A stretch of 64,000 bases of DNA from Marvania coccoides (taxonomy: Eukaryota; Chlorophyta; Trebouxiophyceae; Chlorellales; Chlorellaceae), in NCBI GenBank assembly GCA_963854735.1, contig OY978099.1:1984001-2048000 (forward strand), written 5' to 3'. The translations under genes were made by a program, and so were the position numbers. Positions within the stretch are counted from its first letter, which is position 1, and the number at the start of each line of letters is the position of its first letter. The notes under the pieces were generated by a model, which did no database searches, was not told where the DNA came from, and was given only the letters and a program-made list of their open reading frames with translations. Of this stretch, positions 1 through 64,000 are shown in pieces.

Positions 1-147
1 GCGCCCTTCACGTCAGCGGTGGAGACGGTAGCGGTGTGGATCGATTCAAGGATGTCAGGAATCTCGGAAATCTGGAGGAGAAAGAGTTCTTCGAGGTCGT
101 CGCCGTCGTGGTGCACTATGACGAAGGGGAGGTGCTTATGCAGGGCT
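1..147 (-). pseudogene. Coding-like fragment leaving the left edge
   Basis: An open minus-strand frame runs from about 147 to the window edge and reads like real protein: acidic, with a DGDDLEEL stretch followed by QISEIPDILESIHTATVS. The rest lies outside the window, so no family can be assigned. Being GC-rich and beside repeat DNA, it is more likely mobile-element coding sequence than a host gene. Confidence 0.3.
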
Positions 148-345
148 TAGTGAGGGCTTACCTGTAAGCACCTTACCTGGCCAAGGCTTACCCTAGGCTT
201 ATCCTGGAGGGGGTAATAAAACAGCGGGAAAAGGGCTCCCCTATGCTCTACTATCCATAAACGATGCATCCCTTTGCTTAATTTCAAGTTTCATCCATTT
301 TGAAAAATTAAGCCCTCCTAGGCTTACGGGTGGCTTACAAAAAAA
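148..345. repeat. TAAGCC/GGCTTA motif cluster
   Basis: Several copies of GGCTTA and TAAGC lie in two groups (about 148-205 and 305-340), including CTAGGCTTA twice. The same motif is packed far more densely at 20063-20332 and 57300-57385. The interval from 345 to 690 shows nothing recognisable. Confidence 0.45.
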
Positions 346-695
346 ATTGCGCCATTTTGTTCACTTATTGGCTTGCGGGTGTCAGAAATCATATATTATA
401 AGCACATCACTGCTCACAAGCAAAAAAATAATGTGATTAGCTGGCCTACAAGGCCTATATTTGTCAACACAGTACGAGTATCAATCAAGCTAAATATAGT
501 TGCAATGGGGCAACGGACCTCCAAAACTGCCCCCCAGGCTGCCCAGGGGTGTTGAATTGGAGGTCCGTTGCCCCAGCCCAAATTTATCGCTCTTCATTGC
601 CGTTCGATTTTAAAGGGAACAGCGGGTAGTTATTAATTCATATGGAAATGCAGAAAGTGTAAATCTAAATACTACAGGGCTCGCCAGGGCTGCTG

Positions 696-1228
696 TCAGC
701 CCGCACAGGAGCCGCTGCCCCCGTTCCCGTCTGGTTTTGCCGTCTGGTTTTGCCGTGCCGCAGCTGCGGCGTCTGCCTCAACCTCCTCCCGCGTACGCTT
801 GGTCTTACTAGGCTCCACCACCAGCACGGGTTCATTGTTGCCCACGCGTTCGCCGATTACCATCTTCACCGCCATGTCGATGGCGCCACCGACGAAAGCA
901 TCCTCCACCTGCTTCCGCGTCTCCTCCGTGGGCAGCAAGCGCACAATGAGTCCCCTCTCGCCACCCTCCTCCATGTACGTATGGGATATCACGTGCGCCA
1001 TCGCCCCTGCAACCTTGCGACCAGCGTGCGTCAAGAATCCCCCAACACTACAGCCGTACCCTTGGGCGGGGATAAGCACAAAGGGGCGGTCCTTGCCGCG
1101 GCCCCCCTCGGCAAGCAAGGGCTTCATCGTCTCCACCATGCCTCCAACAGCAAGCAGGCTCTGCCACAGTGCTGCTTGTGGACAGCGCCGAGGGCACTCA
1201 GCGGCGGTGTACACAAGGGCGGAGCGTG
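696..1228 (-). pseudogene. Unknown ORF truncated by a LINE insertion
   Basis: A minus-strand frame of about 175 codons ends with a stop at 696. It has normal protein texture: a conserved-looking core around GYGCSVGGFLTHAGRKVAG, a central TEETRKQVEDAF helix, and a low-complexity tail rich in Ala, Gly and Asn. The frame stays open to 1280, but from about 1229 upwards it reads through the CATA-type tail of a LINE-A copy, so the 5' part of the gene has been displaced. I do not recognise the family. It could be mobile-element protein or a broken host gene. Confidence 0.4.
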
Positions 1229-4200
1229 TTAGATACATACATACATACATTACAGGTTTAAATTCCGCACAAAGAAGCAACTAAGGCAACATAGCAGACT
1301 GGCACCGAAGTGCAAGCAGAAATAATAATAATAAATTGATGAATGAAAATGAGAATAAAGAAAGACCAAAGAAAAACCAAAGAAAAACCAACCGCCAAAA
1401 GAAACAGAGAAAAGAATAACAAAAGAAAAGAAAAGAGAAGCTTATATCCAACCACGCAGCTTCTTGTACTAAGGAGCCACCATGACCAAATTCTGGATCC
1501 TCAACCAGCCAATTTTTGACAACCCCGCCAGTGAGTTTTGCAGCGCCAGCGCAAGGTTGTCCCGAAATGCTGCCTTGAGCGTCACCCTGGTGTCACGCAA
1601 GGTGTGGAGTCGGTCCCAGTACCCATAGATACGTTTTGCCCAAGCGCACGCCAAGGGGATGCGACCAAATTCCCCCAGTGTGACCACGTTGGCCGTGCCT
1701 TTGCGTACTCCAAACACACGCCGCAAGAAGGCTCGGTAGAAAATCTCGCACTTGTCGTTGCCGTCACCGCCCACCGCAGCAGCCACCTGGGCTGGCCCCC
1801 AGGTCTCTACTCTGTACCCCAATGGTGGGATCACCACCGAATTAAATAATTCACCAAGAAGTCGTGCCGATGTGATCCCCAGCTGTGCGCACCGCCGCCA
1901 CATCACCGCCAGCGCCCCCCTCGCTATTTTCAGCCGTGCCGCCGCTGCCACAGCACCAAAATCCCTTCCAGTCGTAAATATCACGCCTAAATATTTGAAC
2001 TCTGCCACCTCCTCCAGCTGCACCCCCCTGTAGGTGACCCGAACTCTGCTGGGCCTGCTGCCACCCCCCTGCGACATCACCTTTGTCTTTGCCAGGCTCA
2101 GGGTGAGGTCCCACTCCGCTGCGTATTCCGGAAGTGCCGCCAGCTGCACTTGTAGCCCCTCGATGCTCGTGGCCACCAGCGCCAGATCTCTGCATGGAGG
2201 AGAGGGGGGACGGTGGTGGTGTTTAAAGTTGGCAGATTTGCAGAGTCTCCTTGGCGTTAAATGGCATAGGGCAGATCATCAATGTAGAAACCAAACAGGT
2301 CACAGCTGGCAGGGTCTCCCTGCTTCAGCCCCAAAGTGGACAGGAATGGGGCTGAAAGACCCTCCAGAGTTTTAATCGGAATAGGGACGTTAGCGTATTG
2401 GGTTTTTAGAGCATCAAGGATGAATCCAGTGATGCCCCTAGCCTGTAGTTTAGCTCAGAGTTTATCGCGCGGCACGGTATCATATGGGGACGAAAACTGA
2501 CTTTTACAAGGCAACAATACGAGGCGGTGATACCACAATGAGTTCTTATATTTTGCAGCCGTACCTTTCTTCTGTCCTTTCGGTTCCGCGGCGGGTCTCT
2601 TTGGCAAGATTCCGCTGCAGCTCGCATCATCTTGGGGTGGAGACGGGGCGCTACATTGGGCGGCCGCATTCGCATCGGACATGCCGCTTGTGTGCTTCTG
2701 GTTCTTGCGAGGACGAAGAGCACATGGTTTTTCATTGCACATGCCCTTCGTTGGTAGCAATGCGTGCATCCTACCCATCTTTATTCCCTGACGCGCCATC
2801 TTCTTCTTCGTCTTCCCCTTATTCTCCTTTGAATCTTTTTCAGTTTCTGCAGCAAGCTCCGAAGCAGGTTGCTTCTTCCATTAAAGCCAGCCATGATGCT
2901 GGCGAGTACGAGAAGCTGCGTGGTTGGATATAAACTTTTCTTTTCTTTTCCTTTGTTATTCTTTTCTCTGTTTCTTTTAAGCGGTTGGTTTTTCTTTGGT
3001 CTTTCTATATTCTCATTTTCATTCATCAATTTATTATTATTATTATTTCTGCTTGCACTTCGGTGCCAGTCTGCTATGTTGCCTTAGTTGCTTCTTTGTG
3101 CGGACTTTAAACCTGTAATGTATGTATGTATGTATATGCCTTTTTGAAATCTACGAAAGCAACGTAAAGTGGTGTATCATCAGCCTGGTGGCGTTCAATC
3201 AATGCACGCAGGGTAATAATGCTATCCTCAGTCCTGTGGTCACGCTGAAATCCAGTTTGAGTGTCAGTACGCAAATTATTGTCCTCTCCCCAAGCACCGA
3301 GGCGCCTTGTCAAACAAGTCATGTAAAGTTTATCTAAGATGCTACAAACGGTGATGCTACGGTGGTCGTTGAGCGTAGTGGTGGCCGCCCACGGCTTGGG
3401 AACCATGGTAATCACACCCAGCGCCATGTCAAGGCATGGTCTTGGTTCGCACCACCGCGTTAAACGGCAATGACCTCTCCCATGCCTAAGACCCATCTCC
3501 CCATATCGTTGAGCGGCCGCGCAGCGTCTTCATTGCGCCGCTGCGCCGACGCTCCGGTGTGCGCGTTAAAGTCACCAGCGACGATTACGTTGCCCATTCC
3601 GCTCGCTTGGGCAACCTGTTGTTCCAAGCAAAAGCATGCGTCAGTCATGTCAGGGTCATTTGGTTTAAAATAGCAGGCGGCAATAAACAAATCCTGGGGC
3701 AGTCCGGCCTCTTTATTGAATCGGAGCCAAGAAAATTGGCCACCGTGGTAGTGTTCCTCTGGTCAAGGGGTGGCAAATGAGTCCAGGCCCAGAGAAACGT
3801 AGACCGCCACTCCCCCGCGGGCGCCTCCCGCCGCCGTTGTTGACGCGGTTGGGCGTGGGAAATTGGAGGCGCGGTAGTTTGGCACCGTTGGGGGAGTGTC
3901 TTCGTCGCTCAGCCATGTTTCTGTAAGGATGACAAGGCGCTCCCCTCGAAAAAGTGAGAAAACAGCGGACGGCTCGCTTTGGAGGAGGCCTTTTACGTTG
4001 AGCAGGAGAAGCCAGGGGCTGCGGCGGACCACGGTGGCGGTTTCCCCTTGACTCCCGCCCCCCTATTGAGAGTTTACGGGTGTGGAGACACCCGGCGTGC
4101 GGTCTGGGGCCGCGCGATTTGGGCCGGCCTGGTTGTCATTTCCCCGCCCGCGGGTGGTGCTGTGGGACGGCGCGCACCGCGGTGGAGGGGACAGGCTGGC

Positions 4201-5547
4201 GTGGTGGGACAGCCGCTTGCCCAGCACGAGTAGGACGCGTGTGGGGGCGGCATTGGGGGCGGGAGCAGGGAAGCTGATCGTGCCGTCTGGGTGCCCTTGG
4301 GGGAAAGCAGACAAGCTGCTGGGGGATGGGGCACGCCATAGGGATGATGATACACGGCGGGTTCAAATTGGGGGTGGTCGCCGGGTGAGGGCGCCTCCAG
4401 CAGTCGCGGTCTGAGCGGTGTGGCACAGCGGGGCTTCTGCGTTGAGCGATGCGGGCGCGGTGGGCCAGGTGGTCGACGTGATAGTCGATGGACACCTGGA
4501 CGTAGCTTGAGAGCCGGAATTTCGCGCACCAGATCGCTTTTCGGGTTGCGTGGGGGACTTCGAGGACGATAACTGAGCGGGGGCGGCCAAAAAAGTCGTG
4601 AGAGACGAGGGTTTCCAGAGCACACACGCCATCAAGGGATTTAATATTCAAACATTTGCGAGAGAATTCATTAAACTTCCCCAAAGCGGTGTGGAGGCTG
4701 TCGTTGATTCTATAGTCCAGCCCATAGACGACAATATTTTCCATCCGCAATGATGGCGATGCCGCGGCAGCGTTGGTGGCGTTGGCTGCGGGAGCGGGCA
4801 GCTCCGGGGGGAGAGTGACTAAGGGAGAGAGTTGAAGCGGCTGCTCAGGCTGTGGGACCGGTGTGGGGCCGGCTGGGGTGGCCGGCAGCGGTGTCGGGGA
4901 AGGTTGCGCCCGGAACTCCGCAATCCGAGAGACCGTCCACTTGAAAACAGTCCTATCATTGAATTAGCGGGGCACCAGGACATCCAGAGCGGGCTGTGAC
5001 TTGTACATGCGTTGTTTGACAGCTACACCAATCACCGGCGGTCCGGGGGGAAGCGCATTGCCCGTCCCACTCAGAGCGTGGGATGGGGAAGGCAACACCA
5101 AGAAGATGCTTGCCGCAGGACGTGGTTCGGATGCGGCCGGTGATTTTGGTGGGGACACCTGCTGCCTCACAGCCAGACTCGTAGTAATGAGCCACGAGCC
5201 CTGCTGCATCAAAAGTTGCGCGATTGTAAATGCATTTCTGCTTCCCAAATGGAAGGAAGCTGGGGCAAAGTAGGGATACTAAGAGAGTGTTCACGACGGA
5301 GTTTGCTGTGCGCATCAGTATGTTTCTTATTGTTGCCCAAGGTGTTGATGACGGTACGGGAAGATGAGAGTACTGCTAGTCGAAAACATTCTTCTAGGTG
5401 ACGGAAATCAAACAAAAACAATCGAAATGTAGGAGGAAAGAAGGAAAAACGCAAAGTAGGGTGAATAACTGATGGGAGATAAAATAAGATTGGACGAGAT
5501 TTAAGAAGATTAGCGGTTGGAGTTTCTAAGATCTAATGTAAGACAGG
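1229..5547 (-). mobile_element. LINE-A copy, nearly full length, decayed and split
   Basis: An APE-type non-LTR retrotransposon lies on the minus strand. Reading from 5' (right) to 3' (left): a leader matching the start of the copy at 47797 (about 5545-5460); ORF1 in pieces (5454-4063) with the ENIVVYGLD RNA-binding-like block near 4750; endonuclease (4032-3460) with ETWLSDE and GDFNAHTG; RT (3496-3131) with FVDFKKAY; then, past a nested insertion at 2482-3133, more RT and the C-terminal part (2480-1469) with KYLGVIF. The 3' UTR ends in CATA repeats at 1229. Frameshifts and stops separate all parts, so it is not active. The C-terminal CCHC finger seen in other copies is missing here and replaced by an IGWLRIQNLVMVAP segment also found near 51620. 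Confidence 0.85.
2482..3136 (+). mobile_element. 5'-truncated LINE-A copy nested in the minus copy
   Basis: The frame at 2484-2933 encodes only the end of ORF2: GTKTDFYKATIRGG, then a zinc-knuckle-like CRLCASGSCEDEEHMVFHC. A T-rich 3' UTR and a (TGTA)n tail follow, ending near 3136. Both flanks are the opposite-strand RT of the surrounding element, cut between the codons for FKKAY and DTVPRDKL. An uninterrupted copy of the target sequence is visible at 38310-38355. A short direct repeat of about ATATG on both sides would be the target-site duplication. Confidence 0.8.
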
Positions 5548-6404
5548 CGTAAACAATAGGGGAATAGGTTGGCGATGTGATGCTAAGAAAGTGGGAAAGG
5601 TTGTGGTTAGATATATATGCTTGGGGTGCGTTAAAATTTGGTTTCGTGCTGGTTGATTAGATGAAATATTTTTATTTATAAATTTGTTTCTGCTTAAATG
5701 CTTGTTGTATCTGATCGTTTATATGCAGATATGCTTGTTGTTGGAGATGCTTAAAATTAACCGAAATGTACACCCAAACATGCACATGCATCTGCTGCTG
5801 CGACGTCAGCGGCGGCTCGGAGGGCCCAGCGTCATCGGACACTTCAGGTTCATCAGGGTTGGCACGCGTGCTCGGCATGGCAGCAACTTAATCGCACCCT
5901 CGAATAAAAATTTCCCGAGGATCGACCTCAGAGTCGAAGCCAGTGTGAGGGATGCGACATTTAATCAGCAATTGAGGACTTCATACTTACAACTATAAAT
6001 ATGTCTACTGAACTGCACCGCAGAGCAACTACTATACCAAAGAGGAGGGGCTCAAAGGGGAAGAAAGGGTGGAGGGAGGTATTCCCATAACAAATTGTTA
6101 CTTTTAACTAGTCAATTTACACTTTAGAACTGGTTGGTTAACTGGCAAAAACTGGCTGGATAACTAGTTATTAAAACTCCGCTAAAATTAACCTTCAAAT
6201 CCATTTGTCCGACTAGATGTAGTGCCTGTCAGACCCGTACCGGATTGGGTGGGGGCAGTGTAACATCACACTGCCATCCTTAAGCCATTCATAAAAAGTG
6301 TGCGTATGCCAAGCCAGGGTGATCGAAAATTTCACCGTCGCCCGAAGACTATGTTGCTCTTCGTGTAGCCTAAAAAGCCCCAATTTTCTTTCAAATCAAT
6401 TGTG
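5548..6404. other. Intergenic, no recognisable feature
   Basis: Mixed-composition DNA between the LINE-A 5' end and the tRNA gene. A short coding-like frame (5672-5878, minus; a PDEPEVSDDAGPSEPP stretch) is too short and too low in complexity to call. Nothing else is supportable. Confidence 0.4.
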
Positions 6405-6420
6405 TTATACTTAATATTTA
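6405..6420 (+). promoter_or_regulatory. TATA-like AT box upstream of permuted tRNA
   Basis: A TTATACTTAATATTTA stretch begins about 68 bases before the first base of the tRNA 3' half. It is a reasonable RNA polymerase III upstream element, but the assignment rests only on position and AT content. Confidence 0.3.
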
Positions 6421-6472
6421 CATACAAATGGGTTTGTGGCACTCTCCAACGCCCGTGCCTCATGGGAATGCT

Positions 6473-6559
6473 AGCCGTTGGGGCAACCCGCGCAGGTTCG
6501 AATCCTGCAGGCAACGCTGCTTGTTGCTTTGCCAGAGTGGTTAATGGGGCGGCCTGCTA
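6473..6559 (+). tRNA. trnS(GCU): Circularly permuted tRNA-Ser(GCU) gene
   Basis: The 3' half comes first. A6473 is position 38; 6474-6478 is the anticodon 3' stem; 6480-6489 is the long variable arm (GGG, GCAA loop, CCC); 6492-6508 is a perfect T arm (GCAGG, TTCGAAT, CCTGC); 6509-6515 is the acceptor 3' strand; G6516 is the discriminator. After a 6-base spacer comes the 5' half: acceptor GTTGCTT at 6523-6529; U8 and G9; D arm CCA/TGG with loop GAGTGGTTAA (6532-6547); G6548 is position 26; anticodon 5' stem GCGGC (6549-6553); loop CTGCTA with anticodon GCT (6556-6558) ending at 6559. Joined in tRNA order, all seven acceptor pairs form (one G-U), as do all five anticodon-stem pairs (one G-U), giving an 81-nt serine tRNA with the expected long variable arm and G73. 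No 5' half lies upstream, so the gene is permuted rather than merely intron-containing. The join falls at 37/38, the usual intron site. A TGCTA repeat at both joints and a possible ATGG/CCAT helix (6462-6465 with 6560-6563) may guide splicing. Confidence 0.88.
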
Positions 6560-6564
6560 CCATC

Positions 6565-6569
6565 TTTTT
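6565..6569 (+). terminator. Pol III T5 terminator
   Basis: A run of five T starts five bases after the last base of the tRNA 5' half. Its position directly behind the permuted gene, not behind the 3' half, supports transcription of the whole unit as one precursor. Confidence 0.6.
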
Positions 6570-6599
6570 GGCCGGAGCTCGTAACTCCCATTGGTACGC

Positions 6600-7231
6600 C
6601 CCATGTTGCCATACGAAAAATGGTGGAAGGCCCCGCCCGGATAGGTCTTTTGGCCCCAAAGTGTGCTAGCTCCTCCCCAGTTGTCACAAACAGCCCTCAA
6701 GAAAAATGCATAATAACTTGCTGGAACTCGCCTTCTATTATGCATTCTTTCAATCTTGGCGCAATGTTTTTTGCGCCCGAATTTTCGCAAATATAGATGA
6801 AAGGCGGCGAGAAATTCTTGTCCGAAAACCCCCGTTTCTTGGACGCTTTTTTCACCCTTCTTTCCATACAACTTTGCAGGTGAGATCCATTCACTTATTC
6901 ACTTTTCCCTTTAAACTCACGGAGTGTGAAATATCTGGACCATCTTTATATTTTTTACACATATTGCGACGGCAACGACACAATCTAAATAAGAATTGGA
7001 ATCGGTTTTTGATTGTGTTACACTCGATAAGTGACTGGACGAGGGAAACCTTTTTGAGTAGGAACTGTGCACCTACTATAGGCGTCATCCCCCTGGGGTC
7101 TCTTTAAATCTTGTTCTTGTTGACAAATAAGACTGAGATAAATTGCCTGCCTATTTACATATTTTCTTCCTAGTGAGAACTCGCTTCCCCTGGTGCGGCA
7201 GCGAGGAAACAGGCCTTGGGCTAGGGGGGGG

Positions 7232-7265
<34 letters not shown>

Positions 7266-7476
7266 GGGGGCAGATATATGAGTGGTTCTAAAACGTATTT
7301 GTATGTCCCAAAGTATCGTTCTTGAAGGCAGGGGCCCCCATTCGCGGCATATTTTGTACTGCAAATTCAGTCAATGGCCGAGAGTATGTCTTTCAGTCGG
7401 CATTACAAGTGGCTTGCTTCAGTTAAAATGAATGTAATAAATGATCCCTGATATTAATAAGCAAAACAAATTAACA
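6600..7476. other. Intergenic with poly-G tract
   Basis: No gene is supportable here. The interval holds a G homopolymer: 10 G at 7224-7233, one A, then 29 G at 7235-7263, followed by TTGGGGG. Such a run is prone to slippage, and its true length may be uncertain in the assembly. Confidence 0.5.
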
Positions 7477-7588
7477 TCATGCGCAGGACTTCATGCGCAG
7501 CATGTACGAGGATCTTATCTTATCTGGAAACTCACGCACAGCGGCTGGCGGGGCCGAAATAACCTCCGCGAGTTCAATAAGCCACAAT

Positions 7589-7918
7589 TCACGCATTCTT
7601 ATGCCTGATTGAGCGCCGAACGGCCCCCGGAAATAGCGAAAACAAAGTCGTGAAAGATTTGATGCGAGCATCAAGTTCTGAATTTTTTTCTTTCGCTCTG
7701 TCCATCCCACGCTGAAGGCGTGCACAACCTTCACAGCTAAATTTATTGCTGTCCACGAGAGCGATAAATTGACGATTTTGCTCCGAGTGCTGGTGAGCCG
7801 GCAGCTGCTTACGTGCAGTTAGATCATTTTTTTTATATTTATCGGTATTTGACGGACCATTCGTTGCTTCAGAGCAGTTTATGGCTGGTCCCGACGACGT
7901 TGAGGAGTGCCACGTCAA
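7589..7918 (-). CDS. Small unknown ORF, coiled-coil-like
   Basis: A 109-codon minus-strand frame begins with ATG. It contains a CEGCARLQRGMDRAKEKNSEL stretch, a Cys pair followed by a helical charged segment, and ends RRSIRHKNA. There is no recognised domain and no partner gene nearby. It may be real or a mobile-element remnant. The stretch 7919-8280 holds nothing further. Confidence 0.25.
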   Translation of the reverse strand: MTWHSSTSSGPAINCSEATNGPSNTDKYKKNDLTARKQLPAHQHSEQNRQFIALVDSNKFSCEGCARLQRGMDRAKEKNSELDARIKSFTTLFSLFPGAVRRSIRHKNA

Positions 7919-8283
7919 AATCAGCGATCAGGCCGGAGAATTCGACGACCCGCCAGCAGCTGTAATAGAGGGACTAGTTCTATTAGTATGAGTATTTACA
8001 GGACTAATTATGGGAATAATAACTAATGCCCCGAGAATGGGGAGGCGCAGTCTTATAAAAGGGAGGCGTGTGCAAGACGTGTGCAAAGAAAGGGAGAATG
8101 CATACGTGGGCTTGTGTCTGAAAGGGAAGTGGCATAACTAGCCTTGCAATAGGAATCAAAGAGAGGTAGAGGCATATTTGGAATGCGTAGAGAGGTGGCT
8201 ATTTGATGGGATTAAAGTAAGGAGAAACAAAGGAGTGCAGCTTGCGCTGCTACAACTTTCCTCCCTCCTAAAGTACTAAGTCG

Positions 8284-9480
8284 TCTTTGCAATGACGCAT
8301 GGAGGGGAATGGTGAATTACTTATGGCGCGAACGTTCTTCGCAGGCGTCCACGAAAGTCTTCTAAGAGGTGGGATCGATGTCGTCTTGGAGACTAGCGGC
8401 TGGGAGCCATTCGTCAAAGTCAGGGGGGTAGCCGTCCCAGCGAATGAGGTATTCGAGGGCGCGGCTACAGCCTTTGCCGCGGTAGCGTTTGTTAAACGGG
8501 AAGGCCTTGACCAGAAAGTGTTCTTCTTCATCGATGAGGTCGGGAGGTGGGAGGAAAACGTCACGGCCGGGGTACTTGTCGGGAGCGTGGAAGGGCTTGA
8601 CGCGGGAGATGTTGATGACGTCGTGAAAGGAGAGGTTTCCATGTAGATCTAGGCGGATGGCGTTCGGACCAACTAGTTCGGTGATGTCAAAGGGGTCACA
8701 GTAGCGAGGGGAGAGCTTGCGGGAGAGAAGGCCTGGGAGTTTGAGGTGCTCTGTGGATAGGAGGACCTGGTCGCCTGTGGAGAAGGTGTGATCGGTGCGG
8801 CGTTTATCAGCGGAGCGTTTCTGGCGTTCTTGGGCTCGCATGACGTGTTCCATGGCGCTGCGGAGGGCTGAGCGCTGTTGCTCGAGGAAGGCGTCTGCAG
8901 CTGGGCTGGTGGAGGCTTTAGGCGGCGCTACAGCTTGCAAGGTCGCAGGGTTGTGTGGGTGAGAGCCGTCGTTGAGGAAGAAGGGGGTCTGCTGGGTGCT
9001 GGCTTGGACGGCTTGTTTATGGCGAACTCGGCAGGGGTGAGGAGTTGGTCCCAGTTGGACTGGTGCACGTCTGTGTAGCAGCGCAGCATGTCTTCAATAG
9101 TGCGGTTGGTGCGCTCGGTTTGGCCGTCGGTTTGCGGGTGGAAGGCGGTTGACATCAAGCTTGTCGGCAAGGTTTGTGCCGACAAGCTTGAGAAGTTCTT
9201 TCCAAAAGGTAGAGGTAATGCGAGGGTCGCGGTCGGAGATGATGGATTGGGGCATGCCGTGGAGGCGGAAGATGTTGTCAAAGAAGAGGCGGGCCGTGAG
9301 CTTGGCGGTGACCTCCATGTCGGTGGGGACGATGTGGCACATTTTTGAGAGTTTGTCCACGAAAACGATGATGGTATCATGGCCGCGTGCTGTCTTAGGC
9401 AGGCCGGTGATGAAATCTAGAGTGACTTGTTGCCAGCAGTATTCAGGGATAGCCAGCGGCGTCTTCCCAGACAACTGTGT
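8284..9480 (-). mobile_element. Ty3/gypsy chromovirus fragment (integrase and chromodomain)
   Basis: On the minus strand, the integrase core starts near 9474 with [20 protein letters not shown] (first catalytic Asp) and continues through [10 protein letters not shown] (second Asp). After a frameshift near 9160 comes [18 protein letters not shown], which carries the catalytic Glu. A second frameshift leads to the 8362-8940 frame: DQVLLSTEHLKLPG, LSPRYCDPFDITE, and a terminal chromodomain (EYLIRWDGYPPDFDEWLPA). That order, integrase then chromodomain, is diagnostic for chromoviruses, whose chromodomain directs integration to chromatin. Protease, RT and both LTRs are absent or unrecognisable, so this is a dead fragment. 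Confidence 0.9.
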
Positions 9481-9529
9481 TGCTGAACAGAATGGGCGAA
9501 ATAAGATGAAAAAGAATTTAAAACAAACA

Positions 9530-9725
9530 TGTTGAGATAAAACAAAACCCGTGAAGCACGCACCTGCTTTCCCTCCTCCACCAGATCAGCGTGTAGTGGA
9601 ATATACTGCATATCTTCTACGCTCCCTGGCATGTGGTTTGTGTGGCCGTGCCTTTCCAATACAAACACTTTGGCTGGGCAGTCTGCCCTGGTCTCCACAA
9701 CGAGCTCAGGCTGGCTTGCAAGCTA
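9530..9725 (-). other. Exon-like stretch
   Basis: A minus-strand frame with PAKVFVLERHGHTNHMPG and DMQYIPLHADLVEEGKQ ends at a GTGCGT that could be a splice donor. It is sandwiched between a chromovirus fragment and a dispersed repeat. The family is not recognised. Confidence 0.2.
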
Positions 9726-10424
9726 TCGGGCCCGCGGATTTACCTCAACCTACTTTCTATCACTAATTACATGTACTTAATGAGAGAGAGGGGGTAAAAG
9801 AGGCGTATGGGTGGCAAGCTGATACCGTGCTTGGAGTTTTCCGACGCCCCTGCGCCTCTGTAGCGCGTCCAAATTTTTTTTGTTGGGGGTTGGGTTTTTT
9901 TTGTTTTGAGCGTGAGATTTGATTGGTGTGTTTGGGGGTGGTGCCGGCTGCCTTTTCGCCCCATTTTTCGTGTGATGAAATATGGTCAAGATTTGGCCGC
10001 ACATGTGTGGGCGGCTCCAACTGAATCGGCGCAGCGCTCTTTGAAATTGGCCACAAAAAAGGTTGCATTTTCGGCGGCGATGGCTCTTGAGAGCTCCTGC
10101 CGGGCTGCTTTTGGGCAATGGCTGGTTTTGGCGCGCAGGCCAGGGGGCCGGTGTGCATCGTATGAAGCGGCAGAGGCTGGGAAAGCGGGCTCTGAGCTTG
10201 GCGAAAATCTCCTTTTCCCGAAAATCAGATTTTTTTCGACAAAGTCAAATTCTGGCTTTCAGCAGAGTTTGCAAGGGATTTAAATTGAGGCTTTTTCTGT
10301 ATACCCGGCTGCAGCAAGGCCCTGAAGCAGCGCACACAATCGACAACTTGGCCATCTTGAATTCCCGATAGAAATGAGTATGGACCCCTGATTTCTAAAT
10401 GAGTAAATCTGGTGGAACGGTTGG
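9726..10424 (+). repeat. Dispersed TIR repeat, copy 1 (family T)
   Basis: About 700 bases are shared with 18800-19550 (same strand) and 38358-39053 (opposite strand). The left end reads CGGGCCCGC(G/T)GATTTACCTCA. The right end reads GAGTAAATCTGGTGGAACGG here and GAGCAAATTGGCTGGCCCGG in copy 2, an imperfect inverse of the left end. Open frames on both strands are shadows. Length, imperfect terminal inverted repeats and lack of coding sequence suggest a non-autonomous DNA transposon. Confidence 0.65.
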
Positions 10425-10860
10425 AAGGGATACCAGGCCCGGTCTGCCACAAATTACATGAATACATTTTTAAATGTATGGGAGTTAAGTACGAATTTAA
10501 GATTTTAAGGCCTCGATTTTATTCGAACAATTCCTTTGGGCCTACTTTTCCTAATACTTTCCTAAGAAAAATCGCGAAAAGGGTTCAAACTGGTCCTTAA
10601 TTGAATCAGCCCCCGCCCACAATTGAACTGATAAGTATTCTGGCATAGTGCGACTTTCTGAGTGAAGAGTATGCTATGCAAAAAACTAGAAGGAACATTT
10701 TTTTATTCATTCTGGAAATCGAAATTCAAGAGTTTCAAACATGGTCATCATGCCTCGATTTTTTTCAAAATTGCAAAGAATACGAATATTAGCATAATAT
10801 TTATTTCTTCTTTCCCCATTACATCCATTCATTTAGCTTGTTGATGCTGTCGCATACTAT
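10425..10860. promoter_or_regulatory. AT-rich leader of the 10.9-kb gene
   Basis: Base composition switches from GC-rich repeat to AT-rich about 400 bases ahead of the gene. TAGCTTGTTGAT at 10834-10845 resembles TAGTTTGTTGAT at 21105-21116 upstream of the 21.2-kb gene. No clear TATA box is defined. Confidence 0.3.
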
Positions 10861-12138
10861 ATGAAATCGCGAACAGTGATAATTTTGCTCGCATTCTGCA
10901 GCGCAATATATGCTATCACTCGCCTCGATGTCTATAGAGACCGTGAAACTGTCAATTATTTAAGATTAGCATTCAATACGAGTGCCTTTCAAGTTTCAGT
11001 ATTGGTTGATTCAAATAATACCTGGGGGAGTATTGTTCGAGGACGATATGAAATTTGTTGTGGTCCCGGGTCCTCGACAGTCAGGAGTCAGTATGCCACT
11101 CTTATGTTTTTAATTGACTATTTCCAAAATTCTGTGTATTATACGCCTGATGTTTCGGCAGCTGACATTGTGCTTATCCCCTTCTCCCCTTTTTACCATG
11201 GCTATCATGTTGATTATAACAAAAAAATGCTTTTAAAGGAATTGCCATCTGCCGGTGCGGCGTATATTACAGCGTTGAAAGCAGTGAAAAAATCAGCCCA
11301 CATAGTCATCGTTAATTCTGTAGTTCCAGAATACAAGTTCATCAAGGATTATTTCCTCAGGTATATTGAAAGCGACTTTCATCGTAGGATTATAATGCTT
11401 CGTATTGATTATGGGGACACGGTTTGTAATTGTTATGGAACAGGATATGACCCATCTGATACAATTGAAAATATAGCAGTGCCATATGCAGTATTTCAAC
11501 CTGAAAAACTCACAACACGAGGCGCATGGCGAGATCTTAAAACGCCACGTGAAAACTTACTTTTTTTTAAAGGGCGGAGGAATGGCTCTGGCAGAATGGC
11601 ACTTCTTTCATCTTTCCAGATTGGAAATAGGACAGATATTGCTGTATCCTTAGACGATTCAATGAGCCACGAAATTTATGTTGATAATCTATTTAAATCC
11701 AAATTTTGTCTTGTGCCTGAAGGCCATACTACCACGTCCTCGCGTCTGTTCGAATCACTTGCAGCTGAATGTGTGCCAGTTATTATCAGCACATGCATAG
11801 ATTTGCCGTTTGAAGGTATGAGCCCAATAGAGGACTATTCCCTGTTTGCAGTATTTTTTCCTACATCAACAAATGCTGAAGCAATCATCAGGCATTTGGA
11901 TGCTTTGGTCTCGTCAGGTATTTATGGAAAGTTGCGTGTTAAATTGAGTACTGTTTGGGAGCATTTTATCATGCGAAATGCAACTATCGGAGAAAATTCC
12001 AGCACTGATGTTATATTTAAGGCCATAATGGAAACCTCATCGATGATGCAGCAGAACAAAAGCAGTTGGTCTAGTGCAAGCGATAAACGCAAGCGTGCTG
12101 TTGCATGCTCTGGTCCCTTTCCAAAATCAATGGCTTAA
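10861..12138 (+). CDS. Exostosin-like (GT47) glycosyltransferase
   Basis: An intact single-exon frame of 425 codons. An N-terminal hydrophobic segment (about residues 5-19) fits a signal anchor or signal peptide, so a Golgi lumen location is inferred. The GT47/exostosin signature is clear: LLFFKGRR near residue 235, then SKFCLVPEGHTTTSSRLFESL and CVPVIISTCIDLPFEG at about 280-319. GT47 enzymes transfer sugars from nucleotide sugars to growing polysaccharides. Donor and acceptor cannot be told from sequence. Length is normal for plant and algal GT47 proteins. It is AT-rich, unlike the GC-rich elements on both sides, and has no in-frame disruptions. The first ATG gives a sensible N-terminus. 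Nearest neighbours are repeats, so regulation is not visible. The assignment to GT47 is firm; the substrate is unknown. Confidence 0.88.
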   Translation: MKSRTVIILLAFCSAIYAITRLDVYRDRETVNYLRLAFNTSAFQVSVLVDSNNTWGSIVRGRYEICCGPGSSTVRSQYATLMFLIDYFQNSVYYTPDVSAADIVLIPFSPFYHGYHVDYNKKMLLKELPSAGAAYITALKAVKKSAHIVIVNSVVPEYKFIKDYFLRYIESDFHRRIIMLRIDYGDTVCNCYGTGYDPSDTIENIAVPYAVFQPEKLTTRGAWRDLKTPRENLLFFKGRRNGSGRMALLSSFQIGNRTDIAVSLDDSMSHEIYVDNLFKSKFCLVPEGHTTTSSRLFESLAAECVPVIISTCIDLPFEGMSPIEDYSLFAVFFPTSTNAEAIIRHLDALVSSGIYGKLRVKLSTVWEHFIMRNATIGENSSTDVIFKAIMETSSMMQQNKSSWSSASDKRKRAVACSGPFPKSMA

Positions 12139-12802
12139 GAATTACTAAGGTGTTTGAGAGACCTATTCCACAGTTTAACGGACGTTTGAAGGACCTCTTT
12201 TTGGAGGGAACCAACATGAAACTCTTTATTACATTTATTTTGGGAACTTTGGTGTTGACTGAAAACAAGAACCTGTGGACTTGTCTTTCGCTTAACATTT
12301 TTTTTTAATAATCATCTTATAATGCTTCTTGCTGCGCCTGGGTGAATACACACACATTGTATTTTCTTGAACCAGGCGAGTGTTCTGGACGATCAAACCA
12401 GCGTGTACGGCACCTACTGCTGGCGTTCTCCCCCTTGCGACTCTTTTTTTTCTAAAACAAGCCGAACTTTTGTATTATCAGAGGACAGTGGGGATGCCCC
12501 AATAGCAGTTTCGGCCACCACTTGGCGGAAAACAATTTTATTACAATTCAAGAACCCTCATCCAGTTAAGCACGAATTATCATATGCATCAACAGGAAGA
12601 AAGAATCTTATATGGATAACACAGGTCTGTTGCACCCTCCCCCCCTTCAACCTGACGCTGCCCACAGCGTCATCAGATTTAACCAGAATGGAGCAGAGGA
12701 GACCCCCAGAAAAACCAGAAATATATCACCATAAGAAAACCAGAAAGAGGAACCAAAGGAAGAACCAGATCGGCCAAACTTAGGCAGAGGCCTACCAGCC
12801 TG
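12139..12802. other. 3' flank, no firm feature
   Basis: A 138-codon plus frame (12367-12783) lacks an ATG start and ends in a Lys/Arg-rich run of repeats. I do not consider it a gene. It abuts the tail of the next LINE-A copy. Confidence 0.35.
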
Positions 12803-13861
12803 CCATACATACATACATACATTACAGGTTTAAAGTCCGCACAAAGAAGCAACTAAGGCAACATAGCAGACTGGCACCGAAGTGCAAGCAGAAATAATAA
12901 TAATAATAAATTGATGAATGAAAATGAGAACATAGAAAGACCAAAGAAAAACCAACCGCTTAAAAGAAACAGAGAAAAGAATAACAAAGGAAAAGAAAAG
13001 AAAAGTTTATATCCAACCACGCAGCTTCTCGTACTCGCCAGCATCATGGCTGGCTTTAATGGAAGAAGCAACCTGCTTCGGAGCTTGCTGCAGAAACTGA
13101 AAAAGATTCAAAGGAGAATAAGGGGAAGACGAAGAAGAAGATGGCGCGTCAGGGAATAAAGATGGGTAGGATGCACGCATTGCTACCAACGAAGGGCATG
13201 TGCAATGAAAAACCATGTGCTCTTCGTCCTCGCAAGAACCAGAAGCACACAAGCGGCATGTCCGCTGCAAATGCGGCCGCCCAACGTAGCGCCCCGTCTC
13301 CACCCCAAGATGATGCGAGCTGCAGCGGAATCTTGCCAAAGAGACCCGCCGCGGAACCGAAAGGACAGAAGAAAGGTACGGCTGCAAAATATAAGAACTC
13401 ATTGTGGTATGACCGCCTCGAATTGTTGCCTTGTAAAAGTCAGTTTTCGTCCCCGATTGCTGACGGTGAAAATCCATGTAGCGTTGGCGCATGGCCGCCT
13501 CTGCCAGCCTGGGGTCGTCCAGGTCGTCGCTCCCCGCGGGCACCACGCCGCTTTCCGCCACACCGCTTTCCAGACCTAAAGCGTCGATCAGGCACAGCAC
13601 TTGCGCCGCCCAACAGCGCTGCGAAGATGAGTTTTGCAGCGCCAGCGCAAGGTGGTCCCGAAATGCTGCCTTGAGCGTCACCCTGGTGTCACGCAAGGTG
13701 TGGAGTCGGTCCCAGTACCCATATATAGGTTTTGCCCAAGCGCACGCCAAGGGGAAGCGACCAAATTCCCCGTGTGACCACGTTGGCCGTGCCTTTGCGT
13801 ACTCCCAACACACGCCGCAAGAAGGCTCGGTAGAAAATCTCGCACTTGTCGTTACCGTCAC
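12803..13861 (-). mobile_element. LINE-A 3' portion
   Basis: A 5'-truncated minus-strand copy. The frame 13007-13861 covers the end of ORF2 (IYGYWDRLHTLRDTRVTLKAA, DDPRLAEAAMRQRYMDF, GTKTDFYKATIRGG, CRLCASGSCEDEEHMVFHC) up to the EYEKLRGWI stop. The 3' UTR and CATA tail follow at 12803-13006. This is the best-preserved C-terminus in the window and shows the order missing from the 1.2-5.5-kb copy. The truncation point near 13861 is in the GNDKCEIFYRAF region. Confidence 0.85.
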
Positions 13862-15059
13862 ATTAAAATACTCGGCGCGTTATTTGTGCGCCATTCACCC
13901 CGATTTTGGGCATGGCGCCCAAAGAAGAACAAAAATTATTTTGCTGCAATTTTAGCATCCTCTTTAGCCGAGGAAAAAATCAATGACGAAGGCAGCGCAG
14001 TCAAGTGCTTCCACAAGATTCGCCCATTCCGACGCCAAGGATCCAGACCGCTTCAGTAGCAGGGTTGTGGCCAGGAAAGTTGTGCACAGCGGTCTCCGCT
14101 CCCCGTCTCCACCATGGACGGGATCCTCACCTAGAGCGAGAGGAAGCAAACAAGACAGCCAAAGCGCTTGCCATTGGCTGCACGGCCGAGGGCATTCACC
14201 ACACCTCCACAGCATAAACAACACGAGAGAGTTATATTAGAAAAAATTAATGCCCAGATTTCTCATCTCAACACGCTTTAAAATTCAGCAATTCAGGCGT
14301 GCAAGCTCAGGAATCACTTGAATGAGCTTGTGTAGCACGCACATTTTGCTGTTCGGCCCGACATCGTGAAATAAAGACCAGGCTCGCAATTATTCGGAGG
14401 AAATGGTGCCCCAATGGATCACACGGGAGGCGATGATGGCCGACGCAGAGCGCATGAAGCCGCGATGAGGACTATTATTGGTTGCGGTGGTGGCGGGGGT
14501 ATTTTTTTGGCCCCGCTGGCTGCCTTTCGCTGCCTGTTTTTATTTTATTATTTAATGTTGAGGTACACTGTGTTCAATTTTGCTGGCTACTGGAACTAAT
14601 TTTGGTGCGAGCTGTAATTAGGCACTTGCAAAATTTCAGGCCAAGGCGGCAGCACACGGCTCAAATACAGGAAGCTGTGAGTGTATTCGGCTTTACATGA
14701 TGCCCTCTTGCTGTCCAGAAATTGAGAAAAGCTGGATTGCCCTGAATGTTTTTTTTGTGTGTTTCAGCTGCAGCCAACGACGCCGTTCACCCTGCTCCAG
14801 CACTGGGAACTTTAAAGTAAATTTGAATGCATGTGAAGGCCAGATGCATTGTCGCCTCGTGCTCAAAGTTAATATACTCCAGTGCGTCACGGCGTGAAAT
14901 TGTCAAAATTTGCCGAGCTCGGTGGCGCATGCAAGCCAAAAGCCAGGATTTCTAGTGCGAACTTTAAACTACATTGTCTCACCTGCGCCAGCGTGTGCTC
15001 CGATTCCAAAAGCGTTCGCTTTAGGTCGTGAATTTTTGCTTGCCTTTTTAGGGGTACAT
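13862..15059. other. Intergenic with one doubtful ORF
   Basis: A minus frame at 13964-14224 (86 codons, WANLVEALDCAAFVIDFF at its end) could be an exon but has no recognised domain. The rest shows nothing I can name. Confidence 0.3.
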
Positions 15060-15757
15060 ACGCATACATACATTACAGGGTTTTAAGTCCGCACAAAAGG
15101 GCAGCTAAGGCCCCGTAGCAGACTGGCACCGAAGTGCAAGCAGAAAATAATAAATAATAAATAATAAAAGAAAGAAAAACCAACCGCCAACAGAAAAACG
15201 AATATTAAGAAAAGTAAACAAAAAAAACGAAAAATTCAAAGTATTATGTCCAGCCACGGAGCGTTTCGTAACCTCCAGCGTCATGGCTAGCCTTAATGAA
15301 AGAAGCAACCTGCTTCGGGGGTTGCTGTAAAAACTCGAAAATATTCGAAGGAGAAGAAGAAGATGACGTATCAGGAAACAAAGATGAGTATGAGAATCAC
15401 GAACTGCAACCAAAGAAGGGCATATGCAGTGAAAGACCATGTGCTCTTCGTCCTCGCAAGACCCAGATGCACACAAACGGCATGTCCGCTGCAAATGCGG
15501 CCGCCCAACGTAGCGCCCCGTCTCCACCCCAAGATGATGCGAGCTGCAGCGGAACCTCGCCAAAGAAACCCGCCGTGGGACCGAAACAACAGAAGAAAGA
15601 TACGGCTGCAAAATATAAGAACTCATTTGTGGTATGACCGCCTCGAATCGTTGTCTTGTAAAACTCAATTTTAGTCCCCGATTTGCTCACGGTAAAAATC
15701 CATGTAGCGTTGGCGCATAGCCGCCTCCGCCAGCCTGGGGTCGTCCAGGTCGGTATC
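15060..15757 (-). mobile_element. LINE-A subfamily copy, 5'-truncated
   Basis: The minus frame 15105-15668 carries the C-terminal CCHC knuckle (CRLCASGSCEDEEHMVFHC). The tail at 15060-15080 is CATA-type with ACAGGGTTTTAAGTCCGCACAAAAGGGC, a variant also seen at 47741-47770, so at least two LINE-A subfamilies are present. It is truncated at the LDDPRLAEAAM segment. Confidence 0.8.
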
Positions 15758-15769
15758 TCTTCCTTAACC

Positions 15770-15935
15770 CCCACTACTAGTATATCCAGGTGCTCAGTGA
15801 ACTTGATTGTGTGCTTAGCAGCGTGTATGCCTTTTGAATTCTGCGGGAAACGGAGGCCGAGAAGGGCTTCTACCACGCCCCGAAGGCGCAAGATAAAAAT
15901 CGTTTGCACATGAAAACTGCAGGCATTTCAGCTAA
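15770..15935 (+). repeat. Family F repeat, left-end fragment
   Basis: It starts TTAACCCCCACTACTAGTATA and matches the beginning of the copies near 24050 and 34500-34625 (CGGAGGCGGAGAAGGGCTTC, then AAGGCGCAAGA). It is cut off where LINE-C begins. Confidence 0.55.
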
Positions 15936-15937
15936 GG

Positions 15938-17440
15938 CTGATGCGCGCCATCCAGACGCTATACGCAGACATTCCTGTGTGCGTCAAGGGCGCTGCTGGG
16001 TTCACAGCCACTTTCCCGTGCCTGGTGGGCTTGCTCCAAGGCTGCCCTCTCAGCCCCACGCTGTTTGACATGTACATGGACGACCTGGAGCGCGTGGTGC
16101 TGGCCAAGACCGGGGCGGACTTGCCGCTGCTGCGTGGACGCCCGCTACCGCCGCTGTTCTACGCTGACGAGCTTGCCCTCCTCTCCACCTTCCCAGCTGG
16201 TCTCCAGCGGCAACTTCACGCCCTCCACGCCACCGCCACCGCCGCTGGGCTCACCGTCGACTTCACAAAAACCGAAATCATCGTTTTTGGAGTCAGTGTC
16301 GCCCAGACTGAGGACGGCTGGGAGTGGCAATACGCAGGAGGCGCCGTGCCGCGCGTGGCCGCCTTCACATACCTGGGCCTTGAGTTCCACTCGCTGAAAC
16401 CGTTCAACGCCGCTGGGGAGCACCGCACTGAGAAAGCGCTGAGGGCGATGTATGCAGTGCGCAGGCGGTCGGCGGGGCTGGGCATCCACAATCCAGCGGA
16501 TCTGATCACGTTCTTTAACGCCATGGTCCTCTCGGGTTTGGAGTTCGGCGCGGAGGTGTGGGGGGCGGCAGACCCGGTGGGCGGCAGCCACAGCAGCAGG
16601 CACCGCCTCTACATGCGTTTCCTGCGCCCAATGCTGGGGGTCCCAACAATGGCGATCAAGACGGCGGCGCTGCTGGTGGAGGCGACGATGTGGCCAGTGG
16701 AAATCCGACTCGCTGCAGCGGTGCTGCGATCCTGGATTCGGCTCCAAGACCTACCCGAGGACAACCTAGCACACCAAGCGTTCCTGGCCAGCGAGGAGAT
16801 GGCGGCGGGGGAGACGGCACTGCGGGCGGCGGCGGCAGCGGCGGCGGCAGCGGCTGGGCTCACGGTGGTGGCGCCGGCGCTTGGGCCGCCATGCTGGGCG
16901 ACAGAAGCGCGCGCTTTGTTCAGCGAGGTGGGTGCCAACGGGACGCTGCATGGTGAGGTATCCAAGCTGCTGCGCACCAACGCCGAGAAGAAATGGCTGG
17001 AGGCGCTGACGACGTCGCCCAGCAGAAACTGCAACACTACCTCAGCACCTGCCCGCCGCCGCTCACCGTGGAGAACTACGGGCTCTGCTCCCACCTGGAT
17101 CTGCCAATGCGGGCGGACAGAGCGGCGCTGATGCGTCTCCGGCTGGGAGTGATGAACATATGCGTGCCAGCAGCGGGCGAGAGAGGGGTGTGGCACCATG
17201 TGCAGCGCCATGCCCCCTCCTCGAGCTGCACATCCTTCGCACCTGCACGGTTGTCCACCAAGAACGAGCGCCAGCGCTCACGGCGGTGAACAAGGCCCCA
17301 CTGGTGACGGACCTGATGACGCTGGGGGCCGCAGACCTCACCTTGGTGGCGGCTTTGGTGAGGGTGCCCTCGGAGCGCGTGGCGGCGGCGTGATGGACGG
17401 TAGAACCAGGGCTCAAGAGGGGCGCGGCGACAGACCAAGA
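15938..17440 (+). mobile_element. LINE-C reverse transcriptase remnant
   Basis: A 396-codon plus frame (15941-17131) is the C-terminal half of an RT-bearing ORF2. It has LLQGCPLSPTLFDMYMDDLE, then PPLFYADELALLS, the active-site loop, which has YADE instead of YADD. LTVDFTKTEIIVFG and FTYLGLEFH follow, then a thumb region and Ala-rich linker. After a frameshift near 17000 the frame moves to 16993-17289 (LRLGVMNICVPAAGERG). It is related to LINE-A but clearly a separate family. The endonuclease is missing. Confidence 0.8.
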
Positions 17441-17680
17441 CTCTGATGATGGAGGCGACGAAATTTCTGATTATTCTTGTTAATTTATTTATTTGGTTTA
17501 CACCTGCTTGCCTTGGTACATGCTCTCAACCACGACTTTGGATGCATCATACATACATACATACATTACATCACCTCCCCAGGTAGTCGTAGTCTCTATT
17601 AGACGGTCTACAAAAGGCAGGATGGCACATTTGAAGTGACCATATCGGGTAGTACATCAAAAAACCTATATGCCAGGGGT
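17441..17680 (-). repeat. Isolated LINE tail and flank
   Basis: CATACATACATACATACATTACA at 17550-17572 is the end of a minus-strand LINE tail with no body attached. A CACCTGCTTGCCTTGGTACA block at about 17502 recurs at 23332. Confidence 0.5.
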
Positions 17681-17990
17681 TGGGTGACCACTGTGGACGA
17701 GAGGGGACTCGGGCGTCTCAGCTTGCCCCAGCTGTACCTTGACCGGACGGTTCGCGTATCTCGCCGTCCGGAGCGTCTTGCATTATTTGCATTTTCTGCA
17801 TGCAACTGTGCCTGTCTTGCACCTGCTCTGTTTATGTCGGTCGCGCCGTCGGGGACTCGGGGGCTTGGGCCAGGGCCTATTAACTGGGATTTGATCCGAC
17901 GGAGGAGGGGGGGCTCTGCCTTACTGTGGCGGGGTTTGTGGCACGCCACCTTGCGGATCTCTATAGGGGCACACCTCAGTAGGAGACGTT
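17681..17990 (+). repeat. Dispersed repeat, family N, copy 1
   Basis: It shares CCGGACGGTTCGCGT, a GCGTCTTGCA block and GCCGTCGGGGACTCGG with 23420-23770, and a shorter opposite-strand stretch at 57850-57960. No coding signal is visible. Its nature is unknown. Confidence 0.5.
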
Positions 17991-18014
17991 AAACCACTGT
18001 AAAAACCTTGAAAA

Positions 18015-18530
18015 CTTAAAATGCAGATATCATGCACTCCTGAAAAAGAGGGTTTTTGGCACCTTACACACAAATATAAAAAGCTGGCGATCCAGTGGAT
18101 CTCAAAAGGAGAAAAATGATCGTCCTCCAGCGCGCCATCACCCCTCTCTCCCCGCAGCCCTGGAAGCCTGCTCGCTGGCCAGCGGCGGCGGTTGACGCCA
18201 AAACAAACAGCACGCAGCCGGAAAGCCCGCGTAGCCTCCAATTCAGGCACCTCTTCCCGCGTCCTCCCGCAATCTAGCTCCGTCAAACAGCCCTAAAAAA
18301 CCCTCTCCCCGGCCAGGAAAATCGGGCTCAAAATATGCTGAAATGTGGTATATTGTTCTCCGCAAAATTGTAGACCGAAACGGCAAACATTCGCTTCTCA
18401 GGGACGAGCAAATAATCACTACAGTGTGTACGGACGCTGATTTCTCTCTCAATTGAACACCATTTTATGTATTTTTAATAGATTTAGCATTCTGAATGAA
18501 CAATCCTCCTATATTATGAGAGGGGGTTAA
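18015..18530 (+). repeat. Family F repeat, copy
   Basis: It shares its core with 24180-24680, 26476-26880 (diverged) and 33905-34625 (opposite strand). Landmarks are GATCGTCCTCCAGCGCGCCA, TCTCCCCGCAGCCCTGGAAG and, near the right end, TACGGACGCTGATTTCTCTC. The right terminus is GAGAGGGGGTTA, the inverse of the TTAACCCCC left terminus at 15770. This suggests short terminal inverted repeats and a non-autonomous element of about 650-750 bases. The interval 18530-18799 holds nothing else. Confidence 0.6.
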
Positions 18531-18799
18531 TACCTGGCATGTTTTCAACGTGGTGAACTCTTTTCAGCAAATATCACAACTTTTACATTTAGATGTTAGA
18601 TCTTCACCTAACTAACGTATTCTTCTCCCATAAAATATGATATATCATCCGTGTTCTGCTCTCACGTGTTCCTCGAATCATATACTAAGCGCTTTGCTGC
18701 TCTTTGTTTCTCTGATGGGCGGGGACTTGTTCGACTGTATTGCCGCTGATGCCTTCACCGTCTTCTCCTTCCCTTGCTACCACTCGCTTTCTTTCATGC

Positions 18800-19550
18800 T
18801 ACCGGGCCTGCTGATTTACCTCAACCTACTTTCTATCACTAATTGCATGTAATTAATGAGAGAGAGGGGGTAAAAGAGGCGTATGGGTGGCAAGCTGATA
18901 CCGTGCTTGGAGTTTTCTGACGCCCCTGCGCCTCTGTGGAACGCCCTTTTTTCGTTCACTCGGACTTGGGTTTTCGGGTTGATTGCTCGAGAATTTGAAT
19001 GGTGTGTTTAGGGGGGCTGCTGGCTGCATTTTTGCCCCACTTTTCGGGGGGTTAAATATGATCAAGATTTGGCCGCAGCTCTGTGGGCTCCAATTGAATC
19101 GGCAGAGCGCTCTTTAATATTGGTATTTAACAATACCCGTTGAGCACCCGCGGCAAAGGCTTGGTATTAAAAATGGGGGTGCTGACGGAGGCGATGGCTC
19201 CTGAGAGCTTCTCCTAGGCTGCTTTTGGGCAATGGCTGGTTTTGGCGCGCAGGCAACGGGGCCGGTGTGCATCATATAAAGCGGCAGGGGCTGGGAAAGC
19301 GGGCCAGACCTTGGCGAGAATCACCATTTTTCAAAGATGAGGCTGCGACGGCAAAGGAAAATTCGGCAAAGGAAAATTCTTGCTTTCAGCATAGTTTGGG
19401 AGGGATTTAAAATGAGGTTTTTTCTGTGCAGCCGGCTGCAGCAAGGCCCTGAAGCTGCCCAAACAATCGGCAACTTCAACATCTTGGGTCCCCTATAGAA
19501 ATGAGTGTGGACCCCTAATTTCCAAATGAGCAAATTGGCTGGCCCGGTTG
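18800..19550 (+). repeat. Dispersed TIR repeat, copy 2 (family T)
   Basis: This is the copy with the best-matched ends: left ACCGGGCCTGCTGATTTACC and right CAAATTGGCTGGCCCGGTT, an imperfect inverted pair. The internal sequence parallels copy 1, with a small extra segment near 19120-19190. Confidence 0.65.
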
Positions 19551-19737
19551 ATTATATTATGCAATATTCTTCCTCCCAAGTGCTGATTCTTATCCACTTC
19601 TTTTCGAATGTATCCAGGTGGCTCATACTACCGCTCTGCCCGAGGTGATTCTTGTTCTCCGTACTTACGTTTAATTAGTTATATGTATATATATATATAT
19701 CGAACTATATAGTTACAATGGTACTGACAACACATGC

Positions 19738-20028
19738 ATGCAGGCGGGAGGCCCTGCAACAGCGACGAAAAGAGCTCTGGACGAGGCGTTCACCTCTGCG
19801 AGCCCCATCCACGAAGCCCCCAAGCTCCGGGCGGGCGGGTGCGCCACACAAAACGGCGGCGCACGCAGCAAGGCCCCTGCAGCAAAAACGAAGAAGGGTG
19901 CTCCTCCGACGAAGGTGAAGACAGGGGATGTAGAAGATGTGACGTGGAGCGACAAGGGGTCCTCTGATGATGGCGAGTTCTCTGATGGCAGGTCCGGTGA
20001 CTTTGAGAGCGCATCGTCAGGTGACTAA
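19738..20028 (+). CDS. Small acidic low-complexity ORF
   Basis: A 96-codon frame: Ala-rich first half with GGARSKAPAAKTKKGAPPTK, acidic Ser/Asp/Gly tail (SSDDGEFSDGRSGDFE). It starts at an ATG and ends directly before the TAAGCC cluster. It may be the tail of a gag-like or nuclear protein whose upstream exon is not visible. No domain is recognised. Confidence 0.25.
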   Translation: MQAGGPATATKRALDEAFTSASPIHEAPKLRAGGCATQNGGARSKAPAAKTKKGAPPTKVKTGDVEDVTWSDKGSSDDGEFSDGRSGDFESASSGD

Positions 20029-20062
20029 TAGAGCATTTTGTATGCGGTTTCTTATATTAGTA

Positions 20063-20332
20063 TTATTTTATGAGCATTGTCTTAACTAGGCTTACTTTGT
20101 AAGCCTTTGGCTTACTAAAATATATTTTGTAAGCTATATAAGCCATGGCTTAACTTTGGCTTACACAGAACGAGAAGATAAGCCAAGGCTTATCTTTGGC
20201 TTACAAAAAGATAAGCCTAGGCTTACAGCCCAAGTTAAGCTAGACTTAAGCCATTAGGTAAGCCATAGATAAGCCAAAGATAAGCCAAAAACATAAGCTA
20301 TAGTTAAGCTAGACTTAAGCTAGGGAGTTAAA
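20063..20332. repeat. Dense TAAGCC/GGCTTA palindrome cluster
   Basis: About twenty copies of TAAGC or GCTTA occur in both orientations in 270 bases. Two perfect 14-base palindromes are present: TAAGCCATGGCTTA at 20139-20152 and TAAGCCTAGGCTTA at 20212-20225. TAAGCC-AA-GGCTTA forms another hairpin near 20179. This is not a simple tandem repeat, because spacings vary. See the related clusters at 148-345 and 57300-57385. Confidence 0.7.
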
Positions 20333-21155
20333 TAACCACAGTGAATCGAGCCCCGACATTTTGTCCTCCACTATATTCTCTAGCTTATAAAGCGACCAGC
20401 CGCTGGTTTTCATGGCGTTTCACGCCGCAAAGAGTTTACACATCAGCCAAGATGGCACGGGCTCATTTGCTGATGCTGACAAAGATTTGCCATCTTGACA
20501 ACTTTGATAGTATTGAGACGCAAATGATCATCGACATGAAGACTGCGGAACGTGCAAACGGGAGCATGGGAGGGCCAAAAACAAATATCTGTCCTTCCAA
20601 CACCATGGTTAAAAATAGAATTCAGAATGCACTGCAAAGCGCACCACTGCATCTTTACACTTGTAATAAAAATAAAATACCAATATAGCCCTGTTTCTGC
20701 TTGAAAAAGTAAAGATTCCCAATGGAGTTAGGTCACGCATCAATCGAGGATGTGAGTACCAAGTGTGCGATAGAGACTTTTGGACTTCGGCAGCCTGGTA
20801 TCATGTTCAACTTGCATCATTACAAATATTAATGTTTAGAATTATGAGGATTAAAAGCTCACAGGCTTATTCGATGTTTTTGGTAAGGAAGAAATTGGAG
20901 TACGTAGGGCAAGGCTTATTTAAATACCTCAGTCGCGATCGGTGGTGCACACCCAAGCGGGTACCTATAAAATCTGAAAAGCCCTATTGGGTACCCAATG
21001 ACAGTTGTTGTCTGTTGTTAACTAAATTTGTAGGATGATTTTAAGGTCAAAGACGTCTTATATATACTCATGGCCTTAGCTTCATTAAGTTAAATAGCTT
21101 CATATAGTTTGTTGATTTATCGTATTATATTGCATTGTATATTCTGTTACATTAA
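20333..21155. other. Intergenic leader of the 21.2-kb gene
   Basis: No convincing coding region; the 115-codon frame starting at 20341 lacks an ATG and homology. At 20908-20930 lies a copy of the repeat-P core (GGCAAGGCTTATTTAAAT), also found 5' of the 45.2- and 60.4-kb genes. From 21050 on the sequence becomes strongly AT-rich. Confidence 0.4.
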
Positions 21156-22163
21156 ATGAACAACTTAACGACATTAATATTTTCGTTTTTTGTTTTCAAT
21201 ATAATCGTCGCATGGATATGGAAGGGACCGCGCGTGTGTAAGCCAGTGGAAATGCGTACTCACAATGTGAGCGCACACAATTATTTCTTCGTTATTTATG
21301 CACCTGATTATTCAGAAACATGTGGAGGTTGTGCAGTGCTACACTACCTCGCAGATAGATTAAATCGCATTTATGGAAAAGTAGAGCATTTTGCGTATGT
21401 CGTTTCATATGCTGGGAATTCTGTCATTGCAACAAATCCATCGTATGAGACGCCCGTACTCCCACCTTGGTTGAATGCTTCAGATGGAATTGCTATTTAT
21501 CCAGAGAGCATAGAAGGAAACCCTTTGAATTCCCGGCATGTCGTTCGATGGGTTTTGTACTTCCCTGGTGTGAACGGAGGTCCAAGCACATCAGCATATT
21601 CTCTTACAGAGTTTGTTGCATGCTTTTCCCAAGGATTTTGTCAAGAATTTGTCAGCAAAAATCGTCCTGTATTCGATTTGAGAATTGTTGATTATGGATT
21701 CCATTACTATCAGAATTTACCCAAGAATCCACGCGAAAGCACAGTTGTTTTAAAAAAGAAGAGCACTTTTTTTTCTGGAAACAAAGTTCTGCATAGACAA
21801 AATACGCCAGATATTAGAGGAATACGTTTAGACCCCACCACTTCAAAACGAAAACGGGTTGAAATATTTGCAACCACAAAATATTTTTACTCCTATGATG
21901 CCGCTACTTTCATTAGCCTGGAAGCTGCAATGGCAGGCTGCCTTAGCATTGTTATACCTTTTGAAAACGTAACCAAAAAAGAATGGCTTCAAACTATGAC
22001 TGATGATGCTAAGTATGGCATTGCGTATGGAGAAGATGATATAGGATATGCAAATGCTACGCTTCCGCTCGTCCTGCCATTTTTACGTGAAAAAGCCAAT
22101 ATTCAACTAGAGCAAGTGAGAGAATTCGTCAATCAAGTGCGCCAATTTTATTCGATATTATGA
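21156..22163 (+). CDS. Glycosyltransferase-like protein, type II membrane
   Basis: An intact single-exon frame of 335 codons. Residues 5-21 form a hydrophobic signal anchor. After a short stem comes FFVIYAPDYSETCGGCAVLH, where a Cys-rich loop precedes a helix, resembling the N-terminal nucleotide-binding half of GT-B-fold enzymes. YPESIEGNPLNSRHVVRW lies at 115-132. YFYSYDAATFISLEAAMAGC followed by LSIVIP lies at 244-268, matching the pattern in which a Glu and a Gly-Cys segment hold the sugar donor in GT4-like proteins. This combination occurs in bacterial and algal surface-polysaccharide glycosyltransferases. The exact CAZy family and substrate are not determinable here. No disruptions. Low GC relative to neighbours. 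Confidence 0.7.
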   Translation: MNNLTTLIFSFFVFNIIVAWIWKGPRVCKPVEMRTHNVSAHNYFFVIYAPDYSETCGGCAVLHYLADRLNRIYGKVEHFAYVVSYAGNSVIATNPSYETPVLPPWLNASDGIAIYPESIEGNPLNSRHVVRWVLYFPGVNGGPSTSAYSLTEFVACFSQGFCQEFVSKNRPVFDLRIVDYGFHYYQNLPKNPRESTVVLKKKSTFFSGNKVLHRQNTPDIRGIRLDPTTSKRKRVEIFATTKYFYSYDAATFISLEAAMAGCLSIVIPFENVTKKEWLQTMTDDAKYGIAYGEDDIGYANATLPLVLPFLREKANIQLEQVREFVNQVRQFYSIL

Positions 22164-23329
22164 ATGAAGAATGCAATTTCATCTTCTTCTGCATACTGAA
22201 CCCCTCCCCCTAATTAAATACGGAATTTGCAGAGGCGGCAGTGTTAGAAATAAAGTACAAATAAAAAACAATTTATTTTCATATACTCAGTTGTGTATGT
22301 TTATGTCCCCCCTAGCAAAGAGCGTTTTCCAAGCTAGCTCTCCAGGTGCATTATGCTTTCAAGCAGCGGGATTGGAGCTTTGGCACATTTTTAATGCTTA
22401 GTCCCACTGGGTCAAAGCTTAGAATAATAATAACCTATCCATCAGCAAACCTTTGAGGAAATGACTCCCTGCGTGCTCAATTTTGTCGTTATCAAGGCCA
22501 ACGCTTCAAATGGACACAGGTGCCAAAGAGGTGAAATCCTAAATTTAATTGTCATCGAGTATACTGGGCGTATGAATTGGAGGACATCCAGCAGTTCCTC
22601 CGAATGCACCCTTTTTGGTTCACCATCTTATTCTCAGTTTACCATCTTGATAACCATTACAAGTCTGTAGGCCTAATTATTGAATTGAATCCGATACATG
22701 ATGAACTGCGGGGTCCAATAGATGAGCAGGCTGAAACTTTCTGATGTACGCACGGATAAAGTGCATTATTTGATGATTTTAAATACGGAAGATGATTGAA
22801 TTAGACGAAGCGCAGGTTTTGCAGCCATGTCTTTTCCCGCCCACAGGCTGGTGTTCCGAGGAAAATTAAGCTCGATTTCAGATCTGTGGGTCAAAGATTT
22901 GACAAAGGGAGGACGCCCTGCAGTAAATGCCTAAAATTAGTATCAAATGCCCCGCACATGACGCACTGGTGTATCACAATCTGAAGAACCCCGTATCTAT
23001 GATAAATATGCACATTAATGAATTTTCAGGTTCTCTTTGTGGCAAAGTCCCTAGCTGAAGTCTAAGACCCTTGCCATAGAAAAACCAGGCCGAGAGTGGG
23101 CGCAAAAATTTGGTGCTATAGAAAAACTGAATTTAGTTTTGGCCCCAGGACCACAACGCAGAGCCACCTGGCCCGCGACAGCTCATATAAACGAGCTGAG
23201 GGCGGTGCAGATGGGGTGCTAATGACACAGCAGGCAGCGACTGTGGCGGGCAGAACTGGGCGGAGAGAGTCAAGACTGGATTTGATGAGGACTGCGCCAT
23301 GCATCATGCTCCCATGGACTGCTTATTGC
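22164..23329. other. Intergenic, no recognised feature
   Basis: Moderately AT-rich DNA with only short, homology-free frames. Nothing supportable was seen on either strand. Confidence 0.5.
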
Positions 23330-23775
23330 TGCACCTGCTTGCCTTGGTACATGCTCTTTCTTGACTGCGGCGTTGGATGCATCGCTTCCCACACAGCCAG
23401 GGTTCAGTGACCACTCTAGAAGAGAGGGGTGCTTGGTGCCTCCCGGCATTGCCCAAGCGTGTACCTTGACCGGACGGTTCGCGTTCTCGCCTTCCGGAGC
23501 GTCTTGCATGCCTGCATTTCTGCTTGCACTTGTGTTTTGTTTTGCACGCGTGCCTGTTCTGCACATGTGTTTGTTTTGCATATGTTTTGTCGGTCGTGCC
23601 GTCGGGGACTCGGAAGGCAGGGGCAAGAGCCTTACAAGTGGGCGGCGACCTGTTGTTAGGTTTTGCATGGCGCGGCTGTGATGTACATCCACAGGAACTG
23701 AGGTTGATCCGGCGGATGGAAGGGGGGGCTCTGCTGCGCCTCGCGGGCGGCCTCCCCTTCTTAGGGATAGCGCCT
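23330..23775 (+). repeat. Dispersed repeat, family N, copy 2
   Basis: It matches 17502-17990 in several blocks: CACCTGCTTGCCTTGGTACA, TTGGATGCATC, CCGGACGGTTCGCGT and CGTCGGGGACTCGG. The unit is at least 450 bases. No ORF is conserved between the copies, which argues against a coding element. Confidence 0.5.
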
Positions 23776-24029
23776 GATCCTTGTGGGGCGGACGATTCGC
23801 AAGAATCGCGGTTCAGTGGCGAGAATTCGCTAAAACCTACTACCGCTCAGCTAGAGTTCTTACTCTGGCTGGCCGGCAGGAGTCTGCATGCAGGTTGTTC
23901 CCCCTTTGAAGAAGCGTTTTGCGCCGAACACTAGGGTCGTAGCGGCTGGAATGGCTCTGACTCTCGCAATCCTTGTCAGAATGGGCGTCCCCGTTCCAAG
24001 TCTCTGGCAATTAGTTTATGCCACTAATC

Positions 24030-24680
24030 CCCCCCAACACCATATACAATTATTCAGGGAACTCTATCGTATGCTCAGCAGCATGCACGCCTTGAGATTT
24101 CTGCGGGAAACGGAGGCGGAGAAGGGCTTCTACCACGCCCCGAAGGCGCAAGAAAAAAAAAGTTTGCACATGAAAACTGCATTTCAGCTAAAATGCAGAT
24201 ATCATGCACTTCTGAAAAAGAGGGTTTTTGGCACCTTACACACAAATATAAAAAGCTGGCGATCCAGTGGATCTCAAAAGGAGAAAAATGATCGTCCTCC
24301 AGCGCGCCATCACCCCTCTCTCCCCGCAGCCCTGGAAGCCTGCTCGCTGGCCAGCGGCGGCGGTTGACGCCAAAACAAACAGCACGCTGCAGCGGCGCAG
24401 CCAGAAGGTCCGCGTAGCCTCCAATTCAGGCACCTCTTCCCGCGTCCTCCCGCAATCCAGCTCCGTCAAAACAGCCCCAAAACCCCCTCCACCCGGCCAG
24501 GAAAATCGGGCTCAAAATATACTGAAATGTGGTATATTGTTCTCCCCAAAATTGTGGACCGAAACGGCAAAAATTCGCTTCTCAGGGACAAGCGAATAAT
24601 CACTACAATATGTACGGACGCCGATTTCTCTCTCAGTTGGCAATCATTTTTAGTATTTTTAATCGGAGGTGGTGCTGGAA
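24030..24680 (+). repeat. Family F repeat, fuller copy
   Basis: Contains both the left block (CTCAGCAGCATGCACGCC, CGGAGGCGGAGAAGGGCTTC) and the core block (CAGCGCGCCATCACCCCTCT), ending near the junction with a hAT-like fragment. Frames on both strands are shadows of this repeat. Confidence 0.6.
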
Positions 24681-24692
24681 TCGGTGGACTCG

Positions 24693-25232
24693 TCAAACTG
24701 GATGCTCGAGGCAGGGAGACGCCCGCAGATCTTTCTTCAGCTCCTCCTCTGCCATGCAAACGGCCTGACATGCAAACGTGGTGTCTTTGTAGACCTGCGG
24801 CAAGTTCTTGAGATCCCACGCTTGTCCCAGCCCACAAAGCAGCTCAGAAAACTTGTTGATGGACAAGGAGTGAAGGGCAAGCCAGGTTGCGCCTTTCAGC
24901 CCCGCCACCACCTCCCCTGCAGTCTTCAGCCTGAGCGAGGACAAAGCCCTGCCAGCGCTGCCACCGATTGGCGCAGCTGGGTCGGCCAGCCTCGCCGCCA
25001 AATGTTCCATCGCTGCTACGTGCCCGGCTGATTTGAAGTGAGTAACGCAGGAGGACGCCTGGATATTGTAAGAACCGATGCCTGCCCAGGGCGACTCCAT
25101 CCCATTGTGCTTGAAGCCGTCTAGCTTTGCTTCGACGCACGCGTTGCACGTCAGGGTGTCTCAGTCGCCGTCCTTGCCACGCTCCATGCCCTTGTACTCC
25201 TGCTGCCACTTTGCAAAAAGCTTTGGGTTGAT
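24693..25232 (-). pseudogene. hAT-like transposase fragment (TTF-type zinc finger)
   Basis: Minus strand. NPKLFAKWQQEYKGMERG and a stop are followed by CNACVEAKLDGFKHNG, SYNIQASSCVTHFKSAGH (a Cys..Cys..His..His arrangement), then LHSLSINKFSELLCGLGQ. This order, a TTF-type or BED-like finger followed by a helical segment, is typical of the N-terminal part of hAT/DUF4371-like transposases. The catalytic core is absent. An in-frame stop lies near 25162 and the fragment is cut by the LINE-A copy at 25230. Family assignment is moderate. Confidence 0.5.
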
Positions 25233-25757
25233 TATTCCGCTGCAGCTCGCATCATCTTGGGGTGGAGACGGGGCGCTACGTTGGGCGGCCGCATTCGCAG
25301 CGGACACGCCGCTTGTGTGCTTCTGGTTCTTGCGAGGACGAAGAGCACATGGTTTTCCATTGCACATGCCCTTCTTTGGTAGCAATGCGTGCATCCTACC
25401 CATCTTTATTCCCTGACGCGCCATCTTCTTCTTCCTCTTCCCCTTCTTCTCCTCCGAATCTTTTTCAGTTTCTGCAGCAAGCTCCGAAGCAGGTTGCTTC
25501 TTTCATTAAAGCCAGCCATGACGCTGGCGAGTACGAGAAGCTGCGTGGTTGGATATAAGATTTTCTTTTCTTTTCCTTTGTTATTCTTTTCTCTGTTTCT
25601 TTTAAGCGGTTGGTTTTTCTTTGGTCTTTCTTTATTCTCATTTTTATTCATCAATTTATTATCGTTATTTCTGCTTGCACTTCGGTGCCAGTCTGCTATG
25701 TTGCCTTCGTTGGTTCTTTGTGCGGACTTTAAACCTGTAATGTATGTACGTATGTGT
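25230..25757 (+). mobile_element. LINE-A 3' end, 5'-truncated
   Basis: Starts inside the CCHC region (RRLCASGSCEDEEHMVFHC), continues through EYEKLRGWI, a T-rich 3' UTR and ends in TGTATGTACGTATGTGTATG. It is inserted into or beside the hAT-like fragment. Confidence 0.85.
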
Positions 25758-26076
25758 ATGCCCAGAGACCAGATCCGCTGGAACCAAGAGAGAAACCCAT
25801 CTCTTGTTGGCCTACTCCAGCGGCCTATATGGCGCCTAAATCGTCGACTTCCCCGCCGCTCACGGTCGGGGTTCTTTTTTTACGTGCACGTCACCTGCCT
25901 GACCCTGCCGGTCAGACGAAAAATTCGGTGGGTCGCCGGGATTGGCGTCAACCACGCACACCACTGCCGCCTCTAACTTGGCAGTGGCTGGGCCTTTATG
26001 GCTGGGCCCAGCAGCTGTTCCCCGGGCAGCTACTGGGCCTTGCCGTTTGGGCCTGACTGGGGTTTAGCCATCGCGC

Positions 26077-26436
<360 letters not shown>

Positions 26437-26475
26437 AGACTAGAAACAGCCATCTGCATTAAACCATAAATAAAA

Positions 26476-26885
26476 TGCAGACATGGAGACTCCAGTGCGC
26501 CATCACCCGTCTCTCCCCGCAGCCCTGGAAGCCTGCTGGCTGGCCAGCGGCGGCGGCCGATGCCAGAATAAACAGCGCGCTGCAACGTTGCAGCCAGAGG
26601 GCCCACGCAGTCGACAATTCGGGCACCTCTTCCTGCGTCCCCCCGGAATCCGACTCCGTCAAAACAGCCCCCCAAACCACCTCCCCCCGGCCAGGAGAAA
26701 CCTCGGGCTTAATATCTGCTGCCAGGTGGTATCATTTCTCCCAAAATTGTGGACCGGCAAATACATTTATATATATATATATATATTTGCTTCGCAGGGG
26801 CACAAAAATAATCACTACAATGTGTACGGACGCTGATTTCTCTCTCAGTTGGCCACCATATTAAGTATTTTAAATATATTCAGCA
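26476..26885 (+). repeat. Family F repeat, diverged copy
   Basis: It retains TCTCCCCGCAGCCCTGGAAG and TGTGTACGGACGCTGATTTC but differs in many positions, and has a TA-dinucleotide run near 26768-26787. Older than or from another subfamily than the 18.0-, 24.0- and 33.9-kb copies. Confidence 0.5.
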
Positions 26886-26889
26886 AGCT

Positions 26890-27077
26890 GAAGGAGCAAT
26901 CTGCCTACTTCTGGAGGGGTATCTTTTGTTTTTGTTTTACTTCTTCACGTGTAATTACATACAATTGTAAATGCGCATAAACCACTCAATCACTATTTCT
27001 TTTACACCGTAAATTCGTTAAACTTGGTGGTCCACGCGCACTAACCGCAACGGGGCGCAGGTTTCCCTACTAGTAGG
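26890..27077 (+). mobile_element. Helitron-like 3' end
   Basis: It shares GACCACTCAATCACTATTTC-type sequence (here AACCACTCAATC...) with 58411-58460 and 63004-63040. It ends GCGCACTAACCGCAACGG, GGCGCAGGTTTCCCTACTAG, then T. A GC hairpin followed within about ten bases by CTAG and a T is the expected Helitron 3' terminus. The 58-kb relative is linked to a Helitron-type helicase end, which supports the call. The 27.2-kb gene lies just outside this end. Confidence 0.5.
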
Positions 27078-27202
27078 ATCTCATGAAGAGCTGTGTGCTG
27101 AATTTAGTACCTAAACTAAGCAGCTGAAAATTCAACGCTCTCGCCTGACTTTTTCCTTTTCGAAGATATACAGGAATAATAAAGGTGGATTGTCTACTAA
27201 AT

Positions 27203-28444
27203 TCAGCTTATTACTCGCTTCATCATGCCAGTATAGCTAGCCAAGACATCACTCCTTATTCTTATCTCCTGTACAATCAGATCAAGAGGGCCCCCTTTCT
27301 GGACAGCAGACAAAATTGATGACGAATCAAATAAAAAATGATGGCGTGCTTTAGCAAGGTTATACTGTAACTTTTTCAATTGGACACTGTCGAATGATAG
27401 AAGCTGCTTCAATGTGGTATTCAGCTCTTTCTCAGGAACCCAGATGGTAAATTTTGAATAGTCGAGAATACCCTCGAAGGGTGCTGGCATGAAATCGTTA
27501 AATATAACAGGAATACAACCAGCCAGTATGGCTGATTGCAACCGGCGCGTAGATAGCGAAGCCCCACGTGTTATTGGACAAAAAATGCTTTTTTTCATTA
27601 TATCGCCAGCAATTGTCAAATTATATGGCGATCCTACCATAAATGGTGGGTTGCCTTTGAAAGGCGATGCAACCGCATTTAACCTATTCAGCTCTTCGAA
27701 CAGCTGCAGTCGTATTGGCTGTTGCTGTGTTGATCCAAAATACGCGCCAATATATTCTTTACAACAAAAACTGCCAAGATCACCAAAGTACGATGGATTC
27801 TGATCCCAATAAGGGATGACAATTTCCTGTCTGGTCCGTATTAAATCGACCCATGCATTTGATGAGTTCTTGGTGGGACCATTGCGGAAGGAAATAGGAT
27901 CCATGACAAGAGGTATAGCAGCAGGAAAGACAAAACTCAGTCCAAACCCAAAAAAATCAATAACAAAGTGATCAAAACCTCTTTTATTATTGTAAAACTG
28001 AAAATCGTTCATAACCATATTTTTTACTTTTTCAACACAGTTGTTTTGCAAGGGAGTGTTTATAATATTGTTGTCTTTGTGTCCCCAGTGAGGCCACATG
28101 CTGGGAATAACATATGCCATTGCAGATGATGCCGAGTTTGTTGCGGCAGGATGATATTTCAAAAATTCTGATAAAAACCACTCGGCATTAAAATGTGAAA
28201 AAGAACCCAAAGGATCCATCCACGACTTCGCCCCAGAATCATAACTTTTCTTCTCTTGAGATATCAAATTATCGAAGCATTCGGGGATTGCCTCTGTTGG
28301 GTAAATAAAAAATTTGAAATCGCGAGATTTGAACACGTCTATTCTCTGTCGCGAGAAAATATTTGCACCATAACCGGCAAAAATAAAATATGCACACGGC
28401 AGAAATAGTAGTACAAATGAATAGGATGGTAAATAATAACGCAT
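27203..28444 (-). CDS. Exostosin-like (GT47) glycosyltransferase
   Basis: An intact single-exon minus-strand gene. The frame is open to 28468 with GTG, but the first ATG at 28444 gives 413 residues and places a strong hydrophobic anchor at residues 7-24, so I choose it. FKFFIYPT near residue 43 begins the exostosin domain, and DHFVIDFFGFG lies near 158. The signature is at about 284-325: KKSIFCPITRGASLSTRRLQ, then CIPVIFNDFMPAPFEG. It differs enough from the 10.9-kb gene that the two are not recent duplicates. Role by family: transfer of a sugar from a nucleotide donor during Golgi polysaccharide synthesis. Substrate unknown. AT-rich; Helitron-like end 126 bases beyond its stop codon. Confidence 0.87.
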   Translation of the reverse strand: MRYYLPSYSFVLLFLPCAYFIFAGYGANIFSRQRIDVFKSRDFKFFIYPTEAIPECFDNLISQEKKSYDSGAKSWMDPLGSFSHFNAEWFLSEFLKYHPAATNSASSAMAYVIPSMWPHWGHKDNNIINTPLQNNCVEKVKNMVMNDFQFYNNKRGFDHFVIDFFGFGLSFVFPAAIPLVMDPISFRNGPTKNSSNAWVDLIRTRQEIVIPYWDQNPSYFGDLGSFCCKEYIGAYFGSTQQQPIRLQLFEELNRLNAVASPFKGNPPFMVGSPYNLTIAGDIMKKSIFCPITRGASLSTRRLQSAILAGCIPVIFNDFMPAPFEGILDYSKFTIWVPEKELNTTLKQLLSFDSVQLKKLQYNLAKARHHFLFDSSSILSAVQKGGPLDLIVQEIRIRSDVLASYTGMMKRVIS

Positions 28445-30053
28445 GATGGTCACAGTATGAACATTCACATAAAAACTAGATCCAATTATTCCTTCAAATA
28501 TAACAACATTTTATTTTATTTTTTTGGTTATAGTTTTCTTGGATTTAGGTCTCATTTAGGTTTCTTGGAATGAATAATTAGAGGCAAGATAAAAAGCCGG
28601 GCCCTCGAGGCCTTTGGCAGTGGCGGCGGCAATATTAAACAATTAAGTGAAGAGGGGAGCAATCAAATTATCCAGCCAGGCCCAAGTAATTCTAGAACGC
28701 AAATGGAGCGACAAATCATGAGAGGCCCCCGGCGGAAGGCCCGACCAAAAAGGGGTCCCGGACTTTTCAATTTCGATTTGCTAATACATTTTTGCAAAGG
28801 GAGTTCAAAATGCCGGGGGTTTCAACCTGGCCGCGTTAAAGCTCCTGGTTTTATTGCAACTAGCGATTTTTTCTTCTCTCGTCTCCATATCTCGTATTTG
28901 CCCTTGCATCCAACATCGATTTTCAATCTTTCATCCGAGAATATTATTCTTTTCCCTTGTCGGTACTTTCAAGAGCGTCAAATGGCTCAGATGGTCTATC
29001 GACATTCGGGCTGTCGCGTTGGTCGCCTCCTGCCCCCTGACAGCCTGCCCTTGAATATCAGCGCTCCGCATCACCGAATTTAGTAGTTCGCAGCTGTGTA
29101 GGGAGACTGGATGGCATTGGAGACCGTCGTTTCAAAAAGGCCCACATATCGCCTGCATTGACACGTAAACTGTCATTTATGAGCTTCGTCTTCAAACTAC
29201 TTGCATTGTTTGCAGGCGGCAATATTGATTGCTTCTATTGCCCTAAACACGGGCTCTAGCCAGGGTTCTTTTAGGCAAACCACATTTTCCCGCACCCAGC
29301 ATTTGTACCCGTCCACCAAAAATATTTTGGAGTGCATTTCTTCCTTATTTCCCCTAATTTATTTGCTTAACTTGCCGCTCTCTTTTAACCCTTCCTAGAG
29401 GTCGTGCACGAGAATTGCGATCAGATAACCAACACTGTGGAACCTAGTAATGTTGTATAGCGGAAATGATTCATTTGGGGCATTTAGCACCCCTCAAAAT
29501 ATAATGAAATGAAATTCTCTATAAATTTTTTGAATGTGGAAAACGAAATAAACAGCATGCCTAAATACTGTCAAGTTGCTCCAAACTACAATTCCAAGTG
29601 CGCTGACTTTTATTAGGTGTCTCAACAATTCAATGTATGTATTTGGGGGACAGAATTAAGTTAGGAAATTGCCGTACATAATTTTGTGTAGTACTATAGG
29701 TAATAGCTCGTGCAATTGGTTCACTATTAAATTTTCGCCGCAAGAACGATGATAAAATTATATACCACTTTCACTATTCTCATGTACTAGAAAGGGAAGT
29801 GTTTAATTTTCTGCGCTATGCTATAAATTTTTTATTTTAATTTGGTAAGTACCACGAAGATGCACAGTTTGTATTCTTGCAATTGTATAAAGGGCTCTTC
29901 AATGGATTTCCTGACCTTGATTGGCATTAAAAAAAGTGCATACCCACTTAGCAAAAATGTAAATGCAAATATTTAACGTTAAAAATGTCCCTTCTTAGAA
30001 GGCAAGCTCAACGAGCAGAAATTGATTTCATAACATTACAAAAAACATTAGTA
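28445..30053. other. AT-rich intergenic region
   Basis: No supportable gene or repeat relationship in 1.6 kb. The 126-codon plus frame at 28703 is not convincing. The long AT-rich stretch from 29400 to 30050 could hold regulatory sequence for the minus-strand gene on its left, but no motif stands out. Confidence 0.5.
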
Positions 30054-30434
30054 TTAAAATAATTTAATAGCATGCATCTGGTAATTATTCCCCGTCTTCC
30101 TCCCCCGTGCTTTGCTTCCCCCCGCCTCTTCCCCGGCTGCCCTTTTCTTCCTCCTCCCCGGCTGCGGCTGCGGGTTTTGTGAACAACCCATTAACGTGGT
30201 GTAATACCCCTTCACCGCCTGCACCTTCTTCCACGCCTTCTTGTACTCCAGCCACCTCTTATTATTGTTTGAACGGCCAGCCCGCCAGGTAATGTCTGCA
30301 GCGCTCAGGCCGATGTCAGCATACCGCCACTCCCACTCGACGATGCTGGGCTTTCCATCAGGGCGTTGTACGAGAAAGTGGACGAGGTGCACGCAATTAC
30401 GGTATGGAAGCAGCGAGTTAATTAGATACAGCAT
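30054..30434 (-). CDS. Unknown basic ORF
   Basis: A 126-codon minus frame with good protein texture: RPDGKPSIVEWEWRYADIG, then TWRAGRSNNNKRWLEYKKAW, and a Lys/Arg/Gly-rich tail with PGRRKKRAAGEEAGG. It starts at an ATG. The basic tail suggests nucleic-acid binding. Not recognised; could be a mobile-element accessory protein or an exon of a longer gene. Confidence 0.35.
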   Translation of the reverse strand: MLYLINSLLPYRNCVHLVHFLVQRPDGKPSIVEWEWRYADIGLSAADITWRAGRSNNNKRWLEYKKAWKKVQAVKGYYTTLMGCSQNPQPQPGRRKKRAAGEEAGGSKARGRKTGNNYQMHAIKLF

Positions 30435-30540
30435 ATGTTTACTTGTTATTATACATATTATTCATATTATTTCTTTTGAGTAAATTTAAATGCACCTAAA
30501 ATAGTAATAGCCATTATTAAAAATATTCTGAATATTAAAT

Positions 30541-31545
30541 TCCCCCACGCAACCCGAAAAGCGATCTGGTGCGCGAAATCCCGGCTCTCAAGCTACGTCC
30601 AGGTGTCCATCGACTATCACGTCGACCACCTGGCCCACCGCGCCCGCATCGCTCAACGCAGAAGCCCCGCTGTGCTACACCGCTCAGACCGCGACTGCTG
30701 GAGGCGCCCTCACCCGGCGCCCACCCCCGATTTTAACCCGCCGTGTATCATCATCCCTATGGCGTGCCCCACCCCCCAGCAGCATGTCTGCTTTCCCCCG
30801 AGGGCACCCAGACGGCACGGTCAGCCTCCCCGCTCCCGCCCCCAATGCCGCCCCCACACGCGTCCTACTCGTGCTGGGCAAGCGGCTGTCCCACCACGCC
30901 AGCCTGTCCCCTTCACCGCGGTGCGCGCCGTCCCACAGCACCACCCGCGGCGGGGAAATGACAACCAGGCCGGCCCAAATCTCGCGGCCCCAGACCGCAC
31001 GCCGGGTGTCACCACACCCGTAAACTCTCAATAGGGGGGCGGGAGTCAAGGGGGAACGGCCACCGTGGTCCGCCGCAGCCCCTGGCTTCTCCTGCTCAAC
31101 GTAAAAGGCCTCCTCCAAAGCGAGCCGTCCGCTGTTTTCTCACTTTTTCGAGGGGAGCGCCTTGTCATCCTTACAGAAACATGGCTGAGCGACGAAGAAA
31201 CTCCCCCAACGGTGCCAAACTACCGCGCCTACCATTTCCCACGCCCAACCGCGTCAACAACGGCGGCGGGAGGCGCCCGCGGGGGAGTGGCGGTCTACGT
31301 TTCTCTGGACCTGGACTCATTTGCCACCCCTTGGCCAGAGGAACACTACCACGGTGGCCAATTTTCTTGGCTCCGATTTGATAAAGAGGCCGGACTGCCC
31401 CAGGATTACTTTATTGCCGCCTGCTATTTTAAACCAAATGACCCTGACATGACTGACGCATGCTTTTGCTTGGAACAACAGGTTGCCCAAGCGAGTGGAA
31501 TGGGCAACGTAATCGTCGCTGGTGACTTTAACGCGCAGGCTCCTC
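30541..31545 (+). mobile_element. LINE-A internal fragment (ORF1 end and endonuclease start)
   Basis: Begins within ORF1 at HATRKAIWCAKSRLSSYVQV and runs through the ORF1 stop and into ORF2 (31065-31545), covering LLNVKGLLQSEPSAVFSLF, ETWLSDEETPP and GDFNA, then stops abruptly. The left boundary falls in AT-rich DNA and the right in unrelated sequence. Lacking the 3' end, it cannot be a simple target-primed truncated insertion; more likely deletion or gene conversion. 31546-32100 holds a possible C-x2-C minus-strand stretch (ITCKKTFTVPAHYVNQ) but nothing firm. Confidence 0.8.
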
Positions 31546-32177
31546 AGGGGGGGTAGGGGGAGGAGGGCTCGCCGGAGTGGGGCATGGCACATTTTCGGCG
31601 GCAGCAGGCCCGGCAACGCGCACATTGCAACCTCTGTTGATTTGGTTAACGTAGTGAGCAGGCACCGTGAACGTTTTCTTGCAGGTGATGCACCGCGGAT
31701 GGGACCTCGATCTCATGGTGATGGTAAGGTCGCGAAGGAGGCCTTTACTCCCAGAGACCTCTTATATTGCTGGTAATATATTTATTAAACGCTAATATGC
31801 ATCGGGAATGAGATAAAAGCGGCGAAAATCGTTGTTTAGAAAAAATCAGGCGGGGTCAGGCGGGTTTCGTCTGACTTTTCTACCTAAGTCATGCGGGTCA
31901 AAACATTCCGACGGAGGTAAAGGTCTCAGCCACCGTCTGGCTCCACACGGCGCACCGCAGCACCTTGTCCAAGGCCAGCCTGCGAATAATAAGAAGCAGT
32001 ACAAAAAAATTTGAGGAAACATTTTGAAAACTTTCGTACTTGACTAAGATAGAATGATTTGTTGCAATTCACGCACAAAGAATAAGCAAATCAATTCAAT
32101 AAAATCAATAATGAATGAACGCATACTCTCTGCCAAAGAAATCACAAAATTGGGAAGATTTATTACATACAGCGCAG

Positions 32178-33765
32178 TCACCCCCGCGTCTCCAGCGCCC
32201 TAGCGCCCCCGGCCCGCATTGCGTGCGCGGTGTGGGCTGCATGGAAGTCCACGAGCTGCATGAACTTGGAGATTTCAGCATTGTGCTTCTTGTAGGCAAG
32301 CTCCTTGTTAGGGGCGCTGTCAGAAGAAAAAAAAATATCCTGCAGGAAAAATGTAATATATATAATAATGCTAAAATAATAATTGCTTGAAGAAGAACAG
32401 GAAATGAAACCAGCAAATAACACAAGCTTTAAGAATAAAATACCGACCAAACTGCCATGTCGGTCGGCAAAGGGAAGGGCTCCGTGTTGAAAACGAAGCG
32501 CTCCCATTAATAAATCATCAGGCTACGAGTCGGGCAAACTACCGGGTCGCTAGAGCGCACGAACGCTTTGAAAGCTGCCCCGCCGTCCTGCACAATTTTA
32601 AATAAATACTATAAAATCAATTACGACCGAATGAAAAAGCTGGACATGCAAAAAGGCACATTTGCGTGGCCACTGATCACCTCCATGGTCTTCAGGTCGT
32701 TGGCCATGGCAGGGATGATGCAGCAGGGGTGGGGGCCGAGCGGTTCAACTTTTTGAGGGCTGCAGATCGAGCACAACAACAGCTGCCGGACATCATCACA
32801 CCGTGCCACGGCAGAGAAGCTGAAGCACATGATGGCACTGGAACATGAAACAAAAAGTGGGCTGATTTAGCACACCATAATAATTTGACATAAACAAAAC
32901 TGCATATTTTAGTGTGGATGGGGTGAGAAGCACACAGCATAATAAGTAAATATAAATAAATAAAACCTACTTTGTGCACGCGGCCATGGGGTCGCTGCCG
33001 AGCAGCAACGAGGAGGACATCTCCTTGAGCTTCCCAGGCGTCAGAGCTTCGCTAATAGAGAAGGCCTGGGGGTCGGCATCGTTAGAGACGCCCCTGACAA
33101 AGATTAAATGTCAACATACTGAAGTAAATGCAAGAGCTACAGCCCAAGAAAAAGCTATCAAAGAAGACTTACGCGCGGGTTCTCACGCCCAGCGTCTTCA
33201 TCCGCACGTCCACGTCGCGCCCTACTGTAAGAAAGCTTAGCAGCTTCTTTTCAGCGTCACCGCCCTTCAGCATGCACTGCGCTTCGTACGCCACCTGCAA
33301 GCCCGACATGAACGCCTCGATGGTGTGCTTGTCCTGCACAAAATGTATTTTTTTTTCTTCAAAAAATGAGAACTAGATAGCACAGCAAAGCGCAAATACA
33401 AAAATATAAAAGAATCCTTACCATCAGCGTCTTCCGCTTCGTCTGCATCCGCGCCCCTGGCCTGTCGTACCATCCTGGCTGTTACAGTGTGGACCGCATG
33501 CGCAGCATGATTGGAAGGTTCTCATTCAAGGCCTCATCACCCGCACCCGACTGATTCCTCCTTCATTCTTAATATACATAATATAGAGAACAGCCTGTAA
33601 CAATGGCATCCCGGCTGCTACCCAGGCCATGCACCTCACAGCGCATGCACCTCCTCCCCTTCTCGATGGTCATTTCCGTCGACATTCCAGGCAGGAGGTC
33701 TGCTTTGAGGTGGTTCTTTGCCCACTCTTGCGCAGCAGAGCTGTTGTGCCCCTCAACAGAAAAAA
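32178..33765 (-). CDS. Crypton-like tyrosine recombinase, intron-containing, probably decayed
   Basis: A multi-exon minus-strand gene read by hand. Exons are about 33765-33590 (FSVEGHNSSAAQEWAKNHLK), 33478-33422, 33333-33173 (HTIEAFMSGLQVAYEAQCML), 33093-32971, 32837-32646 (NAIMCFSFSAVARCDDVRQL; HPCCIIPAMANDLKTMEV), 32587 to about 32450 (FVRSSDPVVCPTRSLMIY) and 32316-32178 (AAHTAHAMRAGGARALETRG, stop). Most junctions have GT donors and AG acceptors, and the 33173/33093 and 32971/32837 joins keep frame. The order (KT..., DPVVCP, then H-x-x-R with GARALE...G) matches the Ndc10-like/Crypton tyrosine recombinase fold. The expected catalytic pieces His-x-x-Arg are visible; the nucleophile Tyr is not located. 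An in-frame stop after LMIY suggests inactivation unless splicing removes it. The 5' end is not resolved. Confidence 0.55.
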
Positions 33766-33904
33766 CTGCAAAAGCATGTATTATTGAGTAATTAAATGAA
33801 ATATAATCAGTAAAAGGGGCTTTAGGGTTTAGAATAATAAAAAAAATAAAAAAAGAATAATGCAGCGGAGTAAATAACGCAACACAAAGGTCTCGATCTG
33901 TTTC

Positions 33905-34625
33905 AGATAGCTGTAACCCCCTTTCATTATATAGGAGGATTGTTCATTCAGCATACTAAATCTATTAAAAATACTTAAAATGGTGTCCAATTGAGAGAGA
34001 AATCAGCGTCCGTACACACTGTAGTGATTATTTGCTCGTCCCTGAGAAGCGAATGTTTGCCGTTTCGGTCCACAATTTTGGGGAGAAAAATATACCACAT
34101 TTCAGCATATTTTCAGCCCGATTTTCCTGGCCGGGGAGAGGGGTTTTGGGGGCTGATTTGACGGAGCTGGATTGCGGGAGGACGCGGGAAGAGGTGCCTG
34201 AATTGGAGGCTACGCGGAACTTCTGGCTGCGCCGCTGCAGCGTGCTGTTTGTTTTGGCGTCAACCGCCGCCGCTGGCAAGCCAGCAGGCTTCCAGGGCTG
34301 CGGGGAGAGAGGGGAGATGGCGCGCTGGAGGACGATCATTTTTCTCCTTTTGAGATCAAGTGGATCGCCAGTTTTTTTTATTTGAAGGTGCAAAAAACTC
34401 GTTTTTTAAAAGGTGCTCGAAATCTGAATTTTAGCTGAAATGCCTGCAGTTTTCATGTGCAAACGTTTTTTATCTTGCGCCTTCGGGGCGTGGTAGAAGC
34501 CCTTCTCCGCCTCCGTTTCCCGCAGAAATCAAAAGGCATACACGCTGCTGAGCACACAATCAAGTTCACTGGGCACCTGGCTATACTACTAGTTGTGGTT
34601 AATTGATGGTAGCACTGCGGGCTAG
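33905..34625 (-). repeat. Family F repeat, reverse copy
   Basis: The longest copy. Its right terminus (here at left) is TAACCCCCTTTCATTATATA, and the left block (CTTCGGGGCGTGGTAGAAGC) lies at about 34480-34500. Frames on both strands (34028-34393) are shadows. Ends are compatible with short inverted repeats based on TAACCCCC. Confidence 0.6.
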
Positions 34626-34639
34626 TTAAAGATAATGCG

Positions 34640-35912
34640 AAACTCTGGAGAGGGGGGAGCATAGTAAAGGGAATACCTTGCAGCGGTCGCGGGACAGATG
34701 GCGGCAGCTCGACGGATGGCGCGGCAGCATTCTATTTGTGAAAGATATATAAAAAAAGGGATGGAGCAGCGCGGGGCCGATGATGATATTTAGCTGGAGG
34801 GCGGCGTGGTAGGGCACAACTGCTCCTAAACAAGCTTGACTTGAATTCATGCGTCTCTATGCTTTTTGAGCATGCTTGAATCTTCTTCTAGGCAAGCCTT
34901 TCTAGCTTTTCAACATGGGCATGTCGTCCGCCATTTATAGTTGTGGAAATGCAATTTCCATGCTATAGATTCAAGCTAAGCTCAAGCTTGAGGTTGCATA
35001 GTTGGTGATACAAGTTTAAAAAATGCATAGAGTCAATGCACGAAAGAACCCGCTCCAGTTTTACGTATGGTAGGCTTAAGCGAAGGGACAAACGGAGCCA
35101 GACGTGCACCAAACGGAGCCATTCGAGCCATGTTCACATGTCATCTAGTGGTGGTCGAGTATTGAACAAAGAATGAGAACGAGGGGCACGAAACAAATAA
35201 TACAGGCGCCAGATAATCCATTGGTCCCCTGATTGGCCGTTCCTAATGCTCCAGGAGGATTTAGCTATCCAATCTTCAATGATCAAAGGGGGCCCCAAGA
35301 AGGGTGCAGGCAAGCACGCTGACCCCCTTAATAAGTCAATATATACGTTATAAATAGAATTAATGCGGTTTGTCTGTTTTCCATCTGAGCTCCCCCTACT
35401 CTCCCCAATCGCACCTTTTTTCCATCACCCTCAACGGTGGAAACCCCCTAAAGTTTGTCTGTAACGCCGTTACAGGGTATATATATACTATGTTTATTAA
35501 CAGCCTGGACCCTGAAATAGCTGCCGAATTGAAAAATAACACACAAAATCGTGAGTATAGCACCGGTAGAAAACGAGCATATATGGTAGGGGGTAAGTCG
35601 GTTTCAATGGCTTACGACTGCTCATATTCCACCACCACGATGGACGTCTTGTTGCTTTGTTACGTAAAAAAATTATACTCGCGGTGCAAAATTTATTATG
35701 TTTATATTCGACAAAAGAAAATTCAATGTGACAGTTACATTGTTTAAACGCACCAGAAGCAAGATAGGGGCTCTCATTGAATTACATGCTTTGTATATTT
35801 CAGTCACCCACACCGTTCATTTGTTACAAAATATAATCAAAACGTTGTCATTCTTCCGTTCTTTTCATCCTAATTCGCTTGTTTACCCCTGCTTTGCCGT
35901 AACTTAGCTAAA
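34640..35912. other. Intergenic leader of the 35.9-kb gene
   Basis: 34850-35090 has several AAGCTT/AAGCC-type words (ATTCAAGCTAAGCTCAAGCT and similar), reminiscent of the TAAGCC clusters. 35340-35900 is AT-rich with TATATATA near 35480. The 125-codon frame at 35370-35747 has no ATG start or recognised domain. Confidence 0.4.
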
Positions 35913-36869
35913 ATGGAGCCGAAGCTTGTTATGGATAATATGAAAATGTTCATATATATTGCCACAATTATTTTAATCGGTGTTTTATCAATATTTCAAT
36001 ATTTCATTAAGTTGCAGAATGGGAAAGGCTTTCAATTTTTTTCGTTGCAGCCGAATTCCTACTGGCCAGCGAACTCAATAAAAAACAAGGCCATTTATGT
36101 GTCGATTGCCTTCCACTATAGGCCAGAGAGACTAGTGTATTTAAAGCGTGTGCTGGTTTCAGCACTAGGATACAACGTTATTTTTGATAAAGTACACATT
36201 GCTATTGATACTAATTCTCCGGATACCAGTGCTGATGTATTTCTCTCTAAACGCGCTGAGATATTAGTACACGGAAATTTGAGCCACCCATATGAACTTG
36301 CATGGAAGCACCGTGATCGGGTTGAGAAACTGATCACCACTGAAGAATTTGGCGTTTACATGTATATCGAAGACGACATTGAAATTCCCATGCCAACATT
36401 GATGCGATATTTAGAAAACTTTGATATATTGTGGCCATTAAATTCCGTCCCTGGTTGCATTCGGGTGGAGCAGAAAGATTCACTGTTTTATGCTGTTGAC
36501 AATTCGTCGCCTCTTGAAGTCAAATTGCCTTCAGATATTTTTGTTGCATCTGGACGAAATTTTATTTCTCTTGCAAATGGGTATCATGGATTCTGGATCA
36601 TGCCACATTGGGCCTTAAAAGCAAATAAAGAGCTACTGCAAATGCGGAGCACTCCTTGCAATTACCAACCACGCGAAACTGCAGCTACACTCCCAGGATG
36701 TGGATTGCAATGGAAGCGTTACGTTGAAATAAATAATGGATCAGTAGGTGTCCTTAGTTGGGCACATCACCTCCCAAACACATATGTCCAGTTTGCGAAT
36801 TCAAAAAAGAATATATTCAGGTTTGGAACCTTGCTGGTTGACGATGTTGTTCACGTCCATATGGTGTGA
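35913..36869 (+). CDS. GT-A-like glycosyltransferase, type II membrane
   Basis: An intact single-exon frame of 318 codons with ATG and a hydrophobic anchor at about residues 12-32. The catalytic-like block is IYVSIAFHYRPERLVYLKRV (60-79), then DKVHIAIDTNSP, HPYELAWKHRD and VYMYIEDDIEIPMPTLMRYL (148-167). An acidic EDD after a hydrophobic strand acts as the metal/nucleotide-sugar site in GT-A-fold enzymes, and the later WIMPHWAL and W-x-H segments fit an acceptor pocket. Very probably a Golgi-lumenal glycosyltransferase; family and substrate are not identified. Similar in size and EDD placement to the 58.9-kb protein but without obvious overall identity. AT-rich and undisturbed. Confidence 0.7.
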   Translation: MEPKLVMDNMKMFIYIATIILIGVLSIFQYFIKLQNGKGFQFFSLQPNSYWPANSIKNKAIYVSIAFHYRPERLVYLKRVLVSALGYNVIFDKVHIAIDTNSPDTSADVFLSKRAEILVHGNLSHPYELAWKHRDRVEKLITTEEFGVYMYIEDDIEIPMPTLMRYLENFDILWPLNSVPGCIRVEQKDSLFYAVDNSSPLEVKLPSDIFVASGRNFISLANGYHGFWIMPHWALKANKELLQMRSTPCNYQPRETAATLPGCGLQWKRYVEINNGSVGVLSWAHHLPNTYVQFANSKKNIFRFGTLLVDDVVHVHMV

Positions 36870-37239
36870 AAGTACAAATATAATTTATTAAAGTTTGTCT
36901 TTCAATAATAAACTCACAAATAACAAATATTGAGATCAAGACTACGCAAAGGACCTGTACAGTAGCAAACCACTCAGAAAAGCAAGCTTTGGTCCTGGCA
37001 AACCCAATAGCCTGCTGCACCCCATGGAATGGCTTAATTTAAATCCCCCCACCCTCGCATCTTTAAAAGCTGAATTGTCCTGCCGGCCTCTAGCAAAAAA
37101 AAAGGGCTATTGTATGCCGTATGCGCCACCTTCGCCATTTAGGAAATGATGTACGAAATCTTGCCCGTGAGCTTTGGCTGATGCCATCAAAAGCAAATTT
37201 AAGATATTTCCTCACGTTCAAAGATAAATATATATTATA
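36870..37239. other. 3' flank of the 35.9-kb gene
   Basis: AT-rich at first (AATAATAAAC near 36905 could serve in 3' processing), then mixed. No gene seen. Confidence 0.35.
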
Positions 37240-37300
37240 TCTAGTACAGAAACCCGCGCTCCACTGCGGTTTGTGTGCGCAGAACACCGAGGAGAGGGAA
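37240..37300 (-). mobile_element. Helitron-like 3' end, minus strand
   Basis: Read on the minus strand: GCGCACACAAACCGCAGTGG, then AGCGCGGGTTTCTGTACTAG. The AAACCGC...GCGGGTTT arms form a hairpin with CTAG eight bases later, as at 27040-27077. The base following CTAG is A rather than the expected T. 37300-37900 has no further recognisable element. Confidence 0.45.
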
Positions 37301-37909
37301 CGGATGTATGGTGGAAAAAATTGATTCAGTGGTATATACGCATTTACAGGTGAAAAAAATGAAACAAAAACAAAAGATGCTGCTTATTTACTACTTCTTG
37401 TATATATTGATATATAACAAAAAGTATATTTGTGAATATTCGAATATCCTGGTTTTGAGTCCTAGTTTTGCGTAATATAACGGCCCTAGAACAATTTCTG
37501 GTGCTCTATCAATGTACTACAATGACGGCTAGAGCCTTTCTGTTCATATTGATGTTGCTGACAGTGTTCCTTTCGACTGCAAACTGTAATCTCCTGTAGC
37601 AAATTATGCATGTACATAACCGGGTTCTTCGAACCTGCCCATTTTCGAGTTTCTTTCAACTTTGAAAATACTGCTCTTAAAACCCTGTTACTTTGTCAAA
37701 ACTACATTCGGACCATTTAATTGCTTTGGAACCGGTCAGCGCCGCGTGAATCCGCCGAGTTAGGTCGCGGACTGCCGATCTCGATCAATTTAACTTTCAA
37801 AGTTAATGTTAGCGGCCCCGGACCCTGTTTAGCCACTTCATTATGACCTATGCGGTTTGATCTATGCTGAGGCGGTCACAAGCGCGTGGGGTTGGCGAGC
37901 CCAAACCCC

Positions 37910-38254
37910 TCAATGCGCGATGTCTTTTCGGTCGCGGAGCTGCTGCTGCAGGCTCTCGCTGCGGTGAAACCCAGGAGAGATGATGTATGTCGAAGCATGC
38001 TTGTATTCCACCTCAGTTGAAGGTTGTCCCACCACTGCTAACCTGGCAATTTTTTGCATCTTCCATTGTGCAGGCTGGCCATCAAATTTTGCCAAATCAA
38101 CTGCTGCAGGCCTTGGCACATCCTGGGCGCACCCCTTGGGCACGCCAGTGGCCACATTCGAGGCATTCTACCCGGCCTGGCGTGATTTTTGCCCCGCATT
38201 TTTGCCCCGCCCCCCCAGCTTTCGTGTTCAGGGAAGCGTCCCCTGGCATGTGTG
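37910..38254 (-). pseudogene. Unknown coding-like fragment
   Basis: A minus frame (37910-38155) reads VPKGCAQDVPRPAAVDLAKF then KYKHASTYIISPGFHRSESL-like sequence; the texture suggests gag or another mobile-element protein. No motif is firm. It abuts a LINE-A RT fragment. Confidence 0.3.
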
Positions 38255-38357
38255 GGGTTTTTAGAGCATCAAGCATGAATCCAGTGATGCCCCTAGCCCG
38301 TAGTTTAGCCCAGAGTTTATCGCGCGGCACGGTATCATATGCCTTTTTGAAATCTAC
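38255..38357 (-). mobile_element. LINE-A RT fragment, about 100 bases
   Basis: Encodes VDFKKAYDTVPRDKLWAKLR and ARGITGFMLDALK without interruption, showing the undisturbed target of the 2482 insertion. Truncated at both ends by unrelated sequence and by the family T repeat. Confidence 0.8.
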
Positions 38358-39053
38358 AACCGTTCCACCAGATTTACTCATTTAGAAATCAGGGGTCCAT
38401 ACTCATTTCTATAGGAAATTCAAGATGGATAAGTTGTCGATTGTGTGCGCTGCTTCAGGGCCTTGCTGCAGCCGGGTACACAGAAAAAGCCTCAATTTAA
38501 ATCCCTTGCAAACTCTGCTAAAAGCCAGAATTTGACTTTGTCGAAAAAAAGCTGATTTTCGGAAAAAGGTGATTTTCGCCAAGCTCAGAGCCCGCTTTCC
38601 CAGCCTCTGCCGCTTCATATGATGCACACCGGCCCCCTGGCCTGCGCGCCAAAACCAGCCATTGCCCAAAAGCAGCCCGGCAGGAGCTCTCAAGAGCCAT
38701 CGCCGCCGAACATGCAACCTTTTTTGTGGCCAATTTCAAAGAGCGCTACGCCGATTCAGTTGGAGCGCCCACACAGGTGCGACCAAATCTTGACCATATT
38801 TCATCACACGAAAAGTGGGGCGAAAAGGCAGCCGGCACCACTCCCAAGCACACCAATCAAATCTCACGCTCAAAACACAAAAAAAACCCAGCCCCAACCA
38901 AAAAAAAAGGACGCGCTACAGAGGCGCAGGGGCGTCGGAAAACTCCAAGCACGGTATCAGCTTGCCACCCATACGCCTCTTTACCACCTTCTCTCATTAA
39001 TTACATGTAATTAGTGATAGAAAGTAGGCTGAGGTAAATCAGCGGGCCCGGTA
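38358..39053 (-). repeat. Dispersed TIR repeat, copy 3 (family T), reverse
   Basis: It begins AACCGTTCCACCAGATTTAC and ends GATAAATC-type sequence followed by AGCGGGCCCGGTAG, the same termini as copies 1 and 2 in reverse. It sits exactly between a LINE-A fragment and a chromovirus fragment. Confidence 0.65.
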
Positions 39054-39099
39054 GATTGAAACATGGTCCGGGCCGTACTCGCACACCAGGCTCTCTTGA

Positions 39100-39354
39100 C
39101 CTTTCCAGCTGCCATTGCCACATCACTTGAAGTTTCTCGATTTGCTGATCGCTGCAGTCACGGAGGCCGCCAAGGCCTGCCTGACTGCAGCCCAGGCGAG
39201 CATGAAAAAGTTTGCTGATCGCCGCCGCTAAGATGTCGAGTATTGTGTTGGTGCAGAAGTCGTGCTTGACTCTAAGAATGTATCGTTGGCTGGCGATCGC
39301 GCCATCAAGCTGCAGCCCAAATTTTGCGGGCTTTTCAAAGTTGTTGAACATTAA
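39100..39354 (+). mobile_element. Chromovirus integrase C-terminal fragment
   Basis: The plus frame AAQASMKKFADRRR, stop, DVEYCVGAEVVLDSKNVSLA, AIKLQPKFCGLFKVVEH matches the chromovirus segment between the integrase core and chromodomain (compare DQVLLSTEHLKLPG and LSPRYCDPFDITE at 8.6 kb). It is followed directly by a LINE-A tail. Confidence 0.7.
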
Positions 39355-39600
39355 AGCCAGCCATGACGCTGGCGAGTACGAGAAGCTGCGTGGTTGGATA
39401 TAAGCTTTTCTTTTCTTTTCCTTTGTTATTCTTTTCTCTGTTTCTTTTAGCGGTTGGTTTTTCTTTGGTCTTTCTTTATTCTCATTTTCATTCATCAATT
39501 TATTATTATTATTTCTGCTTGCACTTCGGTGCCAGTCTGCTATGTTGCCTTAGTTGCTTCTTTGTGCGGACTTTAAACCTGTAATGTATGTATGTATGTA
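39355..39600 (+). mobile_element. LINE-A 3' UTR and tail
   Basis: Only IKASHDAGEYEKLRGWI, the 3' UTR and (TGTA)n remain. The shortest 5'-truncated insertion in the window, retaining the canonical end ACCTGTAATGTATGTATGTA. Confidence 0.85.
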
Positions 39601-42600
39601 ACACATTGGAAAGTGGGCGTACAGATTGGAAATGCCTGATTTTTTCAGAGGCCACCCTGTATTCCATGTTTCCTTCTAGAAGCTGTAACAAGAAGATGAC
39701 ACCCAATTTCCTCTTCGTAAAGTTGACTCCGTTCTGCCCCCGTTCTATCACGACGGGCCTTGGGTGGCTTATGTGTGGCTTACAAAAATGCGAGGGGGAA
39801 AAAATGATGAACTCAGCGCCAACGATTTGTATAATAATATATGCACGACAGAATATACTTGAGGCACTTTGTGGCATGGAAATAGTGTTAATGATAAAGG
39901 CGAGAGGAGGTTGAAAAATATTTAAGATCGTGTTGAAATGAGGAGACAACACCACAATGAGGTCCCACTCCAAGCTCAGAAGGTGAGTCGCTGCTGTGTG
40001 TGGGTGCCCATTGTGCACTGTCAGTTTTGCATTTACGTGATATTGTACCATCGCCACGAATCGCGCGAGCCAAATGAAGGTCATTCTGGTAAATGGTGAC
40101 GCGTGGATGGCCGCAAAAAAATTGCGCCTCGGAACACGCCAATAAAATAAGGAACGTCACGGCGTGGCTATCTTTTCATTGGCGGCGGCGGCGGTGGCCA
40201 GCTCTTTTCGCTTATTCCGCGTCCCCCATCTTGAACGCCTACACCAGCAGCAGCGGCCAGTGCACCGGTAGCAGCACCCCAAGATGGGGACATGCCCACC
40301 AGCAGCGCCAGGCTCTTCTACAGTAGCCTTGAGTAGTTCTGCAGCAGCCTCAAGTTCCCTTGCGTAGGCCGACTGCACATAATACACACTGGATGAAAAT
40401 GGTTTTTAATGTGGGTGCACAATGGGGTCCCAGTGGATGGCTCAAACCTCAAAGAAATAGCAAGGCATTGGGTGGCCATTGTTGCACTCACCTCCTTCGT
40501 CATTACACGCAGAGCATGTGAAACTTCAGCATATACCCACCAGCGTGGGCGTCAGCTGCGGTCTTGGGGCCTTCCGGCGGCGCAGGCCAGCTGTTGTTCG
40601 TCGTGCGTGAAGCACGCCTGGTGGTCATTCGCCCCAAATCGGTAGCCTCTAGGTACCTTGAAAAGTGAATGGTGTTGCCATGTTATCTGCTGGGTCCTGC
40701 AATGGGCAACCACAATATGTTTACTTTCAGACAATTGGGGGACATGTGGGGTGGCTCATTGCTGTTGCACACCTGAAGCTCCACTCCACTGCGCCTGCCA
40801 TCCTGCATTTGAAGCATAACATGTACCTATCGCTAAATGCATTTGCAACATGTTGCGGCCGTGTCCCCACTCCCGCCTCGGCGGGAGGTGTGGGCTGGAG
40901 TCAAAACAAAAACCACGAAAGCCCAGGCACAGCTCGAGCAGCTGACCAGATTGCAGCCAAAGTAACTCGTAAAAAATCAAGAATATGCAATAAAAAACAT
41001 TGGGCTAAAATAAGGGGAAGCGGCTATTGGATAAGAAAAAATCAACAGCGTCTCTGTTGCCCAATTTTATCACAGATTGCAACATCAATATGGCTCGTTT
41101 GACTATAGTGTGATTGTCTAGGGTGATCAGCTTGTTCGACAACCGAAAAGAGGGGAAATTGCGTTTTTTTCTTCAAATCCTACTTGGGCTCGTGTAAAGC
41201 CACCCAAACAACGCCAAACAATGAAACTGGGCGTAGAATATACGGTGGCCTCTACTGGGGCTATCAATACTGCTCATTTCAGATGGCAATTTCGAAATTG
41301 AATTCAGCGTGCCACACACCACAAAGTTGCCAAAGGGCAACAGCATATTGTTTTTTACATGCTTTGTTACTTATTAGTTGTCATCAAAATGAATGGGTTT
41401 GCGTGATAATGTTTTCGGCCAAGGCATTTTCTACCCATCAAAAAATTGTTGAGTTCGCGATTTCACCACAATCGCAACTTTAAACGCAGTGATATTATTT
41501 GTATTTACTCGCATCTTTTCAACGCAGAATATATCGCAATCAAGCTTTTTAATTGTAGTGATTCATTGCAACGGCTTCTTAAATAAAATCATATTTGCCA
41601 TTCTAGCCAGCCACGACACGATCAGTGCGCATCACCGACTTCATCACATTCGTACAATATATATTGCAGGGCAGCGAGTTGGACCCTTGCGCACATATTT
41701 TTTCACACATCCCGGCTAAGATCACTAACAAGTGCAACATCCTGTGCATCCTGAAGGCCTTGGTGCGTCTTATATCCATTATATGCAGTATGAATGAGGA
41801 TGACGTCGATTTGGAGCGTTTTATACAGCGTTTTTTCAAGGTAGGTAGAGTTGTCGCCTTGGCAAAATTTTCACCTATTTTCTTCTCTGGCGTGTTGAAT
41901 TGCCTTTATTGTGATTTAATATTGACAAACGTCTGCTTCTTGACATTATATGTGGAGGTGGTTCTTCTACAGTGAGTCCTGGTAAGCGTGTCGTTGCATT
42001 TTTCAGATTTTAGCCATCCATCAGTCTACGCGTTTTCGGGGCGCGGGTGGCAGAGGAAAGGGCGGGCGCCCCGGCGCGGATTCAGGCCGGGCGCGCGATC
42101 GCGCGGGGTAGCAGCCCTGTAATGATAAAACCATTCCCTGGGTGCGGGGGGCCGGCGTGCTGGCAGGCGTAAATTTCAGAGATCGGGCCCGGGATCGGAT
42201 TCAACGCGAGCGCTCACCGCGGGTTTCGGCAAGCACGGGGCCTACAAGCTTCTTTGCGACCCATACGGACCTCGGCATGCGTCTCCTTCCTTTGCTGAGC
42301 AGCGCAGACGGACCATCGCCCAGTGTGATCAAACCAGTGTGATCCGGGCGATAATAAGCGAGAAAATTGCCGTTGGCTTTGGGATGGATCAAAGATGCAC
42401 ACAGAGTGCCGAGCTTTCGCGGGGCTGCAGTTAAACTATACTTTTAGCCATTCAATAGGTACATCCCTGACCTTTCCCGCTTGAATGGTGGCTACAGCGT
42501 CTAAATTGGCGTTAACGACTTTATAACAGCTGCAGCGGCCAGGGAATGGAGAGTGGCATTGCAGAGGCTAGGTAAGGCTCGTTTCAAAGAAAAGATATAC

Positions 42601-43253
42601 AGGCTATTCTGTGGAGAGGTACGATGGTCCAGCTTGGCAGCATTTTCCTGGGATGCCCAACATCCGAAACGGCTGCTTGTTTACTCACGGGACATGGTGA
42701 AAATGATGTGCAAAAGTGAGGCTCGAGCAGTCAACTCGTACGTATTGCATCATTGTTAAGCAATCAAAAATCGTCATAGGAAGGGTGGCTGTTGCCTCTT
42801 TGGGTGCATACCACGATGGATCCCCGCTCTTCATATTCGAATTGGCATGGGGTGTGCTGAAAACGACGTGTTGCAGTCCCATGTCGACATTGCCCACTCC
42901 AGACACTGCTGTCGGTGCGGTTGACGGCATCGATGAAGTCGTAGGCAGAGGGCCAGACGAAAAGGGAGTGATTTGCTGCGAGATGAGGATGTTAATAGCG
43001 GCGGAGTTCATGTGCGCCTCCAATTCATCAAGCGTTGTTGGGCGGATGTTCCCTTCTTGCAGCGGTAGGGGCTGCCATCGTGAGCAATTGCCAGCGCCCA
43101 CTCTAAGTACCTACTCATCACGCCATCATCTGCAATGAAAATGAAATTTTTATTGATGTGATGAGGGAGGACGAGTTTGAAAGTGCCTAGGCTTGGAATT
43201 TTTTTATTAAATCCTAAAACTAATTTTGAAATTCGAAAATATGGTTTCCAAAG
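39601..43253. other. Region with exon-like pieces, no resolved gene
   Basis: Several stretches look like exons but could not be joined. On plus, 41672-41838 (GSELDPCAHIFSHIPAKITN, ending RFIQRFFK) lies between an AG acceptor (TATATTGCAG) and a GTAGGT donor. On minus, 40552-40734 (VPRGYRFGANDHQACFTHDE) and 42685-43101 (DELEAHMNSAAINILISQQI) have protein texture, and 40157-40372 follows a TGTGCAG acceptor. None matches a family I recognise. The 42000-42400 stretch is GC-rich without a convincing frame. Probably decayed mobile elements or fragmentary host genes. Confidence 0.3.
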
Positions 43254-43622
43254 TCACGCACCATCTCTCCACCACTGAGCTGCTGGAGCAACAAGTGTAG
43301 GCGGGTCCCCACTAGCGGGGATTGGGCCCGGATTTGTCTCCACGCCACAGATGGCGAGGAGGACATGCAAACAGGACGGGGCCTGCACGGTCTCCAGAAA
43401 ATGCACCTCGGCACCCAAGCGCCACACAATACACCCTCGCCAACATCGCAATGGGATGGGATGGGGCATGCACCGGCATTGCAAATGGGGGAAGGGCTCT
43501 GCATCGCCGCCGCCGGCACGTCGCCACCAGGATGGTTTTTTCTTCCAAGGAGTCGCAGTCACCCACCCCTTCATGCACTTCTGGACGAAGAATGGTAGCG
43601 TCGCCGGATACAGCGTCCACAA
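43254..43622 (-). pseudogene. LINE-like ORF start with 2A-like motif
   Basis: A minus frame of 122 codons contains HVLLAICGVETNPGPIPASG (encoded around 43310-43370). In several non-LTR retrotransposons a hydrophobic stretch followed by GDVETNPGP near the ORF N-terminus acts as a ribosome-skipping 2A-like peptide. Here the Asp is replaced by Gly, so activity is doubtful. Surrounding frames are broken. The minus frame at 42685-43101 may be its continuation. Confidence 0.5.
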
Positions 43623-43639
43623 AGGATATTTAGATCGAT

Positions 43640-44034
43640 TAAATATTTCAAGTGCGGCGCATTGGAGCGTTTTTCACGATATCTGGGCACCACCATACCA
43701 GACTGTCCATGAAATTAGCCATTCAAATGGTTTTGGACGACGCAGACGTTCCGCCGAGCAAAATCCGGCGTACTTCTTCGGCAATAGAGCGGCACTCGTC
43801 CCAGGCAGCGCGGAGAAAGTTGGTAGTGTTCAAGGAGTGGCACCCCGCCGTGAGGAATTGCCCAGAAAAATTCATAGTTGTAGGCTTCCAACGCCTCACC
43901 GGCATTGCGACCCAACGTTTCGTAGCTTCCAAAATCTTCCTTGAACTCGCCTTAAAGCTCGAGGGGGTCATCCTCGAGCTGCCAGGCCTGGCGAAGCTTG
44001 CAGATCAACTGCGAATCGGTAAGATCTAAACACT
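43640..44034 (-). other. Coding-like stretch, unknown
   Basis: Both the plus (43652-44029) and minus frames are open. The minus reading includes LKASSRKILEATKRWVAMPV and AAWDECRSIAEEVRRILLGG, which look more protein-like. No family recognised. Confidence 0.25.
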
Positions 44035-44450
44035 AGAGCTGGGGCAGGCGATGTGACGCAATTGCCAGCAAGAAAACGCCGTTAGGAGTAAATTCGGGGC
44101 ATGGCAGCCACCGGAATGAGGTGGGTCGGAGGCTTGACAGGTGGCACGGGCCGAAGAGGCCTTGGGCCCGACGCCTGCATGCACATTATGTTCTTCAGCA
44201 GATAGTATGACAAAACATATATAATGTTCATTAATTAATACCTTGAGCCGTGTGCAATAAGAGGGAGTGCTCGGCTGCCATCTATATCAATATGAAATTT
44301 TTTATGGAGGCGCACTACCGAGTCTTTTGCTGCAATTATACACTTCATCAATTGTCCATCAATATTAAACATATTTTCGAGAGATAAAACCCTTGAAAAG
44401 AGCGATGGGCCGAACTCGTTCTTCTCGCCTTCACAACTCCGTTCTAAATC
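44035..44450 (+). mobile_element. Chromovirus 3' end / LTR-like segment
   Basis: GGGCCCGACGCCTGCATGCACAT at 44165-44185 corresponds to GGGCCCCACGCCTGCACGCATAT at 55543-55565, where it is the end of a Ty3 integrase ORF. The following 270 bases share scattered blocks with 55600-55815 (GAGTCTTTTGCTGCAATTA versus GAGTCTTTCGCTGCGATTA; GGCCGAACTCGTT versus GGTCGAACTCGTT). I infer a decayed LTR or 3' UTR of one chromovirus family. Confidence 0.45.
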
Positions 44451-44640
44451 TAAGGGGCGCAAAAGGCGCCTTCCAACGGCCAAGGAAAAGTGTTAATTGT
44501 CGGTCCAGCGCAACTTGCCCCAAGCGGAAAAAGCCAGCCTTCTGCAAATTATTTCTACGACGAAAGGCAAGGCTTAATTAAATATCTCATGTGCGGTTCA
44601 CCCACAAGTGCACACCTACCTTAAAAAATGGGTTGCGGAA
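44451..44640 (+). repeat. Repeat P, copy upstream of the 45.2-kb gene
   Basis: It matches 63685-63819: GGCGCCTTCCAAC, CAGCGCAACTTGCC, AAGCCAGCCTT and GGCAAGGCTTAATTAAATAT. The last core also occurs at 20908-20930 and, reversed, at 63089-63113. 44640-45152 is AT-rich leader. Confidence 0.5.
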
Positions 44641-45152
44641 GTCGATTTGGGGCACCTTTTCAGTGTGCATAGATGACATTCTTTTCTATTATTATTATTC
44701 CTTACTGAAACGCTTTAAAGAGATTCTTTAACGTATCTTACCTGGGCAGTCCACATCAAATTAAAAAACAAAAAATAATATTTTTGTCATAAATTTGACA
44801 AAAAAATTAAAAGCAAAGTTTGCCATACTCTCATCTGCACCGCACCTACCGGTATTTTAGTGTCCAACTAGTTTAATATTACATTTATTTTGTCCTCGGA
44901 GTTAACGCTACGCAAAAGTTGCGCGTAAACCCAATACAGATGTGCTTTTTGTAATTTTTCATATTTACAGTCAATATATTGCGCCCGGTTCAACGAACAG
45001 CTCAAATTACGCAAATGTATAATGTTAACTTTCGTACAATTGTATAGAGAAAGCACGAAGCGAAACCTTCGCGTTTTTTCTACCAGGATATTGGAATTCG
45101 TTGTTGAGAACTAGTTATATAAATTTCGATACCTCTTTAAACCCTGGTTAGA

Positions 45153-46085
45153 ATGTCCACGCTTGATCGTTTAAGACCACACAATCGAGGGAGAATTAAG
45201 TTAGGTTCATTTATTTTTTCAATTCACACACTGATGCCAGCATTCTTTCTCGCAGGATGGTTTGGACCTCACATTTTTGCTAAGCTTGCCAGCATTCATC
45301 GTCACAACTCGACTTCTGATTTCAATGCAGAATTGCAATTTTTGAAATTTGACATATCGAAATGTGATGCTGTCTATTTGGACGTGGGATCTAACATTGG
45401 CGTTCAGATTCGGAAACTTTATGACCCAGATCTTTTTCGATGGGCCTCTATAATACCTGTCTTTAATGCACATTTCGGTTCTTTTCCAAGAGAAAATGTG
45501 TGTGCAATTGGTTTCGAGCCAAATAAAGCACACACGCAATATTTGAAAGAGCTGGAGAGAAATTTGCGTTGTAGAGGGTTCCCTGTTCATATTTTCACTG
45601 AAACTGCCGTAACAACACAAGCAGCAAACCTGACATTTTATGGTGATCCAGGAGCTCCGTCGGACAGGCACGAATGGGGCGCATCATTGTTAAACTGGCA
45701 AAATCACAGTAGCGCATCTTCGATAGTGCAAGGACTGGATTTTTCACAATTTTTACTCAATATTTTAAGCAATAAAAAACAAGAAGCGCCAATTGTGATG
45801 AAATTAGACATTGAAGGAGCCGAATTCGATGTTGTTCCACATCTTATTGCATCTGGGGTTCTTTGTCAAGTTGATTTTGTTGGAATTGAGTGGCATGATT
45901 CAATTTTGAAAGCTTCGAACAAAGCTAATAATATGTCTGAGGCTGTGATTACAAATTTCATGGCAGCAATACCGAAACATGCTTGCAAAATGCAAGTTTT
46001 AACTCTTGATGACGAATCATATGGTGAGAAGGGGAAATTTATTTCTCACAAACGCTGTATTGAACCGAAATCACTATCAGAATGA
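45153..46085 (+). CDS. FkbM-like SAM-dependent methyltransferase, membrane-anchored
   Basis: An intact single-exon frame of 310 codons. A hydrophobic segment at about residues 18-36 gives a likely Golgi anchor. The Rossmann-fold motifs follow in order: VYLDVGSNIGVQIRK (74-88; SAM-binding GxxxG-like), CAIGFEPNKAHTQYLKELE (117-135; acidic Glu after motif I), and VMKLDIEGAEFDVVPHLI (215-232), the FkbM hallmark, with VDFVGIEWHDS after it. FkbM proteins typically O-methylate sugars or polyketide hydroxyls, and membrane-anchored algal versions are expected to methylate surface glycans. Length is normal. ATG chosen because the anchor follows naturally. AT-rich, undisturbed, and preceded by repeat P. 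Fold is secure; substrate is inferred only. Confidence 0.86.
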   Translation: MSTLDRLRPHNRGRIKLGSFIFSIHTLMPAFFLAGWFGPHIFAKLASIHRHNSTSDFNAELQFLKFDISKCDAVYLDVGSNIGVQIRKLYDPDLFRWASIIPVFNAHFGSFPRENVCAIGFEPNKAHTQYLKELERNLRCRGFPVHIFTETAVTTQAANLTFYGDPGAPSDRHEWGASLLNWQNHSSASSIVQGLDFSQFLLNILSNKKQEAPIVMKLDIEGAEFDVVPHLIASGVLCQVDFVGIEWHDSILKASNKANNMSEAVITNFMAAIPKHACKMQVLTLDDESYGEKGKFISHKRCIEPKSLSE

Positions 46086-47397
46086 CTTGAGTGAGTTCAT
46101 TACGAGAATTTACATGCGCGCAATCTAAAGACAAACTTAATTATATATGCTACTTTTCTGAATGAGACAACAAAGTTTAAATAAAACCCGTTCACTATAT
46201 CGACCTCCCTGGAGGATCCTGCTCTGCAATGAAAAACTCGACAATGCTTCAGATTTTTATAGCAGAGGAAAAAACTAATATTATAATAGTACTTACGTGG
46301 GTATACTACTGCTACAAGGATTCAGCGCACGGATCATAATGTTCATCCCTGTCGGAATCCAGCCTGAATATTCATTTTTCAGAGGATATTTCAGGCAAAT
46401 TCGAGTGATCCTTGGTGATTTGGGAGCATTTGCTTCGATTTAACAATGCAATACATGCAGTAACACTCGATATAAACCCAGAACAGTAAAGCAGTAACCA
46501 TGCATTTTCCATTTTTAGCATGGAAAAAAAATCTGCAATGTGAACATATCTCTGCCGACAGCTGAATACCGTAATCAAATCGCTCGCGCCCCCCCCCCCC
46601 GACCAAATTCAAAATCCCCGAAAATGGGGTAGATTTAATGAAATTCAAGCATATTTGAAATCGTTAGTACTTCTTTATAATCTAATTTTTTTCCCAGCGC
46701 GCACACTTCGTTCCCGCTGTTTTCTTTTTCTTTTTGTAGCTGGACTACGACTGCCACCCTACCCCAGCTGTTATACCAATTCAAAGAGCTGGGTTGGAGG
46801 AGGGAGGGGCATTGGGGGTTCTCCAAAGTCTTTGTGAAAGCCCGTGTTTAAAATATGCCTGGTTCCCCTCGAATTCCAGGTTAGTACATTTTCTGCATTT
46901 GAGGGAAGGGATTGGGAAGTGGGCAAGGGTTGGGATCACCAGTCGCTAGAAAAAATGGTTTGTTCGCTGCTCTACACCACTTCAGCACTCGAAGTAAGAT
47001 CTTATGATTCAATTTTTATATTTACTTTACCTTTTTCTTTGCCTTTTTGTTCTTTAACATATTTCTATCAAATTTACCTCGACGAAACGGACGTTTGCCG
47101 TAAACTTCTGATTTTTAATGTTTTAAAACCTTAGAAAAGGAACCCGTCAATGAGTAAGGTCCCCCGGAAACGGCAGCGCCTTACTGTCTCTTCGGCTTCA
47201 CTGTGCACCATGAAATATGTAATATGCATCACCCTGTAATTTGCATTCCCACTGAACCCCTCACATCTTACCTCTGCGCGACTGGGATCCCGACCTTGTT
47301 TCCTCTCACCTCCTGCCCGTTTCTTCCCCCTTCCCTCAGGCCCAAGATGCCGCAGCCAAAAGCGACCCTGGGGACACTACCCAACCGAACCCCTCAA
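46086..47397. other. Intergenic, no recognised gene
   Basis: AT-rich for the first 500 bases after the gene, then mixed sequence with a C11 run near 46589-46600. Short frames here show no homology. Confidence 0.45.
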
Positions 47398-47613
47398 TGA
47401 ACGCACCACTTGGAAACCTGAACGTCTTCGCTGGGAACGCTTCCATAACCAGCTTTTTCTCGCCTCGCGGTTTGAAACAGACATCATGCAGCCAACTTCA
47501 ATACACGGAGCGCGCTTAAACTTTCCTCACATCCTCAACATAGTTCGCCAGCTCATCCGCCTCAAACAAGGAGTCATCCAGTCCACAGACAGCGGTTTTC
47601 ACATCGACGTCCC
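47398..47613 (+). pseudogene. Unknown coding fragment cut by a LINE tail
   Basis: A frame open for about 70 codons (NERTTWKPERLRWERFHNQL, then HILNIVRQLIRLKQGVIQST) ends at TAG just before the CATA array. It has good protein texture with basic helices; the upstream exon or start is not resolved. It may be retroelement gag/ORF1. Confidence 0.35.
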
Positions 47614-47796
47614 GTCTTAGCATACATACATACATACATACATACATACATACATACATACATACATACATACATACATACATACATACATACATACATA
47701 CATACATACATACATACATACATACATACATACATACATACATTACAGGGTTTAAAGTCCGCACAAAAGGGCCCCAACTTTTTTCGCCAGTTTTTA
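47614..47796 (-). mobile_element. LINE-A subfamily 3' tail with long (CATA)n
   Basis: Only the 3' extremity of a minus-strand copy remains: CCGCACAAAAGGGCCCCAAC, CATTACAGGGTTTAAAG and about 30 CATA units (47621-47743). Directly to its right a plus-strand LINE-A begins, so the two lie back to back, 5' ends facing. Confidence 0.8.
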
Positions 47797-47880
47797 CATT
47801 AGATCTTAGAAACTCCAACCGCTAATCTTCTTAAATCTCGTCCAATTTTATTTTATCTCCCATCAGTTATTCACCCTACT

Positions 47881-49347
47881 TTGTGTTTTTCCTCCTTTCC
47901 TCCTACCTTTCGATTGTTTTTGTTTGATTTCCGTCACCTAGAAGAATGTTTTCGATTACCAATCATCTCATCTCATCTCATCTCATCTCATCTCATCTCA
48001 TCTCATCTCATCTCATCTCATCTCATCTCATCTCATCTCATCTCATCTTCCCGTACCGTCATCAACACCTTGGGCAACAATAAGAAACAAACTGATGCGC
48101 ACTGCAAACTCCGTCGTGAGCACTCTCTTAGTATCCCCACTTTGCCCCAGCTTCCATTTGAGAAGCAGGAATGCATTTACAATCGCGCAACTTTTTATGC
48201 AGCAGCGCTCGTGGCTCATTATTACGATTCTGGCTGTGAGGCAGCAGGTTTCCCCACCAAAATCACCAGCCGCATCCGAACCACGGCCTGCGGCAAGCAT
48301 CTTCTTGGTGTTGCCTTCCCCATCCCACGCTCTGAGTGGGACGGGACGGCCAACGCGCTTCCCCCCGGACCGCCGGTGATTGGTGTAGCTGTCAAACAAC
48401 GCATGTACAAGTCACAGCCCGCTCTGGATGTCCTAGTGCCCCGCAAATTCAATGATAGGACTGTTTTCAAGTGGACAGTCTCTCGGATTGCGGAGTTCCG
48501 GGCGCAACCTTCCCCGACGCCGCTGCCGGCCACCCCAGCCGGCCCCACACCGGTCCCACAGCCTGAGCAGCCGCTTCAACTCTCTCCCTTAGTCACTCTC
48601 TCCCCGGAGCTGCCCGCTCCCGCAGCCAACGCCACCAACGCTGCCGCGGCATCGCCATCATTGCGGATGGAAAATATTGTCGTCTATGGGCTGGACCATA
48701 GAATCAACGACAGCCTCCACACCGCTTTCGGGAAGTTTAAGGAATTCTCTCGCAAATGTTTGAATATTAAATCCCTTGATGGCGTGTGTGCTCTAGAAAC
48801 CCTTGTCTCTCACGACTTTTTTGGCCGCCCCCGCTCTATTATCCTCCCCCAAGTCCCCCACGCAACCCGAAAAGCGATCTGGTGCGCGAAATCCCGGCTC
48901 TCAAGCTACGTCCAGGTGTCCATCGACTATCACGTCGACCACCTGGCCCACCGCGCCCGCATCGCTCAACGCAGAAGCCCCGCTGTGCCACACCGCTCAG
49001 ACCGCGACTGCTGGAGGCGCCCTCACCCAGCACCCACCCCCGATTTTAACCCGCCGTGTATCATCATCCCTATGGCGTGCCCCACCCCCCAGCAGCTTGT
49101 CTGCTTTCCCCCGAGGGCACCCAGACGGCACGGTCAGCTTCCCCGCTCCCGCCCCCAATGCCGCCCCCACACGCGTCCTACTCGTGCTGGGCAAGCGGCT
49201 GTCCCACCACGCCAGCCTGTCCCCTCCACCGCGGTGCGCGCCGTCCCACAGCACCACCCGCGACGGGGAAATGACAACCAGGCCGGCCCAAATCGCGCGG
49301 CCCCAGACCGCACGCCGGGTGTCTCCACACCCGTAAACTCTCAATAG
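47881..49347 (+). CDS. LINE-A ORF1 protein (nucleic-acid-binding)
   Basis: A 488-codon open frame; no in-frame ATG is evident at its beginning (it opens at a TTG), so the true start is uncertain. The N-terminal part contains an SSHLI repeat encoded by the CATCT array. A middle block (CIYNRATFYAAALVAHYYDS; FPIPRSEWDG) precedes a Pro/Ala-rich linker. The C-terminal half has ENIVVYGLDHRINDSLHTAF, IILPQVPHATRKAIWCAKSR and VQVSIDYHVDHLAHRARIAQ, the pattern of LINE ORF1 proteins with an RRM-like fold that coat the element RNA. It ends in a Pro/Arg-rich tail 30 bases before ORF2. Cognate copies at 4063-5454 and 30541-31034. Confidence 0.7.
   Translation: MCFSSFPPTFRLFLFDFRHLEECFRLPIISSHLISSHLISSHLISSHLISSHLISSSRTVINTLGNNKKQTDAHCKLRREHSLSIPTLPQLPFEKQECIYNRATFYAAALVAHYYDSGCEAAGFPTKITSRIRTTACGKHLLGVAFPIPRSEWDGTANALPPGPPVIGVAVKQRMYKSQPALDVLVPRKFNDRTVFKWTVSRIAEFRAQPSPTPLPATPAGPTPVPQPEQPLQLSPLVTLSPELPAPAANATNAAAASPSLRMENIVVYGLDHRINDSLHTAFGKFKEFSRKCLNIKSLDGVCALETLVSHDFFGRPRSIILPQVPHATRKAIWCAKSRLSSYVQVSIDYHVDHLAHRARIAQRRSPAVPHRSDRDCWRRPHPAPTPDFNPPCIIIPMACPTPQQLVCFPPRAPRRHGQLPRSRPQCRPHTRPTRAGQAAVPPRQPVPSTAVRAVPQHHPRRGNDNQAGPNRAAPDRTPGVSTPVNSQ
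47963..48048 (+). repeat. (CATCT)n pentanucleotide array, about 17 units
   Basis: Lies inside LINE-A ORF1. The 1.2-5.5-kb copy has only a single CTCATCT at the equivalent place (about 5365), so the array expanded in this copy. The pentamer encodes no stop in any frame, keeping ORF1 open. Confidence 0.9.
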
Positions 49348-49377
49348 GGGGGCGGGAGTCAAGGGGAAACGGCCACC

Positions 49378-51600
49378 GTGGTCCGCCGCAGCCCCTGGCT
49401 TCTCCTGCTCAACGTAAAAGGCCTCCTCCAAAGCGAGCCGTCCGCTGTTTTCTCACTTTTTCGAGGGGAGCGCCTTGTCATCCTTACAGAAACATGGCTG
49501 AGCGACGAAGAAACTCCCCCAACGGTGCCAAACTACCGCGCCTACAATTTCCCACGCCCAACCGCGTCAACAACGGCGGCAGGAGGCGCCCGCGGGGGAG
49601 TGGCGGTCTACGTTTCTCTGGACCTGGAATCATTTGCCACCTCTTGGCCAGAGGAACACTACCACGGTGGCCAATTTTCTTGGCTCCGATTCGATAAAGA
49701 GGCCGGACTGCCCCAGGATTTGTTTATTGCCGCCTGCTATTTTAAACCAAATGACCCTGACATGACTGACGCAAGCTTTTGCTTGGAACAACAGGTTGCC
49801 CAAGCGAGCGGAATGGGCAACGTAATCGTCGCTGGTGACTTTAACGCGCACACCTATATTTTACTTGACCAAGACCTCCTCTCCAAGGCTAGCATCGAGA
49901 TAGACGGACCCCCACCGCACGAGAGGCTGGACCACTGCCCCCTCAGGCTCAGCCTCCATGATTTCTATCAGGTACGACCTACTCACACAACCGCCCCTAC
50001 TAACTCAATTCCCTTGCTCCCTCCAAGCAATACATTTTTGCTCACGAGTGGCCAAGTCAAGGACTACGTCACATTTTTTAAAGAACTTCCCCAGCTACTT
50101 CTGGCCGCGGCAGCAGCGGCGGATGCAGCGACGGGCGGTAGAGGCGTGGAGGCAGCGCTGGCAGCGATAACAGGAGTCATCGAGGAGGGCCTTGCCGCAG
50201 CTGGGGCCACAAAAGTGGTCATTGGGAGGCGCCAGCGCATGGATACGCGCGAAGCAGCTCGGCGGCGTATTGGCAGGGACCCGCAGCTGAAAACTTTGGT
50301 GCAGCGGCGGCGGCAAGCTAGGCGGCAGGGGAACGGAGCCTTGGTGCGAGCTCTGGACCACCAAATTACCAGCCTTAAACGCGCGCTGGAGAAGAAGGAT
50401 AAAGCCGCGACACAGCAAGAGGTGCTGGCGGACTGGCGCAGCAACCCCCGGGCCGTATGGAAGAAATACAAGAGCGGCGACGCGGCGCCAGCGAAACATT
50501 CGGCGGTGGAGCTAACCGAATACTGCGAGCAGCTGCACGTCGGAGACCACCACGTGGGCGATGGCGAGGGGGTGATCCCCATCCCCACGCTGCTGGCGGC
50601 ATTGTGCGGCGACGGCGAAATCCAGGAATTCACGGAGGAAGAGGTCCATGCAGGCATCATGCGGCTGAAGAATAACAAGGCGGTGGCGGGCAGGTTGGGC
50701 CTGCTGCATCTCAAAGTGGCCGCAGCAGAGCTGGCTCCCACGCTGGCTGCGCTGTTTAACGTGGTGGTGCGAACCAAGACCATGCCTTTTGACATGGCGC
50801 TGGGTGTGATTACCATGGTTCCCAAGCCGCGGGCGGCCACCACTACGCTCAACGACCACCGTAGCATCACCGTTTGTAGCATCTTAGATAAACTTTACAT
50901 GACTTGTTTGACAAGGCGCCTCGGCGCTTGGGGAGAGGACAATAATTTGCGCACCGACAATCAAACTGGATTTCGGCGTGACCACATGACTGAGGATAGC
51001 ATTTTTACCCTGCTTGCATTGATTGAACGCCACCAGGCTGATGATTCACCACTTTACGTTGCTTTCGTAGATTTCAAAAAGGCATATGATACCGTGCCGC
51101 GCGATAAACTCTGGGCTAAACTACAGGCTAGGGGCATAACTGGAATTCATGCTTGATGCTCTAAAAACCCAATACGATAACGTCCCTATTTCGGTTAAAA
51201 CTTTGGAGGGTCTTTCAGCCCCATTCCTGTCCACTTTGGGGCTGAAGCAGGGAGACCCTGCCAGCTGTGACCTGTTGGGTTTCTACATTGATGATCTGCC
51301 CTATGCCATTTTACGCCAAGGAGACTCTGCAAATCTGCCAACTTTAAACAACACCACCGTCCCCCCTCTCCTCCATGCAGATGATCTGGCGCTGGTGGCC
51401 AAGAGCATCGAGGGGCTACAAGTGCAGCTGGCGGCACTTTCGGAATACGCAGCGGAGTGGGACCTCACCCTGAGCCTGGCAAAGACAAAGGTGATGTCGC
51501 TGGGGGGTGGCAGCGGGCCCAGCAGCGTTCGGGTCACCTACAGGGGGGTGCAGCTGGAGGAGGTGGCAGAGTTCAAATATTTAGGCGTGATTTTTAAACC
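49378..51600 (+). pseudogene. LINE-A ORF2: endonuclease and reverse transcriptase, frameshifted
   Basis: The APE-like endonuclease begins near residue 8 (LLNVKGLLQSEPSAVFSLFR), with ETWLSDEETPP, GDFNAHTY and RLDHCPLRLSL. A charged linker and a Lys-rich RT entry (LKNNKAVAGRLGLLHLKVAA) follow, then ITMVPKPRAATTTLNDHRSI, TGFRRDHMTEDSI and FVDFKKAYDTVPRDKLW. Near 51150 the frame shifts; the second frame carries LGLKQGDPASCDLLGFYIDD and PPLLHADDLALVAKS, the active site as HADD with both Asp kept. It ends at KYLGVIF. Compared with other copies, an endonuclease segment after GDFNAHT is also shortened. Encodes target-primed reverse transcription; inactive here. Confidence 0.85.
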
Positions 51601-54600
51601 TGTAATGTATGTATGCATGTGTATTGGCTGGTTGAGGATCCAGAATTTGGTCATGGTGGCTCCTTGGTAGGCAGCTTGGTGGAGGCATTGCTGCCGCCAG
51701 AGTTGCTGAAGCTTGAGGAGGTGGGGATCATAAGAGGCGGTGGGGTTCTGCATGGCGGTGAAAAAGAGAGATTTCCAGGGGTGTTGCACATTGTATGTAT
51801 GTATGTATGTATTGGGGTCCAAGTAGCGTTGAATCCACTTATGGTACATGGCTGTGACATAGGGGGAGATTTGTGGCACGTTGTAGCCGTCTTCCTGTAA
51901 GGGACAGCAGGCTCTTGATTTGCTGCACCTGAGCCAGAAGCGCCCAGATCGGACTTCATTATTGATGATAAAGTAAAATGCAAACGTTCTGCAAAAGGTC
52001 TAAGTCAGTTTGTAAAAGCGGTATGAAGTCTGCGGCATGCCACAGTTTGGGAGAACGTAGGATTTAAGGATGCGGCATCGGCCTTGGCTGGAGAGCCCCA
52101 GTGAGGTGACCATTTTGAGCCGCTGCTCCACGGCGGCCATCCTCTCCTTCCAAAAGCCTGTGAACTTTGCGAGGTTGCCCAGCGGGATGCCCAGGACGAA
52201 GAGTATGTCGCGCGCGTAGCAGTTTGCCTTGAGCGGGCCGGCGGCCTGCTGGAGGTCCTCTCTGGTGACTCCTGCATATCCTACAAATGTGGCATTTGTT
52301 TTTTGTTGATTCAGGGCGAGGCCTGATGCTGCATGAAATGTTTCCATTGTGCGCAGGAATTGGGGGATGAGTGGTGGCGGAGGAACTTGTCGGTGTTATC
52401 TGCGTATTACATACATACATACATACATTACAGGTTTACAGTCCGCACAAAGAAGCAGCTAAGGCAACATAGCAGACTGGCACCGAAGTGCAAGCAGAAA
52501 TAATAATAATAAATTGATGAATGAAAATGAGAATAAAGAAAGACCAAAGAAAAACCAACCGCTAAAAGAAACAGAGAAAAGAATAACAAAGGAAAAGAAA
52601 AGAAAAGCTTATATCCAACCACGCAGCTTCTCGTACTCGCCAGCGTCATGGCTGGCTTTAATGAAAGAAGCAACCTGCTTCGGAGCTTGCTGCAGAAACT
52701 GAAAAAGATTCAAAGGAGAATAAGGGGAAGACGAAGAAGAAGATGGCGCGTCAGGGAATAAAGATGGGTAGGATGCACGCATTGCTACCAACGAAGGGCA
52801 TGTGCAATGAAAAACCATGTGCTCTTCGTCCTCGCAAGAACCAGAAGCACACAAGCGGCATGTCCGATGCGAATGCGGCCGCCCAATGTAGCGCCCCGTC
52901 TCCACCCCAAGATGATGAGAGCTGCAGCGGAATCTTGCCAAAGAGACCCGCCGCGGAACCGAAAGGACAGAAGAAAGGTACGGCTGCAAAATATAAGAAC
53001 TCATTGTGGTATCACCGCCTCGTATTGTTGCCTTGTAAAAGTCAGTTTTCGTCCCCGATTGTTGACGGTAAAAATCCATGTAGCGTTGGCGCATGGCCGC
53101 CTCTGCCAGCCTGGGGTCGTCCAGGTCGTCGCTTTGAAGAAGAGCGAGGGGGTCGTCCTGGGGGACGGTGCCCAGCATGTGGGCGGTGGGTGCGAGATCC
53201 TTGGACTTGATATACGAGGCCATGGCTTGGGCCACGAGGTTGCAGAGGAGGGGAGCCCAGGGGCAGTCCTGACGGACGCCTGAGAGCAGGTCAATGGCGT
53301 CGTTGATGCTGCCGTGTATGAGGAAGCGCGCGGTGGTGTTGTAGTGGAGGGTATGAAACCATTGGAGGAGGATTGGTGGTAGGTTCATTGTTTCTATGAC
53401 TCTGCGAAGGAATGAGCGAATTACTGAGTCATAAGCTGTAATAGTTTGTATAAAGGAGCACAGCTCTACTTTGAGTGACCAGCTCTGCTTGATATAGCAA
53501 TAGGATTTACAGCAAGACGTTATATTATATTTAAAAAACCCCCTTGTGAAGTGTTGGGGAATGGTCTTGAATGCATGAGAATATTCTAGAATTGTATTAA
53601 TAGAAAGAGAGAATAAGATGATAAGCCAACTGGAATGCAAAATACAGAATTAGAGACTGAGAAATGTATCATTAATCACTGTAATATATATAAACAAAGA
53701 GGAGCAGCTTGTGCTGCTACATAAGCTTTTTGAATGTCGCAGGAAATGATAATTATTTTCTTCCCGGCGGCAGTGGCGTTGGAGCAGGCCAGCTTGAGGG
53801 CCATGGCATTGTCTTTGATGAACCGGCCTCGGACGAAACATGTTTGGCAATTGTCTATGAGGGACGGGAATAAAGTCTGCGCGCGATTTGGGGTTTCGAA
53901 GTGGTCACACATTGCGTCTTGCAGGCAAGTGCATTCAAGGAGTGAGGGAAGGAGTGTATCAGAAACAAAAGCGTGATCAAGGCGGGACAAAGCCCCAGCA
54001 GGGCTGGTGTACGAGTTGGCCCTTTCGTCGGGTTAGAGGTGGCGAAAGGAGTCGAGGTTGTTGGCTGTGGCGATGGTGGTGAATTTTGGGGCATGGCGGT
54101 CAGCTCCCAGGGAGCGGCCGTGGGTGGTGACCCTGTCAAGATTTGAGAAGGTGAGGTTCAGATCGCCTGCAATAATGACCTCGTGGACTGTGAGGGAGGT
54201 GAGGACTGCCGCCAGAGTGGGAAGAAAAGCGCCCCGCTCTGTGGCGTTGGCGGGGGCGTAAACGTTGAGTAGAGAATATGTTTTCCCACGGAGAAGGAGG
54301 TTGTCTCGGATCCATCTCCCCGCGAGGTCAATGCTGAATTACTGCAAGGTGATTCCAGAGTTGAGGATGCCAAGCGAGACTCCAGCTTGATGACGCGAGG
54401 GGGCGTATGAGTGAAGCCAAGTGACTTCGCGGACAGAGGCGTTCAACTTGGCGGCTTCCTCAGCGTTGGTGATTTTGGTTTCCTGCAGGAGGACATTATC
54501 AGTCGCTAGGGAGGTGCAGAGAGTGGTGAGCATAGTTTTTCGCTCTTTGTTGGTGGCTGGTCGGAGGTTCCAGGAGACCAGGCGGGTGGTGTCCGCCTTG

Positions 54601-54620
54601 GTGTTATTTTTTTGGGGGGG
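51601..54620 (-). mobile_element. LINE-B, a second non-LTR family, decayed
   Basis: Minus strand, right to left. Endonuclease start near 54560-54340 (NVLLQETKITNAEEAAKLNA); SLLNVYAPANATERGAFLPT and VIIAGDLNLTF near 54250-54130; SRLDHAFVSDTLLPSLLECT near 53990; an abrupt jump to RT (TCFVRGRFIKDNAMALKLAC; IIIISCDIQKAY) near 53850-53740; RT continues at 53450-53140 (NDAIDLLSGVRQDCPWAPLL). Past a nested LINE-A copy it resumes at about 52400 with YADNTDKF, NQQKTNATFVGYAG and ARDILFVLGIPLGNLAKFTG, ending near 51620 with another TGTA-type tail region. YADN replaces YADD. L1-like motif spacing separates it from LINE-A. Not functional. Confidence 0.75.
52402..53135 (-). mobile_element. LINE-A 3' portion nested in LINE-B
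   Basis: The CATA tail (52409-52430), 3' UTR and the C-terminal ORF2 end (DDLDDPRLAEAAMRQRYMDF to EYEKLRGWI) interrupt LINE-B exactly between DPLALLQS and YADNTDKF, i.e. in the RT active-site strand. The 343-codon frame 52609-53640 is therefore an accidental fusion of LINE-B RT with LINE-A C-terminus. Confidence 0.8.
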
Positions 54621-54995
54621 GTCTATATCGCCTCCCCCTCCCCCAGGAGGGGTTCCGAACCTGATCTGAGTAAAATTATTGGCATATATGTAATATCAAA
54701 CTTTCCAAATTTATCACTAGCATTTTGATGAAGACGCAAATATTTACCGTCAAGATTTTTCTGGGCGTCCAAATAATTCAACGTTTCGTGATCAGATAAA
54801 AAATGTGGTCCCCCGACCATTTCCAAGTAAATACTGCCATTTATTTGCAGCATAGCTGATAGCATAAAACTAATTTCCTCGAGCGTCATAACGAGACTGA
54901 GGACTAGCCAACCGGTGGCTGAGAAAGCTAATAGGATGCAAGGCACCGGAATCATCGGCCTGCATTAAACTGCGACAATTGCCGCATCAGAAGCG

Positions 54996-55198
54996 TCAGT
55001 GGCAACATATTCGGTTTAACTTCAACTTATCAAAGGCAATTTGCTGTACATCAGTCCAGAAAAACTGTTGTTCATTTTTCGTCAAATCTGTTAGAGGGCC
55101 TGCAATGCCACCAAAATTACCAATAAAATTTCTATAATAACCAGCCAAGCCCAGAAAGGACCTGATGTTTCTCACGAAAGAAATCTGATGCCATTTGG
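54996..55198 (-). mobile_element. Ty3/gypsy RT-RNase H fragment
   Basis: Minus frame NIRSFLGLAGYYRNFIGNFG, IAGPLTDLTKNEQQFFWTD, QIAFDKLK: the highly conserved connection between RT and RNase H of Ty3 elements. It is fused head-on to an integrase fragment on the other strand. 54621-54995 has no firm feature. Confidence 0.85.
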
Positions 55199-55820
55199 AA
55201 GAAGCCAGGCGCAAGATGAAAGAGAGGGAGGATGCCAAGCGGGATCATCAGTATCAGGTTGGAGACAAGGCGTTTGGCAAGGCTGACTTGCTGCCGTTGC
55301 CGTCTGACGGTCATAAAGACAAGCTGAACTCGCTCTGGAAGGGGCCCTTCACCGTTACAGAAATCCGTCGAACGTGCGGTTGGAGTTGCCTCGTGGCTCT
55401 CAGAGGAGCCCGACCTTCCATGTCTCCCAGTTCAAGCCTTTTAATGTGGGCCCTCAAGGAGATCCTGAGCCTGTAGAGCCAGAGGAGATCATCGATGGCC
55501 AAGGTCACTGGCGCGTGGAGCGTTTTGTGAACCGGGTCAGGCTTGGGCCCCACGCCTGCACGCATATTGTTTTATTGAGTGGATAACTATGTTGAAGCAT
55601 ATACGAATATTCATTATATGATAACTTGCAGCGTTGCAAGGTAAGGGCCAGCGCTTGTTGCTACTGCCCTAGATCAATCGAAAATGTGTGCGGCGCAAGA
55701 ACGAGTCTTTCGCTGCGATTACACTCATAAGCAATTGTTTAAAAATAGTTAAAAATGTGTCTAGAGGTTGGGACGTGATAGCTATAGGTCGAACTCGTTG
55801 CGCTCGATCAATTTCGAATC
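55199..55820 (+). mobile_element. Chromovirus integrase C-terminus and LTR-like tail
   Basis: Plus frames DADLLPLPSDGHKDKLN-like sequence, SLWKGPFTVTEIRR, then after a frameshift ELPRGSQRSPTFHVSQFKPF and PEEIIDGQGHWRVERFVNRV, ending RLGPHACTHI. From about 55560 the sequence parallels 44180-44450 and is probably LTR. GPF and FHVSQFKP are typical of the integrase end. Confidence 0.75.
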
Positions 55821-55940
55821 AAGGACCCCCCCCCTCCCCGGGTTCCTCGACAATGTGATCTTCGAATACGAAATGTAAATCAATCCGACTCGCAATACAT
55901 ACAAAAATTGCTAGTTATAGTTTGCGGACATTATGAAACA

Positions 55941-56855
55941 ATGAGGAAAAAATCATTATTCCCGCTATCCAATCGTTGGTTTATATTAATTTTATTTTTG
56001 ACCCTCGTTTATCCTTTGCTCACGGCAAGTCGTTTGCCTTCTGTCTGCGGTTCTTTTTCTTCCAATCACGACTGGCTTGCAAGAATTCCTATCGACGCCT
56101 TGGCTCGCAAATTTTCCAGGCACAAGCTACCAAGAGTACTCTGTGCAAACTTGACACGGACTGTGCTTTCCGAAAAAAATATCACAACGGCAAGGCAGTT
56201 GTGGTTTTCATTCTTTTATAAAAAAATTGATGATACTTTTCGTAGAAATGCAGTGCCATATTGGCTTGAACGGGGTTCTCTAGTTGGATGGGCACGCGAA
56301 TGCTCAACTCTTGATCTTGACCATGATATCGATATTGGAGTTTGGTATCATCATTTTACGCCAAAATTAGCAAATGAATTGCAAGAAGAATTGTATCCGT
56401 ACTATGATTTCATGCGAACGCAGGGCTGTTATTATCCTGAACAAATTGAAAATGTGAATGATGAAATTGGAGATGCGAGATGTCTTCAGCGCTTGTGGCG
56501 ACTTGCCCCAATCTACCCTGCTGACATTCTTCCAGATTTGATAGACATTTTTTTATGGGAGACACCATATTACGCCACACATACTTTTCAGGAACCCTAT
56601 AAATCGATATTCACCTGCCATAATAATTGTACGAGACGATTTTACGCAGAAACTCATTGGAGTGTTGCACGTGCTGAAATAAATAATGTAGAAGTGCTTG
56701 TTCCCCATCCATGGGCTCGCACAGTGGCATCGCGTTTTGGCTCTGACTGGGTGGTCAGTAACAAACTTCCTGGATATGATGCAGAAGAGGGTAACTATTC
56801 GAGTACTGCAAAAACGGAAGTTACTGCGAATGTCAGCGAGCTTGTCACTATATAA
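55941..56855 (+). CDS. LicD/fukutin-like nucleotidyl- or phospho-sugar transferase
   Basis: An intact single-exon gene. The frame is open to a TTG at 55908, but the first ATG at 55941 yields 304 residues with a hydrophobic anchor at 14-29, so I use that. YWLERGSLVGWARECST (107-123) followed by LDLDHDIDIGVWYHHF (124-139) is the LicD/fukutin signature: an aromatic-Leu-x-x-G-x-L-x-G block and then a D-x-D-x-D metal site, as in bacterial phosphocholine transferases and the animal ribitol-phosphate transferases. PDLIDIFLW lies near 204 and HPWARTVASRFG follows near 265. Likely role: transfer of a phospho-linked group to a Golgi glycan. Cargo unknown. AT-rich and intact, in contrast to the Ty3 fragments beside it. 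Confidence 0.83.
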   Translation: MRKKSLFPLSNRWFILILFLTLVYPLLTASRLPSVCGSFSSNHDWLARIPIDALARKFSRHKLPRVLCANLTRTVLSEKNITTARQLWFSFFYKKIDDTFRRNAVPYWLERGSLVGWARECSTLDLDHDIDIGVWYHHFTPKLANELQEELYPYYDFMRTQGCYYPEQIENVNDEIGDARCLQRLWRLAPIYPADILPDLIDIFLWETPYYATHTFQEPYKSIFTCHNNCTRRFYAETHWSVARAEINNVEVLVPHPWARTVASRFGSDWVVSNKLPGYDAEEGNYSSTAKTEVTANVSELVTI

Positions 56856-57299
56856 AACTTAAGTACCGAAAAGTGCGTCATTTACAAAAGTATGTCATTT
56901 AACCATATCAATATATATATATACGCAAATTAAAATTGAGTTGAATATATATTTTTATATTTATGCTTATAAGTGATATTTTATAAAATTATTTACAAAT
57001 GTATTGAGATCTTTCAATTGGCAACAGCATATTGCACCATTTGTAATTATGCCTTTGTCATGTTATGTTCAACAGCAAATACCCTAGCAGGAGTCTAGCT
57101 TCTATACATTATTTGGGGATATTGTTTACATAAAAAATACGGCAGTTGCAGCTCGAAGTAGAGCTGATGCGTGGCGTTATTGCCTAGTTGACTGCCGTAC
57201 AGCGTGGCAACATTGCCTAGTTGTCGTACAGTCAACCCATGTCTGGCAAAGCGCTGCTACGGCCGCGCCCCTCCATGCCCAACATTCACTGTGGTAAAA
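56856..57299. other. Intergenic
   Basis: AT-rich 3' flank with TATATATATA near 56910-56925; no gene recognised. Confidence 0.45.
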
Positions 57300-57385
57300 G
57301 TCCCTAGGTTAAGTCTAGCTTAAGTCGGGCTTATGGTCCTAAGCCTAGCTTAAGTCTGGCTTACCCATGGCTTAAGATTCTTTAA
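57300..57385. repeat. TAAGCC/GGCTTA motif cluster
   Basis: Nine or so TAAG/CTTA words in 85 bases, including CTAGCTTAAGTC, CTAAGCCTAGCTTAAG and CCATGGCTTAAG. Related to 20063-20332. A tandem duplication of ATGACGGTGGGACCCCCCCA follows at about 57402-57465. Confidence 0.55.
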
Positions 57386-57465
57386 TACTTAAATTTGATT
57401 AAATGACGGTGGGACCCCCCCACAACTCCTGGGTCAATGACGGTGGGACCCCCCCACGACTCCCG

Positions 57466-57741
57466 CCCCGCTATTCAGAATATCCGTTGGTTGAGCAACC
57501 CTTAACCCTAAAGCTTTGCGGACTGGGGGCGTACGACTCGGGCCTGCGTGGTTGTTGCATTTCCGCGCGGCTGCTGCTGCTGTGGGCCAGCGCGCGCCGT
57601 AGAGGGGGCAGGCTGGCGTGGGGGTGCGGCCGCTTGAATATTCAATTGACGGCATGCACATCATACCGCATATACCCAGTCTGCTATGGGTCCTTAGCTG
57701 CAGTTTTGTGCGGGCTGAAAGCCCTGTAATTTGTGTATGTA
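57466..57741. mobile_element. Diverged LINE-A fragments
   Basis: 57490-57640 resembles, on the minus strand, the end of LINE-A ORF1 (compare 4080-4220). 57678-57741 on the plus strand is a diverged 3' terminus (TGCTATGGGTCCTTAGCTGC, CCCTGTAATTTGTGTATGTA). Another diverged tail, with TGCCAGTCTGCTATAGAGCC and GTGTGTATGTATGTAT, lies at 57993-58078. Confidence 0.5.
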
Positions 57742-57844
57742 CCCTGATACTTTTCTTCCGTATACGGAAGCAAGAACCGCAAGTCGACATGCCACAAACA
57801 CCGCCACAGTATGGCAGATCCCTCCTTACATCCGTCGGATCAAC

Positions 57845-57960
57845 CCCAGTTCTAGGCTCTGGCCACTGCCCCGAGTCCCCGACCGCTTGACCGACACAAA
57901 ATTAGGTGCAGAGCAGAAAAACAGGGTGCAGAACATTTGCCTACAACATTTCATTTTTAT
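57845..57960 (-). repeat. Dispersed repeat, family N, partial reverse copy
   Basis: Shares CCGAGTCCCCGAC and the interrupted GCAGAGCAG/GTGCAGAACA blocks with the opposite strand of 17800-17870 and 23540-23620. Confidence 0.35.
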
Positions 57961-58084
57961 TTTTTATTATTCCTACGCGCACGGCTTTCACTAGCGTGCC
58001 AGTCTGCTATAGAGCCTTTGTTATGTATGTAGTTGCCTTATTGTGTGGACATAAAACTCTTTGTGTGTATGTATGTATCACCCC

Positions 58085-58290
58085 CTCTTCAGCCCGATAC
58101 GCTGCCCTCCACCCTCCGCTGCTGGCAGTTCCCGATGCACTGTGCCTTCACCATGACCGTCAACAAGTCCCAGAGGCAGACGATAGAGCGCTTTGGTGTT
58201 AATTTTCCCTATCTACGGCCAGCTCTACATGACGCTCTCCCGCTGTAATTCTCCTGACTGTATCTTCATCTTGGTATCTTGATGGGATGC
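58085..58290 (+). pseudogene. Helitron RepHel (PIF1-type helicase) C-terminal fragment
   Basis: Frame TPSTLRCWQFPMHCAFTMTV then NKSQRQTIERFGVNF; after a one-base shift, IYGQLYMTLSRCNSPDCIFI. In PIF1/Helitron helicases the last motifs are (I)NKSQGQT and HGQLYVALSR, so this is the end of that protein with frameshift. Only about 65 codons are left. The downstream 230 bases are shared with 62845-63100. Confidence 0.75.
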
Positions 58291-58520
58291 TGCCGCTAAC
58301 GACGGCCTGGATACAAGTATTATGATGTACACAGCAGTTTTGATATAAATGAATGATATGTACAAGAAGTTTTGAGATAATTAATCTGCATATTTTGTTC
58401 TTTTCTGTACACCTTTAAATGCGCATAGACCACTCAATCACTATTTCGTTTGCATGGCAAATTTGTTTGCTCTGGTGAACCGTGCTTCCGCGCACACAAA
58501 CCGCAGCGGAGCTCGGGTTG
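58262..58520 (+). mobile_element. Helitron-like 3' region
   Basis: TCATCTTGGTATCTTGATGG, GCTAACGACGGCCTGGAT, then GACCACTCAATCACTATTTC and GCTTCCGCGCACACAAACCG CAGCGGAGC. The same series occurs at 62845-63090 and in part at 26960-27077. The hairpin is present but the terminal CTAG is not obvious here. Confidence 0.5.
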
Positions 58521-58876
58521 CGTCACGAATCCAAAAAGGGTCGTGGCACTGTGGGTGGAACTATGAACACCCAGCCCTTCACTTAGAGACGCCAAAGTAC
58601 GCGAAAATAAAATCTTGTTGAAAATTACTCTCAAGTCGGGTGACTTGTTCGGTTAATCTTAACCGATACGAATAATGCAATGCCCTATATAGTTCACAAC
58701 ATTGAAGTTTTGTATAAACATCTTGCTTAATAGGGAACTACATCGTACACCCGAGTTTAAAGACTTATCAAATTTTCAACCCCTCTTGTATATTATGTCG
58801 ATATTTTAAAAAATAATTTTACGAAGTTTCGCCCTGTGCGCTTGTTTTTTTCGGTTCTACAATCAGTCCAGGAATT
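58521..58876. other. Leader of the 58.9-kb gene
   Basis: Becomes AT-rich from about 58660. No repeat match or gene seen. Confidence 0.4.
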
Positions 58877-59794
58877 ATGCAGTCGTCCGGAACCATTTCT
58901 TGGACTAGTAGTTCTACCTTGGTTTGTTCGCTTGGTTTAATCATCTATATACTCCGACTTTATTTTCCTGCATTATTTGAATTGAGTTTCTCATCATTCC
59001 CATACAATTTACACCTTGCTTCGCCGAGGACCCTTTATGTTATTCGAACAAACACGAATGCCCAATCAATATTCACATTATTTGCAGATTTAAAACGAAA
59101 TTTCGGAGATTCAAATGTGTTCATTCTATTCGATGATACGCAGCAACAATACTTAGGCTCAAATGGCATCCGGATTGCCAACTCTACAAGTATGAAAGGA
59201 AAACATGATGTGCTATTATACAATCAAACTGAATGTATACAATATGTTGGCAACTCGGTGAATTATTGGGCTGAGCCAGCATTAGTGCTATTTGCTCGAT
59301 TCGTCTCGTTCCAGTTCCAATATGTTTGGATAATTGAAGACGATGTGCGCTGCAATGGTGAGTGGAGTGCATGTCTTGCTAAAACTATTGACCAAGCAGA
59401 TGATTTGTTATGTACTACTAAATTTCTTGCGGTGAATGCAACATCGCCGAGTGAATGGTACTGGTCAAAAATGTACGGCCCTATCACAAATACACCTCTT
59501 AAAGACCGAGTAGGATGTATGCAACAGTTGCATAGGTTCTCTAAAAATGCTGTGAATGTTGTAATAAATGCAACTACGCATTCAGGAGGTTATTTTGAAG
59601 TGTATTTTCCTACATTGCTGGCAAGTGTTGGTTTATCTGTCTCGAGCATTTCTGAAGAAAATATTGGTGTGATCACTCCATGGTGTGGAAAAGAAGGCTG
59701 TGCAGCACAAACTCTGAGACATGTGGAGTATATGAACGCAAATGGGAAAGATAATAAACTTTATCATCCTATTAAAGAGTGGCTACTACATTAA
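58877..59794 (+). CDS. GT-A-like glycosyltransferase, type II membrane
   Basis: An intact single-exon frame of 305 codons; ATG at 58877, hydrophobic anchor at about 14-36. Lumenal part: TLYVIRTNTNAQSIFTLFAD (52-71), NVFILFDDTQQQYLG, then FQYVWIIEDDVRCNGEWSAC (147-166). The EDD after a hydrophobic beta strand, ending in a C...W motif, resembles the metal/UDP-sugar site of GT-A enzymes, and HSGGYFEVYFPTLLAS plus a Cys-rich end (WCGKEGCAAQTLRH) follow. The family is unassigned; DUF3405-like proteins have a comparable EDDV block, but I cannot confirm that. No disruptions. Placed 360 bases after a Helitron-like end and 590 bases before the STELLO-like gene, which converges on it. Confidence 0.62.
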   Translation: MQSSGTISWTSSSTLVCSLGLIIYILRLYFPALFELSFSSFPYNLHLASPRTLYVIRTNTNAQSIFTLFADLKRNFGDSNVFILFDDTQQQYLGSNGIRIANSTSMKGKHDVLLYNQTECIQYVGNSVNYWAEPALVLFARFVSFQFQYVWIIEDDVRCNGEWSACLAKTIDQADDLLCTTKFLAVNATSPSEWYWSKMYGPITNTPLKDRVGCMQQLHRFSKNAVNVVINATTHSGGYFEVYFPTLLASVGLSVSSISEENIGVITPWCGKEGCAAQTLRHVEYMNANGKDNKLYHPIKEWLLH

Positions 59795-60384
59795 ACTATA
59801 TAGACCTGGTTGCTACAGAGCTATTGATTCAGTGTATGTTATTTGTAAGCTATATTATTTGAAAATATATATACGTGAAAAATATTGCATCCCGGCATTC
59901 ATAGGAAATTGGCCGAAGTTTATTTGCAATTAAAGAAAGTAGTTGATCCTTCTGTAATTGTTTTTACAAAGATTCATGAATCTGTTCAACCTGTTAACAT
60001 AGGCGCTCGTTACCGACGGGTTTACGGAGGGCTGACGTTTTAGCATTATAATAGTAAACAGTTTATATCAATTAATTAAATCCCAATAATTTAAATAACG
60101 TGTCAATCAAAATTGAAGAACATTATCGCATTTTTAACAACAGCACTGCTGCCATTATTAAATCATTATAAACATATTGTGCGGCAACCTTCAATCTTTA
60201 GGATTTCACGCACATGTATAATCGGCTTTAGCTCCAGCGCACAGATGCTGTGATGGCCATAAAAAAACTCCCCGTTACCATGATGTGGAGCCACAGGACC
60301 TAGAAACACATGCATTGGAGGAGCATTGGGCATTTACCATATTCCGCCTCGACCACCTTCAATCATTATATACAAAAATTCCAA
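59795..60384. other. AT-rich convergent intergenic spacer
   Basis: Lies between the stop codons of two convergent genes. No repeat or coding signal. Confidence 0.5.
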
Positions 60385-62556
60385 TCAGCACTCTAGTGCA
60401 TAGAGAAACGCTCGTAGACCAAAACTGCTTGATGTTTTCATGGGATGAACTGTTTGCATTGATTTATCCTTGCAAAAATCATCTGCTGTCAAGAAAAAAT
60501 TGGAACGGCGCCCATCCAGCCTGGTAAGGAGGGTATATTCAGGAGCATTCGGAATAAAACATGCAATCAGTGTTGGAACAGCACATTCTAAATGCAATCC
60601 TGCCGAAAGAAATTGTGTAGCATACTCCGACATAATTTCAATATCCTGGCGTGTAAGAAGGAAAAAATCAGCCTGCGATGCATACCATTGTATCTGCGTA
60701 TTATGATGACAAGATATATTATTTATTTTTCTTTTCAGCGACTCAATAGGAGCATCTACCCATTCTCGTATAATTTGATTCGAATTGATAGCCTCCTTGG
60801 AGCGAACAATGCGCTCAGCTGACGTCGATTTGCCAGATTCCAGCATGGCATGAAGCTCATTTTTTCGAATGGCAAAATCTTCATGCGAAAATAAATACTT
60901 ATTATAACTACGAGAATGCGACCATGCATGGAAAATGCTTTCATAAGCAAGGAATCCTGCTGTATCTTTGCTTATACAGTTGAACGACAGGCCAGCAATT
61001 CGAGGACAAGGGCCGCTACTGGGTGTGTAGAATGCAACATGTTCGAACTCTGGGTAAATAGCCCGCCATATGGGCGCATTTTCGCCATGTTCCCAATTTA
61101 TGTGGACAACAGCCAACGTGTCATTACCAGCCGCGGGGGATTGTATGTAAGTTGGGTATGGAGGGTTACTTGGAATGGGGGGAGAATAACCACTTTTACG
61201 GAGAGCCCTCGACCACAAGGCAAAAGCTTTCATTTCTCCCTCAAAATTTCCATCGAACAAACCATACTGCGACGCATTTCCATAAATATATAGCATCGCT
61301 TTCAATGCATCATCGACACTTGAGATGTTCTTAAATTTATCAATAAAGTTAATGAGCTCGCGACTTCTTGCATAGAGAGGTGCTTCTGCATCTAAATCAG
61401 CCAAGTAATTGTGATTGTTGCGCTTATGCATAATATCAGGACTAGCAAATGCCACGATGCCTGAAATTCTCGATAAAATTGCCTGACAAAGGTATCCTCG
61501 CCAAATATCGCTCACACGGCCATGAACTGTGTGGGGAAGGTATAGGCAAAATGAAGCTCGACGAGAAAAAATTGTTGATTGGGCATTAAATGGCGTTGAT
61601 TTCTGGGGGTCAATACCTAAAAGTGCAGCATTTTTTAAACTCTTGCTTGTGGACCAGCGTGTTGGAATCTTATTTTGTAATCGCCAGATTGCATCCACAT
61701 CAGCATCAATCGATTGCAAAATCTGCACTATTTCAACTGTAAAGTTTAAATCAAGAGCATTTTTGGTAGAATGAAGAGATGGGAAGGGTTTTCTAACCAA
61801 ATAATCAATAGGATAACCACGAGGCCAAGAATAATCTTGAGGTCCATACATAACATAGGGATTGACAGCATTTTCGTAAGACGACAGCACTCCAACTGGT
61901 TGAAGAGTTGCTAATTCTGCACCATTATTCAACTTCTGAAGAATTGGCACAGAGGAGGAAAAATTATCGTCATCAAAATCAAAGATATGGCAAGCTCCTA
62001 GAGCGATGGCGTGCAGATATCCAATGTTTTTTCTAGCAAAACTGCGCAAAGGGAGCGCTTCTGAAATTTCACGATAAAGAATATTTTGTTGCTTAATATC
62101 AAGGTAGTGAACACGGCCTTTTATTGTTTCCCGAGTAGTGGTGTAGGGTGCACTGTCAATATCACCAACGATCACTACTTCTGTGTTATTATACTCTTCC
62201 AAAAAAGAGTCAACAGCTGGAAGATCAGCCTTAAGACTTGTGACAACGCCTATCAGGGGCACAGTGCAATTCGCATCAGAAATTGTAGAGGAGCTGCTGT
62301 CAGCAGCAATTCGCTGAAAGGCTCGAACTGATCTTGGATCAAGCCCGTTCGGTATTGGAGCTGCCATTGAGAAGACATGTCCAGTTGTTGGAGAATCATG
62401 CTTGGCATCAATTATCGAGCGCAGACTAGAAAATAAAGGGATCCTATAAAATATATCATTTGCAAATAAAGCTTGCGAAATAGACAATGCAAAGAAAAAT
62501 GCAGCGAAGAATACGGCTAATGTGGTCTTTGTCTTTAAATGCTGTACGTCGTCCAT
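60385..62556 (-). CDS. STELLO (DUF288)-like two-domain glycosyltransferase
   Basis: An intact single-exon frame of 723 codons, the longest clean ORF in the window. A hydrophobic anchor lies at residues 12-33. The first domain follows: VPLIGVVTSLKADLPAVDSF (about 99-118), VVIVGD, then LPLRSFARKNIGYLHAIALG (168-187) and ACHIFDFDDDNFS (188-200). The FARKNIGYL...FDFDDDN combination is the hallmark of STELLO/DUF288 proteins, in which the Asp run binds metal and nucleotide sugar. PRGYPIDYLVRKPFPSL and VSDIWRGYLCQAIL continue the same family pattern. The second domain (about 470-723) includes PEFEHVAFYTPSSGPCPRIA and YLFSHEDFAIRKNEL, again GT-A-like. In Arabidopsis, STELLO proteins are Golgi-resident and affect cellulose synthase complexes. 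The role here is unknown, probably another surface polysaccharide. The ATG at 62556 is unambiguous. Confidence 0.88.
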   Translation of the reverse strand: MDDVQHLKTKTTLAVFFAAFFFALSISQALFANDIFYRIPLFSSLRSIIDAKHDSPTTGHVFSMAAPIPNGLDPRSVRAFQRIAADSSSSTISDANCTVPLIGVVTSLKADLPAVDSFLEEYNNTEVVIVGDIDSAPYTTTRETIKGRVHYLDIKQQNILYREISEALPLRSFARKNIGYLHAIALGACHIFDFDDDNFSSSVPILQKLNNGAELATLQPVGVLSSYENAVNPYVMYGPQDYSWPRGYPIDYLVRKPFPSLHSTKNALDLNFTVEIVQILQSIDADVDAIWRLQNKIPTRWSTSKSLKNAALLGIDPQKSTPFNAQSTIFSRRASFCLYLPHTVHGRVSDIWRGYLCQAILSRISGIVAFASPDIMHKRNNHNYLADLDAEAPLYARSRELINFIDKFKNISSVDDALKAMLYIYGNASQYGLFDGNFEGEMKAFALWSRALRKSGYSPPIPSNPPYPTYIQSPAAGNDTLAVVHINWEHGENAPIWRAIYPEFEHVAFYTPSSGPCPRIAGLSFNCISKDTAGFLAYESIFHAWSHSRSYNKYLFSHEDFAIRKNELHAMLESGKSTSAERIVRSKEAINSNQIIREWVDAPIESLKRKINNISCHHNTQIQWYASQADFFLLTRQDIEIMSEYATQFLSAGLHLECAVPTLIACFIPNAPEYTLLTRLDGRRSNFFLTADDFCKDKSMQTVHPMKTSSSFGLRAFLYALEC

Positions 62557-62844
62557 TCTAATGGCATATCCGGGGGTCTCTCACACGTTCAGCTTAAACT
62601 ATTATTCCTCTAACAGATGGTCGTTTAATTTAGGGTTCATCAACAAGAGTGCCATATCATCCACCCCTAACCAATTACTCACAACCTGCCGATTTCTCGC
62701 CCCCAGTCATCCCCTTTGGGTCCCTATATTATTATTAACGAAGTCGAGTAATATAAAAAATAAACGATTCTCATTGTTCGAAGAGGTGTGTGTGGATTGT
62801 AAATAATTGGCCGGGCGGGGCCTGGTAAACATGTTATTTTTTCT
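62557..62844. promoter_or_regulatory. 5' flank of the STELLO-like gene
   Basis: AT-rich with no strong motif. GGAATAAT occurs on the coding strand about 45 bases before the ATG and at a similar distance before the 27.2-kb gene, probably by chance. Confidence 0.25.
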
Positions 62845-63113
62845 CCCTCCAGAATGTCTTCATCTTGGTAACTGGATGCGATGCTACCGTTAACGACGGC
62901 CTGGATTAGTATTATGGTGCAAAAGTTTTTTTTTGAGTAATGATATGTACAAAATGTTTTAGTGGGATAAATAAGCTGCATCTTTTATATTTTGGTTTTT
63001 TTCACCTGTAAATCGATTAGACCACTCAATACTATTTCTTTTACACGAATAAAGTGTACTCGGTGATCCATGCTTCCGCGCACACAAGTAAGATATTTAA
63101 TTAAGCCTTGCCT
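62845..63113 (+). mobile_element. Helitron-like 3' region joined to repeat P core
   Basis: Matches 58262-58480: GTCTTCATCTTGGTAACTGG, GTTAACGACGGCCTGGAT, GACCACTCAATACTATTTC and GCTTCCGCGCACACAA. It then runs into the reverse of the repeat P core (ATTTAATTAAGCCTTGCC, 63089-63113). So the two repeats are parts of one composite or nested structure. Confidence 0.5.
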
Positions 63114-63684
63114 TCCGCAAATCTTTCTTAACGGCTATTTTTTCTCGCCTTCGCCAACAAATAACCTCCGCCTTTCAAGCTTTCTTCCTTCCTGCCTTCT
63201 GGCCGGAGGGGGGGCTCGCCGGAAGGCGGGCCTTCTCTTCAAGGCGCGAGGCGACAAAGAAAGAGAGAATTCTTCGACGGTTGAAGTAGCAAATCTTCAT
63301 AAAATCGCTTCCAATTCAATTACAAACTTCATAATTGTAATCAACAGGGTTGTTTGCATATGGAACAGCTCGCGTTTTAGTGATGACTGACATTCCGGCC
63401 CCTTACGCAGGTCCTCCTCTGCCAACAAGCGGCCACAATCCTCAGCAGCGTGCAGTTTTAGTTGTATGTATACATTTCCAGTGAAATATAACGCCTCCAT
63501 CTGTGCATAGTGAAGAACTCGGCAATAAGTAAAGATCATAAATGCGAAAACTGCAGACAGCACCCTCTGGGAGTCATTCATGATGTATGCTTGAAAAATA
63601 GAACGGGGGAAATGTAACTGAAAACGCCAGAATAAGCCAGTCGGGATGATTGGGGGAAAGACGTTAATTGTTGCCAAAGCCTGG
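63114..63684. other. Intergenic, no recognised gene
   Basis: 63160-63245 contains GC-rich short inverted stretches (GGCCGGAGGGGGGGCTCGCCGG). A 126-codon minus frame at 63297-63677 has no recognised domain. Confidence 0.35.
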
Positions 63685-63850
63685 AAAGGCGCCTTCCAAC
63701 AGCGAAGGAAAAGCCGTTAATTGTCTGCCTCTGCCCAGCGCAACTTGCCTCAAGAGGCCAAAGGCCAGCCTTTGGTCGAAGAAAGAATTCCAAAAGGCAA
63801 AGGCTTAATTAAATCTCTCAAAACTGCAGCGGAGCGCGGGTTTACCTGCC
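63685..63850 (+). repeat. Repeat P, right-edge copy
   Basis: Matches 44451-44590 closely and ends with the core at 63795-63819 followed by an AAACTGCAGCGGAGCGCGGG hairpin like the Helitron ends. By analogy with 20.9 and 44.5 kb, a further gene may lie just beyond the window. Confidence 0.45.
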
Positions 63851-64000
63851 ATTTTTTTATAATTTGCGGAGGCAAAGATCGAGAGGATTGCGAAATCGAG
63901 AGGATTGCGAAGGGGTTACTTAGTGTATATAGGAACCATTATAGTATATATGAACTACTTAATGAAAATCAAAAATACCGTGACTGTTAGCGGATCGTTA

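Follow-up and report, generated by a model that had tools for sequence, protein, structure and literature searches.

A probable circularly permuted tRNA-Ser(GCU) gene in Marvania coccoides, one of at least fourteen permuted tRNA genes in the nuclear genome of this green alga

The window analysed here is a stretch of 64,000 nucleotides of the Marvania coccoides genome (contig C3, OY978099.1, positions 1984001–2048000; assembly GCA_963854735.1). It carries the two halves of a serine tRNA in swapped order, with the 3′ half lying ahead of the 5′ half on the same strand. The features of the locus are as follows, in window coordinates:

6405..6418, + strand: AT-rich stretch, ∼55–68 nt upstream of the gene
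6462..6472, + strand: end of the leader, ATGGGAATGCT
6462–6465 and 6560–6563: ATGG of the leader and CCAT of the trailer, which can pair
6469–6473 and 6555–6559, + strand: TGCTA repeat
6470: G at leader position −3, whose pairing with C32, the expected anticodon–intron pair, is possible
6473..6516, + strand: 3′ half of tRNA-Ser(GCU), 44 nt, positions 38–73, with the long variable arm, the T arm and G73
6495..6505, + strand: B box GGTTCGAATCC in the T arm, upstream of the A box
6517..6522, + strand: spacer CTGCTT between the halves, 6 nt, its role taken from the published model (PMC3978253)
6523..6559, + strand: 5′ half of tRNA-Ser(GCU), 37 nt, positions 1–37, with anticodon GCT at 6556–6558
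6530..6540, + strand: A box TGCCAGAGTGG, positions 8–18, downstream of the B box
6560..6564, + strand: trailer CCATC, following position 37
6565..6569, + strand: T5 run, presumed Pol III terminator

When the halves are rejoined at 37/38, they give a complete 81-nt tRNA-Ser(GCU) with anticodon GCU and discriminator G73, in which all pairs are formed in the acceptor (7/7, one G-U), D (3/3), anticodon (5/5, one G-U) and T (5/5) stems, and the variable arm is 13 nt long. ARAGORN identifies the rejoined 81-mer as tRNA-Ser(gct), and it reports no tRNA in the window as it stands, also with the intron search on. The gene had been proposed in a first-pass annotation made from the letters of the window; every coordinate given there for the halves and the 6-nt spacer holds, and the stem counts, G73, the anticodon, the position of the B box ahead of the A box and the T5 run after the 5′ half are likewise upheld. 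The arrangement is that of a type II (37/38) permuted gene, with the 3′ half upstream, on the same strand and separated by 6 nt, and the ordinary intron-containing layout, in which the 5′ half precedes the 3′ half, does not occur at this locus. Minimum-energy folding returns the cloverleaf both for the rejoined RNA and for the 87-nt circular precursor. For the linear precursor, leader included, the optimal fold without constraints differs from the full cloverleaf, and we therefore infer the fold of the precursor.

A scanner of our own, built for the permuted 37/38 layout only, scores the locus at 22.2 and reports no other place in the window. In 3,000 dinucleotide shuffles of the window (192 Mb) the scanner found 5 matches, the best at 20.4 and none reaching 22.2, and 150 shuffles of the window gave no match. 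For R2, a covariance model of the permuted fold, the training set was 19 ordinary tRNAs from this genome, organellar and nuclear, that were permuted in silico, with no permuted gene among them. The model scores the locus at 43.6 bits (E 3.8e-12), with a match that spans 6486–6559 only because the model is without the long variable arm, the anticodon 3′ strand being placed inside it. The match is evidence for the T, acceptor and D arms and for their swapped order, not for the anticodon stem. The training set of a further model, R1, contains the Ser(GCU) gene itself as well as Ser(AGA), so its score of 62.2 bits at the locus is circular.

The assembly comprises 22,462,713 bases in 15 contigs, C3 and C9 having 2,312,286 and 1,288,597 bases, respectively. 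C14 (49,038 bp) and C15 (99,873 bp) are organelle contigs, with mitochondrial genes and green-plastid genes such as rbcL. The genome note on M. coccoides CCAP 251/1B describes 13 chromosomes, among them chromosome 3 at 2.31 Mb and chromosome 9 at 1.29 Mb, and organelles of 49.04 and 99.87 kb (PMC11833223); its main text contains no word starting with ‘tRNA’. A DNA search with the Ser(GCU) locus led to another permuted gene, that for Ser(AGA) at C3:117.6k, in which the spacer measures 71 nt. Altogether, at least 14 well-formed permuted tRNA genes were found on seven chromosomes, each joined at 37/38, the sole junction sought. The twelve further members, recovered with T-arm patterns, are Leu(CAG), Glu(CTC), Arg(CCT), Ala(CGC), Thr(CGT), Arg(TCG), Asn(GTT), Phe(GAA), Thr(TGT), Arg(CCG), Ile(AAT) and Arg(TCT); by amino acid the set therefore holds two Ser, one Leu, one Glu, one Ala, two Thr, one Ile, one Phe, one Asn and four Arg genes. 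Across the set, spacer length varies between 6 and 71 nt and the scanner score between 21.8 and 23.6. ARAGORN assigns the stated anticodon to each of the 14 sequences once rejoined, and reports none of the 14 genes in place.

At least 17 ordinary nuclear tRNA genes were found, seven of them intronless (Val TAC, Gln CTG, Met CAT, Gly TCC, Glu TTC, Asp GTC and Ala AGC) and ten with introns (Cys GCA, Lys CTT twice, Ser CGA, Ser TGA, Arg ACG, His GTG, Pro CGG, and L059 and L088, ordinary genes without a settled anticodon). The two Lys(CTT) genes, Ser(CGA) and Ser(TGA) were read by eye, ARAGORN having misplaced or missed their introns. Permuted genes thus account for 14 of the 31 nuclear tRNA genes found. 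Both the 14 and the 17 are lower bounds because other T-arm sequences and other junctions lie outside the search. Three T-arm patterns matched 128 nuclear places (31 + 55 + 42), of which 115 were read, the remainder being 13 places with C at position 59 (5 and 8). A pattern for the Ser 5′ half gave 15 nuclear places, with 4 one-mismatch places left out, and a wider T-arm pattern, which counted 253 places, was not used for counts. Introns occur in 10 of the 17 ordinary genes, and continuous intronless genes are a minority, 7 of the 31 found.

Three additional loci were left uncounted. L104 (C2:2868781-2869061, 122–204; 49.9 bits with R1, 52.1 with R2) and L122 (C9:367618-367898, 79–156; 27.2 and 24.3 bits) have no sound anticodon stem or T33, and may be permuted genes in decay or a variant that carries an additional intron. 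At L065 (C9:405850-406200) a Ser/Leu-like 5′ half stands directly before a T14 run followed by GC, with no 3′ half in the stretches examined; this is possibly an orphan half or a gene with a long spacer. With default filters and E 0.01, R2 does not list Ser(AGA) (L003) or Arg(CCT) (L073), and matches Arg(TCT) (L130) partially at 18.8 bits; R1 with filters off gives 44.9 bits at L073 and partial matches at L003 (26.0) and L130 (29.3). The spacers of these three genes are 54–71 nt, and both models also give 18–26 bits at ordinary genes and tandem fragments.

The serine codons AGC and AGU require a GCU anticodon, and they are in use, making up 48 of 1,883 codons in four ORFs of the window. An ordinary tRNA-Ser(GCU) gene elsewhere, set beforehand in the first-pass annotation as the finding to count against the permuted gene, did not turn up: a DNA similarity search, which a diverged or intron-split gene could escape, found no continuous Ser(GCU) copy, and the rejoined query matched only its own halves, Ser(CGA) and Ser(AGA) (E up to 10). 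Nor were ordinary Phe or Asn copies found, the rejoined Phe and Asn sequences matching their own halves only. As Ser(GCU), Phe and Asn were encountered solely in permuted form, the cell would depend on its permuted genes, unless a diverged gene was missed.

A run of four or more T starts 2–8 nt after position 37 in all 14 permuted genes, against a background of 0.117; one of the 17 ordinary genes has no T run within 40 nt. GC comes after the run in 9 of 14 permuted genes and, among the 16 ordinary genes that have a run, in 8 (window background 75 of 904 runs), and the presence of GC in both classes indicates one terminator signature common to permuted and ordinary genes. For the two classes combined, 17 of the 30 genes that have a run show this T4+ and GC pattern, perhaps reflecting extended Pol III termination or a downstream signal. 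The AT box that the first-pass annotation had noted is present upstream of the Ser(GCU) gene, but a promoter role finds no support in the gene set, in which a TATA-like or AT box within 70 nt upstream is not enriched (3 of 14 permuted genes and 1 of 15 ordinary ones; background 0.09; <45 nt of upstream sequence was available for at least 3 of the ordinary genes).

The same annotation had linked leader and trailer through ATGG and CCAT; these can pair, but the set lends the idea no support, since leaders pair no better with their own trailers than with those of other genes (RNA duplex energies, true against exchanged pairs, p 0.69, 0.11, 0.10 and 0.24). The longest helix between anticodon and leader was also null over the set (p 0.41). 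In the relaxed bulge-helix-bulge of intron-containing pre-tRNAs, the anticodon loop from position 32 pairs with the intron from its third-last base. A register test, run after these null pairing tests, took its register from this geometry and read the leader as the 3′ end of an intron. Position by position, the best of 16 position-offset pairs reached p 0.02. Leader positions −3 to −6 against 32–35 (offset 0) gave 37 of 56 pairs versus 28.6 with exchanged leaders (p 0.0017), and 28 versus 18.6 when only Watson-Crick pairs were allowed (p 0.0011). Register +1, next to it, is likewise elevated (p 0.007 and 0.004), and the other 12 of the 14 registers tested (four-pair helix, two pairing rules) are null; corrected for 14 registers, offset 0 retains p of about 0.015–0.024. 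At least three of the four pairs are formed in 10 of the 14 permuted genes, and one of four, C32 with the G at 6470, in the Ser(GCU) gene. Over the set, leaders thus pair with the anticodon loop in the splicing-endonuclease register more than exchanged leaders do, and weakly so in the Ser(GCU) gene. Two places in the genome match PF01974, the family of the splicing endonuclease: C8:109105, with 63 bits, and C2:1933454, with 53 bits.

With respect to origin, TGCTA is indeed repeated at both joints, as the first-pass annotation had pointed out, but its further reading as a scar of tandem duplication was rejected, as the repeat occurs in 1 of 14 permuted genes. Tandem copies are present at two other permuted loci. 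At Leu(CAG) (L063; C2:846400-847000, 228–420) there is a second, truncated unit with 89% identity over 93 columns, whose 3′ half lacks the variable arm and its part of the anticodon stem. At Ala(CGC) (L083/L092; C6:847000-847600) a 62-bp tandem repeat, 98% identical over 62 bases, holds a second 5′ half and T run and no second 3′ half. Duplication therefore happens at such loci; the copies show the duplication of permuted genes, not the making of one.

Judged on the DNA and its folds, the locus is best explained as a functional nuclear gene for tRNA-Ser(GCU) in circularly permuted form, and probably no other nuclear gene supplies this tRNA; we put the probability of this explanation at about 0.9. 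In such a gene, Pol III would transcribe the leader, the 3′ half, the 6-nt spacer, the 5′ half and the trailer, and stop at the T5 run. To the tRNA-splicing endonuclease, leader and trailer would look like the ends of an intron, and the enzyme would cut just ahead of position 38 and just behind position 37. Ligation of the halves would give a circular pre-tRNA that is predicted to fold into a cloverleaf whose acceptor stem is closed by the spacer. The spacer would then be released by RNase P and tRNase Z, CCA added, and the product presumably charged.

A rearranged pseudogene, that is, a dead Ser tRNA copy shuffled by recombination near transposable elements while a working Ser(GCU) gene persists elsewhere, would accord with the LINE copies nearby, with the truncated tandem copies at two other permuted loci and with the weak splice-register pairing of this gene. 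The locus shows no decay, however, as all stems are intact and both G73 and the T run are present; the absence of another Ser(GCU) gene from the search results speaks in the same direction. Thirteen further intact genes share the layout, among them those for Phe and Asn, of which the search gave no ordinary copy, so that a lone rearranged pseudogene is very unlikely. The gene lies ∼0.9 kb past the end of the nearest LINE copy, in sequence that is unrepeated within the window. With that distance, and with permuted tRNAs published for the class of the host, the earlier description of such a gene as unusual in a TE-rich region has to be weakened.

Chance juxtaposition, or a scanner call built from the inner halves of two neighbouring ordinary tRNA genes, deserved attention because the scanner does report this artefact in both organelles, where its false calls are pairs of abutting whole tRNA genes. 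No ordinary tRNA, and hence no such abutting pair, is present in the window by ARAGORN with the intron search on, none of the 3,000 shuffles reaches the score, and there is no second copy of either half nearby; these results refute the reading, to which we assign a negligible probability. An assembly error that rotated an ordinary gene is just as implausible, as it would have to recur at 14 loci on seven chromosomes with the same junction and T run, and the same gene form has been published in another trebouxiophyte, Auxenochlorella (PMC12636532). A split tRNA, with halves transcribed separately and joined in trans, might be suggested by junction pairing that over the set is only partly as expected; the spacer of just 6 nt and the placement of the T run after the 5′ half, not after the 3′ half, make this highly improbable, though marginally less so than misassembly.

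Permuted tRNAs are known from one archaeon. They are also known from Cyanidioschyzon, prasinophytes (PMC3978253), nucleomorphs (PMC4494063) and Auxenochlorella (PMC12636532); to 2014, 34 permuted genes were recorded, with a maximum of 11 per genome and intervening sequences of 1–74 bp (PMC3978253). Among the closest counterparts, by description, is the permuted Ser(GCT) of Micromonas pusilla, listed in Table 1 of PMC3978253 with credit to Maruyama et al. 2010, which is of the same isoacceptor, joined at 37/38 (type II) and without an extra intron, although its spacer is 15 bp versus 6 bp in Marvania and the host is a prasinophyte rather than a trebouxiophyte (PMC3978253). Auxenochlorella UTEX 250-A, of another genus, is likewise a trebouxiophyte, in which the tRNAscan-SE set was incomplete and permuted genes were then detected (PMC12636532, PMC12633428). 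In Cyanidioschyzon merolae, too, the 3′ half comes first and a T stretch follows the 5′ half (Soma et al. 2007, via PMC3978253), and passage of its permuted tRNAs through circular RNA has been shown (PMC3978253). In that alga 11 of 43 genes are permuted, junctions lie at several positions, and TATA-like boxes precede most of the genes (PMC3978253); in Marvania the count is 14 of 31 found, all junctions are at 37/38, the sole junction scanned, and no TATA-like box is enriched. The nucleomorphs of Bigelowiella natans and Amorphochlora amoebiformis, which are of green-algal origin, also have permuted Ser genes, two per genome, Ser(AGA) and Ser(CGA) (PMC4494063), with B. natans junctions at 37/38 (PMC3978253); in Marvania, by contrast, Ser(AGA) is permuted and Ser(CGA) is ordinary with an intron. 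Among the papers listed by full-text literature searches, which covered few subscription papers, none dealt with permuted tRNAs of Marvania, Picochlorum, Nannochloris or Chlorella.

The permuted Ser(GCU) gene is thus of a type already known, and the surprise is its extent in Marvania. From the genes found, it is likely that Marvania relies on permuted genes for close to half of its nuclear tRNAs, or for an even larger share, including amino acids without another nuclear tRNA; this would be the largest set in one genome in the literature consulted (11 in C. merolae, Auxenochlorella being outside the comparison), with swapped A and B boxes probably transcribed without a conserved TATA box. Permuted tRNA genes have so far been treated as rare curiosities, and here they form almost half of those found; when green algal genomes are annotated for tRNAs by standard means, such genes can be missed. 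In a cultured alga with a chromosome-level genome, the start of Pol III on a B box that precedes the A box becomes testable, as do the recognition of leader and trailer as intron ends and a possible spread of permutation by tandem duplication.

As to the surroundings of the locus, the GC content of the window is 48% versus 54% for chromosome 3 (PMC11833223). The window holds intronless glycan-type genes between LINE copies, and five of the eight non-LINE ORFs scanned match Pfam, the other three matching nothing:

10861–12138 and 27203–28468: GT47 exostosin (Pfam)
45153–46085: FkbM methyltransferase (Pfam)
55908–56855: LicD (Pfam, below cut-off)
60385–62556: STELLO (Pfam)

Prasinophytes have outlier chromosomes with glycan genes, and the Marvania window recalls them.
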